Under the pieces are notes generated by a model, which made no database searches, was not told the DNA's origin, and worked only from the letters and a program-made list of their open reading frames with translations. A stretch of 64,000 nt of DNA from Streptomyces showdoensis (GTDB lineage: Bacteria > Actinomycetota > Actinomycetes > Streptomycetales > Streptomycetaceae), in the NCBI RefSeq assembly GCF_039535475.1, contig NZ_BAAAXG010000012.1, positions 248,001 through 312,000 of the forward strand, in the 5' to 3' direction. Of the stretch, positions 1 to 64,000 are shown one piece after another; position 1 is the first letter of the stretch, and the number at the start of each line of letters is the position of its first letter. A program made the translations under genes and the position numbers.

Positions 1-2388
1 GGCGCCGAAGGCGGCGACGCCCCGCCCGCCGGCCAGGAACCGCCGTCCGGACCGCAGCCGGGCCTCGACCCCCGACGGGTCCGGCTGGTCTTCTGCGGAC
101 TCATGCTCGCGCTGCTGCTCGCCGCGCTGGAGCAGATGATCGTCGCCACCGCCCTGCCGAAGATCGTCGGCGAACTCCAGGGCCTGGACCGGATGTCCTG
201 GGCGATCACCGCCTACCTGCTCACCGCCACCATCAGCCTGCCCGTCTACGGGAAGCTCGGCGATCTCCTCGGCCGCAAGGGCGTCTTCCTCTTCGCCATC
301 GTCGTCTTCGTGATCGGCTCGGGCCTGGCCGGCTGGTCGCGCAGCATGGACGAGCTCATCGCCTTCCGCGCCCTCCAGGGGGCCGGAGCGGGCGGGCTGA
401 TGATCGGCGTCCAGGCGATCATCGCCGACATCGTCCCCGCCCGGGAACGCGGCCGCTACATGGGTCTGATCGGCGCCGCCTTCGGACTCGCCTCCGTCGC
501 CGGACCGCTGCTCGGCGGCTTCTTCACCGACCACGTCTCCTGGCGCTGGTGCTTCTACTTCAACGTGCCCTTCGGCCTGGTCACCCTCGCCGTCGTCGCC
601 GTCGTCCTCAAACTCCCCAAGCCCGCGGCCCGGGCCCGCTTCGACGTCCTCGGCGCCCTGCTGCTCGCCGCCGCCTCCACCTGCCTGGTCCTGCTGACCA
701 GTTGGGGCGGCACCCGCTACGCCTGGGACTCCCGGGCCGTCCTCGGCCTCGGCTGCGGCGCCCTCGTGGCCGCCGCCCTCTTCCTCGTGGTCGAGCGCTT
801 CGCCCCCGAACCGCTCATCCCCCTCCGCCTGTTCCGCGACCCCGTCTTCACCGTCACCAGCCTCATCGGCATCGTGGTCGGCATCGCGCTCTTCGGCGCC
901 GCCAGCTACCTGCCCACCTTCCTGCAGATGGTCGAGGGCGCCTCCGCCACCGAGTCCGGCCTGCTCATGCTCCCGCTCATGGGGGGCATCGTGGCCGCCT
1001 CCGTCGTCTCCGGCCGGCTCATCAGCCGCACCGGCCGCTACAAGATCCACCCCCTGCTCGGCGGCGCCGTCGCCGCCCTCGGCATGTGGCTGCTCTCCCG
1101 CATGGACACCGACACCCCCCGCCTCCAGCACAGCCTCTGGCAGGCCGTGCTCGGCACCGGCATCGGCCTGATCATGCCGGTCCTGGTGCTCGCCGTGCAG
1201 AACTCCGTGCGCCCCGCCGACCTCGGCACCGCCACCAGCGCCCACACCTACTTCCGGCAGATCGGCGGCAGCGTCGGCGCCGCGGTCTTCGGCACCCTCG
1301 TCGCCTCCCGCCTGGACCACGCCCTCGCCGAACGGCTCCCCGCGGACGGCGCCGCCGCGCTGCCGCCCGCCGACTCGATCACCCCGCAGGCGGTCCACGC
1401 GCTGCCGCCCGCCCTGCGCGACGCCTTCGTCCAGGCGTACGCCGACGCGATGCCCCGGATCTTCCTCTACCTCGTGCCGGTCCTCGTGCTCGGCCTCGCC
1501 CTCGCCTTCTTCCTCAAGGAGAAACCGCTGGTGTCCCACCACACCCCCGCCCCCGAGGCCCCCGCCACCGACCCGGTCACCCACGCCACCCACGCCGGCA
1601 CGGTCCCTCCGGCCCGGACGGCGTTCGCCTCCGGGGTGCCGGTCTGCGGCCACGTGCAGCACCCGGACGGGAGCAGCGTCCCGCGAGCGGCCCTCACCCT
1701 CATCGACGTCGCGGGCCGGCAGATCGGCCGCGGAGCGAGCGGCGAGGACGGGCGGTACGCCCTCGCCGTACCGGGCTCCGGCGCGTACGTCCTGATCGCG
1801 GCCGCAGGCGGCCACCAGCCGCAGGCCGTCTCGGTGACCGTCGGCGAGCGCCCGGTCGACCTGGACGTGGTCCTCGGCGGCGCCGGCCGCCTCGCGGGCA
1901 GCGTCCTCACCGCCGACGGCGCCCCCGTGCGGGACGCCGCCGTCACCCTCACCGACGTGCGCGGCGAGGTGGTCGCCAGCACGCGCAGCGGACGCGAGGG
2001 GACGTACGCCATGGGGGAGCTGGTCGCGGGGGAGTACACGCTCGCCGCCAGCGCCCCCGCCTTCCGGCCCGCCGCCGTCCCGGTCAGCGTCCAGTCGGCG
2101 CGGGAGACCCGCCAGGACATCGAGCTCGCGGGCGGGGCCGTGCTCCGGGGCACCGTGCGGGCCGGCGGCGGACGTCCGGTCGAGGACGCCCGCGTCACCC
2201 TCCTCGACGCCGCGGGCAACGTCGTCGACACCCTGACCACCGGCCCCGACGGCACCTTCCGCTTCGTCGACCTGTCCTCCGGCGAGTACACGGTGATCGC
2301 CGCCGGGTACCCGCCGGTCGCCACCGTCCTCCAGGTGGCGGGCGGCGGGCGCACCGAGCGCGACCTCCAGCTCGGTCACGAGGACTGA
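1..2388 (+). CDS. MFS drug exporter (DHA2/EmrB type) with C-terminal regulatory-like repeats, 5' partial
   Basis: The reading frame is open from base 1, so the start lies upstream; 795 residues are visible. The first ~515 read as a multi-spanning MFS transporter of the 14-TM DHA2 (EmrB/QacA) family, with the loop motif [11 protein letters not shown] and a proline/glycine-rich antiporter helix (AGPLLGGFF). Members export drugs or metabolites using the proton gradient. After the last helix a soluble tail of ~250 residues holds three tandem domains of carboxypeptidase-regulatory-like (transthyretin-like) type, at about visible residues 550-625, 630-710 and 713-790. Each has the pattern G-x-V, A-x-V-T-L-x-D, G-x-Y/F and G-E-Y-T. 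Ordinary DHA2 pumps stop near 500 residues, so the tail is an added module of unknown purpose. The substrate cannot be told. Confidence 0.9.
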
Positions 2389-2407
2389 GCCGGCCCCCGG
2401 TGGGAGA

Positions 2408-3505
2408 TCAGGAGGCGGTCGTCGCCTTGCGGATCGCGCTGATGCAGGCGCCGATCGCCTCCTGGAGCGCTTCGAGGCGCTGCAGCATGTCCTCCTCGAC
2501 GACGTCCTCCTCCAGGACCTCGTCCAGGGTCAGCTCCTCGAAGACCTTCGTGGCCTTCTGCAGGCTGTTGTAGAACTTCGTCCGGCGCTCCTGCACCCGC
2601 AGCGCCGGGTCAGCCTCCACGGCCTGGGCGACCAGCGTCCTCACCGTGTCGTACGCCTCGCCGGCCCACTCGCCCGCCTCCTCGGAGTCGTCGAGCTCGT
2701 CGATGAGCGACAGGTGCCGTTCGGCCTCCGCGCGCAGCTCCGCCGGCGCCTCGACGGTCTGCCCCGCGGGCGTCCTGATCTGTCCGCCCTCGGCGATCTG
2801 CCGGACGTAGCCGATCCGGTCGGCCGCCTTCGCCTCCTGGGCCACCGCCTTCTTCAGGTCGCCGGTGCGGGCGATCGCCCGGGCCATCTCGGTCTGCAGC
2901 GCCGGGTCCTCCTTCATCCGGTCGAGCAGCGCGCCGCGCGCCGCCTCGGCCGTGCCCGGGTCGGCGAGGATGGCCGCCCGCAGCGCGGTCGGGTTCTCGG
3001 CCACCTCCAGCGCCTTGGTCGGCTTGATGCCCTCGGCCTCGGCCGCCGCGGTGATCGCGTGGCCGCGCACGGAGGTCGCGCTGGAGCGGGAGGAGTAGTA
3101 CGACAGCCAGACGTCGGCCTCCGGCAGCTCGACGTCCGCGCCGGGGACCAGCGCCTCGAACTGCGGCACCAGGCCGTCGTCCGCGGCCATGTCCCAGGCC
3201 TTGTAGTAGCGCATGACCCGCTCGGGGGAGCAGCCGGCGAGTTCGGCGAAGGCCTTCGCCGAGACCTTCTCCGTGCCCTCGGCGGCCTGGCCGCCCGGCC
3301 GCACGCTCCGCGCCACCTTGAGCGCGAACGCCCAGCCGCCCGTCCGGGCGTACACCCCGAAGTCGCGGGCGTCACGGACGACGGCCTCGGCGACGGCCTC
3401 CGCGGCGGGTTCGACCCACTCGCCGGTGTCGATCACGACGGGGGCCTCGTCGAGGTCGGTGTCGACGTCGGCGGGGGTCTCGGACGGGGCGAGCGAGGTG
3501 GTCAC
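2408..3505 (-). CDS. conserved hypothetical protein with an HTH-like segment
   Basis: A 365-residue acidic, helical, soluble protein that I cannot assign to a named family. No signal peptide or membrane segment is visible. Around residues 80-105 the stretch AFAELAGCSPERVMRYYKAW looks like a helix-turn-helix, which would fit a DNA-binding protein, but this is only a resemblance. The C-terminal third is highly charged and probably coiled. The GTG start at 3505 follows an AGGAGA ribosome site at a reasonable distance. It is convergent with the MFS gene (19 bases between stops) and divergent from the M55 peptidase gene. Confidence 0.75.
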   Translation of the reverse strand: MTTSLAPSETPADVDTDLDEAPVVIDTGEWVEPAAEAVAEAVVRDARDFGVYARTGGWAFALKVARSVRPGGQAAEGTEKVSAKAFAELAGCSPERVMRYYKAWDMAADDGLVPQFEALVPGADVELPEADVWLSYYSSRSSATSVRGHAITAAAEAEGIKPTKALEVAENPTALRAAILADPGTAEAARGALLDRMKEDPALQTEMARAIARTGDLKKAVAQEAKAADRIGYVRQIAEGGQIRTPAGQTVEAPAELRAEAERHLSLIDELDDSEEAGEWAGEAYDTVRTLVAQAVEADPALRVQERRTKFYNSLQKATKVFEELTLDEVLEEDVVEEDMLQRLEALQEAIGACISAIRKATTAS

Positions 3506-3708
3506 CGAGGGGTCTCCTGGGGTGTGCGGGCCTGCGGGGGCGAGAAAACTGCGCCCGTCAGCCTATACGTACGAGATGAAAGGATTCGCCCCGAATCACC
3601 GGCCGAACCGTCACCCGGAGACGGGCCCGGAGCGGGGCCGCGTCACCGCCACTGGTCCACGCCTCCGACACTTTTCCACAGGGGTGGTCGGGCCCGCCGG
3701 TCGGCGCG

Positions 3709-3714
3709 TACGGT
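3709..3714 (+). promoter_or_regulatory. candidate -10 box (TACGGT), leaderless M55 gene
   Basis: TACGGT ends 7 bases before the ATG at 3722, and no Shine-Dalgarno sequence lies between. This spacing would place the transcript start at or beside the start codon. No convincing -35 box was found. Confidence 0.4.
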
Positions 3715-3721
3715 GCCAGGC

Positions 3722-4555
3722 ATGAAGATCCTGATCAGCGCCGACATGGAAGGCGCCACCGGTGTGACCTGGCCCGCCGACGTGCTGCCCGGCACCCCCC
3801 AGTGGGAGCGGTGCCGGTCCCTGTTCACCTCGGACGTGAACGCGGCGGTGCTCGGCTTCTTCGACGGCGGCGCCGACGAGGTGCTGATCAACGAGGCGCA
3901 CTGGACCATGCGCAACCTCCTGCTGGAGCGGCTCGACGAGCGGGCCGAGATGCTCACCGGGCGGCACAAGTCGCTCTCCATGGTCGAGGGCGTCCAGCAC
4001 GGGGACGTCGACGGCGTCGCCTTCGTCGGCTACCACACCGGGGCGGGTGCCGAGGGGGTCCTCGCGCACACCTACCTCGCCAACTCCATCACCGGGGTCT
4101 GGCTCGACGGGGTCCGCGCCAGCGAGGGCCTGCTCAACGCGCACGTGGTCGCCGAGTTCGGGGTCCCCGTCGTCCTCGTCACCGGCGACGACCTCACCTG
4201 CGAGGACGCCCTGGGGTACGCGCCGGAGGCGCACAAGGTCGCCGTCAAGGACCACGTCTCGCGGTACGCGGCGGTGTGCCGGACGCCCGCCAGGACGGCC
4301 GCCGACATCCGTGCGGCCGCCAAGGCCGCGGCCTCGCTGGCCGTGCGGCACGAGCCGGTCGCCGGCGGACCGTTCACGGTGGAGCTGGAGTTCGACGCGG
4401 AGCACCTGGCCGCCGCCGCCACGGTGGTCCCCGGAGCCGGGCGGAGTGGCGAACGCAAGGTCGCCTACACCAGCGAGACGATGTACGAGGCGATTCGCAC
4501 GTTCAAGGCGGTCACGACCATCGTCTCCGCCGCGGTGGAGGAACAGTATGGCTGA
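3722..4555 (+). CDS. M55 family D-aminopeptidase (DppA-like)
   Basis: 277 residues, full length for the family. M55 enzymes are zinc peptidases that remove N-terminal D-amino acids such as D-Ala from short peptides. The expected metal ligands are present: D8 and E10 in MKILISADMEGATGV, H60 in NEAHW, and H105 in GYHTGAG. There is no signal peptide, so the protein is cytoplasmic. The ATG at 3722 lacks a ribosome site but has a -10-like box close upstream, suggesting leaderless translation. Its stop overlaps the start of the M20 peptidase by 8 bases, so the two are translationally coupled. The neighbourhood of other peptidases suggests joint breakdown of peptides, possibly cell-wall derived. Confidence 0.9.
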   Translation: MKILISADMEGATGVTWPADVLPGTPQWERCRSLFTSDVNAAVLGFFDGGADEVLINEAHWTMRNLLLERLDERAEMLTGRHKSLSMVEGVQHGDVDGVAFVGYHTGAGAEGVLAHTYLANSITGVWLDGVRASEGLLNAHVVAEFGVPVVLVTGDDLTCEDALGYAPEAHKVAVKDHVSRYAAVCRTPARTAADIRAAAKAAASLAVRHEPVAGGPFTVELEFDAEHLAAAATVVPGAGRSGERKVAYTSETMYEAIRTFKAVTTIVSAAVEEQYG

Positions 4556-5900
4556 GGAGAACCGGGGGACCGAGGAGGTCCGGGGCCCGGACGCGACGGC
4601 GCTCGACGAGGTGGTCACCTTCACCTCCGAGCTGATCAGGATCGACACCACCAACCGCGGCGGCGGCGACTGCCGCGAGCGGCCCGCCGCCGAGTACGTG
4701 GCGCAGCGGCTCGCCGACACCGGCCTCGAACCGGCCCTGCTGGAACGGACCCCCGGCCGCACCAACGTCGTCGCGCGCATCGCGGGCACCGATCCGACGG
4801 CCGAGGCCCTGCTCGTCCACGGCCACCTGGACGTCGTCCCGGCCGAGGCCGCCGACTGGACCGTGCACCCGTTCTCCGGGGAGGTCCGCGACGGCGTCGT
4901 GTGGGGGCGCGGGGCCGTCGACATGAAGAACATGGACGCGATGGTGCTCGCCGTCGTCCGCTCCTGGGCCCGGGAGGGCTTCCGGCCCCGCCGCGACATC
5001 GTCCTCGCCTACACCGCCGACGAGGAGGCCAGCGCCGAGGACGGCTCCGGCTTCCTGGCCGACCGGCACCCCGGCCTCTTCGAGGGCTGCACGGAGGGCA
5101 TCAGCGAGTCGGGCGCCTTCAGCTTCCACCCCGACCCGGGGACCACCCTCTACCCGATCGCGGCGGGCGAGCGCGGCACCGCCTGGATCAAGCTCACCGC
5201 CCACGGCCGGGCCGGCCACGGATCCAAGGTCAACACGGCCAACGCGGTCACCCGGCTCGCCTCGGCCGTCGCCCGGATCGGCGCCCACGCCTGGCCCGTC
5301 CGGCTCACCCCGACCGTCCGCGCCGCGCTCCGCGAACTGGCCGCGCTGTACGGGATCGAGGTCGACGTCGACGCCCGCGACTTCGACACCGACCTGCTCC
5401 TGGAGAAGCTCGGCCCGGCCGCGGCCCTCGTCGAACCCACCGTGCGCAACAGCGCCAACCCCACGATGCTGGACGCGGGCTACAAGGTGAACGTGATCCC
5501 GGGCCAGGCCGTGGCCTACGTCGACGGGCGGACCGTGCCCGGCGGCGAGGAGGAGTTCATCGCGACCATGGACCGGCTCACCGGCCCGGACGTCTCCTGG
5601 GAGTTCCACCACCGCGAGGTGCCCCTCCAGGCGCCGGTCGACTCGCCGACCTTCGCCAAGCTGCGCGCCGCCGTCGAGCACGTCGACCCGGCCGGGCACG
5701 TCGTCCCCTTCTCCATGTCGGGCGGCACCGACGCCAAGCAGTTCTCCCGCCTCGGCATCACCGGCTACGGCTTCTCGCCGCTGAAGCTGCCGCCCGAGCT
5801 CGACTACGGGGCGCTCTTCCACGGCGTCGACGAACGCGTCCCCGTGGACGCGCTGCACTTCGGCGTCCGCGTCCTCGACCGCTATCTGCGGACCGCCTGA
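4548..5900 (+). CDS. M20 family metallopeptidase (dipeptidase/deacylase type)
   Basis: 450 residues. M20 enzymes use two zinc ions to hydrolyse dipeptides or N-acyl amino acids. Visible ligand motifs are HGHLDVVP (H93, D95), GRGAVDMKN (D125) and TADEEA (catalytic E159, metal E160). The family's dimerisation lid lies between the two halves of the catalytic domain, and a late metal histidine sits near the C-terminus in the GALFHGVDE segment. The ATG at 4548 is chosen because it overlaps the M55 stop (8 bases) and begins the homologous sequence; the frame stays open for about 500 bases further upstream, but that part is only the shadow of the M55 gene. Second gene of the peptidase operon. Confidence 0.9.
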   Translation: MAEENRGTEEVRGPDATALDEVVTFTSELIRIDTTNRGGGDCRERPAAEYVAQRLADTGLEPALLERTPGRTNVVARIAGTDPTAEALLVHGHLDVVPAEAADWTVHPFSGEVRDGVVWGRGAVDMKNMDAMVLAVVRSWAREGFRPRRDIVLAYTADEEASAEDGSGFLADRHPGLFEGCTEGISESGAFSFHPDPGTTLYPIAAGERGTAWIKLTAHGRAGHGSKVNTANAVTRLASAVARIGAHAWPVRLTPTVRAALRELAALYGIEVDVDARDFDTDLLLEKLGPAAALVEPTVRNSANPTMLDAGYKVNVIPGQAVAYVDGRTVPGGEEEFIATMDRLTGPDVSWEFHHREVPLQAPVDSPTFAKLRAAVEHVDPAGHVVPFSMSGGTDAKQFSRLGITGYGFSPLKLPPELDYGALFHGVDERVPVDALHFGVRVLDRYLRTA

Positions 5901-5982
5901 CACCCGTCCCGCAGAAGGTCGCGGCAGCCCGCCGCGACCATGACACCCACCGTTCCGCACGCTCCACCCAGGGGGGATCGAG

Positions 5983-7968
5983 ATGGTAACCACGGCCGCC
6001 TACGGCAGCTGGCCGTCACCCATCGGCGCCGCGCTCGCCGCCGCACGCGACGGGCGGCCCGACCACGTCGGGGTGCTCGGCGACGAGGTGTGGTGGACCG
6101 CACCGCGTCCCGCCGAGGGCGGCCGACGCGCCCTCGTGCGCCGCCGGCCCGACGGCACCGAGGAATCCGTGCTGCCCGCCCCGTGGAACGTCCGCAGCCG
6201 GGTCATCGAGTACGGCGGACAGCCCTGGGCCGGCACGGTGCGGGCCGACGGCTCGCCGCTCCTCGTCTTCTGCCACTTCCCCGACCAGCGGCTCTACGCC
6301 CACGAACCGGACGCCGGGCCCGGTGCCGAGCCCCGGCCGCTCACCCCGGTCTCGGCGACCGGCGGCGGGCTGCGCTGGGCGGACCCGGTGGTCCACGCCG
6401 AGCGGGGCGAGGTCTGGTGCGTCCTGGAGGAGTTCACCGGGCCCGCGCCGACCGACGTGCGCCGGGTGATCGCCGCCGTTCCCCTGGACGGCTCCGCCGC
6501 CGAGGACCGCTCCCGGGTGCGCGAACTCTCCGACGGCCGGCACCGGTTCGTCACCGGACCGCGGCTCTCGCCCGACGGCCGGCAGGTCGCCTGGATCGGC
6601 TGGGACCACCCCCGGATGCCCTGGGACGGCACCGAGGTCCAGCTCGCCGCGATCGCCGAGGACGGCACCTTCCACGACGCCCGCACCGTCGCCGGCGGCC
6701 CCGAGGAGTCCGTGCCCCAGGTCGGCTGGACCGCCGACGGGCGGCTGCTCCACCTCAGCGACCGCACCGGCTGGTGGAACCTCTACCGCACCGAGGAGGA
6801 CGGCTCCCAGGCCGCGCTCTGCCCCCGCCCCGAGGAGTTCGGCGGACCGCTCTGGACGCTCGGCCGGAGCTGGTTCGCCCCGCTGGAGAGCGGACTGATC
6901 GCCGTCGTCCACGGCAACGGCGCCACCGCCCTCGGCATACTCGACCCCGACAGCGGCGAACTCGTCGACGCGGCCGGCCCCTGGACCGAGTGGTCCCCGA
7001 CCCTCGCCGTCCACGGCACCCGGGTCGTCGGCGTGGCCGCCGGACCCCGCAGCGGCGCCGAGGTCGTCGAGCTCGACACCCGCACCGGCCGCACCCGGGT
7101 GACCGGCTCCGCCCACGACGACCCGGTCGACCCCGCGTACTACCCCGAACCCCTGATCCGCACCTTCTCCGGACCCGACGGCCGCGAGATCCACGCCCAC
7201 GTGTACCCGCCGCACAGCCCCGACCGGACCGCGCCCGGCGCGGAGCTCCCGCCCTACGTGGTGTGGGCGCACGGCGGCCCCACCGGGCACGCCCCGCTCG
7301 TCCTCGACCTGGAGATCGCCTACTTCACCTCCCGGGGCATCGGCGTCGCCGAGGTCAACTACGGCGGCTCCACCGGCTACGGGCGGGAGTACCGCGAACG
7401 GCTCCGTGAGCAGTGGGGGGTGGTCGACGTGGAGGACTGCGCCGCCGTCGCCCGCGCGCTCGCCGACGAGGGCACCGCCGACCCGGACCGCCTCGCGATC
7501 CGCGGCGGCAGCGCGGGCGGCTGGACCACCGCCGCCTCCCTCGTGCACAGCGACGTCTACGCCTGCGGCACGATTATCTACCCCATCCTCGACCTCACCG
7601 GCTGGGCCGTCGACGAGACCCACGACTTCGAGTCGCAGTACCTGCACTCGCTGATCGGCCCGCTCGACGAGGTGCCCGCCCGCTACCGGGAGCGTTCCCC
7701 GCTGGAGCACGTCGAGCGGATCACCGCGCCCTTCCTGCTGCTCCAGGGGCTCGACGACGTCATCTGCCCGCCCGTGCAGGCCGAGCGCTTCCTCGCCCGG
7801 ATGGCCGGCCGGGGCGTCCCGCACGCCTACGTCGCCTTCGAGGGCGAGGGGCACGGCTTCCGCAGGGCCGACACGATGATCCGCGCCCTCGAAGCCGAAC
7901 TCGCCCTCTACGTGCGGACCTTCGGCATCGACCGGACGGACGTCCCCGAGCTGGAGCTCCGGAAGTGA
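5983..7968 (+). CDS. S9 family prolyl oligopeptidase-like peptidase
   Basis: 661 residues: an N-terminal beta-propeller of about 400 residues followed by an alpha/beta-hydrolase domain. The catalytic triad is visible as S510 in RGGSAGGW, an Asp in LQGLDDVICPP (D591 or D592) and H624 in EGEGHGF. S9 enzymes of this type (dipeptidyl aminopeptidase/acylaminoacyl peptidase) remove short units from oligopeptides, the propeller screening out large substrates. No signal peptide, so cytoplasmic. The ATG at 5983 follows a purine-rich ribosome site (GGGGGGATCGAG). It is third in the peptidase operon, 82 bases after the M20 gene, and overlaps the S66 gene by 4 bases (GTGA). Confidence 0.9.
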   Translation: MVTTAAYGSWPSPIGAALAAARDGRPDHVGVLGDEVWWTAPRPAEGGRRALVRRRPDGTEESVLPAPWNVRSRVIEYGGQPWAGTVRADGSPLLVFCHFPDQRLYAHEPDAGPGAEPRPLTPVSATGGGLRWADPVVHAERGEVWCVLEEFTGPAPTDVRRVIAAVPLDGSAAEDRSRVRELSDGRHRFVTGPRLSPDGRQVAWIGWDHPRMPWDGTEVQLAAIAEDGTFHDARTVAGGPEESVPQVGWTADGRLLHLSDRTGWWNLYRTEEDGSQAALCPRPEEFGGPLWTLGRSWFAPLESGLIAVVHGNGATALGILDPDSGELVDAAGPWTEWSPTLAVHGTRVVGVAAGPRSGAEVVELDTRTGRTRVTGSAHDDPVDPAYYPEPLIRTFSGPDGREIHAHVYPPHSPDRTAPGAELPPYVVWAHGGPTGHAPLVLDLEIAYFTSRGIGVAEVNYGGSTGYGREYRERLREQWGVVDVEDCAAVARALADEGTADPDRLAIRGGSAGGWTTAASLVHSDVYACGTIIYPILDLTGWAVDETHDFESQYLHSLIGPLDEVPARYRERSPLEHVERITAPFLLLQGLDDVICPPVQAERFLARMAGRGVPHAYVAFEGEGHGFRRADTMIRALEAELALYVRTFGIDRTDVPELELRK

Positions 7969-8945
7969 CCCGCACGGCCGGCGTGGCCGGGGCGACGGGC
8001 GCCGACCCGGCCACGCAGGTCCCCGCGCTCACCCGCCCGCCCCGGCTGCGCCCCGGTGCCCGCGTGGCCGTCGTCGCGCCCAGCGGGCCCATCCCGGAGG
8101 ACCGGCTCCAGGCCGGCCTCGACATCCTCCGCGGCTGGGAGCTCGACCCGGTCGTGGCCCCGCACGTCCTCGACACCCACCCCCGCCTCGGCTACCTCGC
8201 CGGCGCGGACGAGGACCGCGCCCGCGACCTCACCGAGGCCTGGTGCGACCCGGACGTCTCCGCCGTGTTCTGCGCCCGCGGCGGCTACGGCGCCCAGCGG
8301 ATGGTCGACCTCGTCGACTGGGCGGCGCTGCGGGCCGCGGGCCCCAAGGTCCTCGTCGGGTACAGCGACATCACCGCCCTGCACGAGGCCTTCGCCACCC
8401 GGCTCGGCCTCGCGACCCTGCACGGCCCCATGATCGCGGCCGCCGCGTTCCTCCAGGACCCGCACACCCGCGAGTCCCTGCGGGCCACCCTCTTCGAACC
8501 CGAGACGGTGCGCACGATCGCCACGGCGACGGCCGGGGCCCTGGCGCCGGGCCGGGCCCGCGGGGTCACCCTCGGCGGCTGCGTCAGCCTGCTCGCCGCC
8601 GAGCTCGGCACCCCGCACGCCCGGCCCTCCGCCCGCGGCGGGCTGCTGCTCCTGGAGGACGTGGGGGAGGAGCCGTACCGCCTGGACCGGATCCTCACCC
8701 AACTGCTGCGCTCCGGCCGGCTGGACGGGGTCGCCGGGATCGGTCTCGGCTCCTGGGAGGAGTGCGGGCCGTACGAGGAGGTCCGCGCGGTGCTCGCCGA
8801 CCGGCTCGGCGGGCTCGGGGTCCCGGTCGTCGAGCGGATGGGCTTCGGTCACGAGGCGAGCGCGCCGACCGTGCCGTTCGGGATCCCGGGCGTGCTGGAC
8901 GCGGAGGCGGGGACGCTGACGCTGGAGGTGCCGGCCCTGAGCTGA
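7965..8945 (+). CDS. S66 family LD-carboxypeptidase
   Basis: 326 residues. S66 enzymes (LdcA-like) cleave the L,D bond that releases the terminal D-Ala from murein tetrapeptides during wall recycling. A related branch, MccF, hydrolyses microcin C-like compounds. Seen here are the family landmarks RVAVVAPSGP near the N-terminus, CARGGYGAQRM, GYSDITALHEAF around the nucleophilic serine, LLLLEDVGEEPYRLDR with a conserved Glu, and a C-terminal GFGHEA carrying the catalytic His. The GTG start at 7965 overlaps the S9 stop as GTGA, so translation is coupled. Last gene of the four-peptidase operon. With the upstream D-aminopeptidase this points to peptides containing D-amino acids. LdcA and MccF roles cannot be separated by eye. 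Confidence 0.88.
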   Translation: MTRTAGVAGATGADPATQVPALTRPPRLRPGARVAVVAPSGPIPEDRLQAGLDILRGWELDPVVAPHVLDTHPRLGYLAGADEDRARDLTEAWCDPDVSAVFCARGGYGAQRMVDLVDWAALRAAGPKVLVGYSDITALHEAFATRLGLATLHGPMIAAAAFLQDPHTRESLRATLFEPETVRTIATATAGALAPGRARGVTLGGCVSLLAAELGTPHARPSARGGLLLLEDVGEEPYRLDRILTQLLRSGRLDGVAGIGLGSWEECGPYEEVRAVLADRLGGLGVPVVERMGFGHEASAPTVPFGIPGVLDAEAGTLTLEVPALS

Positions 8946-9036
8946 CCGGCGCGAAGCCGCGCGGCCCGGAGGCGCGCGGTCCCGGAGACGTACGCCCCTT
9001 TCGCTGAATCTCCGTCAACAAGCCCGGTCCGGCGCG

Positions 9037-9065
9037 TTGACGGGCAGTGACGCGCGTCACACGAT
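9037..9065 (+). promoter_or_regulatory. candidate promoter with 14-bp palindromic operator
   Basis: TTGACG (9037-9042) and CACGAT (9060-9065) sit 17 bases apart, as -35 and -10 boxes. The spacer is almost filled by the perfect palindrome GTGACGCGCGTCAC (9047-9060). This layout fits a repressor site controlling the S15-type hydrolase gene that starts at 9128. The regulator is not identifiable from the window. Confidence 0.45.
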
Positions 9066-9075
9066 GGGTGCGGAT

Positions 9076-9101
9076 GGGTGCCCGCCCGCAGGCGGGCACC
9101 C
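9076..9101 (+). promoter_or_regulatory. hairpin in the leader of the S15 hydrolase gene
   Basis: An 11-bp perfect stem (GGGTGCCCGCC with GGCGGGCACCC) closes a CGCA loop, lying between the candidate promoter and the ribosome site at 9118. It has no T-run. It could terminate read-through from the S66 operon or act as a leader structure of the S15 transcript. Confidence 0.45.
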
Positions 9102-9127
9102 CGTGCGTCCTCGGTGTGGAGGTCCCC

Positions 9128-10897
9128 GTGTCCCGTGTCCCGCCCCGCTCCCGCAGGCTGCTCGCGCTCACGGCCGGGGCCGCGCTGGCCGTGCCCCTCG
9201 CGCTCGCCGCGCCGGCGCGGGGCGCCGAGGCCGGCACGTACACCGTCACCCCGCTGAGCTTCACGGTCCAGGCGGGCGGGCGCCGGTGCACCGTGGACGC
9301 CGACCTCTACCGGCCCGAGGGCGTGGACGCCGCCCACCCGGCCCCGGCCGTCCTCGCCACCAACGGCTTCGGCGGCAGCAAGGCCGACGGCACCACCGAC
9401 GCCCTCGGCAGGGCGGTCGCCGCCCGCGGCTACGTCGCCCTCGTCTACTCGGGCCTCGGCTTCGGCCGGACCGGCTGCCTTATCTCGCTCGACGACCCGC
9501 TCGTGGACGGGAAGGCGGCCACCCGGCTCGTCGACTTCCTGGCCGGCGCCCGCGCCGCCGACGACGGCACCCGCGTGGACTTCGTGACCCGGGACGGCAC
9601 GGGCGACCCCCGGGTCGGCATGGTCGGCGGCTCCTACGGCGGCGCCGTCCAGCTCGCCACCGCCTCCGTCGACCCCCGGCTCGACGCGCTCGTCCCGCTC
9701 ATCACCTGGAACGACCTCGCCTACTCCCTCGCCCCCAACGGCGCCGACCGCGCCACCCCCGGGGTCTTCAAGTGGCAGTGGGCCAACGCCTTCTACCTGA
9801 TGGGCGAGGGCCAGCCGCTGCTCGTGCCCTCGCTCGACCCCAGCCGGATCAACTCGCTGAGCTGCCTGCACTTCGTCACCGACGCCTGCGACACCGTCCG
9901 GCTGCTCAACTCCGGCCGGTACCCGGAGGGCGAGACCAAGAAGGTCCTCGACTTCGCCCGCAGCGTCTCCCCGGTCTCCTACCTCGACCGGGTCAAGGCC
10001 CCCACGCTGCTCGTCCAGGGCCAGGCCGACAGCCTGTTCAACCTCAACGAGGCCCGGGCCACCTACGAGCGGCTGGAGAGCAGGGGCGTCGAGACCCGCA
10101 TGATCTGGCAGTCCTGGGGTCACAGCGGAGGGCAGAAGCCCGGCGAACTCGACCTCGGACAGGGGGACCTGGAGAGCAGCTACGTCGGCCGGCGGGTGCT
10201 CGCCTGGTTCGACCGCCACCTGCGCGGCGACCGCACGGCCGACACCGGCCCCGAGTTCGCCTACTACCGGGACTGGGAGAGCGGCTACGGCACCGCGGCC
10301 GCCGTGCCCGCGCTCAGCCAGAAGCTCTACCTCTCCGGCGACGGCAGGCTCGTCGACGACCGCGCCGAGGTCGCCCGCGGCTCCCGCTGGTACCTCAACT
10401 GGCCGCTGCCGACCAGCCACTCCGAGTCCTCGATCGCCGGCCTGGTCGGACTGCCCGACCCCGCGCCGTACGACCTGGCGGGCACCTACCTCGGCTGGCG
10501 CAGCGCCCCGCTCACCGCCCCCGCGGACCTCGTCGGCTCGCCCCGCGCGACCCTCCGGGTGCGCGCGCCGGGCACCGAGCGGGTCCAGGACTCCGGCGAC
10601 GCCGCCGACAAGCTGGTCCTCTTCGCCAAGCTCTACGACCTCGCCCCCGACGGCACCCGGACCCTGGTCAACCGGCTCGTCGCCCCGGTCCGGGTGCCGG
10701 ACGTGACCCGGCCCTTCACCGTCGAACTCCCGGGCATCGTGCACCGCTACGCGACCGGCCACCGCCTGGAGTTCGTCATCGCGGCCAGCGACACCGCGTA
10801 CGTCGGCAACCGGGGCATCAGGCCCGTGACCGTCACCAGCGCCCCCGAGGACACGGGGACGCTGGAACTGCCCCTGGTGCGGGGGCGGGTCGGCTGA
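9128..10897 (+). CDS. secreted CocE/NonD or X-Pro dipeptidyl-peptidase (S15) family hydrolase
   Basis: 589 residues with a signal peptide. A twin-arginine-like motif (SRRLLAL) precedes a hydrophobic stretch and an alanine-rich cleavage region near PARGAEA, so Tat export is plausible. The alpha/beta-hydrolase core has its nucleophile S169 in VGGSYGG, with the later QGQADSLF and WGHSGG segments likely to hold the Asp and His. The C-terminal third is the beta-jelly-roll expected of the PepX/CocE family, giving either X-Pro dipeptidase or esterase activity. The GTG at 9128 is preferred because GGAGGT (9118-9123) lies just upstream, although the 4-base spacing is short. An ATG at 9074 is in frame but lies inside a hairpin. 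It stops 9 bases from the convergent add gene. Confidence 0.82.
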   Translation: MSRVPPRSRRLLALTAGAALAVPLALAAPARGAEAGTYTVTPLSFTVQAGGRRCTVDADLYRPEGVDAAHPAPAVLATNGFGGSKADGTTDALGRAVAARGYVALVYSGLGFGRTGCLISLDDPLVDGKAATRLVDFLAGARAADDGTRVDFVTRDGTGDPRVGMVGGSYGGAVQLATASVDPRLDALVPLITWNDLAYSLAPNGADRATPGVFKWQWANAFYLMGEGQPLLVPSLDPSRINSLSCLHFVTDACDTVRLLNSGRYPEGETKKVLDFARSVSPVSYLDRVKAPTLLVQGQADSLFNLNEARATYERLESRGVETRMIWQSWGHSGGQKPGELDLGQGDLESSYVGRRVLAWFDRHLRGDRTADTGPEFAYYRDWESGYGTAAAVPALSQKLYLSGDGRLVDDRAEVARGSRWYLNWPLPTSHSESSIAGLVGLPDPAPYDLAGTYLGWRSAPLTAPADLVGSPRATLRVRAPGTERVQDSGDAADKLVLFAKLYDLAPDGTRTLVNRLVAPVRVPDVTRPFTVELPGIVHRYATGHRLEFVIAASDTAYVGNRGIRPVTVTSAPEDTGTLELPLVRGRVG

Positions 10898-10906
10898 GTA
10901 CGTGAC

Positions 10907-12037
10907 CTAGCCGGCCGCGAGGGCCGCGTAGCCGGGGCGGACCAGCTCGTCTATCAGGCGGCGGCGCTCCGGCAGCGGCAGGAACGCGGCCTCCAGGGCG
11001 GCCACCGTGAACTCCTCGAAGACCTCCGGGCCGTAGCCGAAGGCGTCCGCCATGTGCTGGAACTCCTCGCTCATGGTGGTGCCGGAGACCAGCCGGTTGT
11101 CCGTGTTCAGGGTGATCCGGAAGCCCAGGCGGCGCAGCTCGTCGATCGGGTGCGAGGCGTAGTCCTTCGCGGCGCCGGTCTGCAGGTTGGAGGTCGGGCA
11201 GACCTCCAGGGCGATCCGGTTGTCACGGACGTACGAGGCGAGCCGGCCCAGCGTGCCGTCCTCGGCGATGTCGTCGGTGATCCGCACGCCGTGGCCGATC
11301 CGCTCGGTGCCGCAGACCTGCACGGCCTCGTGGATCGACTCCGCGCCGACGGCCTCGCCCGCGTGGATCGTGAAGTGGCAGTTCTCCCGCTTCAGGTGCT
11401 GGAAGGCGGGGAGGTGGCGGGCCGGCGGGTTGCCGATCTCACCGCCGGCGATGTCGAAGCCGGCCACGCCCTTGTCGCGGTGGGCGACGGTCAGCTCCGC
11501 GATCTCCAGCGAACGGTCGGTGTGCCGCATGCCGGTGAGCAGGGTGCGGACGGTGATCCGGCCGCCGGAGCGGCGCTCGCCCTCGCGGAAGCCCGCGTTC
11601 ACGGCCTCGACCACCTCGTCGAGGCTCAGCCCGCCCTCCAGGTGCTGCTCGGGGGCGTAGCGGATCTCGGCGTAGACGACGCCGTCCGCGGCCAGGTCCT
11701 CGGCGCACTCGGCCGCGATCCGCTCCAGCGCCTCGCGGGTCTGCATCACCGCGCAGGTGTGGGCGAAGGTCTCCAGGTACCGCTCCAGCGAACCGGAGTC
11801 GGCGGCGTCCCGGAACCACACGGCGAGCTCCGCCGGGTCCTCGGTGGGCAGCGCGGTGTAGCCGCAGGCGCGGGCCAGTTCGACGATCGTGGCCGGGCGC
11901 AGGCCGCCGTCGAGGTGGTCGTGCAGGACGGCCTTCGGGGCCTCGCGGATCCAGTCGGCGACGGCGGGCGCGGCCACCGGGGACACCGGGGAGACGGGGG
12001 AAGCGGTGGGGGCGGCAGGGTTGTCAGACAAGTGCAT
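10907..12037 (-). CDS. add: adenosine deaminase
   Basis: 376 residues. Converts adenosine and deoxyadenosine to inosine and deoxyinosine in purine salvage, using one zinc ion. Signature motifs are all present: HDHLDG near residue 40 (two zinc His), HAGEA (catalytic Glu and His), RIGHG, and the zinc/catalytic Asp in ITLNTDN. An N-terminal extension of about 25 residues is Pro/Val/Ser-rich and probably disordered. The first codons (ATG CAC TTG TCT GAC AAC) contain a palindrome also found upstream of the adjacent GntR regulator gene, so the start region may itself be an operator. The next ATG is far downstream, which supports this start. Confidence 0.93.
12021..12032 (-). promoter_or_regulatory. 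candidate GntR operator at the add start codon
   Basis: On the minus strand this reads CTTGTCTGACAA at codons 2-6 of add. Its core TTGTC-T-GACAA is a perfect inverted repeat, and the same 12 bases recur at 12944-12955 ahead of the GntR gene. Binding here would block transcription start or translation of add. Confidence 0.5.
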
Positions 12038-12127
12038 GGCCGGGAAGTGTACGCCACCGCGGCGGGACGCGGATGTGACCCCGGCGACACCGCTCCCCGG
12101 CCGGGGCGGCGCACCGCACCGGCCGGC

Positions 12128-12877
12128 TCAGTTCGACTGCAGCACGGGCAGGGTCGGCGCCCCGGTGGGCAGCATGTGCTTGGCCGCCAGGACCGGGGTC
12201 TCCCCGACCCGTACGACCTGGGTGACGAGCACCGCCGGGGTGTCCGCCGAGCGGCCGAGCTGCTCGCCCCTGCGGCGCCCGAGCAGGGTCGCGCTCACCG
12301 CGCTGTGGCCCGCGAGCTGCACCCCGCGCGAGGCGCCGGCGAGGACGGCCAGCATCGAGGTGCGCTCCGGCGGGGGCGCCGCGCGCAGGGCCTCGGCGAA
12401 GGCCGGGTGGGTCCGCTCCAGGACCTCGTCGGCCGCCGCCCACTCGTGGCTGAGCGCCGCCGGGCCCGCCTCGCCGGTGAGCACGGACTCCCAGAACCGC
12501 AGCTCGGCGCCGGCCGGGGCGAGCAGGTGCTGGGTGGTGAAGTCGGTGGGTTCCTCCGTGGACCGCAGCAGGCCCCGCACCCGCAGCTGCGCCGCCTCGC
12601 CGAGCAGCTCCTCCAGGGGCTGGAGGTGCTCGAAGCCGCGCCGGGGCGGGTGGGCGTTGACCGTGCGGCCGACCCCGCGGCGCACGGTGAGCAGTCCGTC
12701 CTCCTGGAGCAGCAGCAGCGCCTCGCGCAGGGCGGGCCGGCTCACGCCGAGCTCGCCCGCCAGCTTGGGTTCGGAGGGGAGCGTCGAGCCCGGGGGATAG
12801 GTCCCCTCGTGGATGGCGTCCGCGATCCGTTCGTAGAGCGCGACGACCGGTCGCCGCTGCTGTCCGCCGGCTGCCAC
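12128..12877 (-). CDS. GntR family transcriptional regulator (HutC/UTRA type)
   Basis: 249 residues. The N-terminal winged helix-turn-helix is clear at about residues 12-72: LYERIADAIHEGTYPPGSTLPSEPKLAGELGVSRPALREAL followed by LLTVRRGVGRTV. The rest resembles a UTRA effector domain of the HutC subfamily, with the typical late strands (ARTHxxx-like YxxRQVVRVGETPVL). The GTG start at 12877 follows GAGGAGGAT. The gene lies just upstream of add on the same strand (91 bases apart) and a 13-base palindrome, CTTGTCTGACAAG, lies 67 bases upstream of its start. This suggests autoregulation and control of add; the ligand could be a nucleoside or related metabolite, but that is inference. Confidence 0.88.
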   Translation of the reverse strand: MAAGGQQRRPVVALYERIADAIHEGTYPPGSTLPSEPKLAGELGVSRPALREALLLLQEDGLLTVRRGVGRTVNAHPPRRGFEHLQPLEELLGEAAQLRVRGLLRSTEEPTDFTTQHLLAPAGAELRFWESVLTGEAGPAALSHEWAAADEVLERTHPAFAEALRAAPPPERTSMLAVLAGASRGVQLAGHSAVSATLLGRRRGEQLGRSADTPAVLVTQVVRVGETPVLAAKHMLPTGAPTLPVLQSN

Positions 12878-12943
12878 GGATCCTCCTCGTGCTCGCGCCC
12901 GCAGGGGTGCCTGCGGCTCCAGCTCTTACGGTAGCGGCCCCAC

Positions 12944-12956
12944 CTTGTCTGACAAG
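12944..12956. promoter_or_regulatory. candidate GntR autoregulatory operator
   Basis: CTTGTCTGACAAG is a perfect inverted repeat (6-base arms, 1-base centre) in the promoter region of the GntR gene. TTGTC/GACAA arms are in the style of HutC-type operators. Twelve of its bases recur at the start of add. Confidence 0.6.
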
Positions 12957-13041
12957 TCACTCGGACGGGCGCCTCCACCGCCGCCACGGGGTGCGAATCG
13001 GCCCATCCTGGTGGGACGGACGACGGAGGAGAGGGCCGGCG

Positions 13042-13287
13042 ATGAGTTCCAGGGAGACGTCGAGCACGGGCAGGGCGGCCCGCTCCGGCGGGGTCTTCAC
13101 GCCCGGGCGGATCGCCATCGCGGCGGTCCTGGTCCTGCTGCTCGTCTTCATCTTCGAGAACACCCGGCAGGTACGGATCCGGCTGCTGATCCCCGAGGTC
13201 TCCATGCCGCTCTACCTGGCCCTGCTGATCACCACGGTGCTGGGCGCGGTCTGCGGCTATTACGCGGCGGCCCGGAGGCGCAAGTGA
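13042..13287 (+). CDS. small LapA-domain (DUF1049) membrane protein
   Basis: 81 residues. Two hydrophobic helices (about residues 21-40 and 55-73) flank a short loop containing FENTRQVRIRLLIPEVSMPL, the hallmark of the LapA/DUF1049 family. A basic C-terminus (ARRRK) faces the cytoplasm. The ATG at 13042 is preceded by GGAGGAGAGGG, a strong ribosome site, so the longer upstream open frame is not needed. The stop overlaps the next gene's GTG start as GTGA, indicating co-translation. Function in actinobacteria is not established; related proteins affect envelope assembly in Gram-negatives. Confidence 0.8.
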   Translation: MSSRETSSTGRAARSGGVFTPGRIAIAAVLVLLLVFIFENTRQVRIRLLIPEVSMPLYLALLITTVLGAVCGYYAAARRRK

Positions 13288-13658
13288 GGCGCGCGGCGAT
13301 CGGGGGCGTGGTGGCCGTGCTGGCCCTCGCCGCCATGGCGGTCGGTTCGGCGGACGCGGCGGCCGAGGCCGAGGCGCGGGCGGCGGAGGACGGGCCGGCG
13401 GAGGGCGGCGGGCAGCCGATGCCGGAATTCCTCGGCAAGGGTCTGTGGCGGGTCTTCACCTCGCTGGACCCGCGCACCCGGCTCGACGTCCACGACGTGG
13501 GCGGCGGTGACCGCCGGGTGCTGTGGCCGCCGAACTGGCGCGTCTGCACCCAGCACCCCGCACCGGGTGCCGAGCGCGGTTCGCGGGGGCGCGTGGTGGT
13601 GGGCGTGGTGAAGAAGGGCGAGGTCTGCCCGGCCCGCGTCACGGCGGCCCGGCGCTGA
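13284..13658 (+). CDS. secreted hypothetical protein, PASTA-like fold possible
   Basis: 124 residues with an N-terminal signal peptide (basic start, hydrophobic stretch, Ala-rich cleavage zone near residue 24). The mature part contains LDVHDVGGGDRRVLWPPNW followed by RVCTQHPAPG and ends in KKGEVCPARV. This pattern, with two cysteines that could form a disulphide, resembles the secreted PASTA-like proteins of Streptomyces, but the match is by eye. It is coupled to the LapA-domain gene by a GTGA overlap, so both probably act at the membrane or outside it. Confidence 0.7.
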   Translation: MRRAAIGGVVAVLALAAMAVGSADAAAEAEARAAEDGPAEGGGQPMPEFLGKGLWRVFTSLDPRTRLDVHDVGGGDRRVLWPPNWRVCTQHPAPGAERGSRGRVVVGVVKKGEVCPARVTAARR

Positions 13659-13699
13659 GCACGTCCCCGGGCGGGCGCGTGTCCCGCCGCGGCCCGCCG

Positions 13700-14032
13700 T
13701 CAGCGCTTGTAGTTGATCTTCATCGTGTCCATGTCGGTGACCTTGGACCGCAGGTCGCGGAAGCCGTGCCCGAGCTCCTTCAACGCGCCCTCCACCCGGT
13801 CCTCGGCGATCGCCCCGGCCATCTCGTCGCCGTCCGCCGCCTCGGAGACGACGACCAGGCGGTACGAGAAGTGCTTCAGGTTCCGGTCGTAGGCGAGCGA
13901 GCCCTCCTCGGTGAACCGCATCGCCGACATGCCGTGCTCCTCGGCCTCCGCGAGCAGCCGCTCGCGGCTCTCCTCGGTCAGCCCGTCGAACGTCCCGCGC
14001 ACGATCACCCGGTAGGTGTGCTGCGTGCCCAT
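13700..14032 (-). CDS. hypothetical protein, possibly DUF6204 family
   Basis: 110 soluble residues beginning MGTQHTYRVIVRGTFDGL. The ATG at 14032 follows GAGGAGG with good spacing and is preferred over an in-frame codon at 14059. The alternating strand/helix pattern (HTYRVIVRG, then RERLLAEAEEH, then FSYRLVVVSEA) suggests a small ferredoxin-like or dimeric alpha-beta barrel fold. The N-terminal sequence resembles Streptomyces proteins filed under DUF6204, from memory. No function is known. It is divergent from the DUF5107 gene. Confidence 0.7.
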   Translation of the reverse strand: MGTQHTYRVIVRGTFDGLTEESRERLLAEAEEHGMSAMRFTEEGSLAYDRNLKHFSYRLVVVSEAADGDEMAGAIAEDRVEGALKELGHGFRDLRSKVTDMDTMKINYKR

Positions 14033-14163
14033 GCCCTGCCTCCTCGGTAAAGAAACCACCCTACGGCGGCGCGTGTACGCCGCAACGGAATTTCCCGGCG
14101 CCCCGGGCGGGGCCGTTGTCCACCCTCTGGCCAGCGGTGGTTCCGGCGTGTTCCATGGTCGTC

Positions 14164-16104
14164 ATGACGACCGTACGACGTGCCGTACTCACCCTGTCCG
14201 CGGCGCCGTTGGGCCCGGACAACCCCCTCCCGGCCCTGCACCTCCTCGACGGGGCCGCCGCCCCCGCGGTCGACGAGCGGGCCGCGCTTCCGCGCGACAT
14301 GGCCCGGCAGCTCGGGCACGCCCCGCTGCGCACCCTGCTGCCCACCCGGGTCAGGGACGGCTACGGGCGCGCGCGGACGCCCGTGGACCTCGACGCGATC
14401 GTGATCGAGAACGAGCGGCTGCGGGTCACCGTGCTGCCCGGCCTCGGCGGACGCGTCCAGTCCCTCTTCGACAAGGCGGCAGGGCGCGAACTGCTCTACC
14501 GCAACCCGGTGTTCCAGCCCGCGGCGTTCGCGCTGAACGGCGCCTGGTTCTCCGGCGGCATCGAGTGGAACATCGGCGCCCGCGGACACACCACGCTCTC
14601 CTGCGCCCCGCTGCACGCGGCGGTCGTTCCCGCGCCCGACGGAGGCGAGATGCTCCGGCTGTGGGAGTGGGAGCCGCTGCGCGACCTTCCCTTCCAGGTC
14701 GACCTGTGGCTGCCGGCCGACGGCGCGCACCTGCGGGCCGCGGTCCGGATCCGCAACCCGCACGAGCGGGCCGTCCCCACCTACTGGTGGTCCAACACGG
14801 CCGTCCCCGAGGACCGCAGGATCCTCGCCCCCGCCGAGCTGGCCTGGCAGTACGGCTACGAGCGCGCCCTGCGCCGGGTGCCGGTGCCCGCCGCCCCGGA
14901 CGGCCCCGACCACACGTACCCCCTGCGGAGCACCCATGCCGCCGACTACTTCTACGAGGTGCCGGACGGGCGGCGCCGCTGGATCGCCGCGCTCGGCGAG
15001 GACGGCACCGGCCTCGTGCAGACCTCCACGGACGTGCTGCGCGGCCGCAAGCTCTTCCTGTGGGGCTCGGGGCGTGGCGGGCGCCGCTGGCAGGAATGGC
15101 TGACCGAGCCCGGCACCCCCGGGTACGCCGAGATCCAGGCCGGACTCGCCCGCACCCAGCTGGAGCACCCCACCCTGGAGCCGGAGACCGAGGTCTCCTG
15201 GATGGAGGTGTACGGGCCGCTGGCCGCGGACCCGGCGGCCGTCCACGGCGCGGACTGGGCCGCGGCCACCGGTTGCGTCGAGGAGGCCCTCGGCCGGGTG
15301 CTGCCCCGGGAGGAGGTCGAGGCCGCGTACGCGTTGTGGCGGGAGCGGTCCGCCGACGCCGAGCCCGGTGCGGCCCTGGCCGCCGGTTCGGGCTGGGGCG
15401 CGCTCGAAGTCCTGCGCGGCGGCTACGCGCTGCCCGGAACGCCGTTCGCCGAGGACCAGCTCGGCGCGGAGCAGCGGCCCTGGGTGCACCTGCTGCGCAC
15501 GGGCGCCCTGCCCGAGGCGGAGGAGGGGGCCGTCGGGCGCACGCCCGTGTCCGGGGCCTGGCGGGACATGCTGGAGACCGCCCCGGCCGACCCGGCCACC
15601 GAATACCACCTCGGCGTCGCCCAGTGGGCCGCCGGCGACCTCGCCCAGGCGGTACGGAGCTGGGAGCGCGGCCTGAAGAACGCCTCCGTGCGCTGGCCGC
15701 TGCTGTACTGCCTGGCCGTCGCCGACCGCGAGGGCGGCCACCCGCGCCGCGCGGCCGAGCGGTACGCGGAGGCCTTCGAGGAGCAGTGCGGGGGCGACCC
15801 GCTCGTCACCGCGGCCCTCGGGCGCGAGACGGCGACCGTGCTCCTGGAGACCGGCGCCGCCGCGCAGGCCCGCACCGTCCTGGAGCGGCTGCCCGAAGAG
15901 GTGCGGGCCCGTGGGGCGTTCCGCTTCCTGGAGGCGCGGCTGCTGCTCGCCGAGGGGCGCAAGGACGAAGCCCGCGCCGTGTTCGACGCGGGCTTCGAGG
16001 TGGCGGACCTGCGCGAGGGGGCCGAGGTCCTGGGCGAGGTCTGGGCGCGGATCACCGATGAACCACTCCCGGACGCCTACGAGTTCAGGATGCGGCCCAG
16101 CTGA
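14164..16104 (+). CDS. DUF5107 domain protein with TPR repeats
   Basis: 646 residues. Residues ~60-330 form a beta-rich domain resembling the galactose-mutarotase-like fold (NERLRVTVLPGLGGRVQSLFDK, then NPVFQP and GIEWNIG), which is how DUF5107 proteins look. From ~460 onward the sequence is made of helical repeats typical of TPRs (YHLGVAQWAAGDLAQAVRSWERGL, then LAEGRKDEARAVFDAGF). No signal peptide. Members are suspected of acting on or sensing carbohydrates, without firm evidence. The ATG at 14164 is taken because homologous sequence starts there (MTTVRRAVLTL); ATG 14155 is an alternative. No neighbour gives a clear functional clue. Confidence 0.82.
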   Translation: MTTVRRAVLTLSAAPLGPDNPLPALHLLDGAAAPAVDERAALPRDMARQLGHAPLRTLLPTRVRDGYGRARTPVDLDAIVIENERLRVTVLPGLGGRVQSLFDKAAGRELLYRNPVFQPAAFALNGAWFSGGIEWNIGARGHTTLSCAPLHAAVVPAPDGGEMLRLWEWEPLRDLPFQVDLWLPADGAHLRAAVRIRNPHERAVPTYWWSNTAVPEDRRILAPAELAWQYGYERALRRVPVPAAPDGPDHTYPLRSTHAADYFYEVPDGRRRWIAALGEDGTGLVQTSTDVLRGRKLFLWGSGRGGRRWQEWLTEPGTPGYAEIQAGLARTQLEHPTLEPETEVSWMEVYGPLAADPAAVHGADWAAATGCVEEALGRVLPREEVEAAYALWRERSADAEPGAALAAGSGWGALEVLRGGYALPGTPFAEDQLGAEQRPWVHLLRTGALPEAEEGAVGRTPVSGAWRDMLETAPADPATEYHLGVAQWAAGDLAQAVRSWERGLKNASVRWPLLYCLAVADREGGHPRRAAERYAEAFEEQCGGDPLVTAALGRETATVLLETGAAAQARTVLERLPEEVRARGAFRFLEARLLLAEGRKDEARAVFDAGFEVADLREGAEVLGEVWARITDEPLPDAYEFRMRPS

Positions 16105-16113
16105 GGCCCGGGT

Positions 16114-16142
16114 GCGGGGGCGCGGGCCGGCCGGGCCCCCGC
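16114..16142. terminator. candidate terminator between convergent genes
   Basis: GCGGGGGC (16114-16121) pairs with GCCCCCGC (16135-16142) around a GC-rich loop that contains GGCCGGCC. It lies between the stops of the DUF5107 gene and the convergent methyltransferase gene. There is no T-run, as is common for Streptomyces terminators. Confidence 0.4.
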
Positions 16143-16149
16143 CCGGCGG

Positions 16150-16986
16150 TCAGGCGCGGCACAGGATCTCGCCGTGCGGGACCATGAACCAGGCGTCCTC
16201 CTGGGCGGCCCAGGTGCGCCACGCCCCGGCGATGCCGTCCAGCTCCTCGCGGGTCGCGTGGCCGCCGTCGACGGCCAGCGCGGCGTACACCGACTGCGTG
16301 GTGCGGTCCGCCCACAGGCCGCTCCACCAGGCCCGCTCCTCGGGCCGGGCGAAACACCAGGTGCCGGCGGTGGCGGCGATGTCGGTGAAGCCGGCCCGGC
16401 GGGCCCAGGACAGCAGCCGCCGGCCCGCGTCCGGCTCGCCGCCGTTGGCCCGGGCCACCTGCCGGTACAGCGCGGACCAGCGGTCCAGGCCCGGGTTCTC
16501 GGGGAACCAGGTGAACGCCCCGTAGTCGCTGTCCCGGGCGGCGACCACGCCGCCCGGCCGGCACACCCGCCGCATCTCCCGCAGCGCCCGGACCGGGTCG
16601 CCGACGTGCTGCAGCACCTGGTGGGCGTGGACGATGTCGAAGGAGTCGTCGGGGAAGTCCAGGGCGTGGACGTCGGCGACCGCGAACTCCACGTTCTCCA
16701 CGCCCCGTTCGGCCGCCGCTGCGCGCGCCTTCTCCAGCACGTCCTCCGCCGCGTCCACCGCCGTCACCCGGCCCGGCGCGACCCGCGCCGCCAGGTCCGC
16801 GGTGATCGTGCCCGGCCCGCACCCGACGTCCAGGACCTCCAGCCCGGCCCGCAGTTCGGGGATCAGATAGGCGGCCGAGTTCTCCACCGTGCGCCAGCTG
16901 TGCGACCGCAGCACCGACTCGTGGTGGCCGTGGGTGTAGACGGCGGTCTCGTGCTGCGGCGCGGTCTGCTCGTCGGCGTGCGTCAT
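16150..16986 (-). CDS. class I SAM-dependent methyltransferase
   Basis: 278 residues. The SAM-binding motif LEVLDVGCGPGTITADLA lies near residue 55, followed by TAVDAAEDVL (acidic ribose contact) and the post-motifs FDIVHAHQVLQHVGDPVRALREMRRVCRPGG. This is the Methyltransf_11/UbiE layout, which methylates small molecules; the substrate cannot be told. The ATG at 16986 follows GAGGGAG at good spacing and starts MTHADEQ; a longer frame to 17034 lacks a ribosome site. Its C-terminal ~100 residues are less typical and may bind the acceptor. Confidence 0.87.
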   Translation of the reverse strand: MTHADEQTAPQHETAVYTHGHHESVLRSHSWRTVENSAAYLIPELRAGLEVLDVGCGPGTITADLAARVAPGRVTAVDAAEDVLEKARAAAAERGVENVEFAVADVHALDFPDDSFDIVHAHQVLQHVGDPVRALREMRRVCRPGGVVAARDSDYGAFTWFPENPGLDRWSALYRQVARANGGEPDAGRRLLSWARRAGFTDIAATAGTWCFARPEERAWWSGLWADRTTQSVYAALAVDGGHATREELDGIAGAWRTWAAQEDAWFMVPHGEILCRA

Positions 16987-17071
16987 GGCCGGACTCCCTC
17001 GTGTGAGTTGGTGCGGCAACGGTACGCCGATCACTCACATCCTGAGACCCCATTCTCGGAATGTGGACACG

Positions 17072-17683
17072 TCAGCTGAACGGCCCCGTCCTGTAACGGA
17101 GTTCGGTGAGCATGCGGCCACCCGTCTCCTCCGTGACGGACGTGCCGTCCGGACGCCACCCGGCCGCCCCGTAGAAGGCCCGCGCCCGGGGGTTCCCCTC
17201 CAGCACCCAGAGTCCCGCCGCACGGAAACCGGCCGCCGCCATCGCGGCGACCGTCGCGGCCAGCAGGTCCCGCCCCACGCCCCGGCCCCAGGCCTCCGGC
17301 ACGGCGTACAGGGCCGAGAGCTCGGCCGTCACCGACGCGTCCCACTCCCCGTCGGGCCACGGGCGGAAGCAGGAGAACGCCACCGCGCCGTCCTCCTCGG
17401 CCAGCAGCACGGTCGGCGCGCCGGGCGCCGACAGCCGGTCCCGCCACACCTCCGTCCGCTCCCCGACGTCGAGGGAGTCCAGATACGCGTCTGGCACGAG
17501 GCCGCGGTAGGCGGCGCGCCACGAACGGACGTGCACGGAGGCGACGGCGGCGGCGTCGGAGGGACCCGCCGCACGGATCGCGCGCACCGAACGGACCGCA
17601 CGGACCGCACGGACCGCACGGACCGCACGGACCGCACGGACCGCACGGACCGCACGGACTTCGGGGATCTCGGGGATCGGCAT
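17072..17683 (-). CDS. GNAT acetyltransferase with an (Ala-Val-Arg)n N-terminal repeat
   Basis: 203 residues. From about residue 36 the sequence is a normal GNAT domain that transfers acetyl from acetyl-Co[22 protein letters not shown], the acetyl-CoA loop [12 protein letters not shown], and [20 protein letters not shown]. The first ~35 residues are unusual: after MPIPEIPEV come seven Arg-Ala-Val units, then [10 protein letters not shown]. They are encoded by the 9-bp minisatellite at 17591-17653. The repeat keeps the frame whatever its copy number, so the tail length may vary between strains. Such a basic tail could be unstructured. Substrate unknown. Confidence 0.82.
17591..17653. repeat. 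9-bp minisatellite (ACGGACCGC)x7
   Basis: Seven perfect copies of ACGGACCGC followed by a partial copy (ACGGACT). The array lies inside the 5' coding end of the GNAT gene and encodes its Arg-Ala-Val repeat on the minus strand. It shares the GGTCCG/CGGACC core with the array at 22875-22982. Confidence 0.95.
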
Positions 17684-17747
17684 GGGCGCATTCTGGAGAC
17701 CCGGCGGGGCGCACGGCCAGCCGGTTTCCCCGCGCGAGGTGCCCGGC

Positions 17748-18794
17748 CTACGCCTCCCCGCACGCCTCCCCGCCCTCCGTCGGCCCCGTCAGGCCCGCGC
17801 GCTCGGCGAGGGCGCCGCCCTGGAAGCGGCTCTCGGCGCCCAGCTCTTCGAGCAGTTCGGCGATGTGGCGGCGGCAGGTGCGCAGGGACATGCCCATGCG
17901 GCGGGCGATCACCTCGTCCTTGGCGCCCTCGGCGAGCAGCCCCACCAGGGCGCGGCGCAGGCTCGGGCCGACGTCCTTGTAGGCGGCCTCGCTGGTGCCG
18001 TGGAAGGGGATGGCGCCGGACCAGTGCTGCTCGAAGACCCGGCACAGGTACGCCACCACGTCGGGGTCCCGGACCAGGACCGCGCCCTCGCCCGTCCCGC
18101 CGTCGGCGCGGCGCGGCAGGAAGGCCACGGAGCGGTCGAACACCACGGCCCGGTCCGGCAGTTCGGCCGCCGTACGGTACTCGGCACCGGCCTCGGTGAG
18201 CCGCTCCACGTACCCCTGCGTGGAGAGGCTGGCACGCGCCGAGTGCTGATAGAGGGTGCGCATCCGCACGCCCCGGTCCAGCATCGCCAGGTCCCGGTCG
18301 ATCGCGGCGCCCAGCCGCCCGGGCGCCCGCCCGCCACCCGGCTGGATGCTGAACACCTCCTCGCGGCAGCGCGCCGACTCCTCCGTGAGCATCGCGGACG
18401 CGGAGGCCATGTCGGGCAGCAGGTCGACGCCCTGCCGGCGGGCCTGTTCGCGCCGCGCGGCCCGGTACTGCGGCATCAGCGCGTGCAGTTCGTCGCGGAC
18501 GGCCTGGGCGTGCGCGGCGGCCTGGGCGAGCTCCGCCTCCAGGGGGCCGACGACCTCCGCCGCCGCCGCGTCCGGGCTCACCGGTATCAGCTCCTCGGGC
18601 CTTCCGGGGGCCGGGCGCAGCAGCCGCAGCCGCAGCAGCGTGCGGGACGCCGCCTCCACCTCCTCCTGGCTCAGGCCGAGCGCGGGCACGACGTCGGGCG
18701 GCCAGCGGGTCAGGCTGCCGCGCGCGAGCACGTACTCGAAGACGGCGACGGCCCGTGCGTCCAGTCGTGGCATTTCATCGAGATGTGTCCCCAT
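17748..18794 (-). CDS. LuxR-type HTH regulator with N-terminal winged-helix-like domain
   Basis: 348 residues. The C-terminal 60 residues form a LuxR/FixJ-type DNA-binding domain: LVGLLAEGAKDEVIARRMGM followed by SLRTCRRHIAELLEELGA. The N-terminus (AVAVFEYVLARGSLTRWP, then LGLSQEEVEAASRTLLRLRLL) resembles the TrmB/MarR winged helix found in many Streptomyces regulators of this length. The middle (~100-270) may sense a ligand. It is divergent from the 54-residue secreted peptide gene and the LanL-like synthetase gene, with a 206-base intergenic region between, so it is the likely pathway regulator of that locus. Confidence 0.85.
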   Translation of the reverse strand: MGTHLDEMPRLDARAVAVFEYVLARGSLTRWPPDVVPALGLSQEEVEAASRTLLRLRLLRPAPGRPEELIPVSPDAAAAEVVGPLEAELAQAAAHAQAVRDELHALMPQYRAARREQARRQGVDLLPDMASASAMLTEESARCREEVFSIQPGGGRAPGRLGAAIDRDLAMLDRGVRMRTLYQHSARASLSTQGYVERLTEAGAEYRTAAELPDRAVVFDRSVAFLPRRADGGTGEGAVLVRDPDVVAYLCRVFEQHWSGAIPFHGTSEAAYKDVGPSLRRALVGLLAEGAKDEVIARRMGMSLRTCRRHIAELLEELGAESRFQGGALAERAGLTGPTEGGEACGEA

Positions 18795-18942
18795 CGGGAT
18801 GCTTTCCCCCCGCTTTGCGGCCCTGCTACTTCCGTGCCATGCAGGGTATTGCCAGGTCGCGGCCCTGGACCAAGCGGGCTCGCCGGGATGGACTGAGGAG
18901 GTCCGACGGGGTCAAACCCCGCCAGGGCGACATCCGGTGCGA

Positions 18943-18959
18943 ACCCGTCGAACACGGGT
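18943..18959. promoter_or_regulatory. inverted repeat in the regulator/peptide intergenic region
   Basis: ACCCGT-CGAAC-ACGGGT, six-base arms around a 5-base centre, 42 bases before the small peptide gene. It could be the operator of the divergent LuxR-type regulator or a small leader hairpin. Confidence 0.35.
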
Positions 18960-19000
18960 CATGCGCGCCACCCGACGCGTCCCGAACCAGGAGCCTTCGC

Positions 19001-19165
19001 ATGTCCGCAGCCGTCCGCTGTCTCCTCGCCCTCACCGTCCTGCTCACCGGCGCCGCCGCCGCGACCGCGGGGCAGCCGGGGGACGGGACGCTCACGGTGC
19101 GCACGGTCGCCGCCGACCCGATGGACACCAGCTGGGGCGACCACTACGTCAAGCCGCAGCAGTAG
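19001..19165 (+). CDS. small secreted peptide (54 aa) with MDTSWG motif
   Basis: A 54-residue gene. Residues 1-24 make a clear signal peptide (basic start, VRCLLALTVLLTG core, AAAATAG cleavage zone). The predicted mature part is about 30 residues, with VRTVAADPMDTSWGDHYVKPQQ at its C-terminus. It has no Cys after cleavage, so it is not itself a lanthipeptide core. It lies 206 bases from the divergent LuxR-type regulator and 15 bases before the LanL-like synthetase, so it probably shares the synthetase's transcript. Small secreted peptides ending in similar Asp-Thr-Ser-Trp-Gly motifs next to LuxR-type regulators occur in Streptomyces as I recall, but I cannot name a characterised one. A signalling role is inference. 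Confidence 0.65.
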   Translation: MSAAVRCLLALTVLLTGAAAATAGQPGDGTLTVRTVAADPMDTSWGDHYVKPQQ

Positions 19166-19180
19166 GACGGGACGCAGACC

Positions 19181-22018
19181 GTGTCGACCTCCCCCTCCGC
19201 GGCCCCCGCGTCCGCCGCCTCCGCGCTCACCACCGGCCCCGGCCCCCGCCGGGCCCGCCCCGAGCACGCCGCCGACCTCGCGCTCCTGCCCGATCTGGTG
19301 CGCGCCGCCGTCGCCCGCTCCGGCGCCTCCGGCTGGTCCGTCGAACCCGGCGCGTTCTGGTGCCACGTCGTGCCCGCCGACGCGGTCCGCCGGGCACAGG
19401 GCTGGAAGCTGCACGTCTCCGCCACCCCGCTGTCCGCCCCGCTGGTCCTCGCCCGCGCCGCCGAGGTGCTGATCGCCCACGGAGCGGCCTTCAAGTTCGC
19501 CGGCAGCCCCGCCCGGGTCGCCGCCCTGGTCTCCGGACGCTCCGCGCGCGGCGGGGGCGGCAAGTTCCTCACCGTCTACCCGGCCGACGACGACCGCTTC
19601 CGACTGCTCGCCGAGGAGCTGCACCGGGCCACCGCCGGCCTGCCCGGGCCCGCCGTCCTCTCCGACCGCCGCTACCGGCCCGACAGCCAGGTCTCCTACC
19701 GGTACGGCGTGTTCACCGGCGTACGGGAACTGACCGAGGACGGCGGCTTCGCGGCCCGGCTCACCGACCCCGAGGGCCGCCCGGTCGCCGACGAGCGCAA
19801 CGCCTGGTTCAGCCCGCCCGCCTGGGCCGGCGACCCCTTCCCGGACCGGCCCGCCGCCGCGCCGCGCAGCACGGCCGCCGCCCGGCCCGTCCTCCTCGCC
19901 GACCGGTACGTCGTCAGCGGCGCCATCCAGCACTCCAACAAGGGCGGGGTGTTCCGCGCCGAGGACACCCGCACCGGCGCCCAGGTCGTCGTCAAACAGG
20001 CCCGCCCCCACGTCGGCGCCGGGCTCGAAGGCCTCGACGTACGGGACCTGCTGCGCCGCGAGGCGAGCCTCCTGGCCCGCTTCGCCACGGCCGCCCACGA
20101 CGTCGTCCCGCAGCCGGTCGAGGTGTTCGAGCAGCAGGGCAGCGTCTTCCTCGCCACCGAGTCCGTACCCGGCGCGACCCTGCGCCGCACGGTCGCCGAG
20201 CGCCTCGCCGAGGACGGCGCCGCCTGCCCCGACGAACGCACCGCCGGCTCGCTGGTCTGGCAGCTGATCGAGCTGGTCGCCACCGCGCACGGACTCGGCG
20301 TCACCCTCCACGACTTCAACCCCAACAACGTCATGGTCACCCCCGACGGGCGGCTGCTCCTCATCGACCTGGAGATGGCCGCCGCCCCCGGCGAACGCTG
20401 GGTGCTCGGCGCCACCCCCGGCTACACCGCGCCCGAACTGCGCGCCGCCGACCAGGTGGCCCCCGCCTTCCCGCCGGCCGTCGACCTGTACGCCCTGGGC
20501 GCGACCGTCCTGCACGCGCTCAGCGGCGCCGACCCGCTGTTCGCCCCCGACCGGCCGGTCGCCGACGCCCGCCCCGACGAGGAGCGGCTGGCCGGACTCG
20601 TCGCGCTGCTGGCCCGCGACCACCCGCTCGTCCGCCGCTTCGCCCCGCTCGTACGGGGGCTGATGCGGGACGCCGCCGAGGACCGGTGGAGCCTGGAGCG
20701 GGCCCGGACCTTCGTCACCGGGCTCCGCGGGGACGGGGGACCGGCCCCCGCGTCCGTAACCGCGCCCGCGGCCACCCGCGAGGCGGAACCGCCGGACCCG
20801 TCGCCGACCCGCACCCGGCTGCTGCGCGACGGCCTCGCCCACCTGCTGGCCACCCTGCGCCCGGACGACCCCGAACGGCTCTGGTCCTCCGACTCGTTCG
20901 GCGAGAACTGCGACCCGGTCGCCGTGCAGCACGGCTCGGCCGGCGGGGTCGCCGTCCTGGCCCGGGCACTGCGGCACGCGGACGCCCTGGACACCGCCGG
21001 AGCGGCCCCGGACCGGACGGCGCTGCGCGAGGGCCTGGAGACCGCGGCCCGGTGGACCGCCGACCGGGTGGACACCCTGCCCGGACACCTGCCCGGCCTG
21101 CACTTCGGCCGCTCCGGCACCGCCTGGGCGCTGCTCGACGCCGCCCACGCGCTGGACGATCCCGACCTGGCCGGGCGCGCCGCCGAACTCGCGCTCACGC
21201 TGCCCGTCCGCTGGCCCAACCCCGACGTCTGCCACGGCGCCGCCGGATCCGGCCTGGCCCAGCTGCACTTCTGGCGCGCCACCTCCGACCCCCGCTTCCT
21301 CGACCGGGCGGCCCAGGCCGCCGAAGGGCTCCTGGAGGCGGGGCGGCGCACCCCCGAGGGGCTGTTCTGGCCGGTGCCGGAGGACTTCGGGTCCGCGCTC
21401 GCCGGAGCCTGGCACTACGGCTTCGCGCACGGCGTCGCCGGAGCGGGCACCTTCCTGCTGCTCGCCGCCGGGGCGACGGGGGAGGAGCGCTACCGCGCGG
21501 CGGCCGTCGAGGCCGGGGCCACCCTGGCCGCGGCCGCCCGGGGCGGAGCGGCCGGTGTCCTGTGGCCCGTGGACCGGGCCCGCCACCTGTCGAACTCCCC
21601 GGAACTGGCCCGGCACTGGTGCAGCGGCTCGTCCGGCGTCGGCACCTTCCTGGTGCGGCTCTGGGCCTCCGAGGGCGGCGCCGACGAGGGGCTGCTCGCC
21701 CTGGTCGACGGCGCGGCCCGCGCGGTCCGGGCGGGCCGGGTCACCGACTCGCCCGCCACCTGCCACGGCCTCGCCGGCAACGCCGAGTTCCTCCTCGACG
21801 CCGCCGGGCTCACCGGCGACGCCCGTCACCGCGCCGACGCGGAACTCCTCGTCGAGCACCTGGCGGCGCAGGCCGTCCTGCGCGACGGCCGGCTGCTCGT
21901 GCCCGACGAGAACCGCAGGACCGTGCTCGCCGAGTACGCCACCGGCCTCGCCGGCAGCCTCTCGCTCCTGCTGCGGCTGCACTGCGGCGGGCCCCGCGCC
22001 TGGCTGCCCGAGGGCTGA
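19181..22018 (+). CDS. class III/IV lanthionine synthetase (LanL-like)
   Basis: 945 residues in the order of the fused lanthipeptide synthetases: an N-terminal lyase-like region (~30-220), a Ser/Thr kinase-like domain (~240-510) and a C-terminal LanC cyclase-like domain (~545-945). In the kinase part, K272 (VVVKQ), D378 and N383 (LHDFNPNN) and D396 (DLE in place of DFG) fit an active phosphotransferase. In the LanC part the three zinc ligands are present: C814 (HWCSG), C861 and H862 (TCHG). Class IV enzymes keep these and class III enzymes lack them, so class IV is favoured. Such enzymes dehydrate Ser/Thr and add Cys thiols to form lanthionine. The GTG start at 19181 follows GGACGGGA. A precursor-like gene lies 100 bases downstream. 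Confidence 0.88.
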   Translation: MSTSPSAAPASAASALTTGPGPRRARPEHAADLALLPDLVRAAVARSGASGWSVEPGAFWCHVVPADAVRRAQGWKLHVSATPLSAPLVLARAAEVLIAHGAAFKFAGSPARVAALVSGRSARGGGGKFLTVYPADDDRFRLLAEELHRATAGLPGPAVLSDRRYRPDSQVSYRYGVFTGVRELTEDGGFAARLTDPEGRPVADERNAWFSPPAWAGDPFPDRPAAAPRSTAAARPVLLADRYVVSGAIQHSNKGGVFRAEDTRTGAQVVVKQARPHVGAGLEGLDVRDLLRREASLLARFATAAHDVVPQPVEVFEQQGSVFLATESVPGATLRRTVAERLAEDGAACPDERTAGSLVWQLIELVATAHGLGVTLHDFNPNNVMVTPDGRLLLIDLEMAAAPGERWVLGATPGYTAPELRAADQVAPAFPPAVDLYALGATVLHALSGADPLFAPDRPVADARPDEERLAGLVALLARDHPLVRRFAPLVRGLMRDAAEDRWSLERARTFVTGLRGDGGPAPASVTAPAATREAEPPDPSPTRTRLLRDGLAHLLATLRPDDPERLWSSDSFGENCDPVAVQHGSAGGVAVLARALRHADALDTAGAAPDRTALREGLETAARWTADRVDTLPGHLPGLHFGRSGTAWALLDAAHALDDPDLAGRAAELALTLPVRWPNPDVCHGAAGSGLAQLHFWRATSDPRFLDRAAQAAEGLLEAGRRTPEGLFWPVPEDFGSALAGAWHYGFAHGVAGAGTFLLLAAGATGEERYRAAAVEAGATLAAAARGGAAGVLWPVDRARHLSNSPELARHWCSGSSGVGTFLVRLWASEGGADEGLLALVDGAARAVRAGRVTDSPATCHGLAGNAEFLLDAAGLTGDARHRADAELLVEHLAAQAVLRDGRLLVPDENRRTVLAEYATGLAGSLSLLLRLHCGGPRAWLPEG

Positions 22019-22117
22019 ACGGCCCCACCCCCCCCATGGACTTCCGTCGGCCGCCGGCCGGCGGACGCCGGTCCCGCACGGGCCGGCACCCACCCGAGAA
22101 GAGCGAAGGAGAACGCC

Positions 22118-22243
22118 ATGATGGAGCACGACATCGACGCCCTGCAGGTGCTGCCCCAGGAGGTCCGCACCGAGGACGCCCGCGGTGAGGAGCACGCCGC
22201 CGCGCTCATCACCGCCTGCCGCTGGCTGACCAGCGGCTGCTGA
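22118..22243 (+). CDS. candidate class IV lanthipeptide precursor (41 aa)
   Basis: A 41-residue gene with a good ribosome site (GAAGGAG, 7 bases before ATG 22118; a second ATG follows at 22121). The N-terminal part, MMEHDIDALQVLPQE, is acidic and helical with a Leu/Ile pattern like the leaders of class III/IV precursors. The C-terminal part runs ALITACRWLTSGC: Thr32, Thr38 and Ser39 can be dehydrated and Cys34 and Cys41 can close up to two rings. The leader end is unknown; the Gly23 or Ala27-29 region is plausible. It lies directly after the LanL-like gene and is followed by a strong terminator. No dedicated protease or exporter is visible nearby. Confidence 0.75.
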   Translation: MMEHDIDALQVLPQEVRTEDARGEEHAAALITACRWLTSGC

Positions 22244-22255
22244 CCCACAGCCGAG

Positions 22256-22285
22256 AGCGGGACCCCTTCCCCGTGGGGTCCCGCT
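22256..22285 (+). terminator. terminator after the lanthipeptide precursor gene
   Basis: A perfect 11-bp stem, AGCGGGACCCC with GGGGTCCCGCT, around an 8-base loop, 12 bases after the precursor stop and followed by TTGGCGTTT. It ends the synthetase-precursor transcript and lies ahead of the convergent GNAT gene. Confidence 0.8.
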
Positions 22286-22330
22286 TGGCGTTTCGGGGGT
22301 CGTGCCGGGCCCGAACCCCGTCTTCCGGGC

Positions 22331-22834
22331 CTACGCCGCCCACTCCCAGCGCCGCTCCCCGTCCTCGAACGCCTCCGTCGGAGCCAGGCCCGCCGCCGTG
22401 GCCACCGCCGCCGAGGCGTGGTGGTCGGGGTGGACGTGCGCCAGGATCACCGGGGTGCCGAGCGCGCGCAGCCAGTCCGCCAGCGCGGCGGCCGCCTCCT
22501 TGGCGAGCCCGAGGCCCTGCCAGGCGGTCCCGGTCACCCAGGCGATCTCGGCCGCCCCGGCGGTGACGGTGGCCTGGACGGTGCCGACGGCGGCACCCGT
22601 GTCCCGCAGCCGCAGGACCCAGTTGCACCACGCCGTCCCCGGATCCGCCGGGCCGGCCAGCATCCGGGCGTAGCGGGCCCTGAGCTCCGGCTCGGGCAGC
22701 GGGGCGCCGCCGATGAAGACGTGCAGCGCCGGATCGGCCAGCGCCCCGGCCATCTCGGGGGCGTGGTCGAGCCGCAGCGGCTCCAGGTCCAGGCGCGCGG
22801 TGTGCAGGGGGACGGCGGTGACGACAGGGATCAT
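22331..22834 (-). CDS. GNAT acetyltransferase (RimJ/RimL type)
   Basis: 167 residues. LHTARLDLEPLRLDHAPEMAGAL at the N-terminus, the strand VGTVQATV, the acetyl-CoA pocket WVTGTAWQGLGLAKEAAAALADWL and the C-terminal HVHPDHHASAAVATAAGL match the GNAT fold in its Acetyltransf_3 (RimJ/RimL-like) form, which acetylates amines or protein N-termini. The acceptor is unknown. It is convergent with the lanthipeptide locus, with the terminator between them. A 108-bp minisatellite begins 41 bases upstream of its start. Confidence 0.82.
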   Translation of the reverse strand: MIPVVTAVPLHTARLDLEPLRLDHAPEMAGALADPALHVFIGGAPLPEPELRARYARMLAGPADPGTAWCNWVLRLRDTGAAVGTVQATVTAGAAEIAWVTGTAWQGLGLAKEAAAALADWLRALGTPVILAHVHPDHHASAAVATAAGLAPTEAFEDGERRWEWAA

Positions 22835-22874
22835 GGGACCAGTCTCGCCCGTGACCGCTCCGGCTGCTTCGGCC

Positions 22875-22982
22875 GGTCCGTTCGGTCCGGTAGGTCCGGT
22901 CAGTCCGGTCGGTCCGGTCGGTTCGGCTGGTCCGGTCGGACCGTTTGGTCCGACCAGTCCGTTCGGTCCGTTCGGTCCGGTC
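22875..22982. repeat. degenerate 9-bp minisatellite, 12 units (GGTCCGGTC-like)
   Basis: Twelve tandem 9-mers around GGTCCG[GT]TC, with single-base differences between units. The array lies between the divergent GNAT gene (start 22834) and the sulfite-oxidase-like gene (start 23106). On the plus strand it is open and would read Gly-Pro-Val/Phe, but no ribosome site supports a gene. Confidence 0.9.
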
Positions 22983-23105
22983 GCCGATCCGGACGGCCGA
23001 CCTGACGAATGTTCATATGACGGCTCCGTGAACGGCCCGCCCCGGCCCCCGGCCCGCCCCTAGGGTGTGCCGGACCCCGCCCCCGACGTGCCGAGGAGAC
23101 CCTCC

Positions 23106-24281
23106 GTGCCCGCCCGCCGCACCCTGCTGAAGGCCCTCGCCGGCGCCCCCGCCCTCCCCCTCCTGGGGAACGCGCCCGCCGCCGCCGCGCCCGCCCCCGC
23201 CCCCGGCATCGTCAAGCCGACACCGTCCGCGTACTTCACGCTGCGCGGCACCAACGCCGAGGCCCGGTACGAGACCTTCGCCGACACCGGGCCGCTCACC
23301 CCGGTCGACCGCTTCTTCGTCCGCAACCACACCACCACGCCCGTCCTCGACGCCGCCGCCTGGAGCCTCACCGTCTGGGGCGACGGACTGCACGGCCGCA
23401 CCCCCGTCCGCTTCGGCTACGGGCAGCTGCGCGACCTGCCCGCCGTCACCCGCACCGCCCTGGTGGAGTGCGCCGGCAACGGCCGCAGCCTCTACGCCAC
23501 CCAGCAGGGCGAGACGGTCACCGGCACGCCCTGGACCCTCGGCGCGATCGGAGCCGCCCGCTGGCGCGGCGCCCGCCTCTCCGACGTGCTGCGGCGCGCC
23601 GGGATCGCCGCCGACGCCGTCGACGTCCAGCCCCGCGGCCTCGACGACCCGTACGTCACCGGCGGCGTCGACCTCGGCCGGGTCCGCCGCCCGCTGCCCG
23701 TCGCCAAGGCCCTCGACGACGTCATCCTCGCGTACGAGATGAACGGCGAGCCCCTCCCGTACGACCACGGGTACCCGGTCCGGCTGATCGTCCCCTCCTG
23801 GATCGGCATCGCCTCCATCAAGTGGCTCGGCGACATCGAGGTCTCGCGCTCCCCGCTCGCCTCGCCCTGGTCCACCGACTACTACCGCCTGTTCGGCGCC
23901 GCGCATCCGCCCGGCGGCAGCGCCCCGCTCACCCGCCAGACCCTCAAGAGCGCCTACGAACTGCCCTTCGGCGCCACCCTGGAGACCCACCGGACGCACC
24001 GGCTCACCGGCCGCGCCTGGTCCGCCCACGCGCCCGTGCGCCGCGTCGACGTCTCCACCGACGGCGGTGCCCACTGGCGGCCCGCCCGGCTGCTCGACGC
24101 GCCCCGGCGGGCCGGCTGGGTCCGCTGGGCCACCACCTGGCGCCCGCACGGCACCGGGCCCGCCACCCTGCTCTCCCGGGTCACCGACGCGGCCGGCAAC
24201 GTCCAGCCGGAGCGGGCCGTCCACAACACCCAGGGGTACCTCTTCGACGCGATCGTCCGGCACCCCGTCACCCTCGCCTGA
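23106..24281 (+). CDS. Tat-exported sulfite-oxidase-like molybdopterin enzyme
   Basis: 391 residues. The N-terminus PARRTLLKALAG is a twin-arginine signal followed by a hydrophobic stretch and an Ala/Pro cleavage zone, so it is exported folded. The oxidoreductase molybdopterin-binding domain is clear: FFVRNH, then LVECAGNGR carrying the Cys that coordinates molybdenum, then RGLDDPYVTGGVDLGR and MNGEPLPYDHGYPVRL. A C-terminal Ig-like dimerisation domain follows (TLETHRTHRLTGRAW, then VRRVDVSTDGGAHWRPA). Family members oxidise sulfite or reduce sulfoxides. The GTG at 23106 has GAGGAG 7 bases upstream and opens directly on the Tat signal; the earlier GTG at 23067 is weaker. Confidence 0.88.
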   Translation: MPARRTLLKALAGAPALPLLGNAPAAAAPAPAPGIVKPTPSAYFTLRGTNAEARYETFADTGPLTPVDRFFVRNHTTTPVLDAAAWSLTVWGDGLHGRTPVRFGYGQLRDLPAVTRTALVECAGNGRSLYATQQGETVTGTPWTLGAIGAARWRGARLSDVLRRAGIAADAVDVQPRGLDDPYVTGGVDLGRVRRPLPVAKALDDVILAYEMNGEPLPYDHGYPVRLIVPSWIGIASIKWLGDIEVSRSPLASPWSTDYYRLFGAAHPPGGSAPLTRQTLKSAYELPFGATLETHRTHRLTGRAWSAHAPVRRVDVSTDGGAHWRPARLLDAPRRAGWVRWATTWRPHGTGPATLLSRVTDAAGNVQPERAVHNTQGYLFDAIVRHPVTLA

Positions 24282-24314
24282 GCCGGCCGGACCCCACCCG
24301 GCCCGCCCGAGCGG

Positions 24315-24326
24315 CGGGATATCCCG
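24315..24326. promoter_or_regulatory. 12-bp palindrome CGGGATATCCCG
   Basis: A perfect palindrome upstream of the aminotransferase-like gene, followed 8 bases later by GTATAAA, a possible -10 box. It may be an operator at that promoter. Confidence 0.35.
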
Positions 24327-24432
24327 AACCTCCGTATAAAGGCACTGGGGTCCCGTTCGCGCGGTCAGGGCCGTGTGCGCGTGCCGTTCGGGTGCCCCGG
24401 CACAGTCCCAGGAGGTCCGGGAGGTCAGGGCG

Positions 24433-25669
24433 ATGCGGCAGACAGCTCCGGAGGGCCGCGGGCCGGTGCGCTTCGGACCGCCCGCTCCGGAGTCCGGCCT
24501 CCCCGTGCTGCCCGGTCTCGCCGCCCTCCTCGCCGCCGCGGCCGGCCGGGCCGCGCCCGAACCGCCCGGCGGCGGCCCGGTCCTGCGCGGGGCCGCCGCC
24601 GGCTACTGGTGGCGCCGCGGCCTGCGCACCCACGCCGAGGACGTCGTCGCCGCCCCCGGCGCCCCGCCGCTGCTGCTCGCCCTCATCGCCGCCCACGGCG
24701 GCGACCTCCTCCTGCCGCGGCCCTGCCCCGCCTGGTGGACCCCGCAGGCCCGGCTGCTCGGCCGGCCCGCCTACCACGTGCCCACGCCCGCCGAGTGCGG
24801 GGGCGTGCCCGACCCGTACGCCCTCCTGGAGACCGTGCGACGGGTCCGCGCCGAGGGCGGCGACCCCCGGCTCCTCCTCCTCTCCGTCGCCGACGACCCC
24901 ACCGCCACCGTCGCCCCGCCCGAACTCGTCCGCGAGGCCTGCGAGGCGGCCGTCGCCGAGGGGCTGCACATCATCAGCGACGAGACCTGGCGCGACACCG
25001 TGCACCGCCCCGAGGACACGGTGCTGCTCAGCCCCGCCGAGATGTGCCCCGAGGACGTCACGGTCCTCAGCGACCTGTCCGGCGCCCTCACCCCCGCCGG
25101 CTGGCCCTGCGCCGTCGCCCGCTTCCCGCCCACCGCCCCCACCCGCACGGACCGGTACGCCGACCGCAGGGCCCGCACCCTCGACATCCTCACCGCGCTC
25201 GGCGCCCTCGTGGCCGGACCGGTCGCCCCGGCCGCCGCCCACGCCCTCGACGAACCCGAGGACGTCGTCGTGCGGATCCGGACCACGGCCGCCCTGCACG
25301 GGCGGATCGCCGCGGCCGCCCACCGGGCCGTCCGCGCCGCCGGGGCGTTCGCCCGGCCCCCGCAGGCGGGCCGCCACCTCTACGCCGACCTGGGCCCGCT
25401 GCGCGCCGGGCTCGCCGCCCGCGGCGTCACCGACTCCCTGGAGCTGGAGAACCACCTGACGGAGCGGCTCGGCACCCCCCGTCCCCGGCGGCCACCGCTT
25501 CGGCGACGAACTCGGCGCGCTCCGCGTCCGGTTCGACACCGCGGCCTTCCTGGGGGACACGGAGGAGGAGCGGACCGAGGCACTCGCCTCCGCCCGCCCC
25601 GAGGAATCGCCGCACGTGGCCCGCGCGTTGAGCACGTTCGGGGAAGCGCTGGACGAACTGGCCCGCTAG
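24433..25669 (+). CDS. PLP-dependent aminotransferase-like protein (apparent frameshift)
   Basis: About 411 residues once one base is removed. The fold-type I aminotransferase layout is visible: LRTHAEDVVAAPGAPPLLLALI, the Asp of IISDETWRDTVH that would contact the pyridine nitrogen, and the C-terminal HLYADLGPLRAGL. The segment that normally carries the PLP lysine reads VLSDLSGALTPAGW, with no Lys. The frame breaks at a run of six C (25475-25480). Deleting one C gives LGTPVPGGHRFGDELGALRV and a natural end at TAG 25667-25669. Without that fix the frame runs into the next gene as a false 884-residue fusion. ATG 24433 follows GGAGGTC. Most likely a sequence error; activity is doubtful because of the missing Lys. 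Confidence 0.75.
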
Positions 25670-25725
25670 TGGAGGCCGTCGAGGACGGCCGGCACCGGAT
25701 GGAAGGAAAGACGGAGGTCGCAGCG

Positions 25726-27027
25726 ATGACGGAACAGACCGCCCGGCCACCCCGGGCCCCGCACTCCGACCGCACCCCCCGTACCGCCGGAGCCGCCGGG
25801 TCCGCCGGGTCCGCCGGGTCCGCCGGGTCTTCCCGGGCCGCTGGGGCCGCCCGCGCAGGCCAGGTCGCTGAAGCCGACCGGTCCTCCCAGCTCGCCCAGC
25901 CGGCCGGAGCCTCCCAGCTCGCCCAGCCGGCCGGAGCGTCCCAGGCCTCCCAGCCGGCCGGAGCGTCCCAGGCCTCCCAGCCGGCCGGAGCGTCCCAGGC
26001 CGCCCAGCCCGCCGGAGCCTCCCCGGCCTCCCCACCAACCCCGCCCGCCCCGCACCCCGCTCCCGTGCTCCAGCCCCTCGGCCGGGTGCGTCTCGACTGG
26101 CCGCGGTCCTTCGCCGACCGGCTCACCGCGCCCCTGCCCGGGGTCCGTGCCCTGGCCCGGCTGGCCCGCGAGGGCGCCGTCCGCCCCGGGCCCGCGGGGC
26201 TGCGGGACGTCCCGCAGCTGCCCTTCGCGCCCGGACCGCTGCCCGAGGCCGGGCCGGGCACCGTCGCCGTCACCTGGGCCGGGCACGCCAGCTGGGTGGT
26301 CCGGATCGGCGGCCTGACCGTGCTGACCGACCCCGTCTGGTCGCGCCGGATCCTCGGCACCACGGCCCGGCTCACGCCCGTCGGGGTCCGCTGGGAGGAC
26401 CTGCCCCCGGTCGACGCCGTCGTCATCAGCCACAACCACTTCGACCACCTCGACGCCCCCACCCTCAAACGGCTCCCGCGCCACACCCCCGTGTTCGTGC
26501 CCGCCGGGCTCGGCCGCTGGTTCACCCGGCGCCGGTTCGACCGCGTCACCGAGCTGGACTGGTGGGAGGCGGCCGAACTCGGCGGCGTGCGCTTCGAGTT
26601 CGTCCCCGCCCACCACTGGTCCAAGCGCACCCTCCTGGACACCTGCCGCTCCCTGTGGGGCGGCTGGGTGATCGGCGAACGCGAGGGGCGGCGGGTCTAC
26701 TTCGCCGGGGACACCGGCTACGGCCACTGGTTCGCCGAGATCGGCCGCCGCCACCCGGGCATCGACCTCGCCCTGCTGCCGATCGGCGCCTACGACCCGC
26801 GCTGGTGGCTCGGCGACGTCCACACCGACCCCGAGGAGGCCGTGCGGGCCTTCCAGGACCTCGGTGCGCGGCGGATGGCCCCCATGCACTGGGCGACCTT
26901 CGTCCTCTCCTCCGAACCCGTCCTCGAACCGCTCACCCGCGTGCGCGCCGCCTGGGCGCGGGCCGGCCTGCCCCGCGAGGACCTGTGGGACCTGCCGGTC
27001 GGGGCGTCCCGGGCGGTGGGCCCGTAG
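25726..27027 (+). CDS. MBL-fold hydrolase (NAPE-PLD/UlaG-like) with repetitive N-terminus
   Basis: 433 residues. From ~110 onward this is a metallo-beta-lactamase-fold phosphodiesterase of the NAPE-PLD-like group: WAGHASWVVRIGGLTVLTDPVWS, metal motif SHNHFDHLD, PAHHWSKR, FAGDTGYG, and MHWATF. Two metal ions would be bound. The first ~105 residues are low-complexity: four Ala-Gly-Ser units, then five 9-residue units of SQ[LA][AS]QPAGA type, then a Pro/Ala run; they are encoded by tandem repeats. ATG 25726 follows GGAGGTC. Substrate unknown; relatives cleave phospholipid-like phosphodiesters. Confidence 0.87.
   Translation: MTEQTARPPRAPHSDRTPRTAGAAGSAGSAGSAGSSRAAGAARAGQVAEADRSSQLAQPAGASQLAQPAGASQASQPAGASQASQPAGASQAAQPAGASPASPPTPPAPHPAPVLQPLGRVRLDWPRSFADRLTAPLPGVRALARLAREGAVRPGPAGLRDVPQLPFAPGPLPEAGPGTVAVTWAGHASWVVRIGGLTVLTDPVWSRRILGTTARLTPVGVRWEDLPPVDAVVISHNHFDHLDAPTLKRLPRHTPVFVPAGLGRWFTRRRFDRVTELDWWEAAELGGVRFEFVPAHHWSKRTLLDTCRSLWGGWVIGEREGRRVYFAGDTGYGHWFAEIGRRHPGIDLALLPIGAYDPRWWLGDVHTDPEEAVRAFQDLGARRMAPMHWATFVLSSEPVLEPLTRVRAAWARAGLPREDLWDLPVGASRAVGP
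25795..25830. repeat. 9-bp tandem repeat (GCCGGGTCC)x4
   Basis: Four tandem copies of GCCGGGTCC, the last ending in T. They encode Ala-Gly-Ser units in the N-terminal tail of the MBL-fold hydrolase. Confidence 0.9.
25885..26019. repeat. 27-bp tandem repeat, 5 units, in the MBL hydrolase gene
   Basis: Five in-frame 27-bp units, each encoding SQ[LA][AS]QPAGA. Units 1-2 and 3-4 are nearly identical pairs, which suggests recent expansion. The period keeps the reading frame at any copy number. Confidence 0.92.
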
Positions 27028-27030
27028 GCG

Positions 27031-27125
27031 CTCGGCCCGAGGCGCCCGGTCCGGAGCGTCCGGTGGGCGTCCGGCCCGAGGCGTCCGGTCCCGGGCGTCC
27101 GGTCCCCGGGCGTCCGGCCCAGGGT
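27031..27125. repeat. GCGTCCGG-rich imperfect repeat, intergenic
   Basis: At least five copies of GCGTCCGG at irregular 10-17 base spacing between the convergent MBL hydrolase and DedA genes. No clear terminator hairpin was found here; the GC-rich repeat may serve that role. Confidence 0.6.
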
Positions 27126-27157
27126 GCCAGGACCTCCAAGGGGGCCCGGCCTCCGGA

Positions 27158-27799
27158 CTAGGGCGCGCCCGGCCGGCCGGACCGTCCCCGCAGCCGCCGC
27201 CACAGGGCGGGCGCCGCGCCGATCAGCACCGTGAGGCCGACCGCCGCCACCACGCCCTGCCACGGTTCCGGGAAGAGCGAGCCGCCCAGGATGCCGATCA
27301 GCTGGTACGTCGCCGCCCAGGCCAGGCAGGCCGGCAGGTCGCCGCGGGCGAAGCGGCGCAGCGGCATCCCGGCGAGCAGACAGGCCAGCATCACCGGGAT
27401 CCGGCCCGCCGGGACCAGCCGGGAGAGCACGAGCACCGGGACCTGGTGGGTGTCCAGCCGTTCCTGCGCCTGGGCCAGTCGCTCCGGGGTGACCCGGCCG
27501 CGCAGCGCCGCGAGCCAGCGCGAGCCGTTGCGGGAGCGGACCCCGCGCCGGCCGAGCCAGTACAGGGCCAGGTCGCCCAGGAACGCGGCGGAGGCCGACA
27601 CCACGAAGACGTACAGCAGCGCCAGCGGCGCCGTCTGGTGGAAGGCCACCACCGCCGCCGAGCTCACGATCGCCCCGGTCGGCACCACCGGCAGCAGCGC
27701 GCCGAGCGCCACGAGCAGGAACAGCGAGGGGTAGCCGACGGCCTGTTGCGTCGACTCCGGCGGCAGCTCCCGCACCGCCGTCACGATCCGGTCGATCAC
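27158..27799 (-). CDS. DedA family integral membrane protein
   Basis: 213 residues with four to five hydrophobic helices. The DedA/SNARE-associated (VTT) pattern is visible: PSLFLLVALGALLPVVPTGAIVSSAAVV, a GDLALYWLGRRGV segment, and the conserved SRLVPAGRIPVMLACLLAGM with its basic/Pro motif. DedA proteins act as lipid-carrier flippases, for example for undecaprenyl phosphate or phosphatidylethanolamine, and support membrane homeostasis. The GTG start at 27799 overlaps the stop of the upstream MBL-fold gene as GTGA, so the two are co-translated. Confidence 0.85.
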   Translation of the reverse strand: MIDRIVTAVRELPPESTQQAVGYPSLFLLVALGALLPVVPTGAIVSSAAVVAFHQTAPLALLYVFVVSASAAFLGDLALYWLGRRGVRSRNGSRWLAALRGRVTPERLAQAQERLDTHQVPVLVLSRLVPAGRIPVMLACLLAGMPLRRFARGDLPACLAWAATYQLIGILGGSLFPEPWQGVVAAVGLTVLIGAAPALWRRLRGRSGRPGAP

Positions 27800-28575
27800 C
27801 GGGCGACCTCCGGCCGCACCCGCTCGCCGTGGCCCAACAGGTGTACCGCCACCTTCGGGGCGAGCCGGGCCGCGTGCCGGACGAACTCGTCGCCCGGCGC
27901 GTGGAACTCGTGGGGGCGGACCGCGTCCATGCCGATCGGCCAGTACGTGCCGTAGTGCACCGGCACCGCGGCGGCGGGCGACAGCGCGGCGAGCGCCTGC
28001 GCGGCACGGCCCGCGTCCAGGTGCCCGTGGCCGAGGTAGGGCCCCCAGCCGCCGACCGGGAGGAGCGCCACGTCCACCGGGCCGACGGCCTCCGCCATGT
28101 CGTCGAACAGGCCGGTGTCCCCGGCGAAGTAGGTCCGCGCCTCGCCCTCCACCACGTAGCCGAGCGCGGGGGAGCGGTGCGGTCCGAGCGGCAGCCGCCG
28201 CCCGTCGTGCAGGGCGGGGACGGCCCGTACGGTCACGCCCTCGACCTCCACCTCGTCGCCCGGCGCCACCTCGGTGAGCCGCAGGCCCCGCCCGTCGAGC
28301 CGGCGCAGGGCCGGGACGGCGCGCGGGGCGCCGGCCGGGACGAGCACGCGGGTGCCGGGGGCGAGCCGGGCCAGCGAGGGCAGGTGGAGGTGGTCGGCGT
28401 GCAGGTGCGACACGAGCACCGCCTCGGCGCGGGCGGCCTCGGGCGGGGGCAGCTCGCCGCGCCGGCGCCGCAGGTGCGCGAGGCGGCGCGCGAAGAGCGG
28501 GTCCGTCAGGAAGCGGACCCCGGAGTCCTCGACCGTGCACGTGGCATGACCCCACCAGGTGATCTCCACCGGCAC
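27796..28575 (-). CDS. MBL-fold metal-dependent hydrolase (UlaG-like)
   Basis: 259 residues. The compact MBL fold of the UlaG/YtnP-like group is clear: VEITWWGHATCTVEDSGVRFLTDP, metal motif SHLHADHLHLPSL, then VTVRAVPALHDGRR, TYFAGDTGLF and VPVHYGTYWPIGM. It binds two metals and hydrolyses phosphodiesters or lactone-like bonds. The substrate is unknown. GTG 28575 (VPVEITWW) is chosen because AAGGG lies close upstream; GTG 28569 is an alternative two codons later. It shares a transcript with DedA through the GTGA overlap, suggesting a joint envelope or lipid task. Confidence 0.85.
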   Translation of the reverse strand: MPVEITWWGHATCTVEDSGVRFLTDPLFARRLAHLRRRRGELPPPEAARAEAVLVSHLHADHLHLPSLARLAPGTRVLVPAGAPRAVPALRRLDGRGLRLTEVAPGDEVEVEGVTVRAVPALHDGRRLPLGPHRSPALGYVVEGEARTYFAGDTGLFDDMAEAVGPVDVALLPVGGWGPYLGHGHLDAGRAAQALAALSPAAAVPVHYGTYWPIGMDAVRPHEFHAPGDEFVRHAARLAPKVAVHLLGHGERVRPEVAR

Positions 28576-28743
28576 GCCGCCCTTCCTCGTCCGTTCCCGC
28601 CCGTCGTTCCCGCCCGTGTCCCGGACCGCCGACCAGGCCTTCCGTAACGAGGGTAAATGTCCGGTGCCGTCGGTGTGGCCGGTCTTCGACGGACCGGGCG
28701 GGGCCGGAGCGCCGAAGATCTCCTCGGGTGTCCGGCGACACAG

Positions 28744-28749
28744 TAGGGT
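28744..28749 (+). promoter_or_regulatory. candidate -10 box (TAGGGT), leaderless gene
   Basis: TAGGGT ends 6 bases before the ATG at 28756, with no ribosome site between. Confidence 0.4.
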
Positions 28750-28755
28750 CGCTCC

Positions 28756-29160
28756 ATGGACGACGTTCGGGTGGCGGCGATCGCCAGCCTCACCCCGCTC
28801 GAAGAGCTCGACGAAGACCCCTTCCTGGTCGACACCCGCAGCCAGCACGCCATGTGCGTGCGCTGGGCCGTGGACAAGGGGTACGTGGTGGCGAGGCAGC
28901 TGCTGTTCTACGGCATCCGGCCGGACCACGAGGCACTGTGGGCGGACGTGGACGCGGGCGTCGTGGACCTGTTCGTCGCCCCGAACGAGCGCGTCCTGGC
29001 CCGCGCGTTGACCGACGTGCCGGAGTTCCTCGCCGAGTGCGAGCGGCGCGGGGTGCGCCTGGAGACCGCGGGACTCGACGAACCCGCGTACGACGCGCCG
29101 ATGAAGGCCTGGGTGCACCGGCGGATGTCCATGCCCACCGCCGGGTACGACGGCTGCTGA
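28756..29160 (+). CDS. conserved hypothetical protein (134 aa)
   Basis: 134 soluble residues that I do not recognise. The sequence alternates acidic helices and short strands (QHAMCVRWAVDKGYVVARQLLFYGIRPDHEALWADV, then VDLFVAPNERVLARAL). This resembles a Rossmann-like or resolvase-like core: the middle part VARQLLFYGIRP followed by VDLFVAPN could be two parallel strands. No catalytic residues stand out. ATG 28756 has a -10-like box six bases upstream and no ribosome site, so leaderless translation is likely. Divergent from the MBL/DedA pair. Confidence 0.65.
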   Translation: MDDVRVAAIASLTPLEELDEDPFLVDTRSQHAMCVRWAVDKGYVVARQLLFYGIRPDHEALWADVDAGVVDLFVAPNERVLARALTDVPEFLAECERRGVRLETAGLDEPAYDAPMKAWVHRRMSMPTAGYDGC

Positions 29161-29247
29161 GGGCCGGCCCCGGCGGTCGGACACACGCGCCCTTCCCGGC
29201 TGACCTGCGTGCCGCGGCCGTTGTGCCACGCTTGAGGCAGGAAACGG

Positions 29248-31416
29248 GTGAAAGGTGAACCAGGCGTGGGTGAACGGCGAGGGAGTCCCCCCGGCCGCTG
29301 GCGGAGCGCGGGCCGGGCCGTGATGCGGGTGGTCACGGTCTGGGCGGTGTCCACGCTCACCCTGCTCGTCCTCGCCGGGCTGCTGCCCGACTTCCAGCTC
29401 CAGTCCCGCGACGGCGACAGCCTCACCACCATCGCCTTCACCGCCGCCCTGGGCGCCGGGGCCTTCGGTCTGCTCAGCGCGCTGGTGTGGCCGCTGATCG
29501 TGCGGGCGCTGCTGCTCGTACCGGCCCTGGTGCTGGGCCTGTTGGTGTTCTTCCTCAACGGCTCGCTGCTGCTCGTCGCCCTCTGGCTGACCCCGGACGG
29601 GCGCGGCACCGCGGCGCCCCAGACCGCCGTCCTGGTGGCCGCGGTGATGTCCGCGGTCGCCTCGGCGACCTCCACCGCCCTCGCCGTGCGCGACGACGAG
29701 GCCTACCGGCGGCGCCTCTACCGGCTCGCCGACCGCAAGCGGCCGCGGATCGCGCGCGGCCCGGAACCCGCCCCCGGCACCGTCTTCCTGCAACTCGACG
29801 GGGTCGGCCACCGGGTGCTCGGCGACGCCGTCGCCGACGGCCTGATGCCCACCGTCGCCGACTGGCTCGCCACCACCCACCGGGTCGCCCCCTGGCGCAC
29901 CGACTGGTCCAGCCAGACCGGCGCCAGCCAGCTCGGCATCCTGCACGGCTCCAACGAGGACGTGCCCGCCTTCCGGTGGTACGAGAAGGACACCGGCCGG
30001 CTCATGGTCTCCAACCGGCCCGCGAGCGCGGTCGAGCTCCAGCGGCGCGCGGTCGAGCGCACCGGCGACGGCGGGCTGCTCACCCTCGACGGGGCCTCCC
30101 GCGGCAACCTGTTCAGCGGCGGAGCCGACCAGCTGGCCCTGGTCCTGTCGATGGCCGCCCGCCGGGGCCGCCGCAACCGCTCGCGGTCCGGCTACTTCGC
30201 GTACTTCTCCGACCCCGCCAACGCCGTCCGCACCGCCGGCTCCTTCGTCACGGAGACGCTGCGCGAGATCGTCCAGTCGACCCGGGCGCGGCTGCGCCGC
30301 GAGAGCCCCAGGGTCTCCCGGGGCGGCCTCTACCCCCTCGTCCGGGCCTTCGCCACGGTCATCGAGCGGGACGTGGTCGTCTCGGCCGTGATGGGCGACA
30401 TGCTCGCCGGCCGGACCGCGGTCTACGCCGACCTGGTCGCCTACGACGAGGTCGCCCACCACTCGGGGCCGCACGGCCACGACACCGACCAGGTGCTGCG
30501 GCGGCTCGACCGCTCGCTCGCGCTGATCGCCCAGGTCGCCGAGCACGCGCCCCGCCCGTACCGGATCGTGCTGCTCTCCGACCACGGCCAGAGCCCGGGG
30601 GAGACCTTCGAGTCCGCGTACGGGCTGACCCTGCGCGACCTCGTCCGGGCCGGCTGCGGGCTGCCGGTGCCGCGCCGGGTGCGGCGGACCCGCAGCGGGT
30701 CGGAGGCCAGGGACGCGGCGAAGGACGCGCTGCGCGGCGCGCTGCACCGGAGCCTGGACGAGGCGGCCGAGCAGGGCGAGGAAGGGGCGGAGGCGGCCGC
30801 GGTGGCCGCCGCGCGGGCCCCCGAACCGCTCGTGCTGGCCTCCGGCAACCTCGGCCTGATCTCCTTCCCGGGCGTGCCGCACCGGATGACCCGTGAGGAG
30901 ATCGAACGCCTCCACCCGGCGCTGCTGCGCACTCTGGCGCACCACCCGGGGATCGGCTTCCTGCTGGTGGCGAGCGAGGAGCACGGCTCGGTGGTGCTCG
31001 CCCGCGACGGCGTCGAGGTCCCGGTCGCGGAGCTGACCGACGACGGGCCGCTCGCCGTCTTCGGCCCGGGAGCGGCGGACGCGGTGCGGCGCACGGACGG
31101 CTTCCCGCACGTCGCCGACATCATGGTCAACTCGATGTACGACCCGGCGACGGGCACCGTGCACGCCTTCGAGGAGCAGATCGGCTCGCACGGCGGCCTC
31201 GGCGGCGAGCAGGCGCACCCGTTCCTGCTCTGGCCCCGCGAGCTGACCGGTCCGCCCGCGGAGATCGTGGGCGCCGAGCAGGTGCACCGGGTGCTGCGCG
31301 GCTGGCTGCGGGAGGCCGAGGGGCCGCAGGTGCCGCTGGAGATTTCGCCGCCCGGCGGCGATGCGGAAGCGTTTCTTCCGGTCGACGACCAGGCCGTACA
31401 GGACAAAAGCGGGTGA
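29248..31416 (+). CDS. membrane protein: phage-holin-like N-domain plus alkaline-phosphatase-superfamily phosphodiesterase
   Basis: 722 residues. The first ~140 carry four hydrophobic helices resembling the phage holin (DUF360/holin_4_2-like) membrane domain (LTLLVLAGLLPDFQL, then LVWPLIVRALLLVPALVLGLLVFFLNG). A metal-dependent phosphodiesterase domain of the alkaline phosphatase superfamily follows: VFLQLDGVGHRVL (metal Asp), TDWSSQTGASQLGILHG with the nucleophilic Thr/Ser region, LVAYDEVAHHSG and LLSDHGQSPGETF (late metal Asp and His), then IGSHGGLGGEQAHPFLL. The catalytic domain is probably anchored at the membrane and may act on lipid or teichoic-acid-like phosphodiesters; that is inference. 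GTG 29248 is used. Confidence 0.8.
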   Translation: MKGEPGVGERRGSPPGRWRSAGRAVMRVVTVWAVSTLTLLVLAGLLPDFQLQSRDGDSLTTIAFTAALGAGAFGLLSALVWPLIVRALLLVPALVLGLLVFFLNGSLLLVALWLTPDGRGTAAPQTAVLVAAVMSAVASATSTALAVRDDEAYRRRLYRLADRKRPRIARGPEPAPGTVFLQLDGVGHRVLGDAVADGLMPTVADWLATTHRVAPWRTDWSSQTGASQLGILHGSNEDVPAFRWYEKDTGRLMVSNRPASAVELQRRAVERTGDGGLLTLDGASRGNLFSGGADQLALVLSMAARRGRRNRSRSGYFAYFSDPANAVRTAGSFVTETLREIVQSTRARLRRESPRVSRGGLYPLVRAFATVIERDVVVSAVMGDMLAGRTAVYADLVAYDEVAHHSGPHGHDTDQVLRRLDRSLALIAQVAEHAPRPYRIVLLSDHGQSPGETFESAYGLTLRDLVRAGCGLPVPRRVRRTRSGSEARDAAKDALRGALHRSLDEAAEQGEEGAEAAAVAAARAPEPLVLASGNLGLISFPGVPHRMTREEIERLHPALLRTLAHHPGIGFLLVASEEHGSVVLARDGVEVPVAELTDDGPLAVFGPGAADAVRRTDGFPHVADIMVNSMYDPATGTVHAFEEQIGSHGGLGGEQAHPFLLWPRELTGPPAEIVGAEQVHRVLRGWLREAEGPQVPLEISPPGGDAEAFLPVDDQAVQDKSG

Positions 31417-31436
31417 TTTGGAGCGCCGTCTCGGCT

Positions 31437-31463
31437 GTCGGACGATGAGGGCGTTTGTCCGAC
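31437..31463. promoter_or_regulatory. inverted repeat upstream of the APC permease
   Basis: GTCGGAC (31437-31443) and GTCCGAC (31457-31463) form seven-base arms separated by 13 bases, ending 19 bases before the permease ATG. The spacing suits a dimeric operator. Confidence 0.4.
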
Positions 31464-31482
31464 GAGAGGCGCACCACCCCCC

Positions 31483-32955
31483 ATGAGCACGGCCATCCCC
31501 GAGACCCACCCCGGCACCCCCGCCGAGGACCCGCAGCACGAGCACCGGCCGGACGGGGAAGCGCCCAGCAGGCACGCCCGCAGCTTCGGACTGCCCGTCG
31601 CCACCGCCCTCGTCGTCGGCAACATCATCGGCGGAGGCATCTTCCTCCTGCCCGCCTCCGTCGCCCCCTACGGCACCATCAGCCTGGTCGCCTTCGGCAT
31701 CCTCACCCTCGGCGCCCTCGCCCTCGCCCTGGTCTTCGGCCGGCTCGCCCACCGCCACCCCCAGACCGGCGGCCCCTACGTCTACGCCCGCGCCGCCTTC
31801 GGCGACTTCGCCGGATTCCTCGCCGCCTGGTCGTACTGGATCACCACCTGGGTCTCCAACGCCGCCCTCGCCGTCGCCGCCGTCGGCTACCTCGACGTCC
31901 TCGTCCCGATCCACGCGTCCAAGGCCGCCACCATCGGCGCCGCCCTGCTCCTCCAGTGGCTGCCCGCGCTCGCCAACCTAGCTGGCACCCGCTACGTCGG
32001 CGCCGTCCAGCTCGTCGCGACCGTGCTCAAGTTCCTCCCGCTGCTGCTGGTCGCCGTCGGCGGACTGTTCTTCTTCGACAGCGCCAACCTCGGCCCCTTC
32101 CGGACCGGCGACGCGAGCGCCCTCGGCGCCGTCTCCGCCTCCGCCGCGATCCTGCTCTTCAGCTACCTCGGCGTCGAGTCCGCCGCCGTCAGCGCCGGCG
32201 AGGTCCGCGACCCGCGCCGCAACGTCGGCCGCGCCACCGTCCTCGGCACCCTCGGCGCCGCCACGCTCTACCTGCTCGGCACCCTCGCCGTCTTCGGCAC
32301 CGTCGCCCACGACAAGCTGGTCACCTCCACCGCGCCCTTCTCCGACGCCGTGAACGTCATGTTCGGCGGCTCCTGGGGCGGCGCCGCCGTCGCCTGCATG
32401 GCCCTGGTCTCCATGGTCGGCGCGCTCAACGGCTGGACCCTGCTCAGCGCCCAGGCGCCGTACGCCGCCGCCCGCGACGGCCTCTTCCCGAAGGTCTTCA
32501 CGGTCAAGCGGCGCGGCGTCCCCACGGTCGGCGTCCTCGTGACCGTCGTCCTCGCCTCGCTCCTGACGGTCTACAACTACACCGCCGGCACCCAGGGCGT
32601 CTTCGAGGTCCTGGTGCTGGTCACCACCTTCACGGCCACCGTCCCCTATCTGCTCTCCACGGCCGCCCAGATCTACTTCCTGCTCTCCGGGCAGGGCGAG
32701 AGGGTCTCCCGCGCCCGCCTCACCCGCGACGCCGTCCTCGCCGTCGCCGCCTTCGGCTTCTCCCTCTGGCTCGTCGCGGGCTCCGGCTACGCGGCGGTCT
32801 ACCAAGGCGTCCTCTTCCTCTTCGCGGGCGTCCTCGTCTACGCGGCGATGGCGGCGCGCCGGACCCGGGCGACGGCGGACCCCGGCTCCGGCCGTCCGGA
32901 CGGGCGGGCCGACGGGCACGTGGCAGGGCGCGCGGACGGGCGCGCGGAGGACTGA
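31483..32955 (+). CDS. APC family amino acid permease/antiporter
   Basis: 490 residues with about 12 membrane helices. The first helix contains ALVVGNIIGGGIFLLP, the unwound substrate-binding motif of the APC superfamily. HPQTGGPYVYARAAFGDFAGF in helix 2-3 and SYLGVESAAVSAGEVRDPRRNV in helix 6 match amino-acid antiporters such as the arginine/agmatine and related groups. The C-terminal tail is Gly/Arg/Asp-rich. The transported amino acid is not clear. A 27-base inverted repeat lies just upstream. It follows the phosphodiesterase gene by 66 bases on the same strand. Confidence 0.88.
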   Translation: MSTAIPETHPGTPAEDPQHEHRPDGEAPSRHARSFGLPVATALVVGNIIGGGIFLLPASVAPYGTISLVAFGILTLGALALALVFGRLAHRHPQTGGPYVYARAAFGDFAGFLAAWSYWITTWVSNAALAVAAVGYLDVLVPIHASKAATIGAALLLQWLPALANLAGTRYVGAVQLVATVLKFLPLLLVAVGGLFFFDSANLGPFRTGDASALGAVSASAAILLFSYLGVESAAVSAGEVRDPRRNVGRATVLGTLGAATLYLLGTLAVFGTVAHDKLVTSTAPFSDAVNVMFGGSWGGAAVACMALVSMVGALNGWTLLSAQAPYAAARDGLFPKVFTVKRRGVPTVGVLVTVVLASLLTVYNYTAGTQGVFEVLVLVTTFTATVPYLLSTAAQIYFLLSGQGERVSRARLTRDAVLAVAAFGFSLWLVAGSGYAAVYQGVLFLFAGVLVYAAMAARRTRATADPGSGRPDGRADGHVAGRADGRAED

Positions 32956-33090
32956 CGGCCGGGCGCCGTCGCGCCCCGGCGCGTGCGCCCCGCCACTGCG
33001 GTGAATCGGGGGCCCGGAGTGTAGGCCGCCCGGGCGGTTGTGGGGTCCGGCGCGCCTCGGGGCCGCCCGCACGGGGCAGGAGGGACCCCT

Positions 33091-33423
33091 ATGAGGTCCC
33101 TTCCCGCGCGCCCCGGCGTCCCCGCCGTGCGGGCCCGGCGGTTCGCCGTCGCGGTGCTGCTCGTGCTCGCCGCGCTGCTCGGGACCGGCGCGGCGTTCGC
33201 CGGGACGGCGGGCGCGGAACCGCGCACCGTCGGCGCGTCGGCCGAGCCCGCCGCCGAGGTCCACGACCTCGCCGGGAACGAGGCGACCACCCCCGTCCGC
33301 GGAGCGCGCCGCCCGGCCCCGCCCCGCAGCGTGCGCACGGCCGCCGCCGTGCCCGCGCCCGCCCCCGTGCCCGCCGCGCCCCCGGGCGACGGTGCGCCGC
33401 GGTCGGCGGTGATGCGGTGCTGA
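33091..33423 (+). CDS. small secreted or membrane-anchored hypothetical protein
   Basis: 110 residues. A signal peptide is clear: an Arg-rich start, RRFAVAVLLVLAALLGTGAAFAGTAGA core, then a mature part of ~70 residues that is Pro/Ala/Arg-rich without cysteines except the last residue. ATG 33091 has AGGAGGGA at good spacing. No family recognised. A 50-base gap separates it from the next small gene on the same strand. Confidence 0.6.
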   Translation: MRSLPARPGVPAVRARRFAVAVLLVLAALLGTGAAFAGTAGAEPRTVGASAEPAAEVHDLAGNEATTPVRGARRPAPPRSVRTAAAVPAPAPVPAAPPGDGAPRSAVMRC

Positions 33424-33473
33424 GAGGCCCTGCCTCCCCAGCACCCCCTCACCCCACCGCAAGGAGCTTCGTC

Positions 33474-33635
33474 ATGCCCGTCGACCCCTTCGCCGTGCTC
33501 AACGCGCTGCTGCGCGCCGAGGCGGCCCGTCAGGAACGGTCCCTCCGCCACGCGGAAACGGAACGCGAACCGGAACGGCGGCCCCTGCGCACCGCTCCGG
33601 GCACGGCCGCCGAACCGGAACCGAAGCTGGACTGA
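33474..33635 (+). CDS. small hypothetical protein (53 aa)
   Basis: 53 residues, strongly charged: MPVDPFAVLNALLRAEAARQ, then a Glu/Arg-rich tail. ATG 33474 is preceded by AAGGAG at 8 bases. The N-terminal part could form one amphipathic helix. No membrane segment or family recognised. Probably co-transcribed with the preceding secreted protein. Confidence 0.55.
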   Translation: MPVDPFAVLNALLRAEAARQERSLRHAETEREPERRPLRTAPGTAAEPEPKLD

Positions 33636-33711
33636 CACCCCCGGGCCAGGCCCGGAACCCGCCCCGGCGGGCCGGTTTGCGCATGTCCGTACGGTGTACG
33701 AGGCTGAACCG

Positions 33712-35455
33712 ATGACCTCGACCGACCGGCAGCCCACCGCCCCCGATCGGTCCGCCGGAGCGGGCAGGATCCGCGCCTTCGCCCGCCGCCCGTACACCGC
33801 CCGGCACTGGCCCGACCTCATCGCGCTGTGCTGGGCGACCGTCTTCTTCTGGGCCTCCCTCAGTCCCTCCCTGGTGCCCCGGCCCTGGTACCTCCAGGGC
33901 GTCGTCGGCGGCATCACCGCCGCCATCGGCTACGCGCTCGGCGCCGCCGTCTCCTGGCTCGCCCACGCCCTGGTGCCCTGGCGCCCGGGCGAGCGGACCC
34001 GGGCCCGGCTCTGGCAGGCGTACTGGCTGCTCCTCCCGGTCCTGACCGTCCTGCTCATCTCGGAGAGCGCCCGGATGCAGCGCCGGCTCCGCGTGCTCCA
34101 GGGGCTGCCGCCCTCGCTCACCTGGCACACCCCGGTCATCGCCCTCTTCGCGATCCTGCTCTGGCTGGCCCTGCTGCTGGTCGCCCGCGCGGTCCGGCTC
34201 GGCGCGCGCCGGCTGATCCGGCTGCTCGGCCGGCTGCTGCCGCGGCCCGCCGCGTACGCCCTCGGCGCCCTGCTCACCGCCCTCGCCGTCCTCGTCGGCG
34301 TCCGCGACGTCGTCTTCGACCGGGGCGTCGTCGACCTCGCCGACCGGATCGCCGAGGCCACCAACGACGGCACCGAGGACGGCATCCACCGCCCCGCCTC
34401 CGGCCGGGTCTCCGGCGGCCCCGGCTCCCTGATCCGCTGGCAGGACCTCGGCTACCAGGGACGCAACTTCACCGGCTCCGTCCCCACCCGCGACCGCATC
34501 ACCGCCTGGACCGGGAAGCCCGCCCGCGACCCGGTCCGCGTCTACATACCCTCCGCGCTGCCCGCCGCCTTCCAGGACGAGCGCCCCTTCGCCGCCCAGG
34601 CCCGCCTCGCCGTCCGCGAACTCGAACGCACCGGCGCCTTCGACCGCCGCGTCCTCGCCGTCGCCGGCACCACCGGCACCGGCTGGGTCAACCCCAACGT
34701 CGCCGAACCCCTGGAGTACATGTACGGCGGCGACACCGCGATCGTCGCCGTCCAGTACTCGTACCTGCCCAGCTGGGTCTCCTTCCTCGTCGACAAGGAG
34801 AAGGCCGGCCAGGCCACCCGCGCCCTCCTCGACGCCGTCCGCGCCCGGCTCGCCGAACTCCCCGCGGACCGGCGCCCCAAACTGGTCGTCACCGGCGAGA
34901 GCCTCGGCGCCTACGCCGTCGAGGCCTCCTTCGGCAGCGCCGAGGCCCTCCTCGACGGCACCGACGGCGCCCTGCTGCTCGGCGCGCCGAACTTCTCCCC
35001 GGTCTCCGCCGAGATCCGCCGCGACCGCGACCCCGGCAGCCCCGTCTGGCGCCCCCAGTACCGGGACGGCGCTCACTACCGCTTCGCCCAGTTCCCCCGC
35101 ACCGACCTCGAACGACCCCCCGGCCCGCTGGGAGTTCCCGCGCGCCGTCTACCTCCAGAACGCCTCCGACCCGGTCGTCTGGTGGTCGCCCGACCTCCTC
35201 CTGGAACGGCCCGCCTGGCTCGACGAACCCCTCGGCCCGGACATCACCCCGGAGATCGACTGGTTCCCGTTCGTCGCCTTCTGGCAGACCTCGGTCGACA
35301 TGGCGGTCTCGTACGGGGTACAGGCGCCGCACGGCCACCGCTACGGCACGGGGGCCGTCGACGGCTGGGCGGCCGTCGTCCCGCCCCAGGGCTGGACCCG
35401 GGCCGACACCGACCGCCTGCGCGCCTACATCGGGCACCGGAAGGCGGCGTACTGA
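33712..35455 (+). CDS. membrane-anchored alpha/beta hydrolase family protein (apparent frameshift)
   Basis: About 580 residues once one base is removed. The N-terminal ~220 carry four to five membrane helices (LIALCWATVFFWASLSPSLVPRP and following). The C-terminal half is an alpha/beta-hydrolase-like domain with VTGESLGAYA as nucleophile elbow. The frame breaks at a C6 run (35116-35121). Removing one C gives DLERPPARWEFPRAVYLQNASDP and a natural end ...YIGHRKAAY at TGA 35453-35455. The two halves fit one known architecture, an N-terminal membrane domain plus hydrolase, seen in actinobacterial proteins of this size. Substrate unknown. Most likely a sequence error rather than a broken gene. Confidence 0.78.
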
Positions 35456-35507
35456 TCCACCCCGCGCGGTACCCGCCTCCGCGCGGTACCCCCGGCTCCG
35501 CGTGCGC

Positions 35508-36737
35508 CTACGCCTCCGCGTGCGCCGCCGCGCCCGCCGCCCCCACCGCGCGGCCGTGCGCCGTCACCAGGACGCTCACCCCGGCCGCCAGCAGGGCCAC
35601 CGCGAGCAGCGCCGGGACCAGGGTCACCAGCGGACCCGCCACCAGGCAGCACGCCCCGCCCACCAGCAGGGCCGTCGGGCGCCGCCCCGAGGAGCGCAGC
35701 ACGATCGCCGCCGCGCCCAGCAGGAAGACCCCGACCCCGCCCGCCAGCGCCCAGGCCACCGTGCCGTGCAGGGGCTCGGCGAGGCCGTAGTGGCCGGTGT
35801 CGGCGACCTGGGTGAGCACCTTCTTCATGCCGAGCGAGGTCAGCACCACGCCCGCCACCAGCGGCAGGTGCAGGAACGTGTACACGTCCCGGGCGAAGCG
35901 GGTCCGCTCGTCGCCGTCCAGGGCCGCCAGCCGGTGCTCGGCGGGCTCCCCGAACCGCCGGAAGTACAGCGCCCACAGCGAAGCCGCCAGCAGCAGCCCC
36001 GCCGCACACGCCGCGATTACCGCCGGCGTCAGCGGGAAACCGGCCATGCCCACGCCCATCGCCACGATGGACTCGCCGAGGGCGATGATCACGATGAGGC
36101 CGTGCCGCTCGGAGAAGTGCCCGGGGGAGTTGACCCGCCAGCCGGACGAGCCGGTCACGTAGATCCCGCCGTAGTCCACGGCGACCGCGCTCAGCCACAG
36201 CGCCAGCCGCGGGGTCCCGTCGTACGCGCAGCCGATGAGCAGCAGCGCGAACGGCGGCGCCACCGAGATCATGGCGGTCCGCCGCAGCGTCGCCCGCAGG
36301 GCCGTGTCGCCCGGGCTGGAGACCCAGTACGACACCAGGTGCAGCACCCGCACCAGGCCGTAGCAGACCACGAACACCAACGGCGCCGGCAGCCCGCCCG
36401 GCGCGTCAGCGAACACCTCCGGCACCGCGAGCGACACCACGAACACCACGGTCATCACGGTGACCAGCACCGCGAACAGGGCGCCGGAGTCGGCCCGCAC
36501 CACGTTGCCCAGCCAGGCGAAGGCGCTCCAGCACCACCACAGCAGCGCGAGCACCGCCATCGCCCCGACCACCCGCACCGGGTTCGGGTGGGCCGCCATC
36601 AGAGCCGTCACCTGCGTGATCGCGTAGACGAAGACCAGATCGAAGAACAACTCGGCGGGCGTCACCTTGTGATCGTCCCCGGCCGCGACCATCCGCGCCC
36701 GTTCCCTACCGGCCACCGCATCCCCCTTGCGCAGCAC
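35508..36737 (-). CDS. ltrA: low temperature requirement protein A (LtrA) family
   Basis: 409 residues with about ten membrane helices. VTPAELFFDLVFVYAITQVTALM near the N-terminus is the family signature, followed by WWCWSAFAWLGN and the SERHGLIVIIALGESIVAMGVG motif. LtrA proteins were named from a Listeria cold-growth mutant; the molecular role is not established. The start at 36737 is the longest; Met16 (MVAAGDD) is an alternative. Convergent with the alpha/beta hydrolase gene. Confidence 0.88.
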   Translation of the reverse strand: MLRKGDAVAGRERARMVAAGDDHKVTPAELFFDLVFVYAITQVTALMAAHPNPVRVVGAMAVLALLWWCWSAFAWLGNVVRADSGALFAVLVTVMTVVFVVSLAVPEVFADAPGGLPAPLVFVVCYGLVRVLHLVSYWVSSPGDTALRATLRRTAMISVAPPFALLLIGCAYDGTPRLALWLSAVAVDYGGIYVTGSSGWRVNSPGHFSERHGLIVIIALGESIVAMGVGMAGFPLTPAVIAACAAGLLLAASLWALYFRRFGEPAEHRLAALDGDERTRFARDVYTFLHLPLVAGVVLTSLGMKKVLTQVADTGHYGLAEPLHGTVAWALAGGVGVFLLGAAAIVLRSSGRRPTALLVGGACCLVAGPLVTLVPALLAVALLAAGVSVLVTAHGRAVGAAGAAAHAEA

Positions 36738-36779
36738 GTACTTTCGGCCATCCAGGCGCGCACCCTACAACGGCCCGGC

Positions 36780-36796
36780 ATTACCCCGGGAGTAAT
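36780..36796. promoter_or_regulatory. 17-bp imperfect palindrome upstream of ltrA
   Basis: ATTACCCCGGGAGTAAT reads as ATTAC/GTAAT arms with one inner mismatch. The AT-rich ends stand out in this GC-rich sequence. It lies 43 bases upstream of the ltrA start and could be an operator for either divergent gene. Confidence 0.4.
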
Positions 36797-36911
36797 CGAC
36801 CCCCGCCGCGGCCCCCGGCATGCTCGTGAGCACCGGGTCCCGGGCGGCGCACTCCGCCCGGGGACCGGCCCCGATCCCAGAGAAACAGCCTTTTCAGGAG
36901 GGTGATCCACC

Positions 36912-37343
36912 ATGTCCCAGGCCCTGCTCGCCGGTCTCTCCCGCACCACGGCACCGCGGTCGATGTGCGCCGGTTCCTCGCGCTCGACGCCGTCGTCACC
37001 GGCGGCAACGGTCTCGCCTACCTCGCCGCCTCCGGCCCCCTGGGCGAGCTCCTCGGCGTGGGCCGGGTCTGCTGCTCGAACTCGGCGTGTTCCTCACCGC
37101 GTACGCGGCCGGCGTGGCCTGGCTGGCGAGCGCCCGCAGCCGCCGGTCCTCGGCGTGAAGGCCGTCGTCGACGCCAACCTGCTGTGGGCGGCGCTCAGCG
37201 TCCGTCGCGCGCTTCGTCGCCTGCTGGAGCCCAGCACCGCGGCGCCGTCTGGACCCTGCTCCAGGCGGGCACCGTCCGCCGGTTTCGCGGCCTGCAGTGG
37301 GCCGCGCTGCGGGCGAGCGCTACCCTTGAGCGACTGGAGGTAG
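36912..37343 (+). pseudogene. small membrane protein gene, multiply frameshifted
   Basis: A very strong ribosome site (AGGAGGGTGATCC, 36896-36908) precedes ATG 36912. Translation then needs at least four frame changes to give a continuous protein: MSQALLAGLSRT, then VDVRRFLALDAVVTGGNGLAYLAA, then LLLELGVFLTAYAAGVAWLASARS, then VKAVVDANLLWAALSV, then AVWTLLQAGTV and LQWAALR. Together these read as a ~130-residue protein with four membrane helices, of a kind common in Streptomyces. The first three shifts each equal one missing base. Together with the damaged regulator gene next to it this looks like a low-quality stretch. The end is uncertain. Confidence 0.6.
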
Positions 37344-38136
37344 GCGAACCGTCTCCGGGTCGGCCGGGAGGAAGGTCTCGATGGCCAGCTCCGGCGACCG
37401 GTCACGTCCAGCGGCGTGTTGAACGTCGAGATCGACGACACGAACGACAGCACCCGCCCGTCGTGCTCGAATCCGCAGCGGCAGCGCGAAGTACGGGTAG
37501 GGCACCGCGTCCTCCCGGTCCGCCGGGTCGCCGGCCCCCTCCGGCAGCGGATACCCGCCACCTCCTCGTACAGCGCCCGCAGCGACTCCGAACGGAACCA
37601 GACCGACCGATCTGACGCTCCATCTGGGCGAGCAGATGCCCCCGCCACTCCCGCAGGTTGCGGATGCGCGGGGCCAGGCCCTCCGGATGGAGGGTGATCC
37701 GCATGGCGTTCAGCGGCGGGGTCAGCAGGTGCTCCGGCAGCCCCGCGAGGAGCATCCCGATGCCCTGGTTGGCCGCCAGCACCGTGTACGAGCCGTCCAC
37801 GACCAGCGCCGGGTACGGCTCGTAGCCCTGGAGCAGCTGCCCGATGCCCTCGCGCAGCGACTCCAGCAGCGGCGCGTCCATCGTCGACTCGGTGAAGCGC
37901 GGCGCGTAACCGGCCGCCAGGAGCAGCGCGTTGCGCTCCCGCACCGGCACCTCCAGGTGCTCGGCCAGCCGGAGGATCATCTCCTCGCTCGGCCGCGAAC
38001 GGCCCGTCTCGATGAAGGAGATGTGCCGCGCGGACGAGTCCGCCCGCAGCGCCAGCTCCAGCTGGCTCAGCCGCCGCTGCTCGCGCCAGCCGCGCAGCAG
38101 TGGCCCCACACCCGTGTCGGTCGCGACAGTCGTCAT
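37320..38136 (-). pseudogene. XRE-family regulator with MmyB-like domain, C-terminus frameshifted
   Basis: From ATG 38136 the first ~175 codons are intact: an XRE helix-turn-helix (LLRGWREQRRLSQLELALRADSS, then HISFIETGRSRPSEEMILRLAEHLEVP) and the start of the MmyB-like ligand-binding domain (YEPYPALVVDGSYTVLAANQGIGMLLAG). Below ~37610 the frame breaks. The remaining family-typical pieces, LRALYEEVAG, VPYPYFALPLRI, HDGRVLSFVSSISTFNTPLDVT and LAIETFLPADPET, lie in alternating frames, needing four or more indels. These regulators usually control an adjacent oxidoreductase or methyltransferase gene. Whether it is truly broken depends on sequence quality. Confidence 0.72.
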
Positions 38137-38224
38137 GGTCGGACGGTATCCCAGAGAGCGACTCGGGTACCTTCTCCCAGGTGACCACCCGGCCACCGCA
38201 GGACCCGACCGGAGGGAGCAGCAC

Positions 38225-38527
38225 GTGCCCACACAGCCCCTGTCGCAGAAGGAGATCGAGGACCGACTGCGGGAGCTCCCCGGCTGGTCCCTCGCCGGCG
38301 ACCGCATCACCCGCACCTACCGGCTCGCCGACCACTTCGCCGCGACCGCCCTCGTCGTCCACGTGGCCAGCATCCAGCAGGAGCTCGACCACCACAGCGA
38401 TCTGACGCTCGGCTACAACAGCGTCGTCCTGTCCGTGAACACCCACACCGCCGGCGGTGTCACGGAGAAGGACTTCGCGCTCGCCGACCGCGTCGAGGCC
38501 GTGGCCTCCGGACACGGCGCGAACTGA
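38225..38527 (+). CDS. phhB: 4a-hydroxytetrahydrobiopterin dehydratase (pterin-4a-carbinolamine dehydratase)
   Basis: 100 residues, full length for the family. It dehydrates 4a-hydroxy-tetrahydropterin, recycling the cofactor of aromatic hydroxylases. The active-site pattern is visible as QELDHHSDLTLGYNSVVLSVNTHTAGGVTEKDFALA, where the paired His (HH) and the later NTHTAGG are conserved; family members more often have HHPE/HHPD where this one has HHSD. GTG 38225 follows GGAGGGAG at good spacing. Divergent from the damaged XRE gene. No phenylalanine hydroxylase is visible in the window. Confidence 0.88.
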   Translation: MPTQPLSQKEIEDRLRELPGWSLAGDRITRTYRLADHFAATALVVHVASIQQELDHHSDLTLGYNSVVLSVNTHTAGGVTEKDFALADRVEAVASGHGAN

Positions 38528-38553
38528 CGGCACGTCATGCTCCCCCGTACGAT
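38524..38553 (+). promoter_or_regulatory. candidate leaderless promoter (CTGACG-18-TACGAT)
   Basis: CTGACG at 38524-38529 and TACGAT at 38548-38553 are 18 bases apart. The -10 box ends 6 bases before the ATG at 38560, so the transcript probably begins at the start codon. The -35 box overlaps the stop of the preceding gene. Confidence 0.55.
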
Positions 38554-38559
38554 CACCGC

Positions 38560-39336
38560 ATGGGGGAGACGATGCTCGACTACGAGACCGAGGCCGCGCG
38601 TTACGACGAGACCCGCGGCGGGGTGCCCCGGGCGGCCGCCGCCGCGGCCGCGGTGCTGCGGCTGCTGCCGCCCGGCACCCGCACCCTCGTCGACGTCGCC
38701 TGCGGCACCGGTCTCGTCACCGCGCGCCTGGCCCGGACCGGACTCGCCGTGTACGGGATCGACGCCGCCGACGCCATGCTGCGCGCCGCCGCCGGCCGCA
38801 TCCCGGGCCGCGCGGTCCGCGCCGACGCCCGCCGGCTCCCGCTGCCGGACGGCTCCGTCGACGCCGTCAGCGCGATCTGGCTGCTCCACCTCGTGCCGTT
38901 CGCCGAGGAGATCGTCGCCGAGGCGGCCCGGGTGCTGCGCCCCGGCGGCGTCCTCGTCGCCACGGTCGACAAGGACGCGGCCCACGACGTCGGCAGCGAC
39001 ATCGACGCCCTGCTGCGCCCGCACCGCGCGGCCGGGGCGGGCTCCGACCGCGCCGACCTCGTGACCGCCCACGCCGCCGCCCACGACCTGGCCCCCGCGC
39101 CCGGCACCACCTTCACCGGCCACGGCCAGGGCGCAAGCCCGCGCGGGACCGCCGAGAAGCTGCGGCGCGGCTACTTCGCCTCCTGGTTCCACGGCACCCC
39201 CGTGTCCGTGGACCTGCTCGCCACCGCCCTCGCCGGCCTGCCGGACCAGGACCGCCGCCGTGACGATCCCGCGTACCGGCTGGCCGCCTTCGTGAAGCGC
39301 GCCCCCGGCACCGCCCCCGGCGTCACGCGCGGCTGA
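38560..39336 (+). CDS. class I SAM-dependent methyltransferase
   Basis: 258 residues. Motif I TLVDVACGTGLVTARLA, the acidic ribose contact VYGIDAADAM, motif II-like DGSVDAVSAIWLLHLVPFAEEIVAEAARVLRPGG, and a C-terminal substrate cap. Methyltransf_11 type; acceptor unknown. ATG 38560 has no ribosome site but a promoter-like pair just upstream, consistent with a leaderless transcript; Met5 (38572) is an alternative. It lies 33 bases after the pterin dehydratase gene. Confidence 0.85.
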   Translation: MGETMLDYETEAARYDETRGGVPRAAAAAAAVLRLLPPGTRTLVDVACGTGLVTARLARTGLAVYGIDAADAMLRAAAGRIPGRAVRADARRLPLPDGSVDAVSAIWLLHLVPFAEEIVAEAARVLRPGGVLVATVDKDAAHDVGSDIDALLRPHRAAGAGSDRADLVTAHAAAHDLAPAPGTTFTGHGQGASPRGTAEKLRRGYFASWFHGTPVSVDLLATALAGLPDQDRRRDDPAYRLAAFVKRAPGTAPGVTRG

Positions 39337-39351
39337 ACGCCGGCCCCCGGT

Positions 39352-39858
39352 TCACCCTCCGCTGCTCGGCACCGGCACCGGCCCCGTCGTTCCGGCGGGC
39401 AGCGCGTCCGCGAGGTAGCCGGCCAGGTCCGGGCGGTCCGGGGCCAGCATGTGCCGCACCCAGGCGTCCCGTTCGTGCCCGATCGGCGGCAGCTCCCACA
39501 CGCAGCCGATCCAGTTCCGGGCGCCCGGTTCGAGGCGGACGAAGTGCGCCGGATCGGTGTCGGGGCAGTCGAGGGCCGGCTGGCCCGCCGCCGCGCCGGC
39601 GAAGTGGAGCACGTTGTCCCACACCCAGCTGTACACGTTCAGGTACGCGCCGGTGTCGCCGCCCCGGTGCAGCACCGCGAAGCTCGCCGCGGGGGTGCCG
39701 TCCGGCTCCGGAAGGAGCTCCGGGAGCAGCGCGTACGCCGCCTTCTCCACCTCCGGCTCGATGCCGGCCGGGTCGGCGGTCACGTGGTAGCGCTTGACGT
39801 GCCGGCCGGCGATCTCGACCGGCTCCGGGACGAAGAGGTACTTCTCTGCGAAAGCCAT
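39352..39858 (-). CDS. conserved hypothetical protein, divergent target of the WYL regulator
   Basis: 168 soluble residues that I do not recognise. Notable strands and aromatic clusters are RHVKRYHVTA, AYLNVYSWVWDNVLHFAG and RNWIGCVWELPPIGHERDAWVRHML. No signal peptide and no obvious catalytic motif. ATG 39858 gives the natural length. Only 33 bases separate it from the divergent WYL regulator gene, and a 27-base inverted repeat fills that gap, so it is very likely controlled by the regulator. Confidence 0.65.
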   Translation of the reverse strand: MAFAEKYLFVPEPVEIAGRHVKRYHVTADPAGIEPEVEKAAYALLPELLPEPDGTPAASFAVLHRGGDTGAYLNVYSWVWDNVLHFAGAAAGQPALDCPDTDPAHFVRLEPGARNWIGCVWELPPIGHERDAWVRHMLAPDRPDLAGYLADALPAGTTGPVPVPSSGG

Positions 39859-39876
39859 GGCTGGACTGTAGGAACC

Positions 39877-39903
39877 CTTCACTGACACCTTGTGTCAGTG
39901 AAG
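39877..39903. promoter_or_regulatory. 27-bp perfect inverted repeat between divergent genes (WYL operator)
   Basis: CTTCACTGACAC-CTT-GTGTCAGTGAAG: 12-base perfect arms around a 3-base centre. It covers the start codons of the WYL regulator (GTG 39892 or 39898) and lies 19 bases from the divergent ATG. The AT content and length stand out. It can block both transcripts at once. Confidence 0.75.
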
Positions 39904-40848
39904 TCCAGCCGACTCCTGTCGATCCTGCTGCTGCTCCAGACCCGGGGCACGATGACGGCCGCCCGGCTCGCCGAGGAGCTGGAGGTCTCCGTCCGCACGG
40001 TCTACCGGGACGTCGAGGCGCTGCACGCCGCCGGGGTGCCGCTCTACGGGGACGCCGGGCACCGAGGCGGCTACCGGCTGCTCGCCGGGCACCGCTCCCG
40101 CCTCACCGACCTGTACGCGCGCGAGGCCGAGGCGCTCGTCCTCGCCGGGCTGCCCGTCGCCGCCGACGAGCTCGGCCTCGGCGGACACTTCGCCGACGCC
40201 CAGCTGAAGCTGCGCGCCGCCCTGCCGGTGCCGCTGCGCGAGCACGTCGACCGGCTGCGCACCCGCTTCCACATCGACGCCCCCGGCTGGTACGCGGAGG
40301 AGACCGAGGCCCCCTTCCTCTCCGGGGTCGCCGAGGCCCTTCGCACCGGGCGGGTGCTCGCGGTCCGCTACCGGCGCTGGAAGGAGCCGAGCGAGGTCGA
40401 CCGGAGGCTCGAACCGTACGGTCTCGTCCTGAAGGCCGGCCGCTGGTACCTGGTCGCCGGGCCCGGGCCGCGCACCTACCGCGTCGACCAGATCCTCGAC
40501 CTCACGCTCACCGAGGAGGAGGCCCGCATACCGGAGGGCTTCGACCTGGCCGCCCACTGGCGGGCGAGCCAGGCGGACTTCCACGCCCGGCTCCACCAGG
40601 GGGACGCCCTCGTCCGGATCTCCCCGCGCGGCGCGGCCCGGCTCACCGGCGCCGCCGCCCGGGCCCTCGCCGAGAACGGCACCCCGGAGCCCGACGGCTG
40701 GACCCGCGCCACCCTGCCCGTCGAGTCGCCCGAGCACGCCCACGGCTTCCTCCTCGGGCTCGGCGAGGAGGTGGAGGTCCTCGCCCCCGAGGAGCTCCGC
40801 GAACGGATCGCCGCGACGGCCCGGACCCTGGCCCAACGGTACGGGTGA
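39892..40848 (+). CDS. WYL-domain transcriptional regulator (DeoR-like HTH)
   Basis: 318 residues. An N-terminal winged helix (RLLSILLLLQTRGTMTAARLAEELEVSVRTVYRDVEALHAAGVPLY) is followed by a WYL domain (~140-230: VLAVRYRRWKEPSEVDRRLEPYGLVLKAGRWYLVAG), where the Trp-Tyr-Leu core is WYLVAG, and a C-terminal WCX-like domain. WYL regulators sense nucleotides or other small ligands. The start codon, GTG 39892 or GTG 39898, lies inside a 27-base inverted repeat, so strong autoregulation is expected. Confidence 0.9.
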   Translation: MSVKSSRLLSILLLLQTRGTMTAARLAEELEVSVRTVYRDVEALHAAGVPLYGDAGHRGGYRLLAGHRSRLTDLYAREAEALVLAGLPVAADELGLGGHFADAQLKLRAALPVPLREHVDRLRTRFHIDAPGWYAEETEAPFLSGVAEALRTGRVLAVRYRRWKEPSEVDRRLEPYGLVLKAGRWYLVAGPGPRTYRVDQILDLTLTEEEARIPEGFDLAAHWRASQADFHARLHQGDALVRISPRGAARLTGAAARALAENGTPEPDGWTRATLPVESPEHAHGFLLGLGEEVEVLAPEELRERIAATARTLAQRYG

Positions 40849-40854
40849 GCCGGG

Positions 40855-40935
40855 GCGTCCGTGGCGTCCGGGGCGTCCGGGTGTGCCGGGTGTGCCGGGC
40901 GGGCTGGGTGTGCCGGGCCAGCCGGGTGCGGCGAG
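40855..40935. repeat. GTCCGGG/GTGCCGGG imperfect repeats
   Basis: About eight 9-10-base imperfect units (GGCGTCCGG then GTGTGCCGGG) between the convergent WYL regulator and NmrA-like genes. It shares the GTCCGG core with other repeat arrays in the window. Confidence 0.6.
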
Positions 40936-40972
40936 GTCCTCGGAGGGGCCTGCGCGGGCCTCCGGCACGGGG

Positions 40973-41866
40973 TCACGCCCGGCCCGCCGCCCCCGCCGCC
41001 CCCGCCGCAGCGCCGAACGCCCGCTCCGCGTACGCCGAGAAGTCCCGCGGCTCCCTGCCCAGGACCCGCTTCACCCCGTCCGTCACCGACGCGTTGTGCC
41101 CGTCGAGCAGCGTCGTGAAGAGCCCCGCCAGCCAGACCGCCTCCGGCTCCGGCAGCCCGAACTCGCCGAGCATGCGGGCGAATTCCGCCTCCTCCATCGG
41201 CACGTACACGACCTCGTGCCCGGCCGCCCGGGAGAGCTCGGCGGCCACCTCGGCGAAGGTCAGCACCCGAGGACCCGTCACCTCGTGCACCAGGCCCGCG
41301 TGTTCCTCCTGGAGCAGTGTCGCCACGATCACGTCCGCGAGGTCGTCCGCGTCGATGAACGGCTCCGCCGTGTCGCCCGCGGGGAAGGCGATCGTGCCGG
41401 CCGCGACCCCCTCCGCGAGCAGCCCCTCGTCGAAGTTCTGCGCGAAGAACGCGGCCCGGACCACGGTGAGTCCGACCCCGGTCGCGCGCAGCGCCTCCTC
41501 CGCCGCCACCGCCTCCGGTTCGCCCCGCCCGGACAGCAGCGTCACCCGCTCCACCCCGTGCGCGACCGCCAGCTCGCCGAAGGCCGTGAGCGCCTCCGCC
41601 GCTCCGGGCGCGGCGAGGTCCGGGTAGTAGGCGACGTACGCCGCGTCCGCGCCGTCCAGGGCCGGGCCCCAGGTGGCCGGGGACTCCCAGTCGAACGGGG
41701 TGGAGCCGGACCGCGATCCCGCCCGTACCAGCGCCCCGTGCTCCGTCAGGACCCGCGCCACCCGGCGCCCGGTCTTCCCGGTCGCGGCCGTCACGAGGAC
41801 CGTCGGCCCCGCGGCGTCGTGCTGCGTGCTCCGCGTGCTCTGCGTGTGCTTCGTGTTCGTCGTCAT
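40973..41866 (-). CDS. NmrA-like NAD(P)-binding protein (atypical SDR)
   Basis: 297 residues. The dinucleotide-binding motif TVLVTAATGKTGRRVARVL starts near residue 22. The later VTLLSGRGEPEAV, RAAFFAQNFDEGLL and FIDADDLADVIVATLL segments match the NmrA/HSCARG group, which binds NAD(P)H and either senses redox state or reduces quinones and similar substrates. The catalytic Tyr-x3-Lys of classical SDRs is not seen. The first ~20 residues are Thr/Ser/Gln-rich. It is divergent from an AraC-type regulator, its likely controller. Confidence 0.85.
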   Translation of the reverse strand: MTTNTKHTQSTRSTQHDAAGPTVLVTAATGKTGRRVARVLTEHGALVRAGSRSGSTPFDWESPATWGPALDGADAAYVAYYPDLAAPGAAEALTAFGELAVAHGVERVTLLSGRGEPEAVAAEEALRATGVGLTVVRAAFFAQNFDEGLLAEGVAAGTIAFPAGDTAEPFIDADDLADVIVATLLQEEHAGLVHEVTGPRVLTFAEVAAELSRAAGHEVVYVPMEEAEFARMLGEFGLPEPEAVWLAGLFTTLLDGHNASVTDGVKRVLGREPRDFSAYAERAFGAAAGAAGAAGRA

Positions 41867-41934
41867 GGCTCCACCTTCGCGGCCCGGCCGCCGCGATCCC
41901 ATGCTCCACCGGCTCACCCGCATACGCGTCCGTC

Positions 41935-41940
41935 TACGCT
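41935..41940 (+). promoter_or_regulatory. candidate -10 box (TACGCT), leaderless AraC gene
   Basis: TACGCT ends 7 bases before ATG 41948 with no ribosome site between. Confidence 0.4.
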
Positions 41941-41947
41941 TGCCGCC

Positions 41948-42883
41948 ATGGACGCACTCGCCGGCCTCCTCGACGGGCCGAGGGCCCAAGGCGCCTTCAT
42001 CCTGCGCATGGTCATGTCCCCGCCCTGGTCCGTCCGGATCGAGGACCGGGCCCCGCTCTGCCTGATGTGCGTCACCAACGGCGAGGCCTGGGTGGTGCCG
42101 GACGCCGGAACGCCCGTCCTGCTGCGCCCCGGTGACATCGCCATCGCCCGCGGCCCCGCCCCGTACACGGTGGCGCACGCCTCCGACGCGCCGCCGACCG
42201 CGGTCATCGGCCCTGGCGGCCGGTGCACCACCCTGCGCGGCGAGCCCCTCGCCGAGGCGATGGACCTGGGCGTACGGACCTGGGGCAACGCCCGCGACGG
42301 CGCCACCAGCGTCCTGGTCGGCACCTACCAGCTGGCCGGCGAGGTCAGCCGTCGGCTCATGGACGCGCTGCCGGAGCTGCTGCACCTGCCGGCCGAACTG
42401 TGGGACTGCCCGCTCATGCCCTTCCTGGAGGACGAGATCTCCCGCGACGAGCCCGGCCAGAGCGTCGTCCTCGACCGGGTCCTCGACCTGCTCCTGATCG
42501 CCGCCGTCCGCGCCTGGTTCTCCCGGCCCGGCGGCGAGGCGCCCGCCTGGTACCGGGCGATGGGCGGCCCCGTCGTGGGCCGGGCGCTGCGGCTGCTGCA
42601 GAACGACCCCGCCCATCCCTGGACGGTCGCCGCGCTCGCCGAGAAGGCGGGGGTGTCGCGGGCCGCGCTCGCCCGCCGCTTCACCGAACTGGTGGGGGAG
42701 CCCCCGATGGCGTACCTCACCGGCTGGCGGATCGACCGTGCCGCCGACCTGCTGCGGCAGGGCGAGGCGACCGTCGAGTCCGTCGCCCGCCAGGTCGGCT
42801 ACAGCAGCGCCTTCGCGCTGAGCGCCGCCTTCAAGCGGGTCCGCGGGGTGAGCCCGCAGGAACACCGGGGAGCGCGGGGCTGA
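41948..42883 (+). CDS. AraC family transcriptional regulator (cupin-type N-domain)
   Basis: 311 residues. The N-terminal part (MSPPWSVRIEDRAPLCLMCVTNGEAWVV, then LLRPGDIAIARGPAPYTVA) is a cupin ligand-binding domain (AraC_binding_2/cupin_6 type). The C-terminal ~95 residues hold two helix-turn-helix units: WTVAALAEKAGVSRAALARRFTELVGE, then LRQGEATVESVARQVGYSSAFALSAAFKRVRGVSPQEHR. It is divergent from the NmrA-like gene with 81 bases between, a classic regulator/target pair. The ATG has a -10-like box close upstream instead of a ribosome site. Confidence 0.9.
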   Translation: MDALAGLLDGPRAQGAFILRMVMSPPWSVRIEDRAPLCLMCVTNGEAWVVPDAGTPVLLRPGDIAIARGPAPYTVAHASDAPPTAVIGPGGRCTTLRGEPLAEAMDLGVRTWGNARDGATSVLVGTYQLAGEVSRRLMDALPELLHLPAELWDCPLMPFLEDEISRDEPGQSVVLDRVLDLLLIAAVRAWFSRPGGEAPAWYRAMGGPVVGRALRLLQNDPAHPWTVAALAEKAGVSRAALARRFTELVGEPPMAYLTGWRIDRAADLLRQGEATVESVARQVGYSSAFALSAAFKRVRGVSPQEHRGARG

Positions 42884-42903
42884 CCCGGGAGCCGCCCCGA
42901 ACG

Positions 42904-42920
42904 CTTGCCGGAACGGCAAG
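42904..42920. terminator. short hairpin CTTGCCG-GAA-CGGCAAG followed by TTT
   Basis: A perfect 7-bp stem with a 3-base loop and a TTT tail, 21 bases after the AraC gene and 41 before the His-rich methyltransferase. It may end the AraC transcript or be an operator of the next gene. Confidence 0.45.
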
Positions 42921-42960
42921 TTTCCTCGCGATTCCGGCAGCAACGACGCAGGCTGTCCGC

Positions 42961-43998
42961 ATGAGTGAAAACGACCTCCACGACGGACACCGCCACGGCC
43001 ACCGGCACGGGGACGCCCCCTGCAAGGGCGAGGGCCACGCACACGGCGAGGGGCAGGGACACGGCACCGGCCACGGACATCGCACCGGCCAGGCCCAGGG
43101 CGGGGGCCACGGTCACGGTCACGCGAACGGGAACGGTCACCGCCACGACCACACCCACCTCGACTGGGCCGAGCTCGCCCCGCTGCTCACCGTCCAGGCC
43201 GAGACCCAGAGCCCCCTCTACAAGGAAGCCGCCGCCTGGCTCGCCGGGCTCGCCCCCGCTGGCCGGGTCCGCCGGGTCCTGGACTTCGGCAGCGGGCCCG
43301 GCGTCGGCACCGCGCTGCTCGCCGAGGCCTTCCCCGAGGCGGAGGTCGTCGCCGTCGACGCGACCCCCGAGCTCCTCGCCCTCGCCAAGGAGCGCGCCGA
43401 GGCCCGCGGGCTCGGCGACCGGGTCACCACCCTGCGCGCCGAACTCCCCGGGGACTTCGGCATCCTGGGCACCGCCGACCTGATCTGGGCCAGCCACTCC
43501 CTGCACCACATCGGCGACCAGCGGGCCGCGCTCGCCGCCTTCGCCGAGGTGCTGAACCCCGGCGGGATCATCGCCCTCGCGGAGGGCGGCCTGCCGGCCC
43601 GGCACCTGCCGTGGAACGCCGGCGTCGGGCGTCCCGGCCTGGAGGCCCGGATCGACGCGGCCGCCGCCGACTGGTTCGGCGAGATGCGGGCCTCGCTGCC
43701 CGACGCCAAGGAGGAGATCGACGACTGGAACGCGCTGCTCACCGGCGCCGGGCTGACCCCGTTTGGCACCCGCAGCTTCCTGTCCGACGTGCCCGCGCCG
43801 CTGCCGGACCCGGTGCGCGGCCAGATCGTCGCGCACTACGAGCGGCAACGCGACGGCCTGGCCGAGAGCCTCGCGGCCGATGACCGCGCGGCCCTCGACC
43901 GGCTGCTCGACCCGGCCGACGCGCTCTCGCTGCACCGCCGTCCGGACCTGTTCCTGCTCACCGCCCGCACGGTCCACACGGGACGCCGGGCGGGCTGA
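42961..43998 (+). CDS. SAM-dependent methyltransferase with a histidine-rich N-terminal tail
   Basis: 345 residues. Residues 5-65 are an extreme His/Gly tract with about 20 His, a single Cys in PCKGEGHAHG, and repeated GHGH/HRHGH units ending in HRHDHTHLDW. From ~95 the protein is a class I methyltransferase: VRRVLDFGSGPGVGTALLAEAFPEAEVVAVDATPELLALA and ADLIWASHSLHHIGDQRAALAAFAEVLNPGG. His tails of this kind bind Ni, Zn, Co or Cu in metallochaperones. A metal-linked methyltransferase is therefore possible but unproven. ATG 42961. No metal transporter is adjacent. Confidence 0.83.
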   Translation: MSENDLHDGHRHGHRHGDAPCKGEGHAHGEGQGHGTGHGHRTGQAQGGGHGHGHANGNGHRHDHTHLDWAELAPLLTVQAETQSPLYKEAAAWLAGLAPAGRVRRVLDFGSGPGVGTALLAEAFPEAEVVAVDATPELLALAKERAEARGLGDRVTTLRAELPGDFGILGTADLIWASHSLHHIGDQRAALAAFAEVLNPGGIIALAEGGLPARHLPWNAGVGRPGLEARIDAAAADWFGEMRASLPDAKEEIDDWNALLTGAGLTPFGTRSFLSDVPAPLPDPVRGQIVAHYERQRDGLAESLAADDRAALDRLLDPADALSLHRRPDLFLLTARTVHTGRRAG

Positions 43999-44001
43999 GG
44001 T

Positions 44002-44451
44002 TCAGGACACCGGCTCCAGGCGCCACCACTGGGACGGGGAGTCGGTGTCCTCCCACTGCCGGACGTCGGCGCCGTCCTCCGTGGAGCCGTCCGCGACCTC
44101 CAGCAGCAGCCCGCTGACGAAGCTGACCAGCGCCACCGTGCCGGGCGACTGCAGGTCCTCCTCGATGGTCCACTCCTGGGCGCCGAAGTTGTTCGGCTTC
44201 CACTGCTGGATCCCGGCGCCGTTCTCGGTCGAGGCGCCCTTCACGTCGAGGCGCTTGCCGCCGGCGACGTTCACCAGGTGGTAGAGGCCGCCGCCGTTCG
44301 GGACCGGCGCGATGTGCCACTGCTGGCCCGGGGTACCCCGGGCCACGGCCTGCCGCACCGGGGCCCCGCTGCGCGTCGAGCCCTCGTACACCTCCAGGAG
44401 GAGCCCGCTGGCCACGTTCCGTATCCGGTAGACGCCCTCCACGACCTGCAC
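44002..44451 (-). CDS. RICIN (ricin B-type lectin) domain protein
   Basis: 149 residues, almost wholly one beta-trefoil. The three repeats carry the family pattern: GLLLEVYEGSTRSGAPVRQ...QQWHI, KRLDVKGASTENGAGIQQW...QEWTI, and GLLLEVADGSTEDGADVRQW...QWWRL. These domains bind carbohydrate. There is no signal peptide, so the protein appears cytoplasmic unless exported by another route. The start is GTG or ATG at 44451, 3 bases after the aldo-keto reductase stop, so the two form an operon. Confidence 0.85.
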   Translation of the reverse strand: MQVVEGVYRIRNVASGLLLEVYEGSTRSGAPVRQAVARGTPGQQWHIAPVPNGGGLYHLVNVAGGKRLDVKGASTENGAGIQQWKPNNFGAQEWTIEEDLQSPGTVALVSFVSGLLLEVADGSTEDGADVRQWEDTDSPSQWWRLEPVS

Positions 44452-44454
44452 GGA

Positions 44455-45300
44455 TCAGGCCCCGACGTGGAACTCGGCCGGGTCCGGGCCCAGCCGGCGG
44501 CCCTCGTCGAGCGCGGTGAGGCCCGCCATGTCCTCCGCGTCCAGCTCGAAGTCGAACACGGCGATGTTCTCGCGGATGCGGGACGGGGTCACCGACTTCG
44601 GGATGACCACGTTGCCGACCTGGACGTGCCAGCGCAGCACGATCTGGGCCGGGGTGCGGGCGTGCTTCTGCGCGATGGCCACGATCGCGGGGACCTCGAG
44701 CAGGCCACGGCCCTGGCCCAGCGGCGACCAGGCCTCGGTCGCGATGCCGTGCCGCGCGTGCACCTCGCGGGCGGCGGCCTGCTGGAGCTGCGGGTGCAGC
44801 TCGATCTGGTTGACCGCGGGGACCACCGAGGTCTCGGCGATCAGCCGCTCCAGGTGCTCGGGGTGGAAGTTCGAGACGCCGATGGCCCGGGCGCGCCCGT
44901 CGGCCAGGATCTTCTCGAAGGCGCGGTACGTGTCGACGTACGCGTCCTTGTTCGGCACCGGCCAGTGGATCAGGTACAGGTCGACGTGGTCCAGGCCCAG
45001 CTTGCCGAGGGAGTCGTCGAAGGCGCGCAGGGTCGCGTCGTAGCCCTGGTCGCTGTTCCAGAGCTTCGTGGTGACGAAGAGCTCCTCGCGGGGGAGGCCC
45101 GAGGCGGCGAGGGCCTTGCCGGTGCCGGTCTCGTTGCCGTAGATCGCGGCGGTGTCGATGGAGCGGTAGCCCGCCTCCAGGGCCGTGCCGACGGCCTGCT
45201 CGGCCTCCGCGTCCGGCACCTGCCAGACGCCGAAGCCGAGCTGCGGCATCCGCACGCCGTTGTTGAGGGTGAGGAAGGGGACCTTGCTGTCCGTGCTCAC
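44455..45300 (-). CDS. aldo/keto reductase (2,5-diketo-D-gluconate reductase type)
   Basis: 281 residues. NADPH-dependent reduction of aldehydes and ketones. The AKR5-like pattern is clear: GVRMPQLGFGVWQV, catalytic Asp/Tyr in SIDTAAIYGNE, LFVTTKLWNSD (Lys), DLYLIHWPVP (His), GVSNF, and the NADPH site VVIPKSVTPSRIRENIAVFDFEL. The start is GTG 45300. Co-transcribed with the RICIN protein gene. Confidence 0.93.
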   Translation of the reverse strand: MSTDSKVPFLTLNNGVRMPQLGFGVWQVPDAEAEQAVGTALEAGYRSIDTAAIYGNETGTGKALAASGLPREELFVTTKLWNSDQGYDATLRAFDDSLGKLGLDHVDLYLIHWPVPNKDAYVDTYRAFEKILADGRARAIGVSNFHPEHLERLIAETSVVPAVNQIELHPQLQQAAAREVHARHGIATEAWSPLGQGRGLLEVPAIVAIAQKHARTPAQIVLRWHVQVGNVVIPKSVTPSRIRENIAVFDFELDAEDMAGLTALDEGRRLGPDPAEFHVGA

Positions 45301-45364
45301 GAGCGGTCGATCCTTACGTCGTCGTCCAGTACTGGCGTCAGCTTCAACGATCGGCGCGCAGATC

Positions 45365-46168
45365 TCATTCCGCCGTGCCGGGGGACGCGGAGGAGGCCCC
45401 CGCCCGGCCCGCGTCCCCCGCCGCGTCTCCCTCGGTGTCCCCCTCCGCGGTCCCCAGATAGGCCGCCCGCACCCGCGGGTCCGCCCGTACCCGCTCCGCC
45501 GGCCCCTCGGCCAGCACCCGGCCCAGGTCGAGCACCACGACCCGGGCGCACAGCTCCATCACGAAGGAGACGTGGTGCTCGACGAGCAGCACCGCGCACC
45601 CCTCCTCGTCCGCCACGTACCGCACCACGGCCGCGAGTTGCCCCCGTTCCTCGGCCGACATGCCGGAGGCCGGCTCGTCCAGCAGGAGCAGCCGCGGGGG
45701 GTCGGCCAGGGCCCTGGCCAGCTCCACCATCCGGGCCTGTCCGACGGGCAGCGCGCCCGCGTACGAGCCGGCCAGCGCGTCCAGCCCGCAGGAGCGCAGC
45801 ACCCGGGCGGCCCGGTCCCGGCGGGCCGCGACCGGGCCCCGGCGCCACTCCTGGGCGACGACCAGGTTGTCCGTCACCGTCAGCTGGCCGAAGAGCTGCT
45901 GGCGCTGGAAGGTGCGCCGCACCCCGTGCCGGGCCCGCCACACGGGGGAGCGGCGCGAGACGTCCGCACCGTCCAGGAGGACCCGGCCGCGGTCCGGCCG
46001 GCGGATCCCGGACAGCACGTCGAAGAGGGTCGTCTTGCCCGCGCCGTTGGGCCCGATGAGGCCGCAGACCTCACCGGGCCGCACGGAGACGTCGACGTCG
46101 TCGAGGGCGCGGACCCCGCCGAAGCGGACCCCGATGCCCCGGGCGTCGAGCAGCTTCCCGTCGGTCAT
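45365..46168 (-). CDS. ABC transporter ATP-binding protein, LivG type
   Basis: 267 residues. Walker A GPNGAGKTT, Q-loop region TFQRQQLF, an ABC signature degenerated to LPVGQARMVELARAL, Walker B LLLLDEP and the switch His in VEHHVSFVM. It is one of two ATPases of a branched-chain amino acid/urea-type (HAAT) importer. The C-terminal 25 residues are Gly/Asp/Ala-rich. ATG 46168 overlaps the stop of the fused permease as ATGA. The usual LSGGQ signature is replaced by LPVGQ, which occurs in LivG-type proteins. Confidence 0.9.
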   Translation of the reverse strand: MTDGKLLDARGIGVRFGGVRALDDVDVSVRPGEVCGLIGPNGAGKTTLFDVLSGIRRPDRGRVLLDGADVSRRSPVWRARHGVRRTFQRQQLFGQLTVTDNLVVAQEWRRGPVAARRDRAARVLRSCGLDALAGSYAGALPVGQARMVELARALADPPRLLLLDEPASGMSAEERGQLAAVVRYVADEEGCAVLLVEHHVSFVMELCARVVVLDLGRVLAEGPAERVRADPRVRAAYLGTAEGDTEGDAAGDAGRAGASSASPGTAE

Positions 46169-48843
46169 GTCCGGACCCCCATGCCCAGGTAGGCGTCGGC
46201 CAGCCGGTCGGCGTCGGCCTCGGCGCGCGGCCCGCACCACACGATCCTGCCCTCGGCCAGATAGGCGACGGTGTCCGCGAGGCCCAGCGCCTCGGCGGCC
46301 TTCTCCTCGACGAGGAGCAGCGCGGTGCCCCGCGTCCGGAGCTCGGCCAGCAGCCGGAAGACCTCGTCGACGATCCGGGGCGCGAGCCCGAGGGACGGCT
46401 CGTCGGCGACGAGCACGGCGGGCGGGCGCTGCAGCAGCGGGGCGAGGGCGAGGAGTTGCTGTTCGCCGCCGGAGAGCGAGCCGGCGGGCACGGTGCGGCG
46501 GGCGGCGAGCGCCGGGAAGCGGGCGTAGACGGCCTCCCGGTCCGCGGCGTCGGGGAGTTGGAGCGCCAGGTTCTCCTCGATGGAGAGCCCCGCGAAGATC
46601 CCCCGCCCCTCGGGCGCGAGCCGCACCCCGCGCCGGGCCCGGGCGACGGCCGAGTCCCCGCGCGCCTCGGCGCCGTCGACCCGGACGGCCCCGTCCCGGG
46701 CCGCGAGGAGCCCGCCCGCGACCCGGCACAGGGTGGACTTCCCGGCGCCGTTGGCCCCGAGGACGGCGACGATCTCGCCGGGGCGCACGAGGAGGTCCAC
46801 CCCGTGCAGGACGTCCGCGCCGCCGGTGTACCCGGCGCGCACGCCGGTGAGTTCCAGGGCGCCGGGCCGGGGCGGCGCGGGCGCGGCGGGACCGGGACCG
46901 GCCTCCGGCCGCGCGGAGCTCTTCGCCCGGCGGGCCGCCCAGCGGGCGGGGACGGCCGCCGCGTAGCCGTCCGGGTCGTTGGCCAGGGCCAGGCCCGCGA
47001 GTCCGAAGAGCACGACGGGCAGATGGGCGGAGTCGGTGACGTACGCGGCGAGCAGCTGCGGGGCCACCGCGAAGACCAGGCCCGCGAGCACCGCGTACTG
47101 CGGCCGCCGCACCCCCGCCGCGACCACCACCGCGAGCCAGACCAGACCCGTCATCGCCGGGAAGTCGGTCGCCGTGATCCGGGTGTTGTACGAGGCGTAC
47201 AGCACCCCGCCGAAGCCGGCGATCGCCGCCGACAGGGTGAACACGAGCAGTTTGGTGCGGACCACTGACACCCCCGAGGCCGCCGCGGCGGCGGGGGCCG
47301 AGCGGACCGCGAGCATCGCCCGGCCCCGCCGGGAGTTCCGCAGCCGGGTCAGCCCCGCGACGCCCGCCGCGCTCAGCAGCACGAGGGCGACGCCCATGGC
47401 CCGGTCGTCGGACAGGTCGAGCGGCCCGAGGACCGGACGGGGGATCTCCCAGCCGGTGTCGCCGTTGCGCAGCCACCCGAACTGGAAGAGGACCTGGTCG
47501 GCGAGGAAGGCCAGGGCGAGCGTCGCCAGGGCCAGCGACCGTCCGCCGAGACGCAGCGCGGGCAGGGCCACGACCGCGCCGAGCAGCGCCGCCACCGCCG
47601 TCCCCGCGAGCGCCGCCGCGGCGAACGGCCAGCCTCGGCTCATCAGCAGCCCGGCGACGAGCGCCGCGCTCGTCACGAACGTGGCCTGGGCGAGCGACAC
47701 CATCGCGCCGAGCCCGGTCACCACCGCGAAGGAGAGGAAGACCAGCCCGATCGCCAGGCCCTGCGCGAGGATCCCGCTCCAGAACGGGGTGGTGACGGTG
47801 TAGAAGGCCGCGCACAGCAGCGCCCCGGCCACCGCCCACGGCCCCCAGCGGCGCAGCTGCCCCAGGCCCGCGAGCCGGTCGTCGGGCGGCGGGTCGGCGG
47901 CGGCGGTGCCCGCGGCCCGCTCGCGCCGGGCCAGCAGCACCAGCCCGGCGAACAGGATCAGGAACGGCACCGCCGTACGGAAGCCGGTCAGGCCCTCCGC
48001 GAAACTCGCGTACCCGGCCACCAGGTTCTGCACCACGCCCAGCGCGAGCCCGCCCGCGAAGGCCAGCGGCACCGACGCGAAGCGGCCGAGGACCGCCGCG
48101 GTCGCCGAGACGAACAGGAAGAGCGTGTAGTCGTGCGCGGAGAGCCCGAGCAGCGGGGTCGCGAGCACCCCGGCGAGGCCGGCGAGCGCCGAGGACAGCA
48201 TCCAGGCGACGGAGGAGAGGCGGTCCGCGTCGACGCCCCGCAGCTCCGCGAGGGAGCGGTTGTCGACGGCCGCCCGCAGCCGCAGCCCGAGCCGGGTGTG
48301 CCGCAGCAGCACCCACAGGCCGGCGGCCACCGCCGCCGTCACCACCCAGGTGATCAGCTGGTCGGAGTCGACGCCGACCCCGTCGATCCCGAGGCCCTCG
48401 AAGGGCTGCCAGGAGACGGCCGGGCTCGGGCCGACGCCCGGCAGCCCGAACTGGTTCTCGGCGGGCCGGACCGGGGCCCCGGCCCGCTCCAGCAGTTCCA
48501 CCGCCCACAGCCCGGCCGCCGGCAGCGCCACCAGCAGGCCGATGGTCGCCGTGATCTGCGCGGTCTCGCCGACCCGGGCCAGCTTGCGGAACATCAGCCG
48601 GTCCAGCGCCCAGCCGAGGCCCGGCGCCACGACGAGGACCAGCACCAGGGCGGTCGGCACGGCGGGCCGGCCGAAGCCGGAGTGGAGCTCGTGGAAGGCG
48701 AGGGCGCACAGGTACGCCGTGGCGCCGTGCGCGAAGTTGAAGAGACCGGAGGCGGCGGAGGAGAGCACGAGACCGGTCGCGAGCAGCGCGTACAGCGCCC
48801 CCGAGACCAGTCCGCTCAGCACGAAGCCAAGGAGGTCGCCCAC
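46165..48843 (-). CDS. fused LivH-LivM-LivF: two permeases and one ATPase of a HAAT importer
   Basis: 892 residues in one chain. Residues ~1-310 are a LivH-type permease (GALYALLATGLVLSSAASGLFNFAHGATAYL). Residues ~330-640 are a LivM-type permease (VSLAQATFVTSAALVAGL, then ARSAPAAAAASGVSVVRTKLLVFTLSAAIAGFGGVLYA-like segment). Residues ~665-892 are a LivF-type ATPase: GANGAGKST, SLSGGEQQLLALAPLL, VLVADEPSLGLAP, and the final VEEKAAEALGLAD. These are normally three separate genes. GTG 48843 lies 12 bases after the stop of the binding-protein gene. Fusion fixes a 1:1:1 ratio. Confidence 0.92.
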   Translation of the reverse strand: MGDLLGFVLSGLVSGALYALLATGLVLSSAASGLFNFAHGATAYLCALAFHELHSGFGRPAVPTALVLVLVVAPGLGWALDRLMFRKLARVGETAQITATIGLLVALPAAGLWAVELLERAGAPVRPAENQFGLPGVGPSPAVSWQPFEGLGIDGVGVDSDQLITWVVTAAVAAGLWVLLRHTRLGLRLRAAVDNRSLAELRGVDADRLSSVAWMLSSALAGLAGVLATPLLGLSAHDYTLFLFVSATAAVLGRFASVPLAFAGGLALGVVQNLVAGYASFAEGLTGFRTAVPFLILFAGLVLLARRERAAGTAAADPPPDDRLAGLGQLRRWGPWAVAGALLCAAFYTVTTPFWSGILAQGLAIGLVFLSFAVVTGLGAMVSLAQATFVTSAALVAGLLMSRGWPFAAAALAGTAVAALLGAVVALPALRLGGRSLALATLALAFLADQVLFQFGWLRNGDTGWEIPRPVLGPLDLSDDRAMGVALVLLSAAGVAGLTRLRNSRRGRAMLAVRSAPAAAAASGVSVVRTKLLVFTLSAAIAGFGGVLYASYNTRITATDFPAMTGLVWLAVVVAAGVRRPQYAVLAGLVFAVAPQLLAAYVTDSAHLPVVLFGLAGLALANDPDGYAAAVPARWAARRAKSSARPEAGPGPAAPAPPRPGALELTGVRAGYTGGADVLHGVDLLVRPGEIVAVLGANGAGKSTLCRVAGGLLAARDGAVRVDGAEARGDSAVARARRGVRLAPEGRGIFAGLSIEENLALQLPDAADREAVYARFPALAARRTVPAGSLSGGEQQLLALAPLLQRPPAVLVADEPSLGLAPRIVDEVFRLLAELRTRGTALLLVEEKAAEALGLADTVAYLAEGRIVWCGPRAEADADRLADAYLGMGVRT

Positions 48844-48855
48844 GTGGCCGCGCCC

Positions 48856-50125
48856 CTAGCCGAAGGGGATCGGCGGGTAGCAGCGGAAGGGCACGGCCAC
48901 CTCGTACCGTCCGTTCTTCAGCCGGACCAGCGCGCCGCAGCCGAAGCTCTCCTTCTGTCCCTTGGGCTCGGCCCGGTCGCCGACGAGGGTGCCGGTGTCG
49001 GAGAAGCCGGCCGCGGCCTTCTGGAAGGACTCGACGCTGAGCTCCTGGCCGGCCTTGGCGGCGATGGCGAGGAAGAGGTCGGCGCTCATGTATCCGGTGA
49101 GCATGTGCATGTTCAGCGGAACGTCCTTGCCGCCCGCCGCCTCCCGGATGTCCGCCTTGAACCGGCTCATCTCCGGGCTGTCGGACTCGAAGGGCTGGAA
49201 CTGCAGCAGGACGACGACCCCGTCGAGGGCCTGCCGGGTGGCGTCCTTGGCCAGCAGTCCGGGGTCGTAGTCGGTCGGGTCGGAGAGCACGCCCTTGTAC
49301 CCGGCCCGCTTGAGCGCGGTGAACAGGCCGATGTTGTACGGGGTCTGCATCACCGACACCACGGCGTCCGGGGCCCGGCCGCCGGGCCCGGAGCGCAGGA
49401 TCTCCTTGGTGTACGCGGACCAGTCGCTCGGCAGCGAGGTGGCGGGCACGGACGCCTCGGCGTAGGCGAGTCCGAAGCCGGCCGCCTTGAAGCCCTGGGT
49501 GAAGGTGCGGATGCCGAAGCGGCCGGCGTCGCTGTCGCCGGCGATCAGTGCGACCGAGCGGCCCTTCGCGCCGCCGAGGACCCGGGCGAGGCCCTCGGGC
49601 CAGGTCTGGTTGAGGGTGCCGCCGGGGGTGGGGACGAGGCAGCCGTTGAAGCCGTAGATGTGCTTCGGGCCGCAGAAGGAGGGGAGGGTGCCCCAGCCGA
49701 CGGTGGGGGACGGCCCGGGAGTCGAGGAAGTCGGCGCCGGCGAAGGTCACCGAGCTCATCGGCGCGACGGCGAAGACCTGCTCCTGCTGGACCAGCTTGC
49801 GGGCGGCGGCGAGGTTGCGCGCGGGGTCCTGGCCGTCGTCCTCGGCGCCCAGGTACTCGATCCGGCGCCCGTTGACGCCGCCCTCGGCGTTGGCGCGGGC
49901 GTACCGGGCCCGCGCGCCCAGGTCGGTGTCCTTCTTGGAGTAGCCGCTGGCGCTGGTCATCGAGACGATGCCGCCGACCTTGATCGAGTCGGCGGTCACT
50001 CCGCGTACCGTGCCCTTGGCGTCCGTGGGCCGCGTCGGGCCGCCGTTGGTGGAGGCGGAGTTGCAGGCGGTGGCGAGGAGCAGGGCCGCCGCCGCGGTGG
50101 CGAGGGTGCGGATCGTTCTGGACAC
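48856..50125 (-). CDS. ABC transporter substrate-binding lipoprotein (Peripla_BP_6) (apparent frameshift)
   Basis: About 422 residues once one base is removed. The N-terminus MSRTIRTLATAAAALLLATAC is a lipoprotein signal with the lipobox Cys at residue 21. The mature part is a type I periplasmic-binding fold (GTVRGVTADSIKVGGIVSMTSASGY, then ARYARANAEGGVNGRRIEYLGAEDDGQDPARNLAAARKLVQQEQVFAV). The frame breaks in a run of five G (49705-49709); removing one restores ADFLDSRAVPTVGWGTLPSFCGPKHIYGFNG and runs to TAG at 48856. It delivers substrate, probably an amino acid or amide, to the fused Liv permease encoded directly downstream. Probably a sequence error. Confidence 0.82.
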
Positions 50126-50215
50126 GGTCGGTCATCCCTCCGTCGGGTGACCGCATTCTGTGAGCGACCTGATGAACCGTCAAGAACTGATGCACCGTCA
50201 ATTAACGGGTGCGGT

Positions 50216-52045
50216 TCAGTCGTACAGCGCGTCGACCTCCGCCGCGTAGGCCTTCTCGATCGCCTTCCGCTTCAGCTTCAGGGACGGCGTGAGCAGCCCG
50301 TGCTCCTCGCTGAACGGATGGGCCAGGATGCGGAAGGTGCGGATCGACTCCGCCTGCGACACCGCCGTGTTGGCCGTCACCACCGCCCGGCGGATCTCCG
50401 CCTCCAGGGCCGGGTCCCGCACCAGCTCCGCCGCCGGCAGCGGGGCCCGGTTCTGCATCGCGAGCCAGTGGTCCACCGCCTCCTGGTCCAGGGTCACCAG
50501 CGCGGCGACGTACGGCCGGTCGTTGCCCACGACGATGCACTGGGCCACCAGGGGATGGTTGCGCACCCGCTCCTCCAGGCCGGACGGGGCGACGCTCTTG
50601 CCGCCCGAGGTCACCAGGATCTCCTTCTTCCGCCCGGTGATCGTCAGATAGCCGTCCTCGTCGAGCACGCCCAGGTCCCCGGTGGCCAGCCAGCCGTCGT
50701 TCAGCACGGCGGCCGTCGCCCGGGGGTCGTTGAGGTAGCCGGAGAACACCTGCCCGCCGTGCAGCCAGACCTCGCCGTCCTCCGCGATGTGCACCGTCGT
50801 CCCCGGCACCGGCTGCCCCACGGTCCCGTACTTGGTGCGCTCCGGCGGGTTCGCCGTCGCCGCCGCCGACGACTCCGTCAGGCCGTACCCCTCGAAGACC
50901 GTGATGCCCGCGCCCTCGAAGAAGAGGCCCAGCTGCCGGTTCATGCCCGAGCCGCCCGACATCGCGTGCCGCATCCGGCCGCCGAGGGCCTCGCGGATCT
51001 TCCCGTACACCGTCTTCTCGAAGAACTGGTGCTGCATCCGCAGCGCCGCCGACGGGCCGGGACCGATTCCGAAGGCCTTGTGCTCCAGCGCCTCCGCGTA
51101 GCGCACCGCGACGTCCACGGCCTTGTCGAACGGACCCCGCCTGCCCTCCGCCTCGGCCCGCCGCCGGGCGGCGTGGAAGACCTTCTCGAAGACGTACGGC
51201 ACCGCCAGCACGAAGCTCGGCCGGAACGCGGCCAGGTCCGGCAGCAGCTCCGCGGCGGCCATCACCGGCTGGTGGCCCAGCTTCACCGCGCCCCGGATCG
51301 CCGCCACCTCCACCATCCGCCCGAAGACGTGCGCCAGCGGCAGGAAGAGCAGGGTGGCCGCGGCGTCCCCCGGACGGGACCGGAAGACCGGCTCCCAGCG
51401 GCCGATCAGCATGTCCGTCTCGAACATGAAGTTGGCGTGGGTGATCACGCAGCCCTTGGGCCGGCCCGTCGTCCCCGAGGTGTAGATGACCGTCGCGACC
51501 GAGTCCGGCGTCACCGCCCGCCGGTGCCGGTGCACCACGTCCTCGTCGATCTCGGCGCCCGCCTCGGTCAGCTCGGCCACCGCGCCGCGGCCCGCGTCCA
51601 GCTGCCACAGCCGCTGCAGCCGGGGCAGCCGGTCGATCACCGAGCCGACCGTCATCGCGTGGTCCTCGTGCTCCACCACGCAGGCCGTGACCTGGGCGTC
51701 GTGCAGCATCCAGAAGACCTGCTCGGCCGAGGAGGTCGGATACACCGGGACCGGCTGCGCCCCGAGCGTCCACAGCGCGAAGTCGAAGAGCGTCCACTCG
51801 TACCGGGTCCGGGACATGATCGCGACCCGGTCGCCGAAGCGCACCCCGTGCGCGATGAGCCCCTTCGCGAGGGCCAGCACCTCGTCCCGGAACCCGGCGG
51901 CGGTCACATCCCGCCACACCCCGTCGGCGTCCTTGCGCCCGAGCGCGACCCGGTCCGGATCCCGCTCGGCATGATCGAACACGGCGTCCGCCAGACCGCC
52001 GACCTGAGGCGCCGCCTCGACGGGCGGCACGGTGAACTCGCGCAC
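50216..52045 (-). CDS. long-chain acyl-CoA synthetase (FadD15-like AMP-binding enzyme)
   Basis: 609 residues. Activates fatty acids to acyl-CoA through an acyl-adenylate. The adenylate-forming motifs are present: VIYTSGTTGRPKG (P-loop, ~180), FEGYGLTESSAA, DGWLATGDLG and ITGRKKEILVTSGGKSVAPSGLEERV, with the final catalytic Lys in SLKLKRKAIEKAY. GTG 52045 follows GAGGAGCAGG and gives the family-typical start VREFTVPP. An earlier in-frame codon at 52267 lies in non-conserved sequence. Confidence 0.92.
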   Translation of the reverse strand: MREFTVPPVEAAPQVGGLADAVFDHAERDPDRVALGRKDADGVWRDVTAAGFRDEVLALAKGLIAHGVRFGDRVAIMSRTRYEWTLFDFALWTLGAQPVPVYPTSSAEQVFWMLHDAQVTACVVEHEDHAMTVGSVIDRLPRLQRLWQLDAGRGAVAELTEAGAEIDEDVVHRHRRAVTPDSVATVIYTSGTTGRPKGCVITHANFMFETDMLIGRWEPVFRSRPGDAAATLLFLPLAHVFGRMVEVAAIRGAVKLGHQPVMAAAELLPDLAAFRPSFVLAVPYVFEKVFHAARRRAEAEGRRGPFDKAVDVAVRYAEALEHKAFGIGPGPSAALRMQHQFFEKTVYGKIREALGGRMRHAMSGGSGMNRQLGLFFEGAGITVFEGYGLTESSAAATANPPERTKYGTVGQPVPGTTVHIAEDGEVWLHGGQVFSGYLNDPRATAAVLNDGWLATGDLGVLDEDGYLTITGRKKEILVTSGGKSVAPSGLEERVRNHPLVAQCIVVGNDRPYVAALVTLDQEAVDHWLAMQNRAPLPAAELVRDPALEAEIRRAVVTANTAVSQAESIRTFRILAHPFSEEHGLLTPSLKLKRKAIEKAYAAEVDALYD

Positions 52046-52258
52046 TGACCTGCTCCTCGCCCGCTCGATGTCGCGATCCGTACGGCGCCGGTGACGGTAC
52101 CCCACGGCGCTCACGGGCGGGAGGGCCTTCACCAAGCCGCGACATTGACCGTATCCACAGGTCAGGCCCGGGAAACCGGACAAGTGGAGGCGGCCGGGGG
52201 CCCGTTGCGTGACCGCCGGTAAGCCGTGGGGGCCGGAATCTCCACGGAATCTGTACGG

Positions 52259-52287
52259 GCCGCTCACCGGGACACCCGGTGAGCGGC
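52259..52287 (-). terminator. strong hairpin downstream of the LysR gene
   Basis: A 13-bp perfect stem (GCCGCTCACCGGG with CCCGGTGAGCGGC) and a 3-base loop ACA. It lies 116 bases past the LysR stop, so it would end that transcript before the synthetase gene. Confidence 0.65.
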
Positions 52288-52344
52288 GGGGGAAGGGGGC
52301 GCAAGAGGGGTGTCGGCCGTTTCCGGGCGGGGACGGTCCGAAGT

Positions 52345-52364
52345 CCCGGGGGCTTTCCCCCGGG
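52345..52364 (-). terminator. second hairpin after the LysR gene
   Basis: CCCGGGGG and CCCCCGGG form an 8-bp stem around CTTT, nearer the LysR stop than the 52259 hairpin. The two may work in tandem. Confidence 0.45.
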
Positions 52365-52402
52365 GGGAGGTCGCAGGCCCGCCCGGCTCGCGCGCCGCGC
52401 CC

Positions 52403-53281
52403 TCAGCGCGGCCGGTGCAGCCGGTCGCCGCCGGCCAGGATCGCCGCGGCCAGCGCGTCCGCCGCGTCCTGGGTCGCCCCGCCCCGCCGCCCCGTGCGCA
52501 GCACGAAGTCGACCGCGCCCAGCTCCGGCAGCCCGGCCCGCGCGGGGACCTCCACCAGGCCCGGCGGGACCAGGCCGCGGGTGTGCGCCATCACTCCGAG
52601 GCCGGCCCGGGCCGCCGCCACGTTCGCGCTCAGGCTCGTGCTCGTGCACGCGATCCGCCACGGCCGCCCCTGCTCCCGCAGGGCCTCCAGGGCGCGGGCC
52701 CGGGTGATCCCGGGCGGCGGGAAGACGATCAGCGGCACCGGGCGCTCCGGGTCGAGCCGCAGCCGCGGCGAACCGATCCACACCAGCACGTCCTGCCAGA
52801 CCAGCTCGCCCCCGGTCTCGTCGCCCCGCCGCTTGGCCAGGATCAGATCGAGCCGCCCCGCCTCCAGCCGGGCCTGGAGCGTGCCGGACAGCTCCACCGT
52901 GAGCTCCAGGTCGACCTCGGGGTGCTCGCGCCGGAAGGCCTCGAGGATCTCCGGCAGACGGGTCGTCACGAAGTCCTCCGAGGCGCCGAAGCGCAGCCGC
53001 CCGCGCAGCCGGGTGCCGGTGAAGAAGGCCGCCGCCCGCTCGTGCGCCTCCAGGATCGTGCGGGCGAAGCCGAGCATGGCCTCGCCGTCCTCGGTGAGCT
53101 CCACGCCGTGCGTGTCCCGGACGAAGAGGGGGCGGCCGGTCGCCTCCTCCAGGCGGCGCACGTGCTGGCTCACGGTCGACTGGCGCAGTCCGAGCCGCCG
53201 GGCTGCCTGGGTGAAGCTCAGGGTCTGCGCGACCGCGAGGAAGGTGCGCAGCTGCGTCGGCTCGTACACGGTCACGGTCAC
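52403..53281 (-). CDS. LysR family transcriptional regulator
   Basis: 292 residues. The N-terminal winged HTH is typical (QLRTFLAVAQTLSFTQAARRLGLRQSTVSQHVRRLEEATGRPLFVR). The rest is the periplasmic-binding-like effector domain (LRGRLRFGASEDFVTTRLPEILEAFRREHPEVDLEL). GTG 53281 is chosen as the start, although two further GTG codons follow closely. It is divergent from the bile-acid-symporter-family gene, and a 21-base inverted repeat lies between them, so it most likely regulates that transporter and itself. Confidence 0.92.
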   Translation of the reverse strand: MTVTVYEPTQLRTFLAVAQTLSFTQAARRLGLRQSTVSQHVRRLEEATGRPLFVRDTHGVELTEDGEAMLGFARTILEAHERAAAFFTGTRLRGRLRFGASEDFVTTRLPEILEAFRREHPEVDLELTVELSGTLQARLEAGRLDLILAKRRGDETGGELVWQDVLVWIGSPRLRLDPERPVPLIVFPPPGITRARALEALREQGRPWRIACTSTSLSANVAAARAGLGVMAHTRGLVPPGLVEVPARAGLPELGAVDFVLRTGRRGGATQDAADALAAAILAGGDRLHRPR

Positions 53282-53308
53282 CCGCCGACCGTACCGCGCG
53301 GGAGGGCG

Positions 53309-53329
53309 GTCATCACGTTTCGTGATGAC
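53309..53329. promoter_or_regulatory. LysR-type operator: GTCATCACG-TTT-CGTGATGAC
   Basis: A perfect inverted repeat with 9-base arms and a 3-base centre in the 103-base gap between divergent lysR and symporter genes. It contains ATCACG-TTT-CGTGAT, which fits the T-N11-A LysR box pattern. Confidence 0.7.
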
Positions 53330-53384
53330 AGTCAGTGTGCTGTGCGGGATTCCCGATCGCCCGGCGGTCGACCAGGATGGACGC

Positions 53385-54459
53385 ATGAGCTCCCCCGCGT
53401 CCCGTCCGTCCCGCAGGCCCCTGCTGCCGTCCTGGCTGCCGGTCGACCCGTACATACTCGCGCTGCTCGGCACGGTCGGCCTGGCCGCGCTGCTGCCCGC
53501 CTCCGGGACGGCCGCGACGGTGGCGGAAGGCGCCTCGAAGGCGGCCGTGGCGCTGCTGTTCTTCCTCTACGGGGCGCGCCTGTCGACCCGCGAGGCGCTG
53601 GACGGGCTCACCCACTGGCGGCTCCACGTCACCGTCCTGGCCTGCACCTTCGTCCTCTTCCCGCTGCTCGGGCTGGCGGCCCGGGGGCTCGTGCCGGCGG
53701 TGCTCACGCCCTCGCTGTACGGCGGCCTCCTCTTCCTCTGCCTGGTGCCGTCCACCGTCCAGTCCTCGATCGCCTTCACCTCGATCGCCCGCGGCAACGT
53801 GCCCGCCGCCATCTGCGCCGGCTCCTTCTCCTCGCTCGCCGGGATCGTCCTCACCCCGCTCCTGGCCGCGGCCCTGCTCGGCAACGGCGCGGGCGGCTTC
53901 TCCTCCGACTCGCTGGTCGAGATCGTGCTCCAGCTGCTCGTGCCCTTCCTGGCGGGACAGCTGCTGCGCCGCTGGGTGGGCGGCTTCCTCGTCCGGCACA
54001 AGAGGGTGCTCGGCTACGTCGACCGGGGCTCGATCCTCCTCGTCGTCTACACCGCCTTCAGCGCGGGCATGACCCAGGGCGTCTGGCGGCTCGTCACCCC
54101 GGCCCGGCTCGGCCTGCTGCTGGCGGTCGAGGCGGCGCTGCTGGCCCTGATGCTCTCGCTGAGCTGGTACGGGGCCGAAACGGCTCGGCTTCGGGCGGGA
54201 GGACCGGATCGCGATCCAGTTCGCCGGATCCAAGAAGAGCCTGGCGGCCGGACTCCCCATGGCGAGCGTCCTGTTCGGCGCCCAGGCCGCGCTCGCGGTG
54301 CTGCCGCTCATGCTCTTCCACCAGATGCAGCTGATGGTCTGCGCGGTGATCGCCAGACGGCGGTCGCGGGATCCGGAGGAGGGGACCACCGGCCACGGCA
54401 CGCCCCTCCCGGGCCAGGACTCCGTTGGCGGGATCACATCCCCGGCCGTCCCGCGATGA
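53385..54459 (+). CDS. bile acid:sodium symporter family transporter (apparent frameshift)
   Basis: About 357 residues with one base removed, ~9-10 membrane helices. The BASS/arsenite-like SBF pattern is visible: ALLFFLYGARLSTREALDGLTHWRLHVTVLACTFVLFPLLG, then CLVPSTVQSSIAFTSIARGNVPAAICAGSFSSLAGIVLTP and LLVPFLAGQLLRRWVGGFL. The frame breaks at GGGGCC (54171-54176). Dropping one base gives WYGAKRLGFGREDRIAIQFAGSKKSLAAGLPMA, a family-typical end, and TGA at 54457-54459. Substrate unknown; relatives move bile acids, pantoate or other organic anions. Regulated by the divergent LysR through the 53309 operator, by inference. Confidence 0.82.
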
Positions 54460-54472
54460 TCATCGGGGCCGC

Positions 54473-54478
54473 TACGGT
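54473..54478 (+). promoter_or_regulatory. candidate -10 box (TACGGT), leaderless isochorismatase-like gene
   Basis: TACGGT ends 6 bases before ATG 54485, with no ribosome site between. It is the same hexamer as the box ahead of the M55 gene. Confidence 0.45.
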
Positions 54479-54484
54479 GCTCCC

Positions 54485-55006
54485 ATGCCCGCACTCGATC
54501 CCGGCAGCACCGCGCTCGTCCTCGTCGACCTGATGGAACGCATCGTCGCGCTGCCCCTCGCCCCCCGCCCCGGCACCGACGTCCTCGCCGCGGCCGACCG
54601 CCTCGCCGAGGGCTTCCGGGCCGCCGGCGCGCCCGTCGTCCACATCCGGGTCGAACGGCCGGGCGTCGACACCCAGCCGCCCGGCAGCGAGCTCGTCGCC
54701 GCACTCGTCCACGAGGGCGACCCCGTGGTCGTCAAGCGCACCATCGGCGGGTTCCAGGACACCGCCCTGCACGAGCTCCTCGCCGGACACGGCGTCTCCA
54801 CCCTGGTGTTCGGAGGCATCGCCACCAACCTCGGCGTCGAGTCCACCGCCCGCGCCGCCGCCGACCTCGGCTACGAGCTCGTCTTCGCCGAGGACGCGAT
54901 GACCGCGCTCACGGCCGACGAGCACCACGCCTCCGTCCGGCTCGACTTCCCCCGCCTGGGCACGGTCGCCGCCACCGCCGAGATCACCCTGGACGGCTCC
55001 TCATGA
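54485..55006 (+). CDS. isochorismatase-family hydrolase lacking the catalytic Cys
   Basis: 173 residues. The isochorismatase/cysteine hydrolase fold is plain: TALVLVDLMERIV (catalytic Asp), VVVKRTIGGFQDTAL (catalytic Lys) and STLVFGGIATNLGVESTARAAADLGYELVFAEDAM. At the nucleophile site, where amidases such as nicotinamidase have C-V-E, this protein has LGVES, a Gly. That Asp/Lys/Gly set is the one described for true isochorismatases such as PhzD, which hydrolyse a vinyl ether without a Cys. The substrate remains unknown. Its TGA overlaps the next gene's ATG as ATGA. Confidence 0.87.
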   Translation: MPALDPGSTALVLVDLMERIVALPLAPRPGTDVLAAADRLAEGFRAAGAPVVHIRVERPGVDTQPPGSELVAALVHEGDPVVVKRTIGGFQDTALHELLAGHGVSTLVFGGIATNLGVESTARAAADLGYELVFAEDAMTALTADEHHASVRLDFPRLGTVAATAEITLDGSS

Positions 55007-55388
55007 CCCGGGTGCCGATACGGTACGGGGCCCCGCCCCTGCTCGCTCGTCGTCTGCCGCGGCTTGCTGCTGCGGCGACGCCCGCAAGAACCCCGGCATG
55101 GACCACGCCGGCCAGCTCGCCCGCCTCCGCGAGGCCGCCGCGGCCTCCGGCGGCCGGCTCCTCGTCCGCACCAGCGACTGCCTCGGCCCCTGCGCCCAGG
55201 CCAACGTCCTCGTCGTCCAGCCCTCCACCGAGGGCCGCCGCCGCGGCGGCCGGGCGGCCTGGATCGGCTGGAGCGCCGACCAGGACTGCCTCGACGAGAT
55301 ACTCGCCTGGACGGCCGCGGGCGGCCCCGGCGTCGCCCCGGCCCCGGCCGCGCTCCAACTCCAGATGATCGACCCGCCGAAGAACTAG
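55003..55388 (+). CDS. thioredoxin-like (2Fe-2S) ferredoxin (two apparent frameshifts)
   Basis: About 127 residues after removing two bases. The Cys pattern of thioredoxin-like [2Fe-2S] ferredoxins is complete only when frames are joined: PCSLVVCRGCCCGDARKNPGMDHAG, then TSDCLGPCAQANVLVV. The first break is in a C-run near 55036-55039; the second is a doubled T at 55064-55065 (CGGCTTGC in place of CGGCTGC). The start overlaps the isochorismatase-like gene (ATGA), so they are co-translated. These small ferredoxins carry electrons for oxidoreductases; the FAD monooxygenase gene 58 bases downstream is a possible partner. Confidence 0.72.
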
Positions 55389-55446
55389 AACCGGCCGTTC
55401 GGTAGGCTCCTTCCGCAACACGACGCTGAGGCGAAAGGGTCACGGG

Positions 55447-56893
55447 GTGGCGCGAGTTGCAGTGATGGGCGGGGGCATCGGCGGGCTGGGGACGGCGCTC
55501 ATGCTCGGCAGACGGGGCCACACGGTGACCCTGTTCGAACAGGACCCGCGCCAGGCCGGGGACGACCCGGACCAGGACTTCCACGACTGGGCCAGGCCCC
55601 GCGTCCCGCAGGCCGTCCAGCCGCACTCGTTCCTCGCCCCCGTGCGCACCGTGCTGCGCGCCGAGGCGCCGGACGTCTACGAGGACCTGCTGGCGCGCGG
55701 CGCCCGGGAATACCACGACTTCGACTGGTTCGACCGGCATCCGCCGCACCGGCCGGGCGACGAGGACCTGGTGACCCTGCGCACCCGCCGCATCGTCCTG
55801 GAAGCCGCCCTCGCGGCGGCCGTACGGCGGGAGGGCGCCGTCGAGGTCCGCGGCGGCCGCCGGGTGGACGGCCTGACCTTCGAGGCGGGCGCCCCCACCC
55901 GGGTCACCGGCGTCCGGACGGGCGAGGAGACGCACCGGGCCGACCTGGTCGTCGACGCCTCCGGGCGCCGCTCGCGGGTCCCCGGCTGGCTGACCGAGGC
56001 CGGCTGCCGCCCGCCCGTCGTCGAGAGCCACCGCACCGGCATCGCCTACCTGTGCCGCTGGTACCGCCTGCGCCCCGACGGACCGCGCGACCCCGGGCGG
56101 GTGCAGAACGGCTCGTCCGCGCCCTTCGCCCTCGCCGGCGTCTTCCCCTCCGACAACGACACCTTCGCGCTGCACCTGGTGGTCTCCACCGGCGACCCGA
56201 CCCGCGGCGCGCTCACCGACCCCGCCGTGTTCGAAGCGGCCGCACGCCGTTTCCCCGCCACCGCCGCCTGGCTCGACCTGGACCCCGAACCCCGGTCCGC
56301 CGTCCTCGCGATGGCCGGCCTGGACAACCGCTGGACCTCCCTCACCGACGCCGAGGGCCCCGTCGTCGCCGGCCTGGTCAACGTCGGGGACAGCCTCCTC
56401 CACACCAACCCCACCCTGGGCCACGGCGTCGCCATGGGACTGCGCGCCGCCCAGCACGTCGCCGCCCACGCCGACCGCATCGCGGCCGACCCCACCGCGT
56501 ACCACGACTGGACCGCCGAGGCCCTCCGCCCGCTGTTCGACGCCCAGGTCACCGCCGACCGCGGCCACGAACAGCGCCTCGCCGAGGGCGCGGCGCCCGC
56601 CGAGGAAGCCCTCGACGGCACGGCACCCCCCCGAAGGCACCCCCGAAGGCCCCGCCGAGGACGCGACGCCCGCCGACCTCCGCGTCGCCGCCCGGTCCGC
56701 CTGCGCCTTCGACGACCCCGTCGTCATGCGCGCCCGCGCCCAGGTGCGCCACCTCCTGCTCACGGCCGACGAGGCCTACGGCACGGAGGAGGTCCAACGG
56801 CACCTCACCGCCTGGCTGGACGCCCGGCCCGAGTTCACCCCCGGGGACGACGGCCCCACCCGCGAGGAGTGGAACACCCTCACGCGCGTCTGA
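55447..56893 (+). CDS. FAD-dependent monooxygenase/oxidoreductase (apparent frameshift)
   Basis: About 481 residues with one base removed. The N-terminal Rossmann motif VAVMGGGIGGLGTALMLGRRGHTVTLFEQD and the later NVGDSLLHTNPTLGHGVAMGLRAA (GD motif) identify a PHBH-type FAD-binding enzyme. DLVVDASGRRSRVPGWL is the DG-like motif. The frame breaks at a run of seven C (56626-56632). Removing one gives LDGTAPPEGTPEGPAEDATPADLRVAARSACAFDDPVVM and an end at TGA 56891-56893. Substrate unknown. GTG 55447 is the start. Co-directional with the ferredoxin. Confidence 0.82.
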
Positions 56894-56918
56894 CGCGCAC
56901 ACCGGGCGACGAGCCCCG

Positions 56919-56950
56919 CCCCGGGCGCCGGCACGGACCGGCGCCCGGGG
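56919..56950. terminator. bidirectional terminator (13-bp stem)
   Basis: CCCCGGGCGCCGG pairs perfectly with CCGGCGCCCGGGG around CACGGA, between the convergent FAD enzyme and fdhD genes. Confidence 0.7.
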
Positions 56951-56953
56951 AAC

Positions 56954-57005
56954 GCCCCCGGCTCGGGCCCCCGCCTCAGGCCCCCGCCTCGGGCCCCCGG
57001 CTCAG
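56954..57005. repeat. 13-bp tandem repeat x4 (GCCCCCGGCTCGG-like)
   Basis: Four 13-base units, GCCCCCG[GC]CTC[GA]G, running up to and just into the fdhD stop codon. Confidence 0.8.
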
Positions 57006-57850
57006 GCCTCCGCCGCCGGCACTCCCAGCGCGATCCGGTGCTCACCCGCGTACACGTTCATGTCCTGCCCGCGGAGGAAGCCCACCAGCGTCAGCCCCGT
57101 CTCCGCCGCCAGGTCCACCGCGAGCGAGGACGGCGCCGACACGGCCGCGAGCACCGGGAGGCCCGCCATCACGGCCTTCTGCGCGAGCTCGAAGGAGGCC
57201 CGCCCCGACACCAGCAGCACCGCCCGCTCCAGCGGCAGCAGCCCCTCGCGCAGCGCCCGCCCCACCAGCTTGTCCACCGCGTTGTGCCGGCCCACGTCCT
57301 CCCGCACGTCCAGCAGTTCGCCGTCCTCCGAGAACAGCGCCGCCGCGTGCAGACCGCCGGTCCGGTCGAAGACGCGCTGGGCCGCGCGCAGCCGGTCGGG
57401 CAGGGCGGACAGCAGGGCGGGCGTGAGCCGCAGCGGGGGAGCGTCGGCGATGGGGAAGCGGGCCGTGGTCCGCACCGCGTCCAGACTGGCCTTGCCGCAC
57501 AGACCGCAGGACGAGGTGGTGTAGACGTTCCGCTCCAGGGTGATGTCCGGGACCGCCACCCCCGGCGCGAGCTGCACGTCCACCACGTTGTACGTGTTGG
57601 AGCCGTCCTCCTTCGCCCCGGCGCAGTACACGATGTTCCGCACGTCCGACGCGGCCGCCAGCACGCCCTCGCTGACCAGGAACCCCGCCGCCAACGCGAA
57701 GTCGTCCCCCGGCGTGCGCATGGTGATGGCGATCGGCCGCCCGTTCAGCCGGATCTCCAGCGGCTCCTCCGCCACCAGGGTGTCCGGCCGCTCGTTCACC
57801 GCCCCGCCCCGGATGCGCACGACACGCCGTCGCTCGGTGACCCGTCCCAT
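57002..57850 (-). CDS. fdhD: formate dehydrogenase accessory sulfurtransferase FdhD
   Basis: 282 residues. FdhD passes sulfur to the molybdenum cofactor of formate dehydrogenases. The sulfur-carrying CxxC is C115-G-L-C118 in [16 protein letters not shown]. Other family signatures are [65 protein letters not shown] and [19 protein letters not shown] 57850 is chosen for length and conservation; the frame extends to 57919 without a ribosome site. No formate dehydrogenase gene is visible in the window. Divergent from the KASIII gene. Confidence 0.94.
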
Positions 57851-58033
57851 TGCCTGCACCCGATTCCGTCCGTGCGGTAAGCCCCCTGGGGCCTGACCGC
57901 CCCATTCTCCTCTTGTCACGGTCGGACAGGCACTTCGGGTGAATCTTGGTGGTTTACGTCACCTGTTACCCATCAGTCGCTCACGAGACTGGGTGGTCCT
58001 GCCGACGAACGAACCACCGAGGGGGTCCCGGGC

Positions 58034-58978
58034 ATGACGGGCACTCGAATCGCCGCGCTCGGGCACTACCAGCCCGCCAAGGTGCTCACCAACCACGACC
58101 TGGCCGCTCTCGTCGAGACGAGCGACGACTGGATCACCAGCCGGGTCGGCATCCGCACCCGGCACGTCGCCGGACCCGAGGAGCCGGTCGACGAGCTCGC
58201 CGCCCACGCCGGCGGCAAGGCGCTCGCCGCCGCCGGCCTCTCCGCGGCCGACGTCGACCTGGTCCTGGTCGCCACCTCCACCGCCATCGACCGGTCGCCG
58301 AACACCGCCGCCCGCGTCGCCGCCCGGCTCGGCATGGGCTCGCCCGCCACCATGGACCTCAACGTGGTGTGCGCCGGCTTCACCCACGCGCTGGCCACCG
58401 CCGACCACGCCGTCCGCGCGGGCGCGGCCCGCCGCGCCCTGGTCATCGGCGCCGACAAGATGACCGACGTCACCGACTGGACCGACCGCACCACCTGCGT
58501 CCTCGTCGGCGACGGCGCCGGCGCCGCGGTCGTCGAGGCCACCGAGACCGACACCGGTGCCATCGGCCCCGTCCTGTGGGGCTCGGTCCCCGAGATGGGC
58601 CACGCCGTCCGCATCGAGGGCACCCCGCCGCGCTTCGCCCAGGAGGGCCAGTCCGTCTACCGCTGGGCCACCCAGCAGCTGCCCGCCCTCGCCCGCCAGG
58701 CCTGCGCGCGCTCCGGCATCGCCCCCGAGGAGCTGGCCGGCGTGGTGCTGCACCAGGCCAACCTGCGCATCGTCGAGCCGCTCGCCGCGAAGATCGGCGC
58801 CGTCAACGCCGTCGTCGCCCGCGACGTCGTCGACTCCGGCAACACCTCCGCCGCCTCCGTACCGCTCGCCCTGTCCAAGCTGGTCGAGCGCGGCGAGCTG
58901 CCCTCCGGCGCGCCGGTCCTCCTCTTCGGCTTCGGCGGCAACCTCTCCTACGCCGGGCAGGTCGTCCGCGTCCCGTGA
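58034..58978 (+). CDS. 3-oxoacyl-ACP synthase III (KASIII/FabH-like)
   Basis: 314 residues. The catalytic triad is complete: C113 in NVVCAGFTHAL, H240 in LHQANLRI and N270 in SGNTSAAS. KASIII enzymes condense an acyl-CoA starter with malonyl-ACP. Here it stands alone, with no ACP or other fatty acid genes nearby, so it may be a secondary KASIII or a tailoring acyltransferase rather than the housekeeping FabH. The start ATG 58034 follows GAGGGGGTCCC, a weak ribosome site. Starter specificity cannot be read. Confidence 0.9.
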   Translation: MTGTRIAALGHYQPAKVLTNHDLAALVETSDDWITSRVGIRTRHVAGPEEPVDELAAHAGGKALAAAGLSAADVDLVLVATSTAIDRSPNTAARVAARLGMGSPATMDLNVVCAGFTHALATADHAVRAGAARRALVIGADKMTDVTDWTDRTTCVLVGDGAGAAVVEATETDTGAIGPVLWGSVPEMGHAVRIEGTPPRFAQEGQSVYRWATQQLPALARQACARSGIAPEELAGVVLHQANLRIVEPLAAKIGAVNAVVARDVVDSGNTSAASVPLALSKLVERGELPSGAPVLLFGFGGNLSYAGQVVRVP

Positions 58979-59155
58979 CGCGCGACCGGGGCCCGCGCAG
59001 GCCCTGACGCGGCGGCCCGCCGCCGGTGCACCGTTCGGCGGAGCCCGGTGGCGGGGCACCGGGGGCGGGCCTAGCTTCGATCGCGGCGAGGGTCTTTTGA
59101 CGGCCCGTCCGCGGAATCCCTCCGCGTCCGCCCCTGCGTGATCCGGAGGACCGCC

Positions 59156-59716
59156 ATGCGCGCGATACGCGTCGCCACCGCCCTGCTCGCCGCCCCCCTC
59201 GCCACCGCCGCCCTCGCCCTCGCGGCGCCGGCGGCGCTGGCGGAGGACGGCGGACCGAAGGACGGCACGGGACACGGCATCACGTCCTTCGGCTTCTCCG
59301 TCACCCCGCAGACCGTCGCGCCCGGCGGCACCGTCACGCTCAAGGCCGACGGGTGCGAGGTGCCCTCCGTGACCGTCGAGTCCGGGGTCTTCGACACCGT
59401 CACCCTCTCCGAGGGCCACCAGGGCACCGCCACCGTCGACTTCGACGCCAAGGCGGGCACCCAGTACGAGGTGACCTTCGACTGCAAGGGCGAACGCGGC
59501 ACCACCCAGCTCACCGTCTCCGGCACCGGCGGACACCAGGACGGCGGCACCACCGGCGCCCACAAGGGCGTCAAGGCCGGCTTCGGCACCGCCGCGGGCG
59601 CGGACGGCTCCGACGGCATCGGCGTCACCGAGGCGGTCACCGGCGCGGTGCTCATCGTGGGCGCGCTCGGCGCCGCCGTGGTGCTGATCCGCCGCCGCGG
59701 CACCTCCGGCACCTGA
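59156..59716 (+). CDS. secreted, C-terminally membrane-anchored protein
   Basis: 186 residues. A signal peptide (residues 1-28, cut near ALAEDGG), then an Ig-like beta domain (ITSFGFSVTPQTVAPGGTVTLKADGCEVPSVTV..., with two Cys that can form a disulphide), a Gly/His linker, and a C-terminal hydrophobic helix (VTGAVLIVGALGAAVVLI) ending RRRG. This is the layout of a surface protein retained by its C-terminus. No LPxTG-type sorting motif is seen before the helix, so a sortase substrate role is uncertain. GGAGGA ribosome site at 59145. A class F sortase gene follows. Confidence 0.8.
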   Translation: MRAIRVATALLAAPLATAALALAAPAALAEDGGPKDGTGHGITSFGFSVTPQTVAPGGTVTLKADGCEVPSVTVESGVFDTVTLSEGHQGTATVDFDAKAGTQYEVTFDCKGERGTTQLTVSGTGGHQDGGTTGAHKGVKAGFGTAAGADGSDGIGVTEAVTGAVLIVGALGAAVVLIRRRGTSGT

Positions 59717-59831
59717 GCCGGGCCGAGGGGAACCCGATACGGCCCCTCCGCCCCGGAGTGACGAGGTCCGGAGCGGAGGGGCGCCAGTCCCACCCCCGCA
59801 CGGGGGTACGAGGAGAGGGCGAGGGCGGACG

Positions 59832-60491
59832 GTGCAGGGGTCGAACGGGCCGGGACGGCGCGGCGCCTGGGGCGTCGTCGCCGTCGTCCTCCTGATCGGG
59901 GTGCACCTCCTGCGCGGCGGCACGGACGCGCTCCGGGCCGACGGCCCGCCGCAGCCCCTGGCCGCCGCCGCCCCCGACACCGCCGGAGCGGTCCCCGCCG
60001 CCGTCCCCGACGCGGCCCCCGGCCCGCTGCCCGCCTCGCCGCCCGTCCGGGTCCGGGTGCCGGCCCTCCGCGTCGACGCGCCGGTCGCCCGGGTGGGCCT
60101 GGACGCCGACGGCTGGATCGAGGCCCCGCCCCCGCGGGAGCGCGCCCTCGCCGGCTGGTTCACCGGCGCCGTCACCCCCGGCGAACGCGGCACGGCCGTC
60201 GTCGTCGGGCACGTCGACACCCCGGAGGGCCGCGGGGTCTTCTACGATCTCGGCGCCCTCGCCAAGGGGCGGCAGGTCGAGATCGCCCGCGCGGACGGCC
60301 GCACCGCCGTCTTCACCGTGTACGGCATCGAGCTCGTCCCCAAGGACGGCTTCCCCGCCGCCCGCGTCTACGGCTCCACCGGCCTGCCGGAACTCCGCCT
60401 GATCACCTGTGGCGGCCCGTACGCGCCGGACGGCGGCTACGCGGGCAACGTGGTCGTCTCGGCCCGGCTGACCGCCGTCCGGAGCCGGTGA
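59832..60491 (+). CDS. class F sortase
   Basis: 219 residues. An N-terminal membrane helix (WGVVAVVLLIGVHLL) is followed by an Ala/Pro-rich linker and the sortase beta-barrel. The catalytic residues are H127 (VVGHVDT), C193 (LITCGG) and R212 (VSARL). Class F (also called E/F in actinobacteria) sortases are transpeptidases at the outer membrane face; their targets are poorly known. The secreted protein encoded upstream is a natural candidate substrate by position only. GTG 59832. Confidence 0.88.
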   Translation: MQGSNGPGRRGAWGVVAVVLLIGVHLLRGGTDALRADGPPQPLAAAAPDTAGAVPAAVPDAAPGPLPASPPVRVRVPALRVDAPVARVGLDADGWIEAPPPRERALAGWFTGAVTPGERGTAVVVGHVDTPEGRGVFYDLGALAKGRQVEIARADGRTAVFTVYGIELVPKDGFPAARVYGSTGLPELRLITCGGPYAPDGGYAGNVVVSARLTAVRSR

Positions 60492-60624
60492 CCCCCGCGA
60501 CCGGCCCCGGACGCGACCTGACGGACTTCCGGAACGGACTGGACCGGGACCGGAGGGGGGCCGTCAATGGGAGGGCAGGGAGCCGGCGTCGGGGGGCGTC
60601 GGGCTCCCACCGGCACCCCGGCGC

Positions 60625-61944
60625 TCAGCCGATGCCCTGTCGGTCCGGCTCCAGGGCGAAGGCCCGGTCCGCCGCCTCCGGCACCGTGCGCTCCACCAGC
60701 TGGACCAGGAGCGTGCGGTGCCGCAGCAGCGGCTCGGCGCGCTCCGGCGGGACCCGCGTCAGCAGGTCGTCCAGGCCCGCGAGCATCCGCCGCGACACCT
60801 GGGGGCTGCCCGCCGCGCAGCCGCGGATCTCGGCGAAGCCCAGGTCCACCAGGTCCGTCCACTCCGGCCCGTCCTGCACGAGCCGCACCGTCCCGCCGCC
60901 GCGCCGCCGGTCCCGGTACGCGACCGCCCCCAGCGGCCGGTCGGCGAGCGCCGCCAGGAACTGGACGATCCGGTCCAGGCACTGCACGGCCGTCGTCGGG
61001 TCGTTGACGGCGGGGGAGAGCGCCCGCAGCGCGATGTCCGAGAGCTGCCGCAGCCCGAAGCCCAGGTCCTGGTGGAAGGTCCGCTCGATGCCCACCGACA
61101 CCGCGCTCGCCACCCGGCGCGGCACCGTCCCGCCGTGCACGGCCAGGATCGGCGTCCCCGGCACCACGAAGTCGCCGATCCGCGGCAGCAGCCGCAGCAC
61201 CACCCCGTGCCGCCGGGCCGCCGCGACCAGGAGCGCCGTGTTCACGTCCCGCAGCACCCCCGCCCGGCCCCGGTACACCAGCTCGCCGCTCGCCGGCCCG
61301 AGCTCCCCGGCCCCCGCCGGGTGCGCCGGGGTCTTCTCCAGCACCCGGAACGCCTCCCAGGTGATCCGGTCGACCACGTGGCCCACCCGCATCAGCCGCA
61401 GCGTCGAGTTCACGTACGCCACGAAGAGCAGCAGGCTGAGGGCCACCATCACGAGCGTCAGGATCGACTGCACCAGGGGCACGGTCGTCACGAGCCGCGG
61501 GTCGGTCTCGCTCTCGTACGAGGTCAGCACGAGCAGCGACAGCAGGAAGGTGGAGAGGAAGACGGAGAAGGCCGCCTTCGTGATCCGGCTCCGGATGAAG
61601 ATCCGCACGATGCGGGGGCTGAACTGCCCGCTCGCCATCTGCACGGCGACCAGCGAGATCGAGAAGACCACACCGATGAAGGTCATCATGGCCGAGCTGA
61701 TGGTGGTCACGATCGTCTTCGCGTCGTCGGCGATCCCGACGAGGTCCGTGACCGCCTCGTACTCCCCGGCCTCCTGCAGCGTCTCGACGATCGCCGTGTC
61801 CAGGCCGGAGCATCCCCACCACAGCAGGGTGATCAGCACCATCGACGCGACGGGCGCGAACCAGAAGGTGTCCCGCAGGTGCTCGCGCAGCGGCGAGAGC
61901 ATCCGGGGCCTGCGGTACGGGACGGAGGGCGAAGGACGGTCCAT
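60625..61944 (-). CDS. DUF2254 family integral membrane protein
   Basis: 439 residues. Four membrane helices in the first ~170 residues (FAPVASMVLITLLWWGCSG, TTISSAMMTFIGVVFSISLVAVQMASGQFSPRIVRIFI, FSVFLSTFLLSLLVL, SILTLVMVALSLLLFVAYVNS) and a long cytoplasmic part with GHVVDRITWEAFRVLE and LRALSPAVNDPTTAVQCLDRI. These are DUF2254 signatures; function unknown. ATG 61944. Convergent with the sortase. Confidence 0.9.
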   Translation of the reverse strand: MDRPSPSVPYRRPRMLSPLREHLRDTFWFAPVASMVLITLLWWGCSGLDTAIVETLQEAGEYEAVTDLVGIADDAKTIVTTISSAMMTFIGVVFSISLVAVQMASGQFSPRIVRIFIRSRITKAAFSVFLSTFLLSLLVLTSYESETDPRLVTTVPLVQSILTLVMVALSLLLFVAYVNSTLRLMRVGHVVDRITWEAFRVLEKTPAHPAGAGELGPASGELVYRGRAGVLRDVNTALLVAAARRHGVVLRLLPRIGDFVVPGTPILAVHGGTVPRRVASAVSVGIERTFHQDLGFGLRQLSDIALRALSPAVNDPTTAVQCLDRIVQFLAALADRPLGAVAYRDRRRGGGTVRLVQDGPEWTDLVDLGFAEIRGCAAGSPQVSRRMLAGLDDLLTRVPPERAEPLLRHRTLLVQLVERTVPEAADRAFALEPDRQGIG

Positions 61945-62067
61945 CCGGCGCAGGGTAGGCGCAGTCGTCCCCTAGGGAGCGGCGACGCCCCGTGCGCCCC
62001 GAGTCGTACCCGGAACGGTCCTCCGGACGTACGAGACCGGGCCCCGGCGGCGCCGAGGATGGAACAC

Positions 62068-62532
62068 ATGAACCGCACCGCCCTCGCCCTCGCCGCCGCC
62101 GGCACCTTCGCCGCCCTCGCCTTCACCGGAGCCGTCGCCGCTCCCGCCGTCTCCGACTGGTGGGACGGCCGCCACGACGAGTACGCGTCGTACGCGACCG
62201 GCTCCGCCGCCAAGGCCGACCGGGCCTCGGTGCCGCGCTGGCTCCCGGACGCCGCCGCCTCCGTCGAGTACGGCATGAAGACCACCGGCGGCGACCGCGC
62301 CCTGAAGGCCGGCCTCCCGTCGGCCGAGCTGCCCGCCGGGTGCACGCCCCTCCCGTCCGACGCCTCCCGCCCGGCCCCGGTCCTCACCCCCGACTGGTTC
62401 CCCGAGGACGCGAAGGAGAAGGCCACCGCACGCTGCGGCCTCTACTACGCGTACACGGACGGCCACACCCTGTACGCCTGGCAGGACAACCAGGACTGGA
62501 TCAAGGACAACAAGGCGGGTTCACCCCACTGA
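62068..62532 (+). CDS. small secreted hypothetical protein
   Basis: 154 residues with a signal peptide (MNRTALALAAAGTFAALAFTGAVAAPA). The mature part has Trp/Tyr/Asp-rich segments (SDWWDGRHDEYASYATG, then YYAYTDGHTLYAWQDNQDWIKDN) and two Cys (PAGCTPLP, ARCGLYY). No family recognised. ATG 62068 is preceded by GAGGATGGA; ATG 62059 is an alternative giving three more residues. Divergent from the DUF2254 gene. Confidence 0.75.
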   Translation: MNRTALALAAAGTFAALAFTGAVAAPAVSDWWDGRHDEYASYATGSAAKADRASVPRWLPDAAASVEYGMKTTGGDRALKAGLPSAELPAGCTPLPSDASRPAPVLTPDWFPEDAKEKATARCGLYYAYTDGHTLYAWQDNQDWIKDNKAGSPH

Positions 62533-62547
62533 CCACGGAAAACGCTG

Positions 62548-62577
62548 GTGAAAGGCACCTCGAACCCCTGGTAGAGT
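62548..62577 (+). promoter_or_regulatory. candidate tRNA promoter (GTGAAA-18-TAGAGT)
   Basis: TAGAGT (62572-62577) is a good -10 box; the -35 match GTGAAA (62548-62553) is weak. It lies about 45 bases before the tRNA. Confidence 0.4.
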
Positions 62578-62621
62578 TATCCATGTCGCCGCGGGGAACA
62601 CCCCGGAGCGGCAGACACCCG

Positions 62622-62709
62622 GTCCGGGTGGCGGAATGGCAGACGCGCTAGCTTGAGGTGCTAGTGCCCTTTATCGGGCGTGGGGGTTCAAGTCCCCCCT
62701 CGGACACCA
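62622..62709 (+). tRNA. tRNA-Leu (anticodon GAG)
   Basis: 88 nt including an encoded CCA. Acceptor stem GTCCGGG/CTCGGAC, anticodon stem CTAGC/GCTAG with loop TTGAGGT giving anticodon GAG, a long variable arm (TGCCCTTTATCGGGCG) typical of class II tRNAs, and T arm GGGGG-TTCAAGT-CCCCC. It reads CUC and CUU Leu codons. Confidence 0.97.
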
Positions 62710-62711
62710 GA

Positions 62712-62745
62712 CGGAAAGACCCCAGCGAGAGCTGGGGTCTTTCCG
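62712..62745. terminator. strong terminator after the tRNA
   Basis: A 15-bp perfect stem (CGGAAAGACCCCAGC with GCTGGGGTCTTTCCG) around the GNRA tetraloop GAGA, followed by CGTTT. It sits 3 bases after the tRNA and 6 before the stop of the convergent methyltransferase gene, so it serves both. Confidence 0.9.
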
Positions 62746-62750
62746 CGTTT

Positions 62751-63467
62751 CTACCCCTCGGCCTTGCGCGCCACGACCAGCCGGCAGTTGGGGCTGCCGT
62801 CCTCCCGCACGCCCAGGGAGGGCAGCGGCAGCAGCTCCACCCGGAATCCGGCCGCCTCCAGGCGGCGGCGGACGTCCGCGAGGCGGAAGGTGCGGTAGTA
62901 CATGACGAACGGGGGCCGCCACAGCGCGTTGCGGACCCGCATCACCGCGTCGAAGCCCCACAGCGTCCAGTAGGGGGCGGAGCCGACGCGGGGCGGGGCG
63001 GGCAGCGGGAAGGCGAGGGTGCCGCCGGGGCGCAGGGCCGCGTGGACGCCGCGGAAGAGGGTCTCCTGCTCGGCGGGGAGGAAGTGGCCGAAGGCGCCGA
63101 AGCTGACCGCGAGGTCGAAGACCGGGGCGAAGGGGAGGTCGAGCGCGTCGGCCCGGACGAGGGTCGCCTCCGGGTGCGCCGTACGGGCCCCGGCGAGCAT
63201 GCCGGCGCTGAAGTCGACGCCGGTGACGGGCCCCGCGCACACCGAGCGCAGGACCGAGAGCCCCGCGCCCGTGCCGCAGCAGACGTCCAGGCCGGTGTCG
63301 AAGGGGCCGAGCGGCTCCAGGGCGTCGGCGACCGCGCCCAGCAGGCGGTCCGGGGTGCGGAACGGGGTCGCGTCGAACGTGGCGGCGAGCAGGTCGTAGC
63401 CGTGCTCGACCGACGAGAGGGCCTGCACGGTCAGCTCGCGGAGGGTGGGGCCCTCGGGGGAGAACAT
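62751..63467 (-). CDS. class I SAM-dependent methyltransferase
   Basis: 238 residues. Motif I GLDVCCGTGAGLSVL, acidic ribose contact VTGVDFSAGM, then FDLAVSFGAFGHFLPAEQETLFRGVHAALRPGG. The C-terminal LLPLPSLGVREDGSPNCRLVVARK closes the sheet. Methyltransf_25/11 type, acceptor unknown. ATG 63467. It shares its terminator with the convergent tRNA-Leu. Confidence 0.87.
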   Translation of the reverse strand: MFSPEGPTLRELTVQALSSVEHGYDLLAATFDATPFRTPDRLLGAVADALEPLGPFDTGLDVCCGTGAGLSVLRSVCAGPVTGVDFSAGMLAGARTAHPEATLVRADALDLPFAPVFDLAVSFGAFGHFLPAEQETLFRGVHAALRPGGTLAFPLPAPPRVGSAPYWTLWGFDAVMRVRNALWRPPFVMYYRTFRLADVRRRLEAAGFRVELLPLPSLGVREDGSPNCRLVVARKAEG

Positions 63468-63497
63468 GCCCCGACCCTACGGTCTACCGCCCGGCGG

Positions 63498-63926
63498 TCA
63501 CAGGGTGCTGCGCACCTGCGGCGGCACGCTCCAGGCCGGGGCGATCCCGGTCAGCTGGCAGATGAGCAGGTAGAGCGGGATGGGCGGGGTGTACGGGGAG
63601 CCGCCGTCCGGGTGGTGGATCAGCCGAGGGCGGCGGTCGGGGACGACGGCGCCCGGGGCGTAGCAGGAGGGCAGCGGCCAGGTCAGGTCGAGGTCGGAGC
63701 CGGCCGGGACCAGCCACCACCACCAGTCGCCGTCCGCGTACACACAGCCCTTGGCGGGGAGCCGGGACAGGATGCGGAAGCCGTAGCGGGCGGGGACGCC
63801 GACGGCGTCGCAGCCGAGGGTGGCGGGGAGGTCGGCGGGGAGGCGGAGGCGGGTCACGCCGACGGGGTTGCGGCGGGGGTAGTTCTCGGGGCTCTTGCGG
63901 GCGCGCGGGACGAGCAGCGTCGCCAT
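63498..63926 (-). CDS. hypothetical protein (142 aa)
   Basis: 142 residues. The sequence contains CDAVGVPARYGFRILSRL, a four-Trp run in DGDWWWWLVPAGSDLDL and CYAPGAVVPDRRPRLIHHPDGGSPYTPPIPLYLLICQLTGI. No family recognised with confidence, but small proteins of this kind are often encoded directly after ATP-binding regulators in Streptomyces. ATG 63926 follows GAGGTCC; GTG 63938 (four codons longer) would overlap the upstream stop. Likely in an operon with the partial gene at the right edge. Confidence 0.65.
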   Translation of the reverse strand: MATLLVPRARKSPENYPRRNPVGVTRLRLPADLPATLGCDAVGVPARYGFRILSRLPAKGCVYADGDWWWWLVPAGSDLDLTWPLPSCYAPGAVVPDRRPRLIHHPDGGSPYTPPIPLYLLICQLTGIAPAWSVPPQVRSTL

Positions 63927-63931
63927 GGACC

Positions 63932-64000
63932 TCAGCACGGCTCCGCCATGCCGTGCGCGAGCTCCGCCCAGACGACCTGCGCCGTGCCGTGTCCGGTGCG
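63932..64000 (-). CDS. C-terminus of an upstream gene (possibly ATP-binding HATPase-like), partial
   Basis: Twenty-two codons and a TGA are visible (ending ...VVWAELAHGMAEPC); the rest lies past the window. The assignment to an ATP-binding (anti-sigma/RsbW-like) protein rests only on the usual gene order with the small protein downstream and is weak. Confidence 0.4.
   Translation of the reverse strand, partial: RTGHGTAQVVWAELAHGMAEPC

Follow-up and report, generated by a model that had tools for sequence, protein, structure and literature searches.

According to a 2022 paper, two class IV lanthipeptides had been made before it and four with it (PMC9576775). In the published account of venezuelin from Streptomyces venezuelae (PMC2843593), the synthetase VenL dehydrates and cyclises the precursor VenA in vitro, and the assigned rings include Cys34-Dhb39 and Cys50-Dhb31. 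That account reports venezuelin as undetected in its native host and describes no detected effect of deleting venL or venA (PMC2843593). Globisporin (SgbA, Streptomyces globisporus) and SflA are likewise described as class IV systems (PMC12328550; PMC9576775). At NCBI, the ALQxL class IV lanthipeptides (NF038157) have the leader motif DALQxLP and a gene directly after LanL.

We have analysed a locus in a 64,000-nt stretch of DNA from Streptomyces showdoensis, hereafter the window. It shares the leader motif and gene order of the ALQxL family. As in the account of the venezuelin cluster (PMC2843593), it encodes a LanL that combines a lyase, a kinase and a zinc cyclase domain and has no protease gene, and the region predicted to be cross-linked runs from a first Thr to a last Cys. 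The host is a soil Streptomyces. The features discussed below are:

103-2388: MFS transporter
4047-10897: peptidase-like frames (M20, S9, S15), outside the conserved unit
17748-18794, minus strand: putative TrmB-like regulator, 348 aa, divergently transcribed
18817-18858, no strand assigned: near-invariant 42-bp intergenic element between the regulator and companion-peptide genes, candidate operator/promoter region
19001-19165, plus strand: companion peptide, 54 aa, signal-peptide-like N terminus, C-terminal DTSWGD
19181-22018, plus strand: LanL, class IV lanthionine synthetase by family score, 945 aa, GTG start
22118-22243, plus strand: LanA precursor peptide, ALQxL family, 41 aa, ATG start
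22255-22286, plus strand: hairpin after lanA, 12-pair stem with one G-U pair
31483-32955: amino-acid permease

RESULTS

Classification of the synthetase

The frames named in the initial annotation, a 945-residue LanL-like synthetase followed by a 41-codon gene, were confirmed. With the NCBIfam model for class IV lanthionine synthetases (NF038150) LanL scores 998.9 bits against a cut-off of 650, compared with 437.1 bits for the class III (LanKC) model, which is under the cut-off of 575. Pfam places RamC_N (lyase) at about residues 42-230, Pkinase at about 254-505 and LANC_like (cyclase) at about 583-941. The kinase domain has K272, D378 and N383, with DLE at the usual DFG position. In the cyclase domain the zinc-ligand motifs are kept (WCSG with C814; CHG with C861-H862), the zinc-binding residues being named after those of NisC and LANCL. 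The alignment of C814 to HWC in human LANCL2 is weak (4.8 bits), and C861-H862 were assigned by motif and order. Where LanL has CH, chain 8car, presumably a class III enzyme, has CC. Since both the NCBIfam scores and the zinc-ligand motifs point the same way, the sequence supports assignment of LanL to class IV and not to class III.

The precursor LanA

The lanA gene starts 99 nt after LanL, behind the good ribosome site that had been claimed for it (GCGAAGGAGAACGCC-ATG); GAAGGAG is kept in eight of nine loci (the window and eight others), and L016 reads GATGGAG. As also annotated, a leader-like half is followed by a C-terminal part with three Ser/Thr and two Cys, ALITACRWLTSGC (T32, T38, S39, C34 and C41), and the predicted core terminates in ...LITACRWLTSGC. 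LanA scores 21.5 bits with NF038157 against a cut-off of 19, a small margin on a 17-position model that covers only the leader (residues 2-15). The same model gave matches in three of 14 control genomes, none of them above the cut-off, and LanA is the sole ALQxL match of its own genome at E <= 1. A database search with LanA returned 13 matches at E <= 1, seven of which are already named ALQxL class IV lanthipeptide. The precursor family thus has a name at NCBI and is therefore less new than the initial annotation suggested. With LanL and LanA both above curated family cut-offs and the zinc-ligand motifs kept, its proposal of a class IV locus with a precursor is supported.

Across 19 distinct precursor peptides T32, C34, S39, G40 and C41 are invariant, and T38 is replaced by F or M in four. 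The mean pN/pS of lanA is 0.31 (8 sequences). We rejected exceptional conservation of the gene: of 91 LanL stretches 41 codons long, 17 match its mean pN of 0.061, so lanA is well conserved but not exceptional. Under a looser leader rule 29 of 78 LanL loci have such a peptide on the LanL strand no more than 1.5 kb downstream, at least two of them doubtful; all remaining parts of the loci, on both strands, gave 43 matches.

The hairpin after lanA was found where a terminator had been proposed. The segment 22244-22300 folds with -35.8 kcal/mol (z -3.4) and the 12-pair stem is real. However, no T-run stands behind it and a scan of 17600-22400 found no consensus terminator; the earlier claim is consequently supported only in part, and the hairpin is a candidate transcript end or stabiliser.

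Conservation and extent of the gene set

LanA lies directly after LanL in all eight close relatives (78-95% identical), and also in G012. Close LanL homologues thus carry a conserved small peptide at this position, and the outcome that the initial annotation had named as refuting its proposal, homologues lacking such a peptide, was not seen. The precursors of the close soil relatives S. gardneri and S. litmocidini deviate slightly from LanA of the window, outside the core. An odd sequence upstream in G012 was considered as a sequencing adapter, an idea rejected after a search for the exact end of the adapter gave no match. The precursor core pattern occurs in 11 of 392 genomes of the genus, and DTSWGD is in frame in the same 11. 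The two motifs are 3.0-3.3 kb apart in ten of these and 0.5 Mb apart in one; in another of the 11 the N-terminal part differs. Further occurrences of DTSWGD in G108 and G369 were not counted, being in other frames (154 and 574 codons). As a control, both patterns read backwards gave no match in the 392 genomes. In the tree the four-gene loci form one LanL clade (SH-aLRT 100), and a single Streptomyces clade conserves both the core ITxCxxxxSGC and the complete gene set. Both the tree and the rates exclude locus L089, since its frames for LanL and the regulator are broken.

The flanking GNAT and methyltransferase genes were not found at these places in the eight relatives, and the sulfite-oxidase-like flanking gene is present in one of them only (L015), elsewhere in the locus; the unit is therefore bounded. 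It is more than the two genes first described: LanL and LanA stand, but the companion peptide, the divergent regulator and the conserved intergenic element belong to it as well. The reported absence of a protease or exporter holds for the 11 frames between 12128 and 31416 that have a Pfam match, weak or better, a set that is not a complete gene call. Further out, the window does hold the peptidase-like frames, the MFS transporter and the amino-acid permease listed above. The peptidase-like frames, considered as leader proteases, lie outside the conserved unit; the loci of the relatives cover about 5 kb ahead of lanL. Rfam found only a tRNA at gathering scores over the window. A possible plasmid origin led nowhere (one match covering 2%, annotated LuxR C-terminal-related regulator), and a literature search on the motif sequences and the family name gave nothing relevant.

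The companion peptide

In all eight close relatives the companion peptide is encoded upstream of LanL, with an open frame and a GGAG site, and DTSWGD is invariant in every close locus listed. By the same rule, no such upstream peptide was found at any of 66 other LanL loci. The peptide has no Cys beyond position 7 and, judging by its N terminus, is probably secreted. At E <= 1 a database search returned six proteins, including the peptide's own entry; the five others have the same build, judged by eye. NCBIfam and Pfam searches gave no informative match. The mean pN/pS is 0.75 overall, so the peptide is only weakly constrained outside DTSWGD. A genome-wide family of DTSWG peptides was rejected, as the degenerate pattern has two matches in the window's genome, the second in a short frame that lacks a signal start.

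The divergent regulator and the intergenic element

The regulator is predicted to combine a TrmB-like N-terminal winged helix and coiled coil, a phospholipase-D-like middle domain and a LuxR/GerE-like C-terminal helix-turn-helix. Its Pfam matches, HTH/GerE and DUF6879, are both weak, and TrmB gave no match in that search. The AlphaFold model has a mean pLDDT of 78 and, with a pTM of 0.46, low inter-domain confidence. The best Foldseek matches were to TrmBL2 (5bpi/5bpd, E 8.9e-13), with a low TM of 0.34 and an rmsd of 17.6 over both domains. The predicted fold, with winged helix and phospholipase-D-like domain, may resemble that of archaeal TrmB/TrmBL2 (PDB 5bpi, 5bpd, 3qph) at about 16% sequence identity; the C-terminal LuxR-like helix-turn-helix would be an addition. 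It is found in the same place in all eight close relatives, 79-88% identical in seven and in two pieces (80 and 92% identical) in L089.

Within the 206-bp intergenic region, 35 of 42 columns of the element are invariant, compared with 54 of 164 in the rest (8 sequences). Fourteen of 16 stretches carry the element with 0-5 mismatches; L133 and L142 are without the region. When up to 3 mismatches are allowed, the 8.5-Mb genome holds a single copy of the inner 33 bp. We rejected a reading as a clean palindrome, since CCCTGC-N14-GCAGGG is broken in L015, L019, L139 and L132. A coding function was also rejected: as we read the alignment, L015, L019 and L139 would then have residue changes, and codon third positions are otherwise nearly fixed.

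DISCUSSION

The enzyme class, the precursor family, the conserved synteny and the invariant residues were computed for this set, and its predicted chemistry is of a known kind. We are confident that the locus is best explained as a class IV lanthipeptide gene set, predicted to make a two-ring peptide from LanA. From these features we infer that LanL would bind the 41-residue LanA by its DIDALQVLP leader, phosphorylate Ser/Thr in the C-terminal core and eliminate the phosphate to leave dehydro-residues, after which its zinc cyclase domain would add C34 and C41 to two of them. Because T32, C34, S39 and C41 never vary while T38 does, two thioether rings are predicted from T32 and S39, with T38 as an optional site. 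By analogy with venezuelin a nested topology is more likely, in which T32-C41 would enclose a reverse-direction C34-S39 ring; the alternative would be two three-residue rings, T32-C34 and S39-C41. For the untagged 41-mer the computed [M+H]+ is 4566.16 without modification, 4530.14 after loss of two waters (36 Da) and 4512.13 after loss of three (54 Da, T38 included); for ALITACRWLTSGC with two waters lost it is 1358.67. Leader cleavage would probably occur close to the invariant HAAAL stretch, through a protease from outside the gene set, and a host system would export the product. The companion peptide gene, lanL and lanA may form an operon that the TrmB-like regulator probably controls through the 42-bp element, a link suggested by position. 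Since venezuelin escaped detection in its native host, the present set may also be silent.

That the synthetase could instead be class III, with a labionin-type product, is suggested by the lyase-kinase-cyclase order common to LanL and LanKC and by the name LanKC borne by several solved relatives of LanL. At 437.1 bits, against 998.9 for class IV, its class III score is, however, below the cut-off, and LanL has the WC and CH zinc-ligand motifs, which class III/labionin enzymes are expected to lack; we give this reading almost no credence. Chance open frames are many in high-GC DNA, and the substrate of LanL might then be encoded elsewhere. We consider this very improbable for lanA, given its conserved position, ribosome site, purifying selection and family-model match, and given that its genome holds no other ALQxL match at E <= 1.

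Two further readings concern the 54-codon frame. It could serve mainly for translational coupling to lanL, or as an upstream frame of it, its secreted character being incidental: in the window 15 nt separate its stop from the lanL start, in nine relatives its stop lies 2-70 nt ahead of the first candidate start, and it is weakly constrained overall. But relatives differ both in the spacing to lanL and in the reading frames, conservation extends to DTSWGD and the signal-like start but not to the spacer, and five other database proteins appear by eye to have the same build, so we regard a coupling role as rather unlikely, though worth keeping in mind. Alternatively, the DTSWGD peptide could be the operon's important secreted product, for example an extracellular signal setting the TrmB-like regulator directly or via a receptor, with LanA as a substrate and the lanthipeptide as output. 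Its gene comes first, before lanL, and encodes a signal-peptide-like N terminus; the motif is invariant in all close loci listed, absent from the other LanL loci tested, and shares its 11 of 392 genomes with the precursor. Against this, no receptor or importer is seen in the gene set, most of the peptide is weakly constrained (pN/pS 0.75) and neither NCBIfam nor Pfam gave an informative match; we think it unlikely. More speculative still, and in our view quite improbable, is that the companion peptide, regulator and element form a sensing loop switching on a nearly invariant two-ring lanthipeptide that is a conserved signal or morphogen and not an antibiotic.

Returning to the two-ring lanthipeptide as the favoured product, the set offers a short two-Cys class IV core that is conserved across species, accompanied by a putative dedicated regulator and a partner peptide that is probably secreted. 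The function of class IV lanthipeptides, and what turns on their production, therefore become testable questions in a four-gene system. The NF038157 model describes a leader only; here the core ITxCxxxxSGC and the gene set around it are conserved too. In the published account, venezuelin has four Cys, and its cluster has the transporter genes venTH and no regulator (PMC2843593). The present set differs from the ven cluster so described in having two Cys in its precursor, a companion peptide and a divergent regulator, and in lacking a transporter.

Composition of the gene set and assignment of the synthetase

The window is C12:248001-312000 of an 8.5-Mb genome, and the named relatives nearest to it are Streptomyces. 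The gene set consists of the following features:

17748-18794, minus strand: divergent regulator of 348 residues with weak Pfam matches to helix-turn-helix families
18817-18858: conserved intergenic element, 35 of 42 columns invariant versus 54 of 164 elsewhere in the 206 bp between regulator and companion peptide
19001-19165: companion peptide, MSAAVRCLLALTVLLTGAAAATAGQPGDGTLTVRTVAADPMDTSWGDHYVKPQQ
19181-22018: lanL, encoding a synthetase of 945 residues
22118-22243: lanA, encoding the precursor MMEHDIDALQVLPQEVRTEDARGEEHAAALITACRWLTSGC

The class IV model gave LanL 998.9 bits (cut-off 650); its class III score, 437.1 bits, is below the cut-off of 575. RamC-type lyase, kinase and LanC-like domains are all present. 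In the kinase K272, D378 and N383 are kept, with DLE at the DFG position. A weak alignment pairs C814 with the HWC motif of human LANCL2. C861-H862 belong to a CHG motif; chain 8car, which we take to be a class III enzyme, has CCG at the corresponding place. By analogy with NisC and LANCL proteins, C814 and C861-H862 are presumably the zinc ligands.

The same genome contains a second class IV synthetase (L002, G000:C6:2429-5119; class IV score 1217 bits), a class III synthetase (L003, 719.7 bits), two pieces of a further synthetase scoring best as class III (L004 and L008), and a piece scoring best as class IV (L005), which L006 and L007 adjoin.

Conservation of the four-gene order

A total of 78 LanL loci, from the best 80 of 100 relatives, was examined. 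In all eight close loci (L015-L020, L022 and L089) the order was divergent regulator, peptide of 52-63 residues, lanL and lanA. Identity to the window's proteins was 78-95% for lanA across the eight, 77-80% for LanL in the seven with an intact frame, and 79-88% for the regulator in seven; the L089 regulator matches in two pieces, at 80 and 92%. The GNAT genes that flank the set on both sides were found in none of the eight, about 5 kb being covered on each side. The neighboring methyltransferase has a single match (35%), well downstream in L018; a match to the sulfite-oxidase-like neighbor (68%) was seen only in L015, at a different position. Since these neighbors are not kept in place, the unit is bounded by the regulator and lanA. 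The eight four-gene rows form a single clade with support of 100 in a LanL tree of 73 rows, from which 6 of 79 with fewer than 780 residues were left out, L089 included. In L089, seen also as L134 (S. diastatochromogenes ATCC 21481), the precursor is intact while the LanL and regulator frames are in pieces, perhaps through indel errors in the assembly or perhaps through decay.

DNA patterns for HAAALITxC (precursor) and DTSWGD (companion peptide) were also run on 392 genomes of the genus, a sample that overlaps the named loci (4 of the 11 positive genomes correspond to L019, L020, L022 and L089). HAAALITxC was found in 11 genomes, the window's among them; the 13 DTSWGD matches comprise the same 11 in the companion-peptide frame and two in other frames. 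The distance between the two sites is 2,998-3,293 bases in 10 of the 11, matching the room that lanL requires. In the remaining genome, G168, it is about 505 kb, with regulator and peptide at one site (L132) and the last 162 LanL residues and lanA at the other (L133); neither stretch contains N runs, and either a rearrangement or an assembly fault would account for the split. G012 (L093/L129/L142) departs from the relatives in the sequence upstream of DTSWGD, and a search next to that site revealed no regulator. In a previous protein search (E <= 1e-200), 6 of 101 genomes gave matches; just two of these, the window's genome and G012, belong to the close group (76% identity versus 48-49% for the rest).

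The precursor peptide

The lanA product scored 21.5 bits on the NCBI ALQxL class IV lanthipeptide model, passing the cut-off of 19, and nothing else in its genome matches at E <= 1. The model gave matches in 3 of 14 control genomes, none above the cut-off. Among 13 database matches at E <= 1, one (P0007) has no source given, as is the case for window-encoded entries.

Combining these 13 with the window's peptide and seven locus peptides, trimmed to 41 residues and without duplicates, gave 19 distinct peptides. T32, C34, S39, G40 and C41 of the core never vary, position 33 varies among A, S and G, and T38 is replaced by F or M in four. HAAALIT is likewise invariant, but the pattern by which two of the seven locus peptides were retrieved requires it. 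The constancy of two dehydratable residues and two cysteines argues for two predicted rings. Mean pN/pS over eight sequences was 0.31 for lanA, similar to LanL (0.32) and the regulator (0.31).

In another LanL group (L023, L036, L043, L053, L055, L059 and L091) the precursors are very short and end in CCSTF, or CCCYE in L023, a class IV core type different from that of lanA.

The companion peptide

Each of the eight close relatives encodes, behind a ribosome site, a companion peptide of 52-63 residues that has a signal-like N terminus and carries DTSWGD close to its C terminus. A rule of a small frame just before lanL with a ribosome site and a charged then hydrophobic start, set after the positives were seen and distinct from a trained signal-peptide predictor, was positive in 8 of 8 close loci versus 0 of 66 others, excluding four that begin too near a contig end. 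The peptide is variable outside DTSWGD (mean pN/pS 0.75). In the window it has no Cys beyond position 7, and therefore its putative mature part cannot bear a thioether ring. Neither an informative match among NCBIfam/Pfam families nor a relevant paper in the literature search was found.

Its stop lies 15 nt upstream of the lanL start in the window and 2-70 nt upstream of the first candidate lanL start in nine relatives. At 19163-19181 the TAG and the lanL GTG share a frame with five codons between them; in the nine relatives checked the frames differ.

The regulator and the intergenic element

The best structural matches of the regulator model (mean pLDDT 78, pTM 0.46) are archaeal TrmBL2 and phospholipase-D-like domains, but their TM-scores are low. 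Ten additional matches at E <= 1e-10 in the window's genome indicate that this type of regulator is common. The element at 18817-18858, linked to the regulator by position only, is a good candidate for an operator or promoter; no second copy of its inner 33 bp was found in the window's genome at up to 3 mismatches.

Comparison with known systems

The chemistry and the precursor family are already known, the family by name because 7 of the 13 database matches are called ALQxL family class IV lanthipeptide. We found no description of this conserved set of four genes, partner peptide included, in the open-licence literature, and the companion peptide is the part of the set that merits experiment.

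The LanL mechanism described in passages of PMC2843593 comprises phosphorylation of core Ser/Thr by the kinase, elimination of the phosphate by the lyase and closure of thioethers by the cyclase. The domains found here would act correspondingly on the lanA product, the kinase phosphorylating Ser/Thr of the core, the lyase eliminating phosphate from those residues and the cyclase closing the thioethers. The same passages assign the rings of venezuelin from tandem MS as Cys34-Dhb39, Cys45-Dha49, Cys32-Dhb43 and Cys50-Dhb31; the first equals C34 to S39 of the lanA product in direction and spacing. By analogy, a T32-C41 ring may enclose a C34-S39 ring; a simple alternative topology would be two three-residue rings.

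The window also contains an MFS transporter (103-2388) and three peptidase-like frames (4047-10897; M20, prolyl oligopeptidase S9 and S15), located upstream of the set at a distance of 7-18 kb; the S9 frame (5983-7968) could be a candidate leader protease. The conserved set itself contains neither protease nor exporter, and the ven cluster, as far as it is described in those passages of PMC2843593, likewise has no protease.
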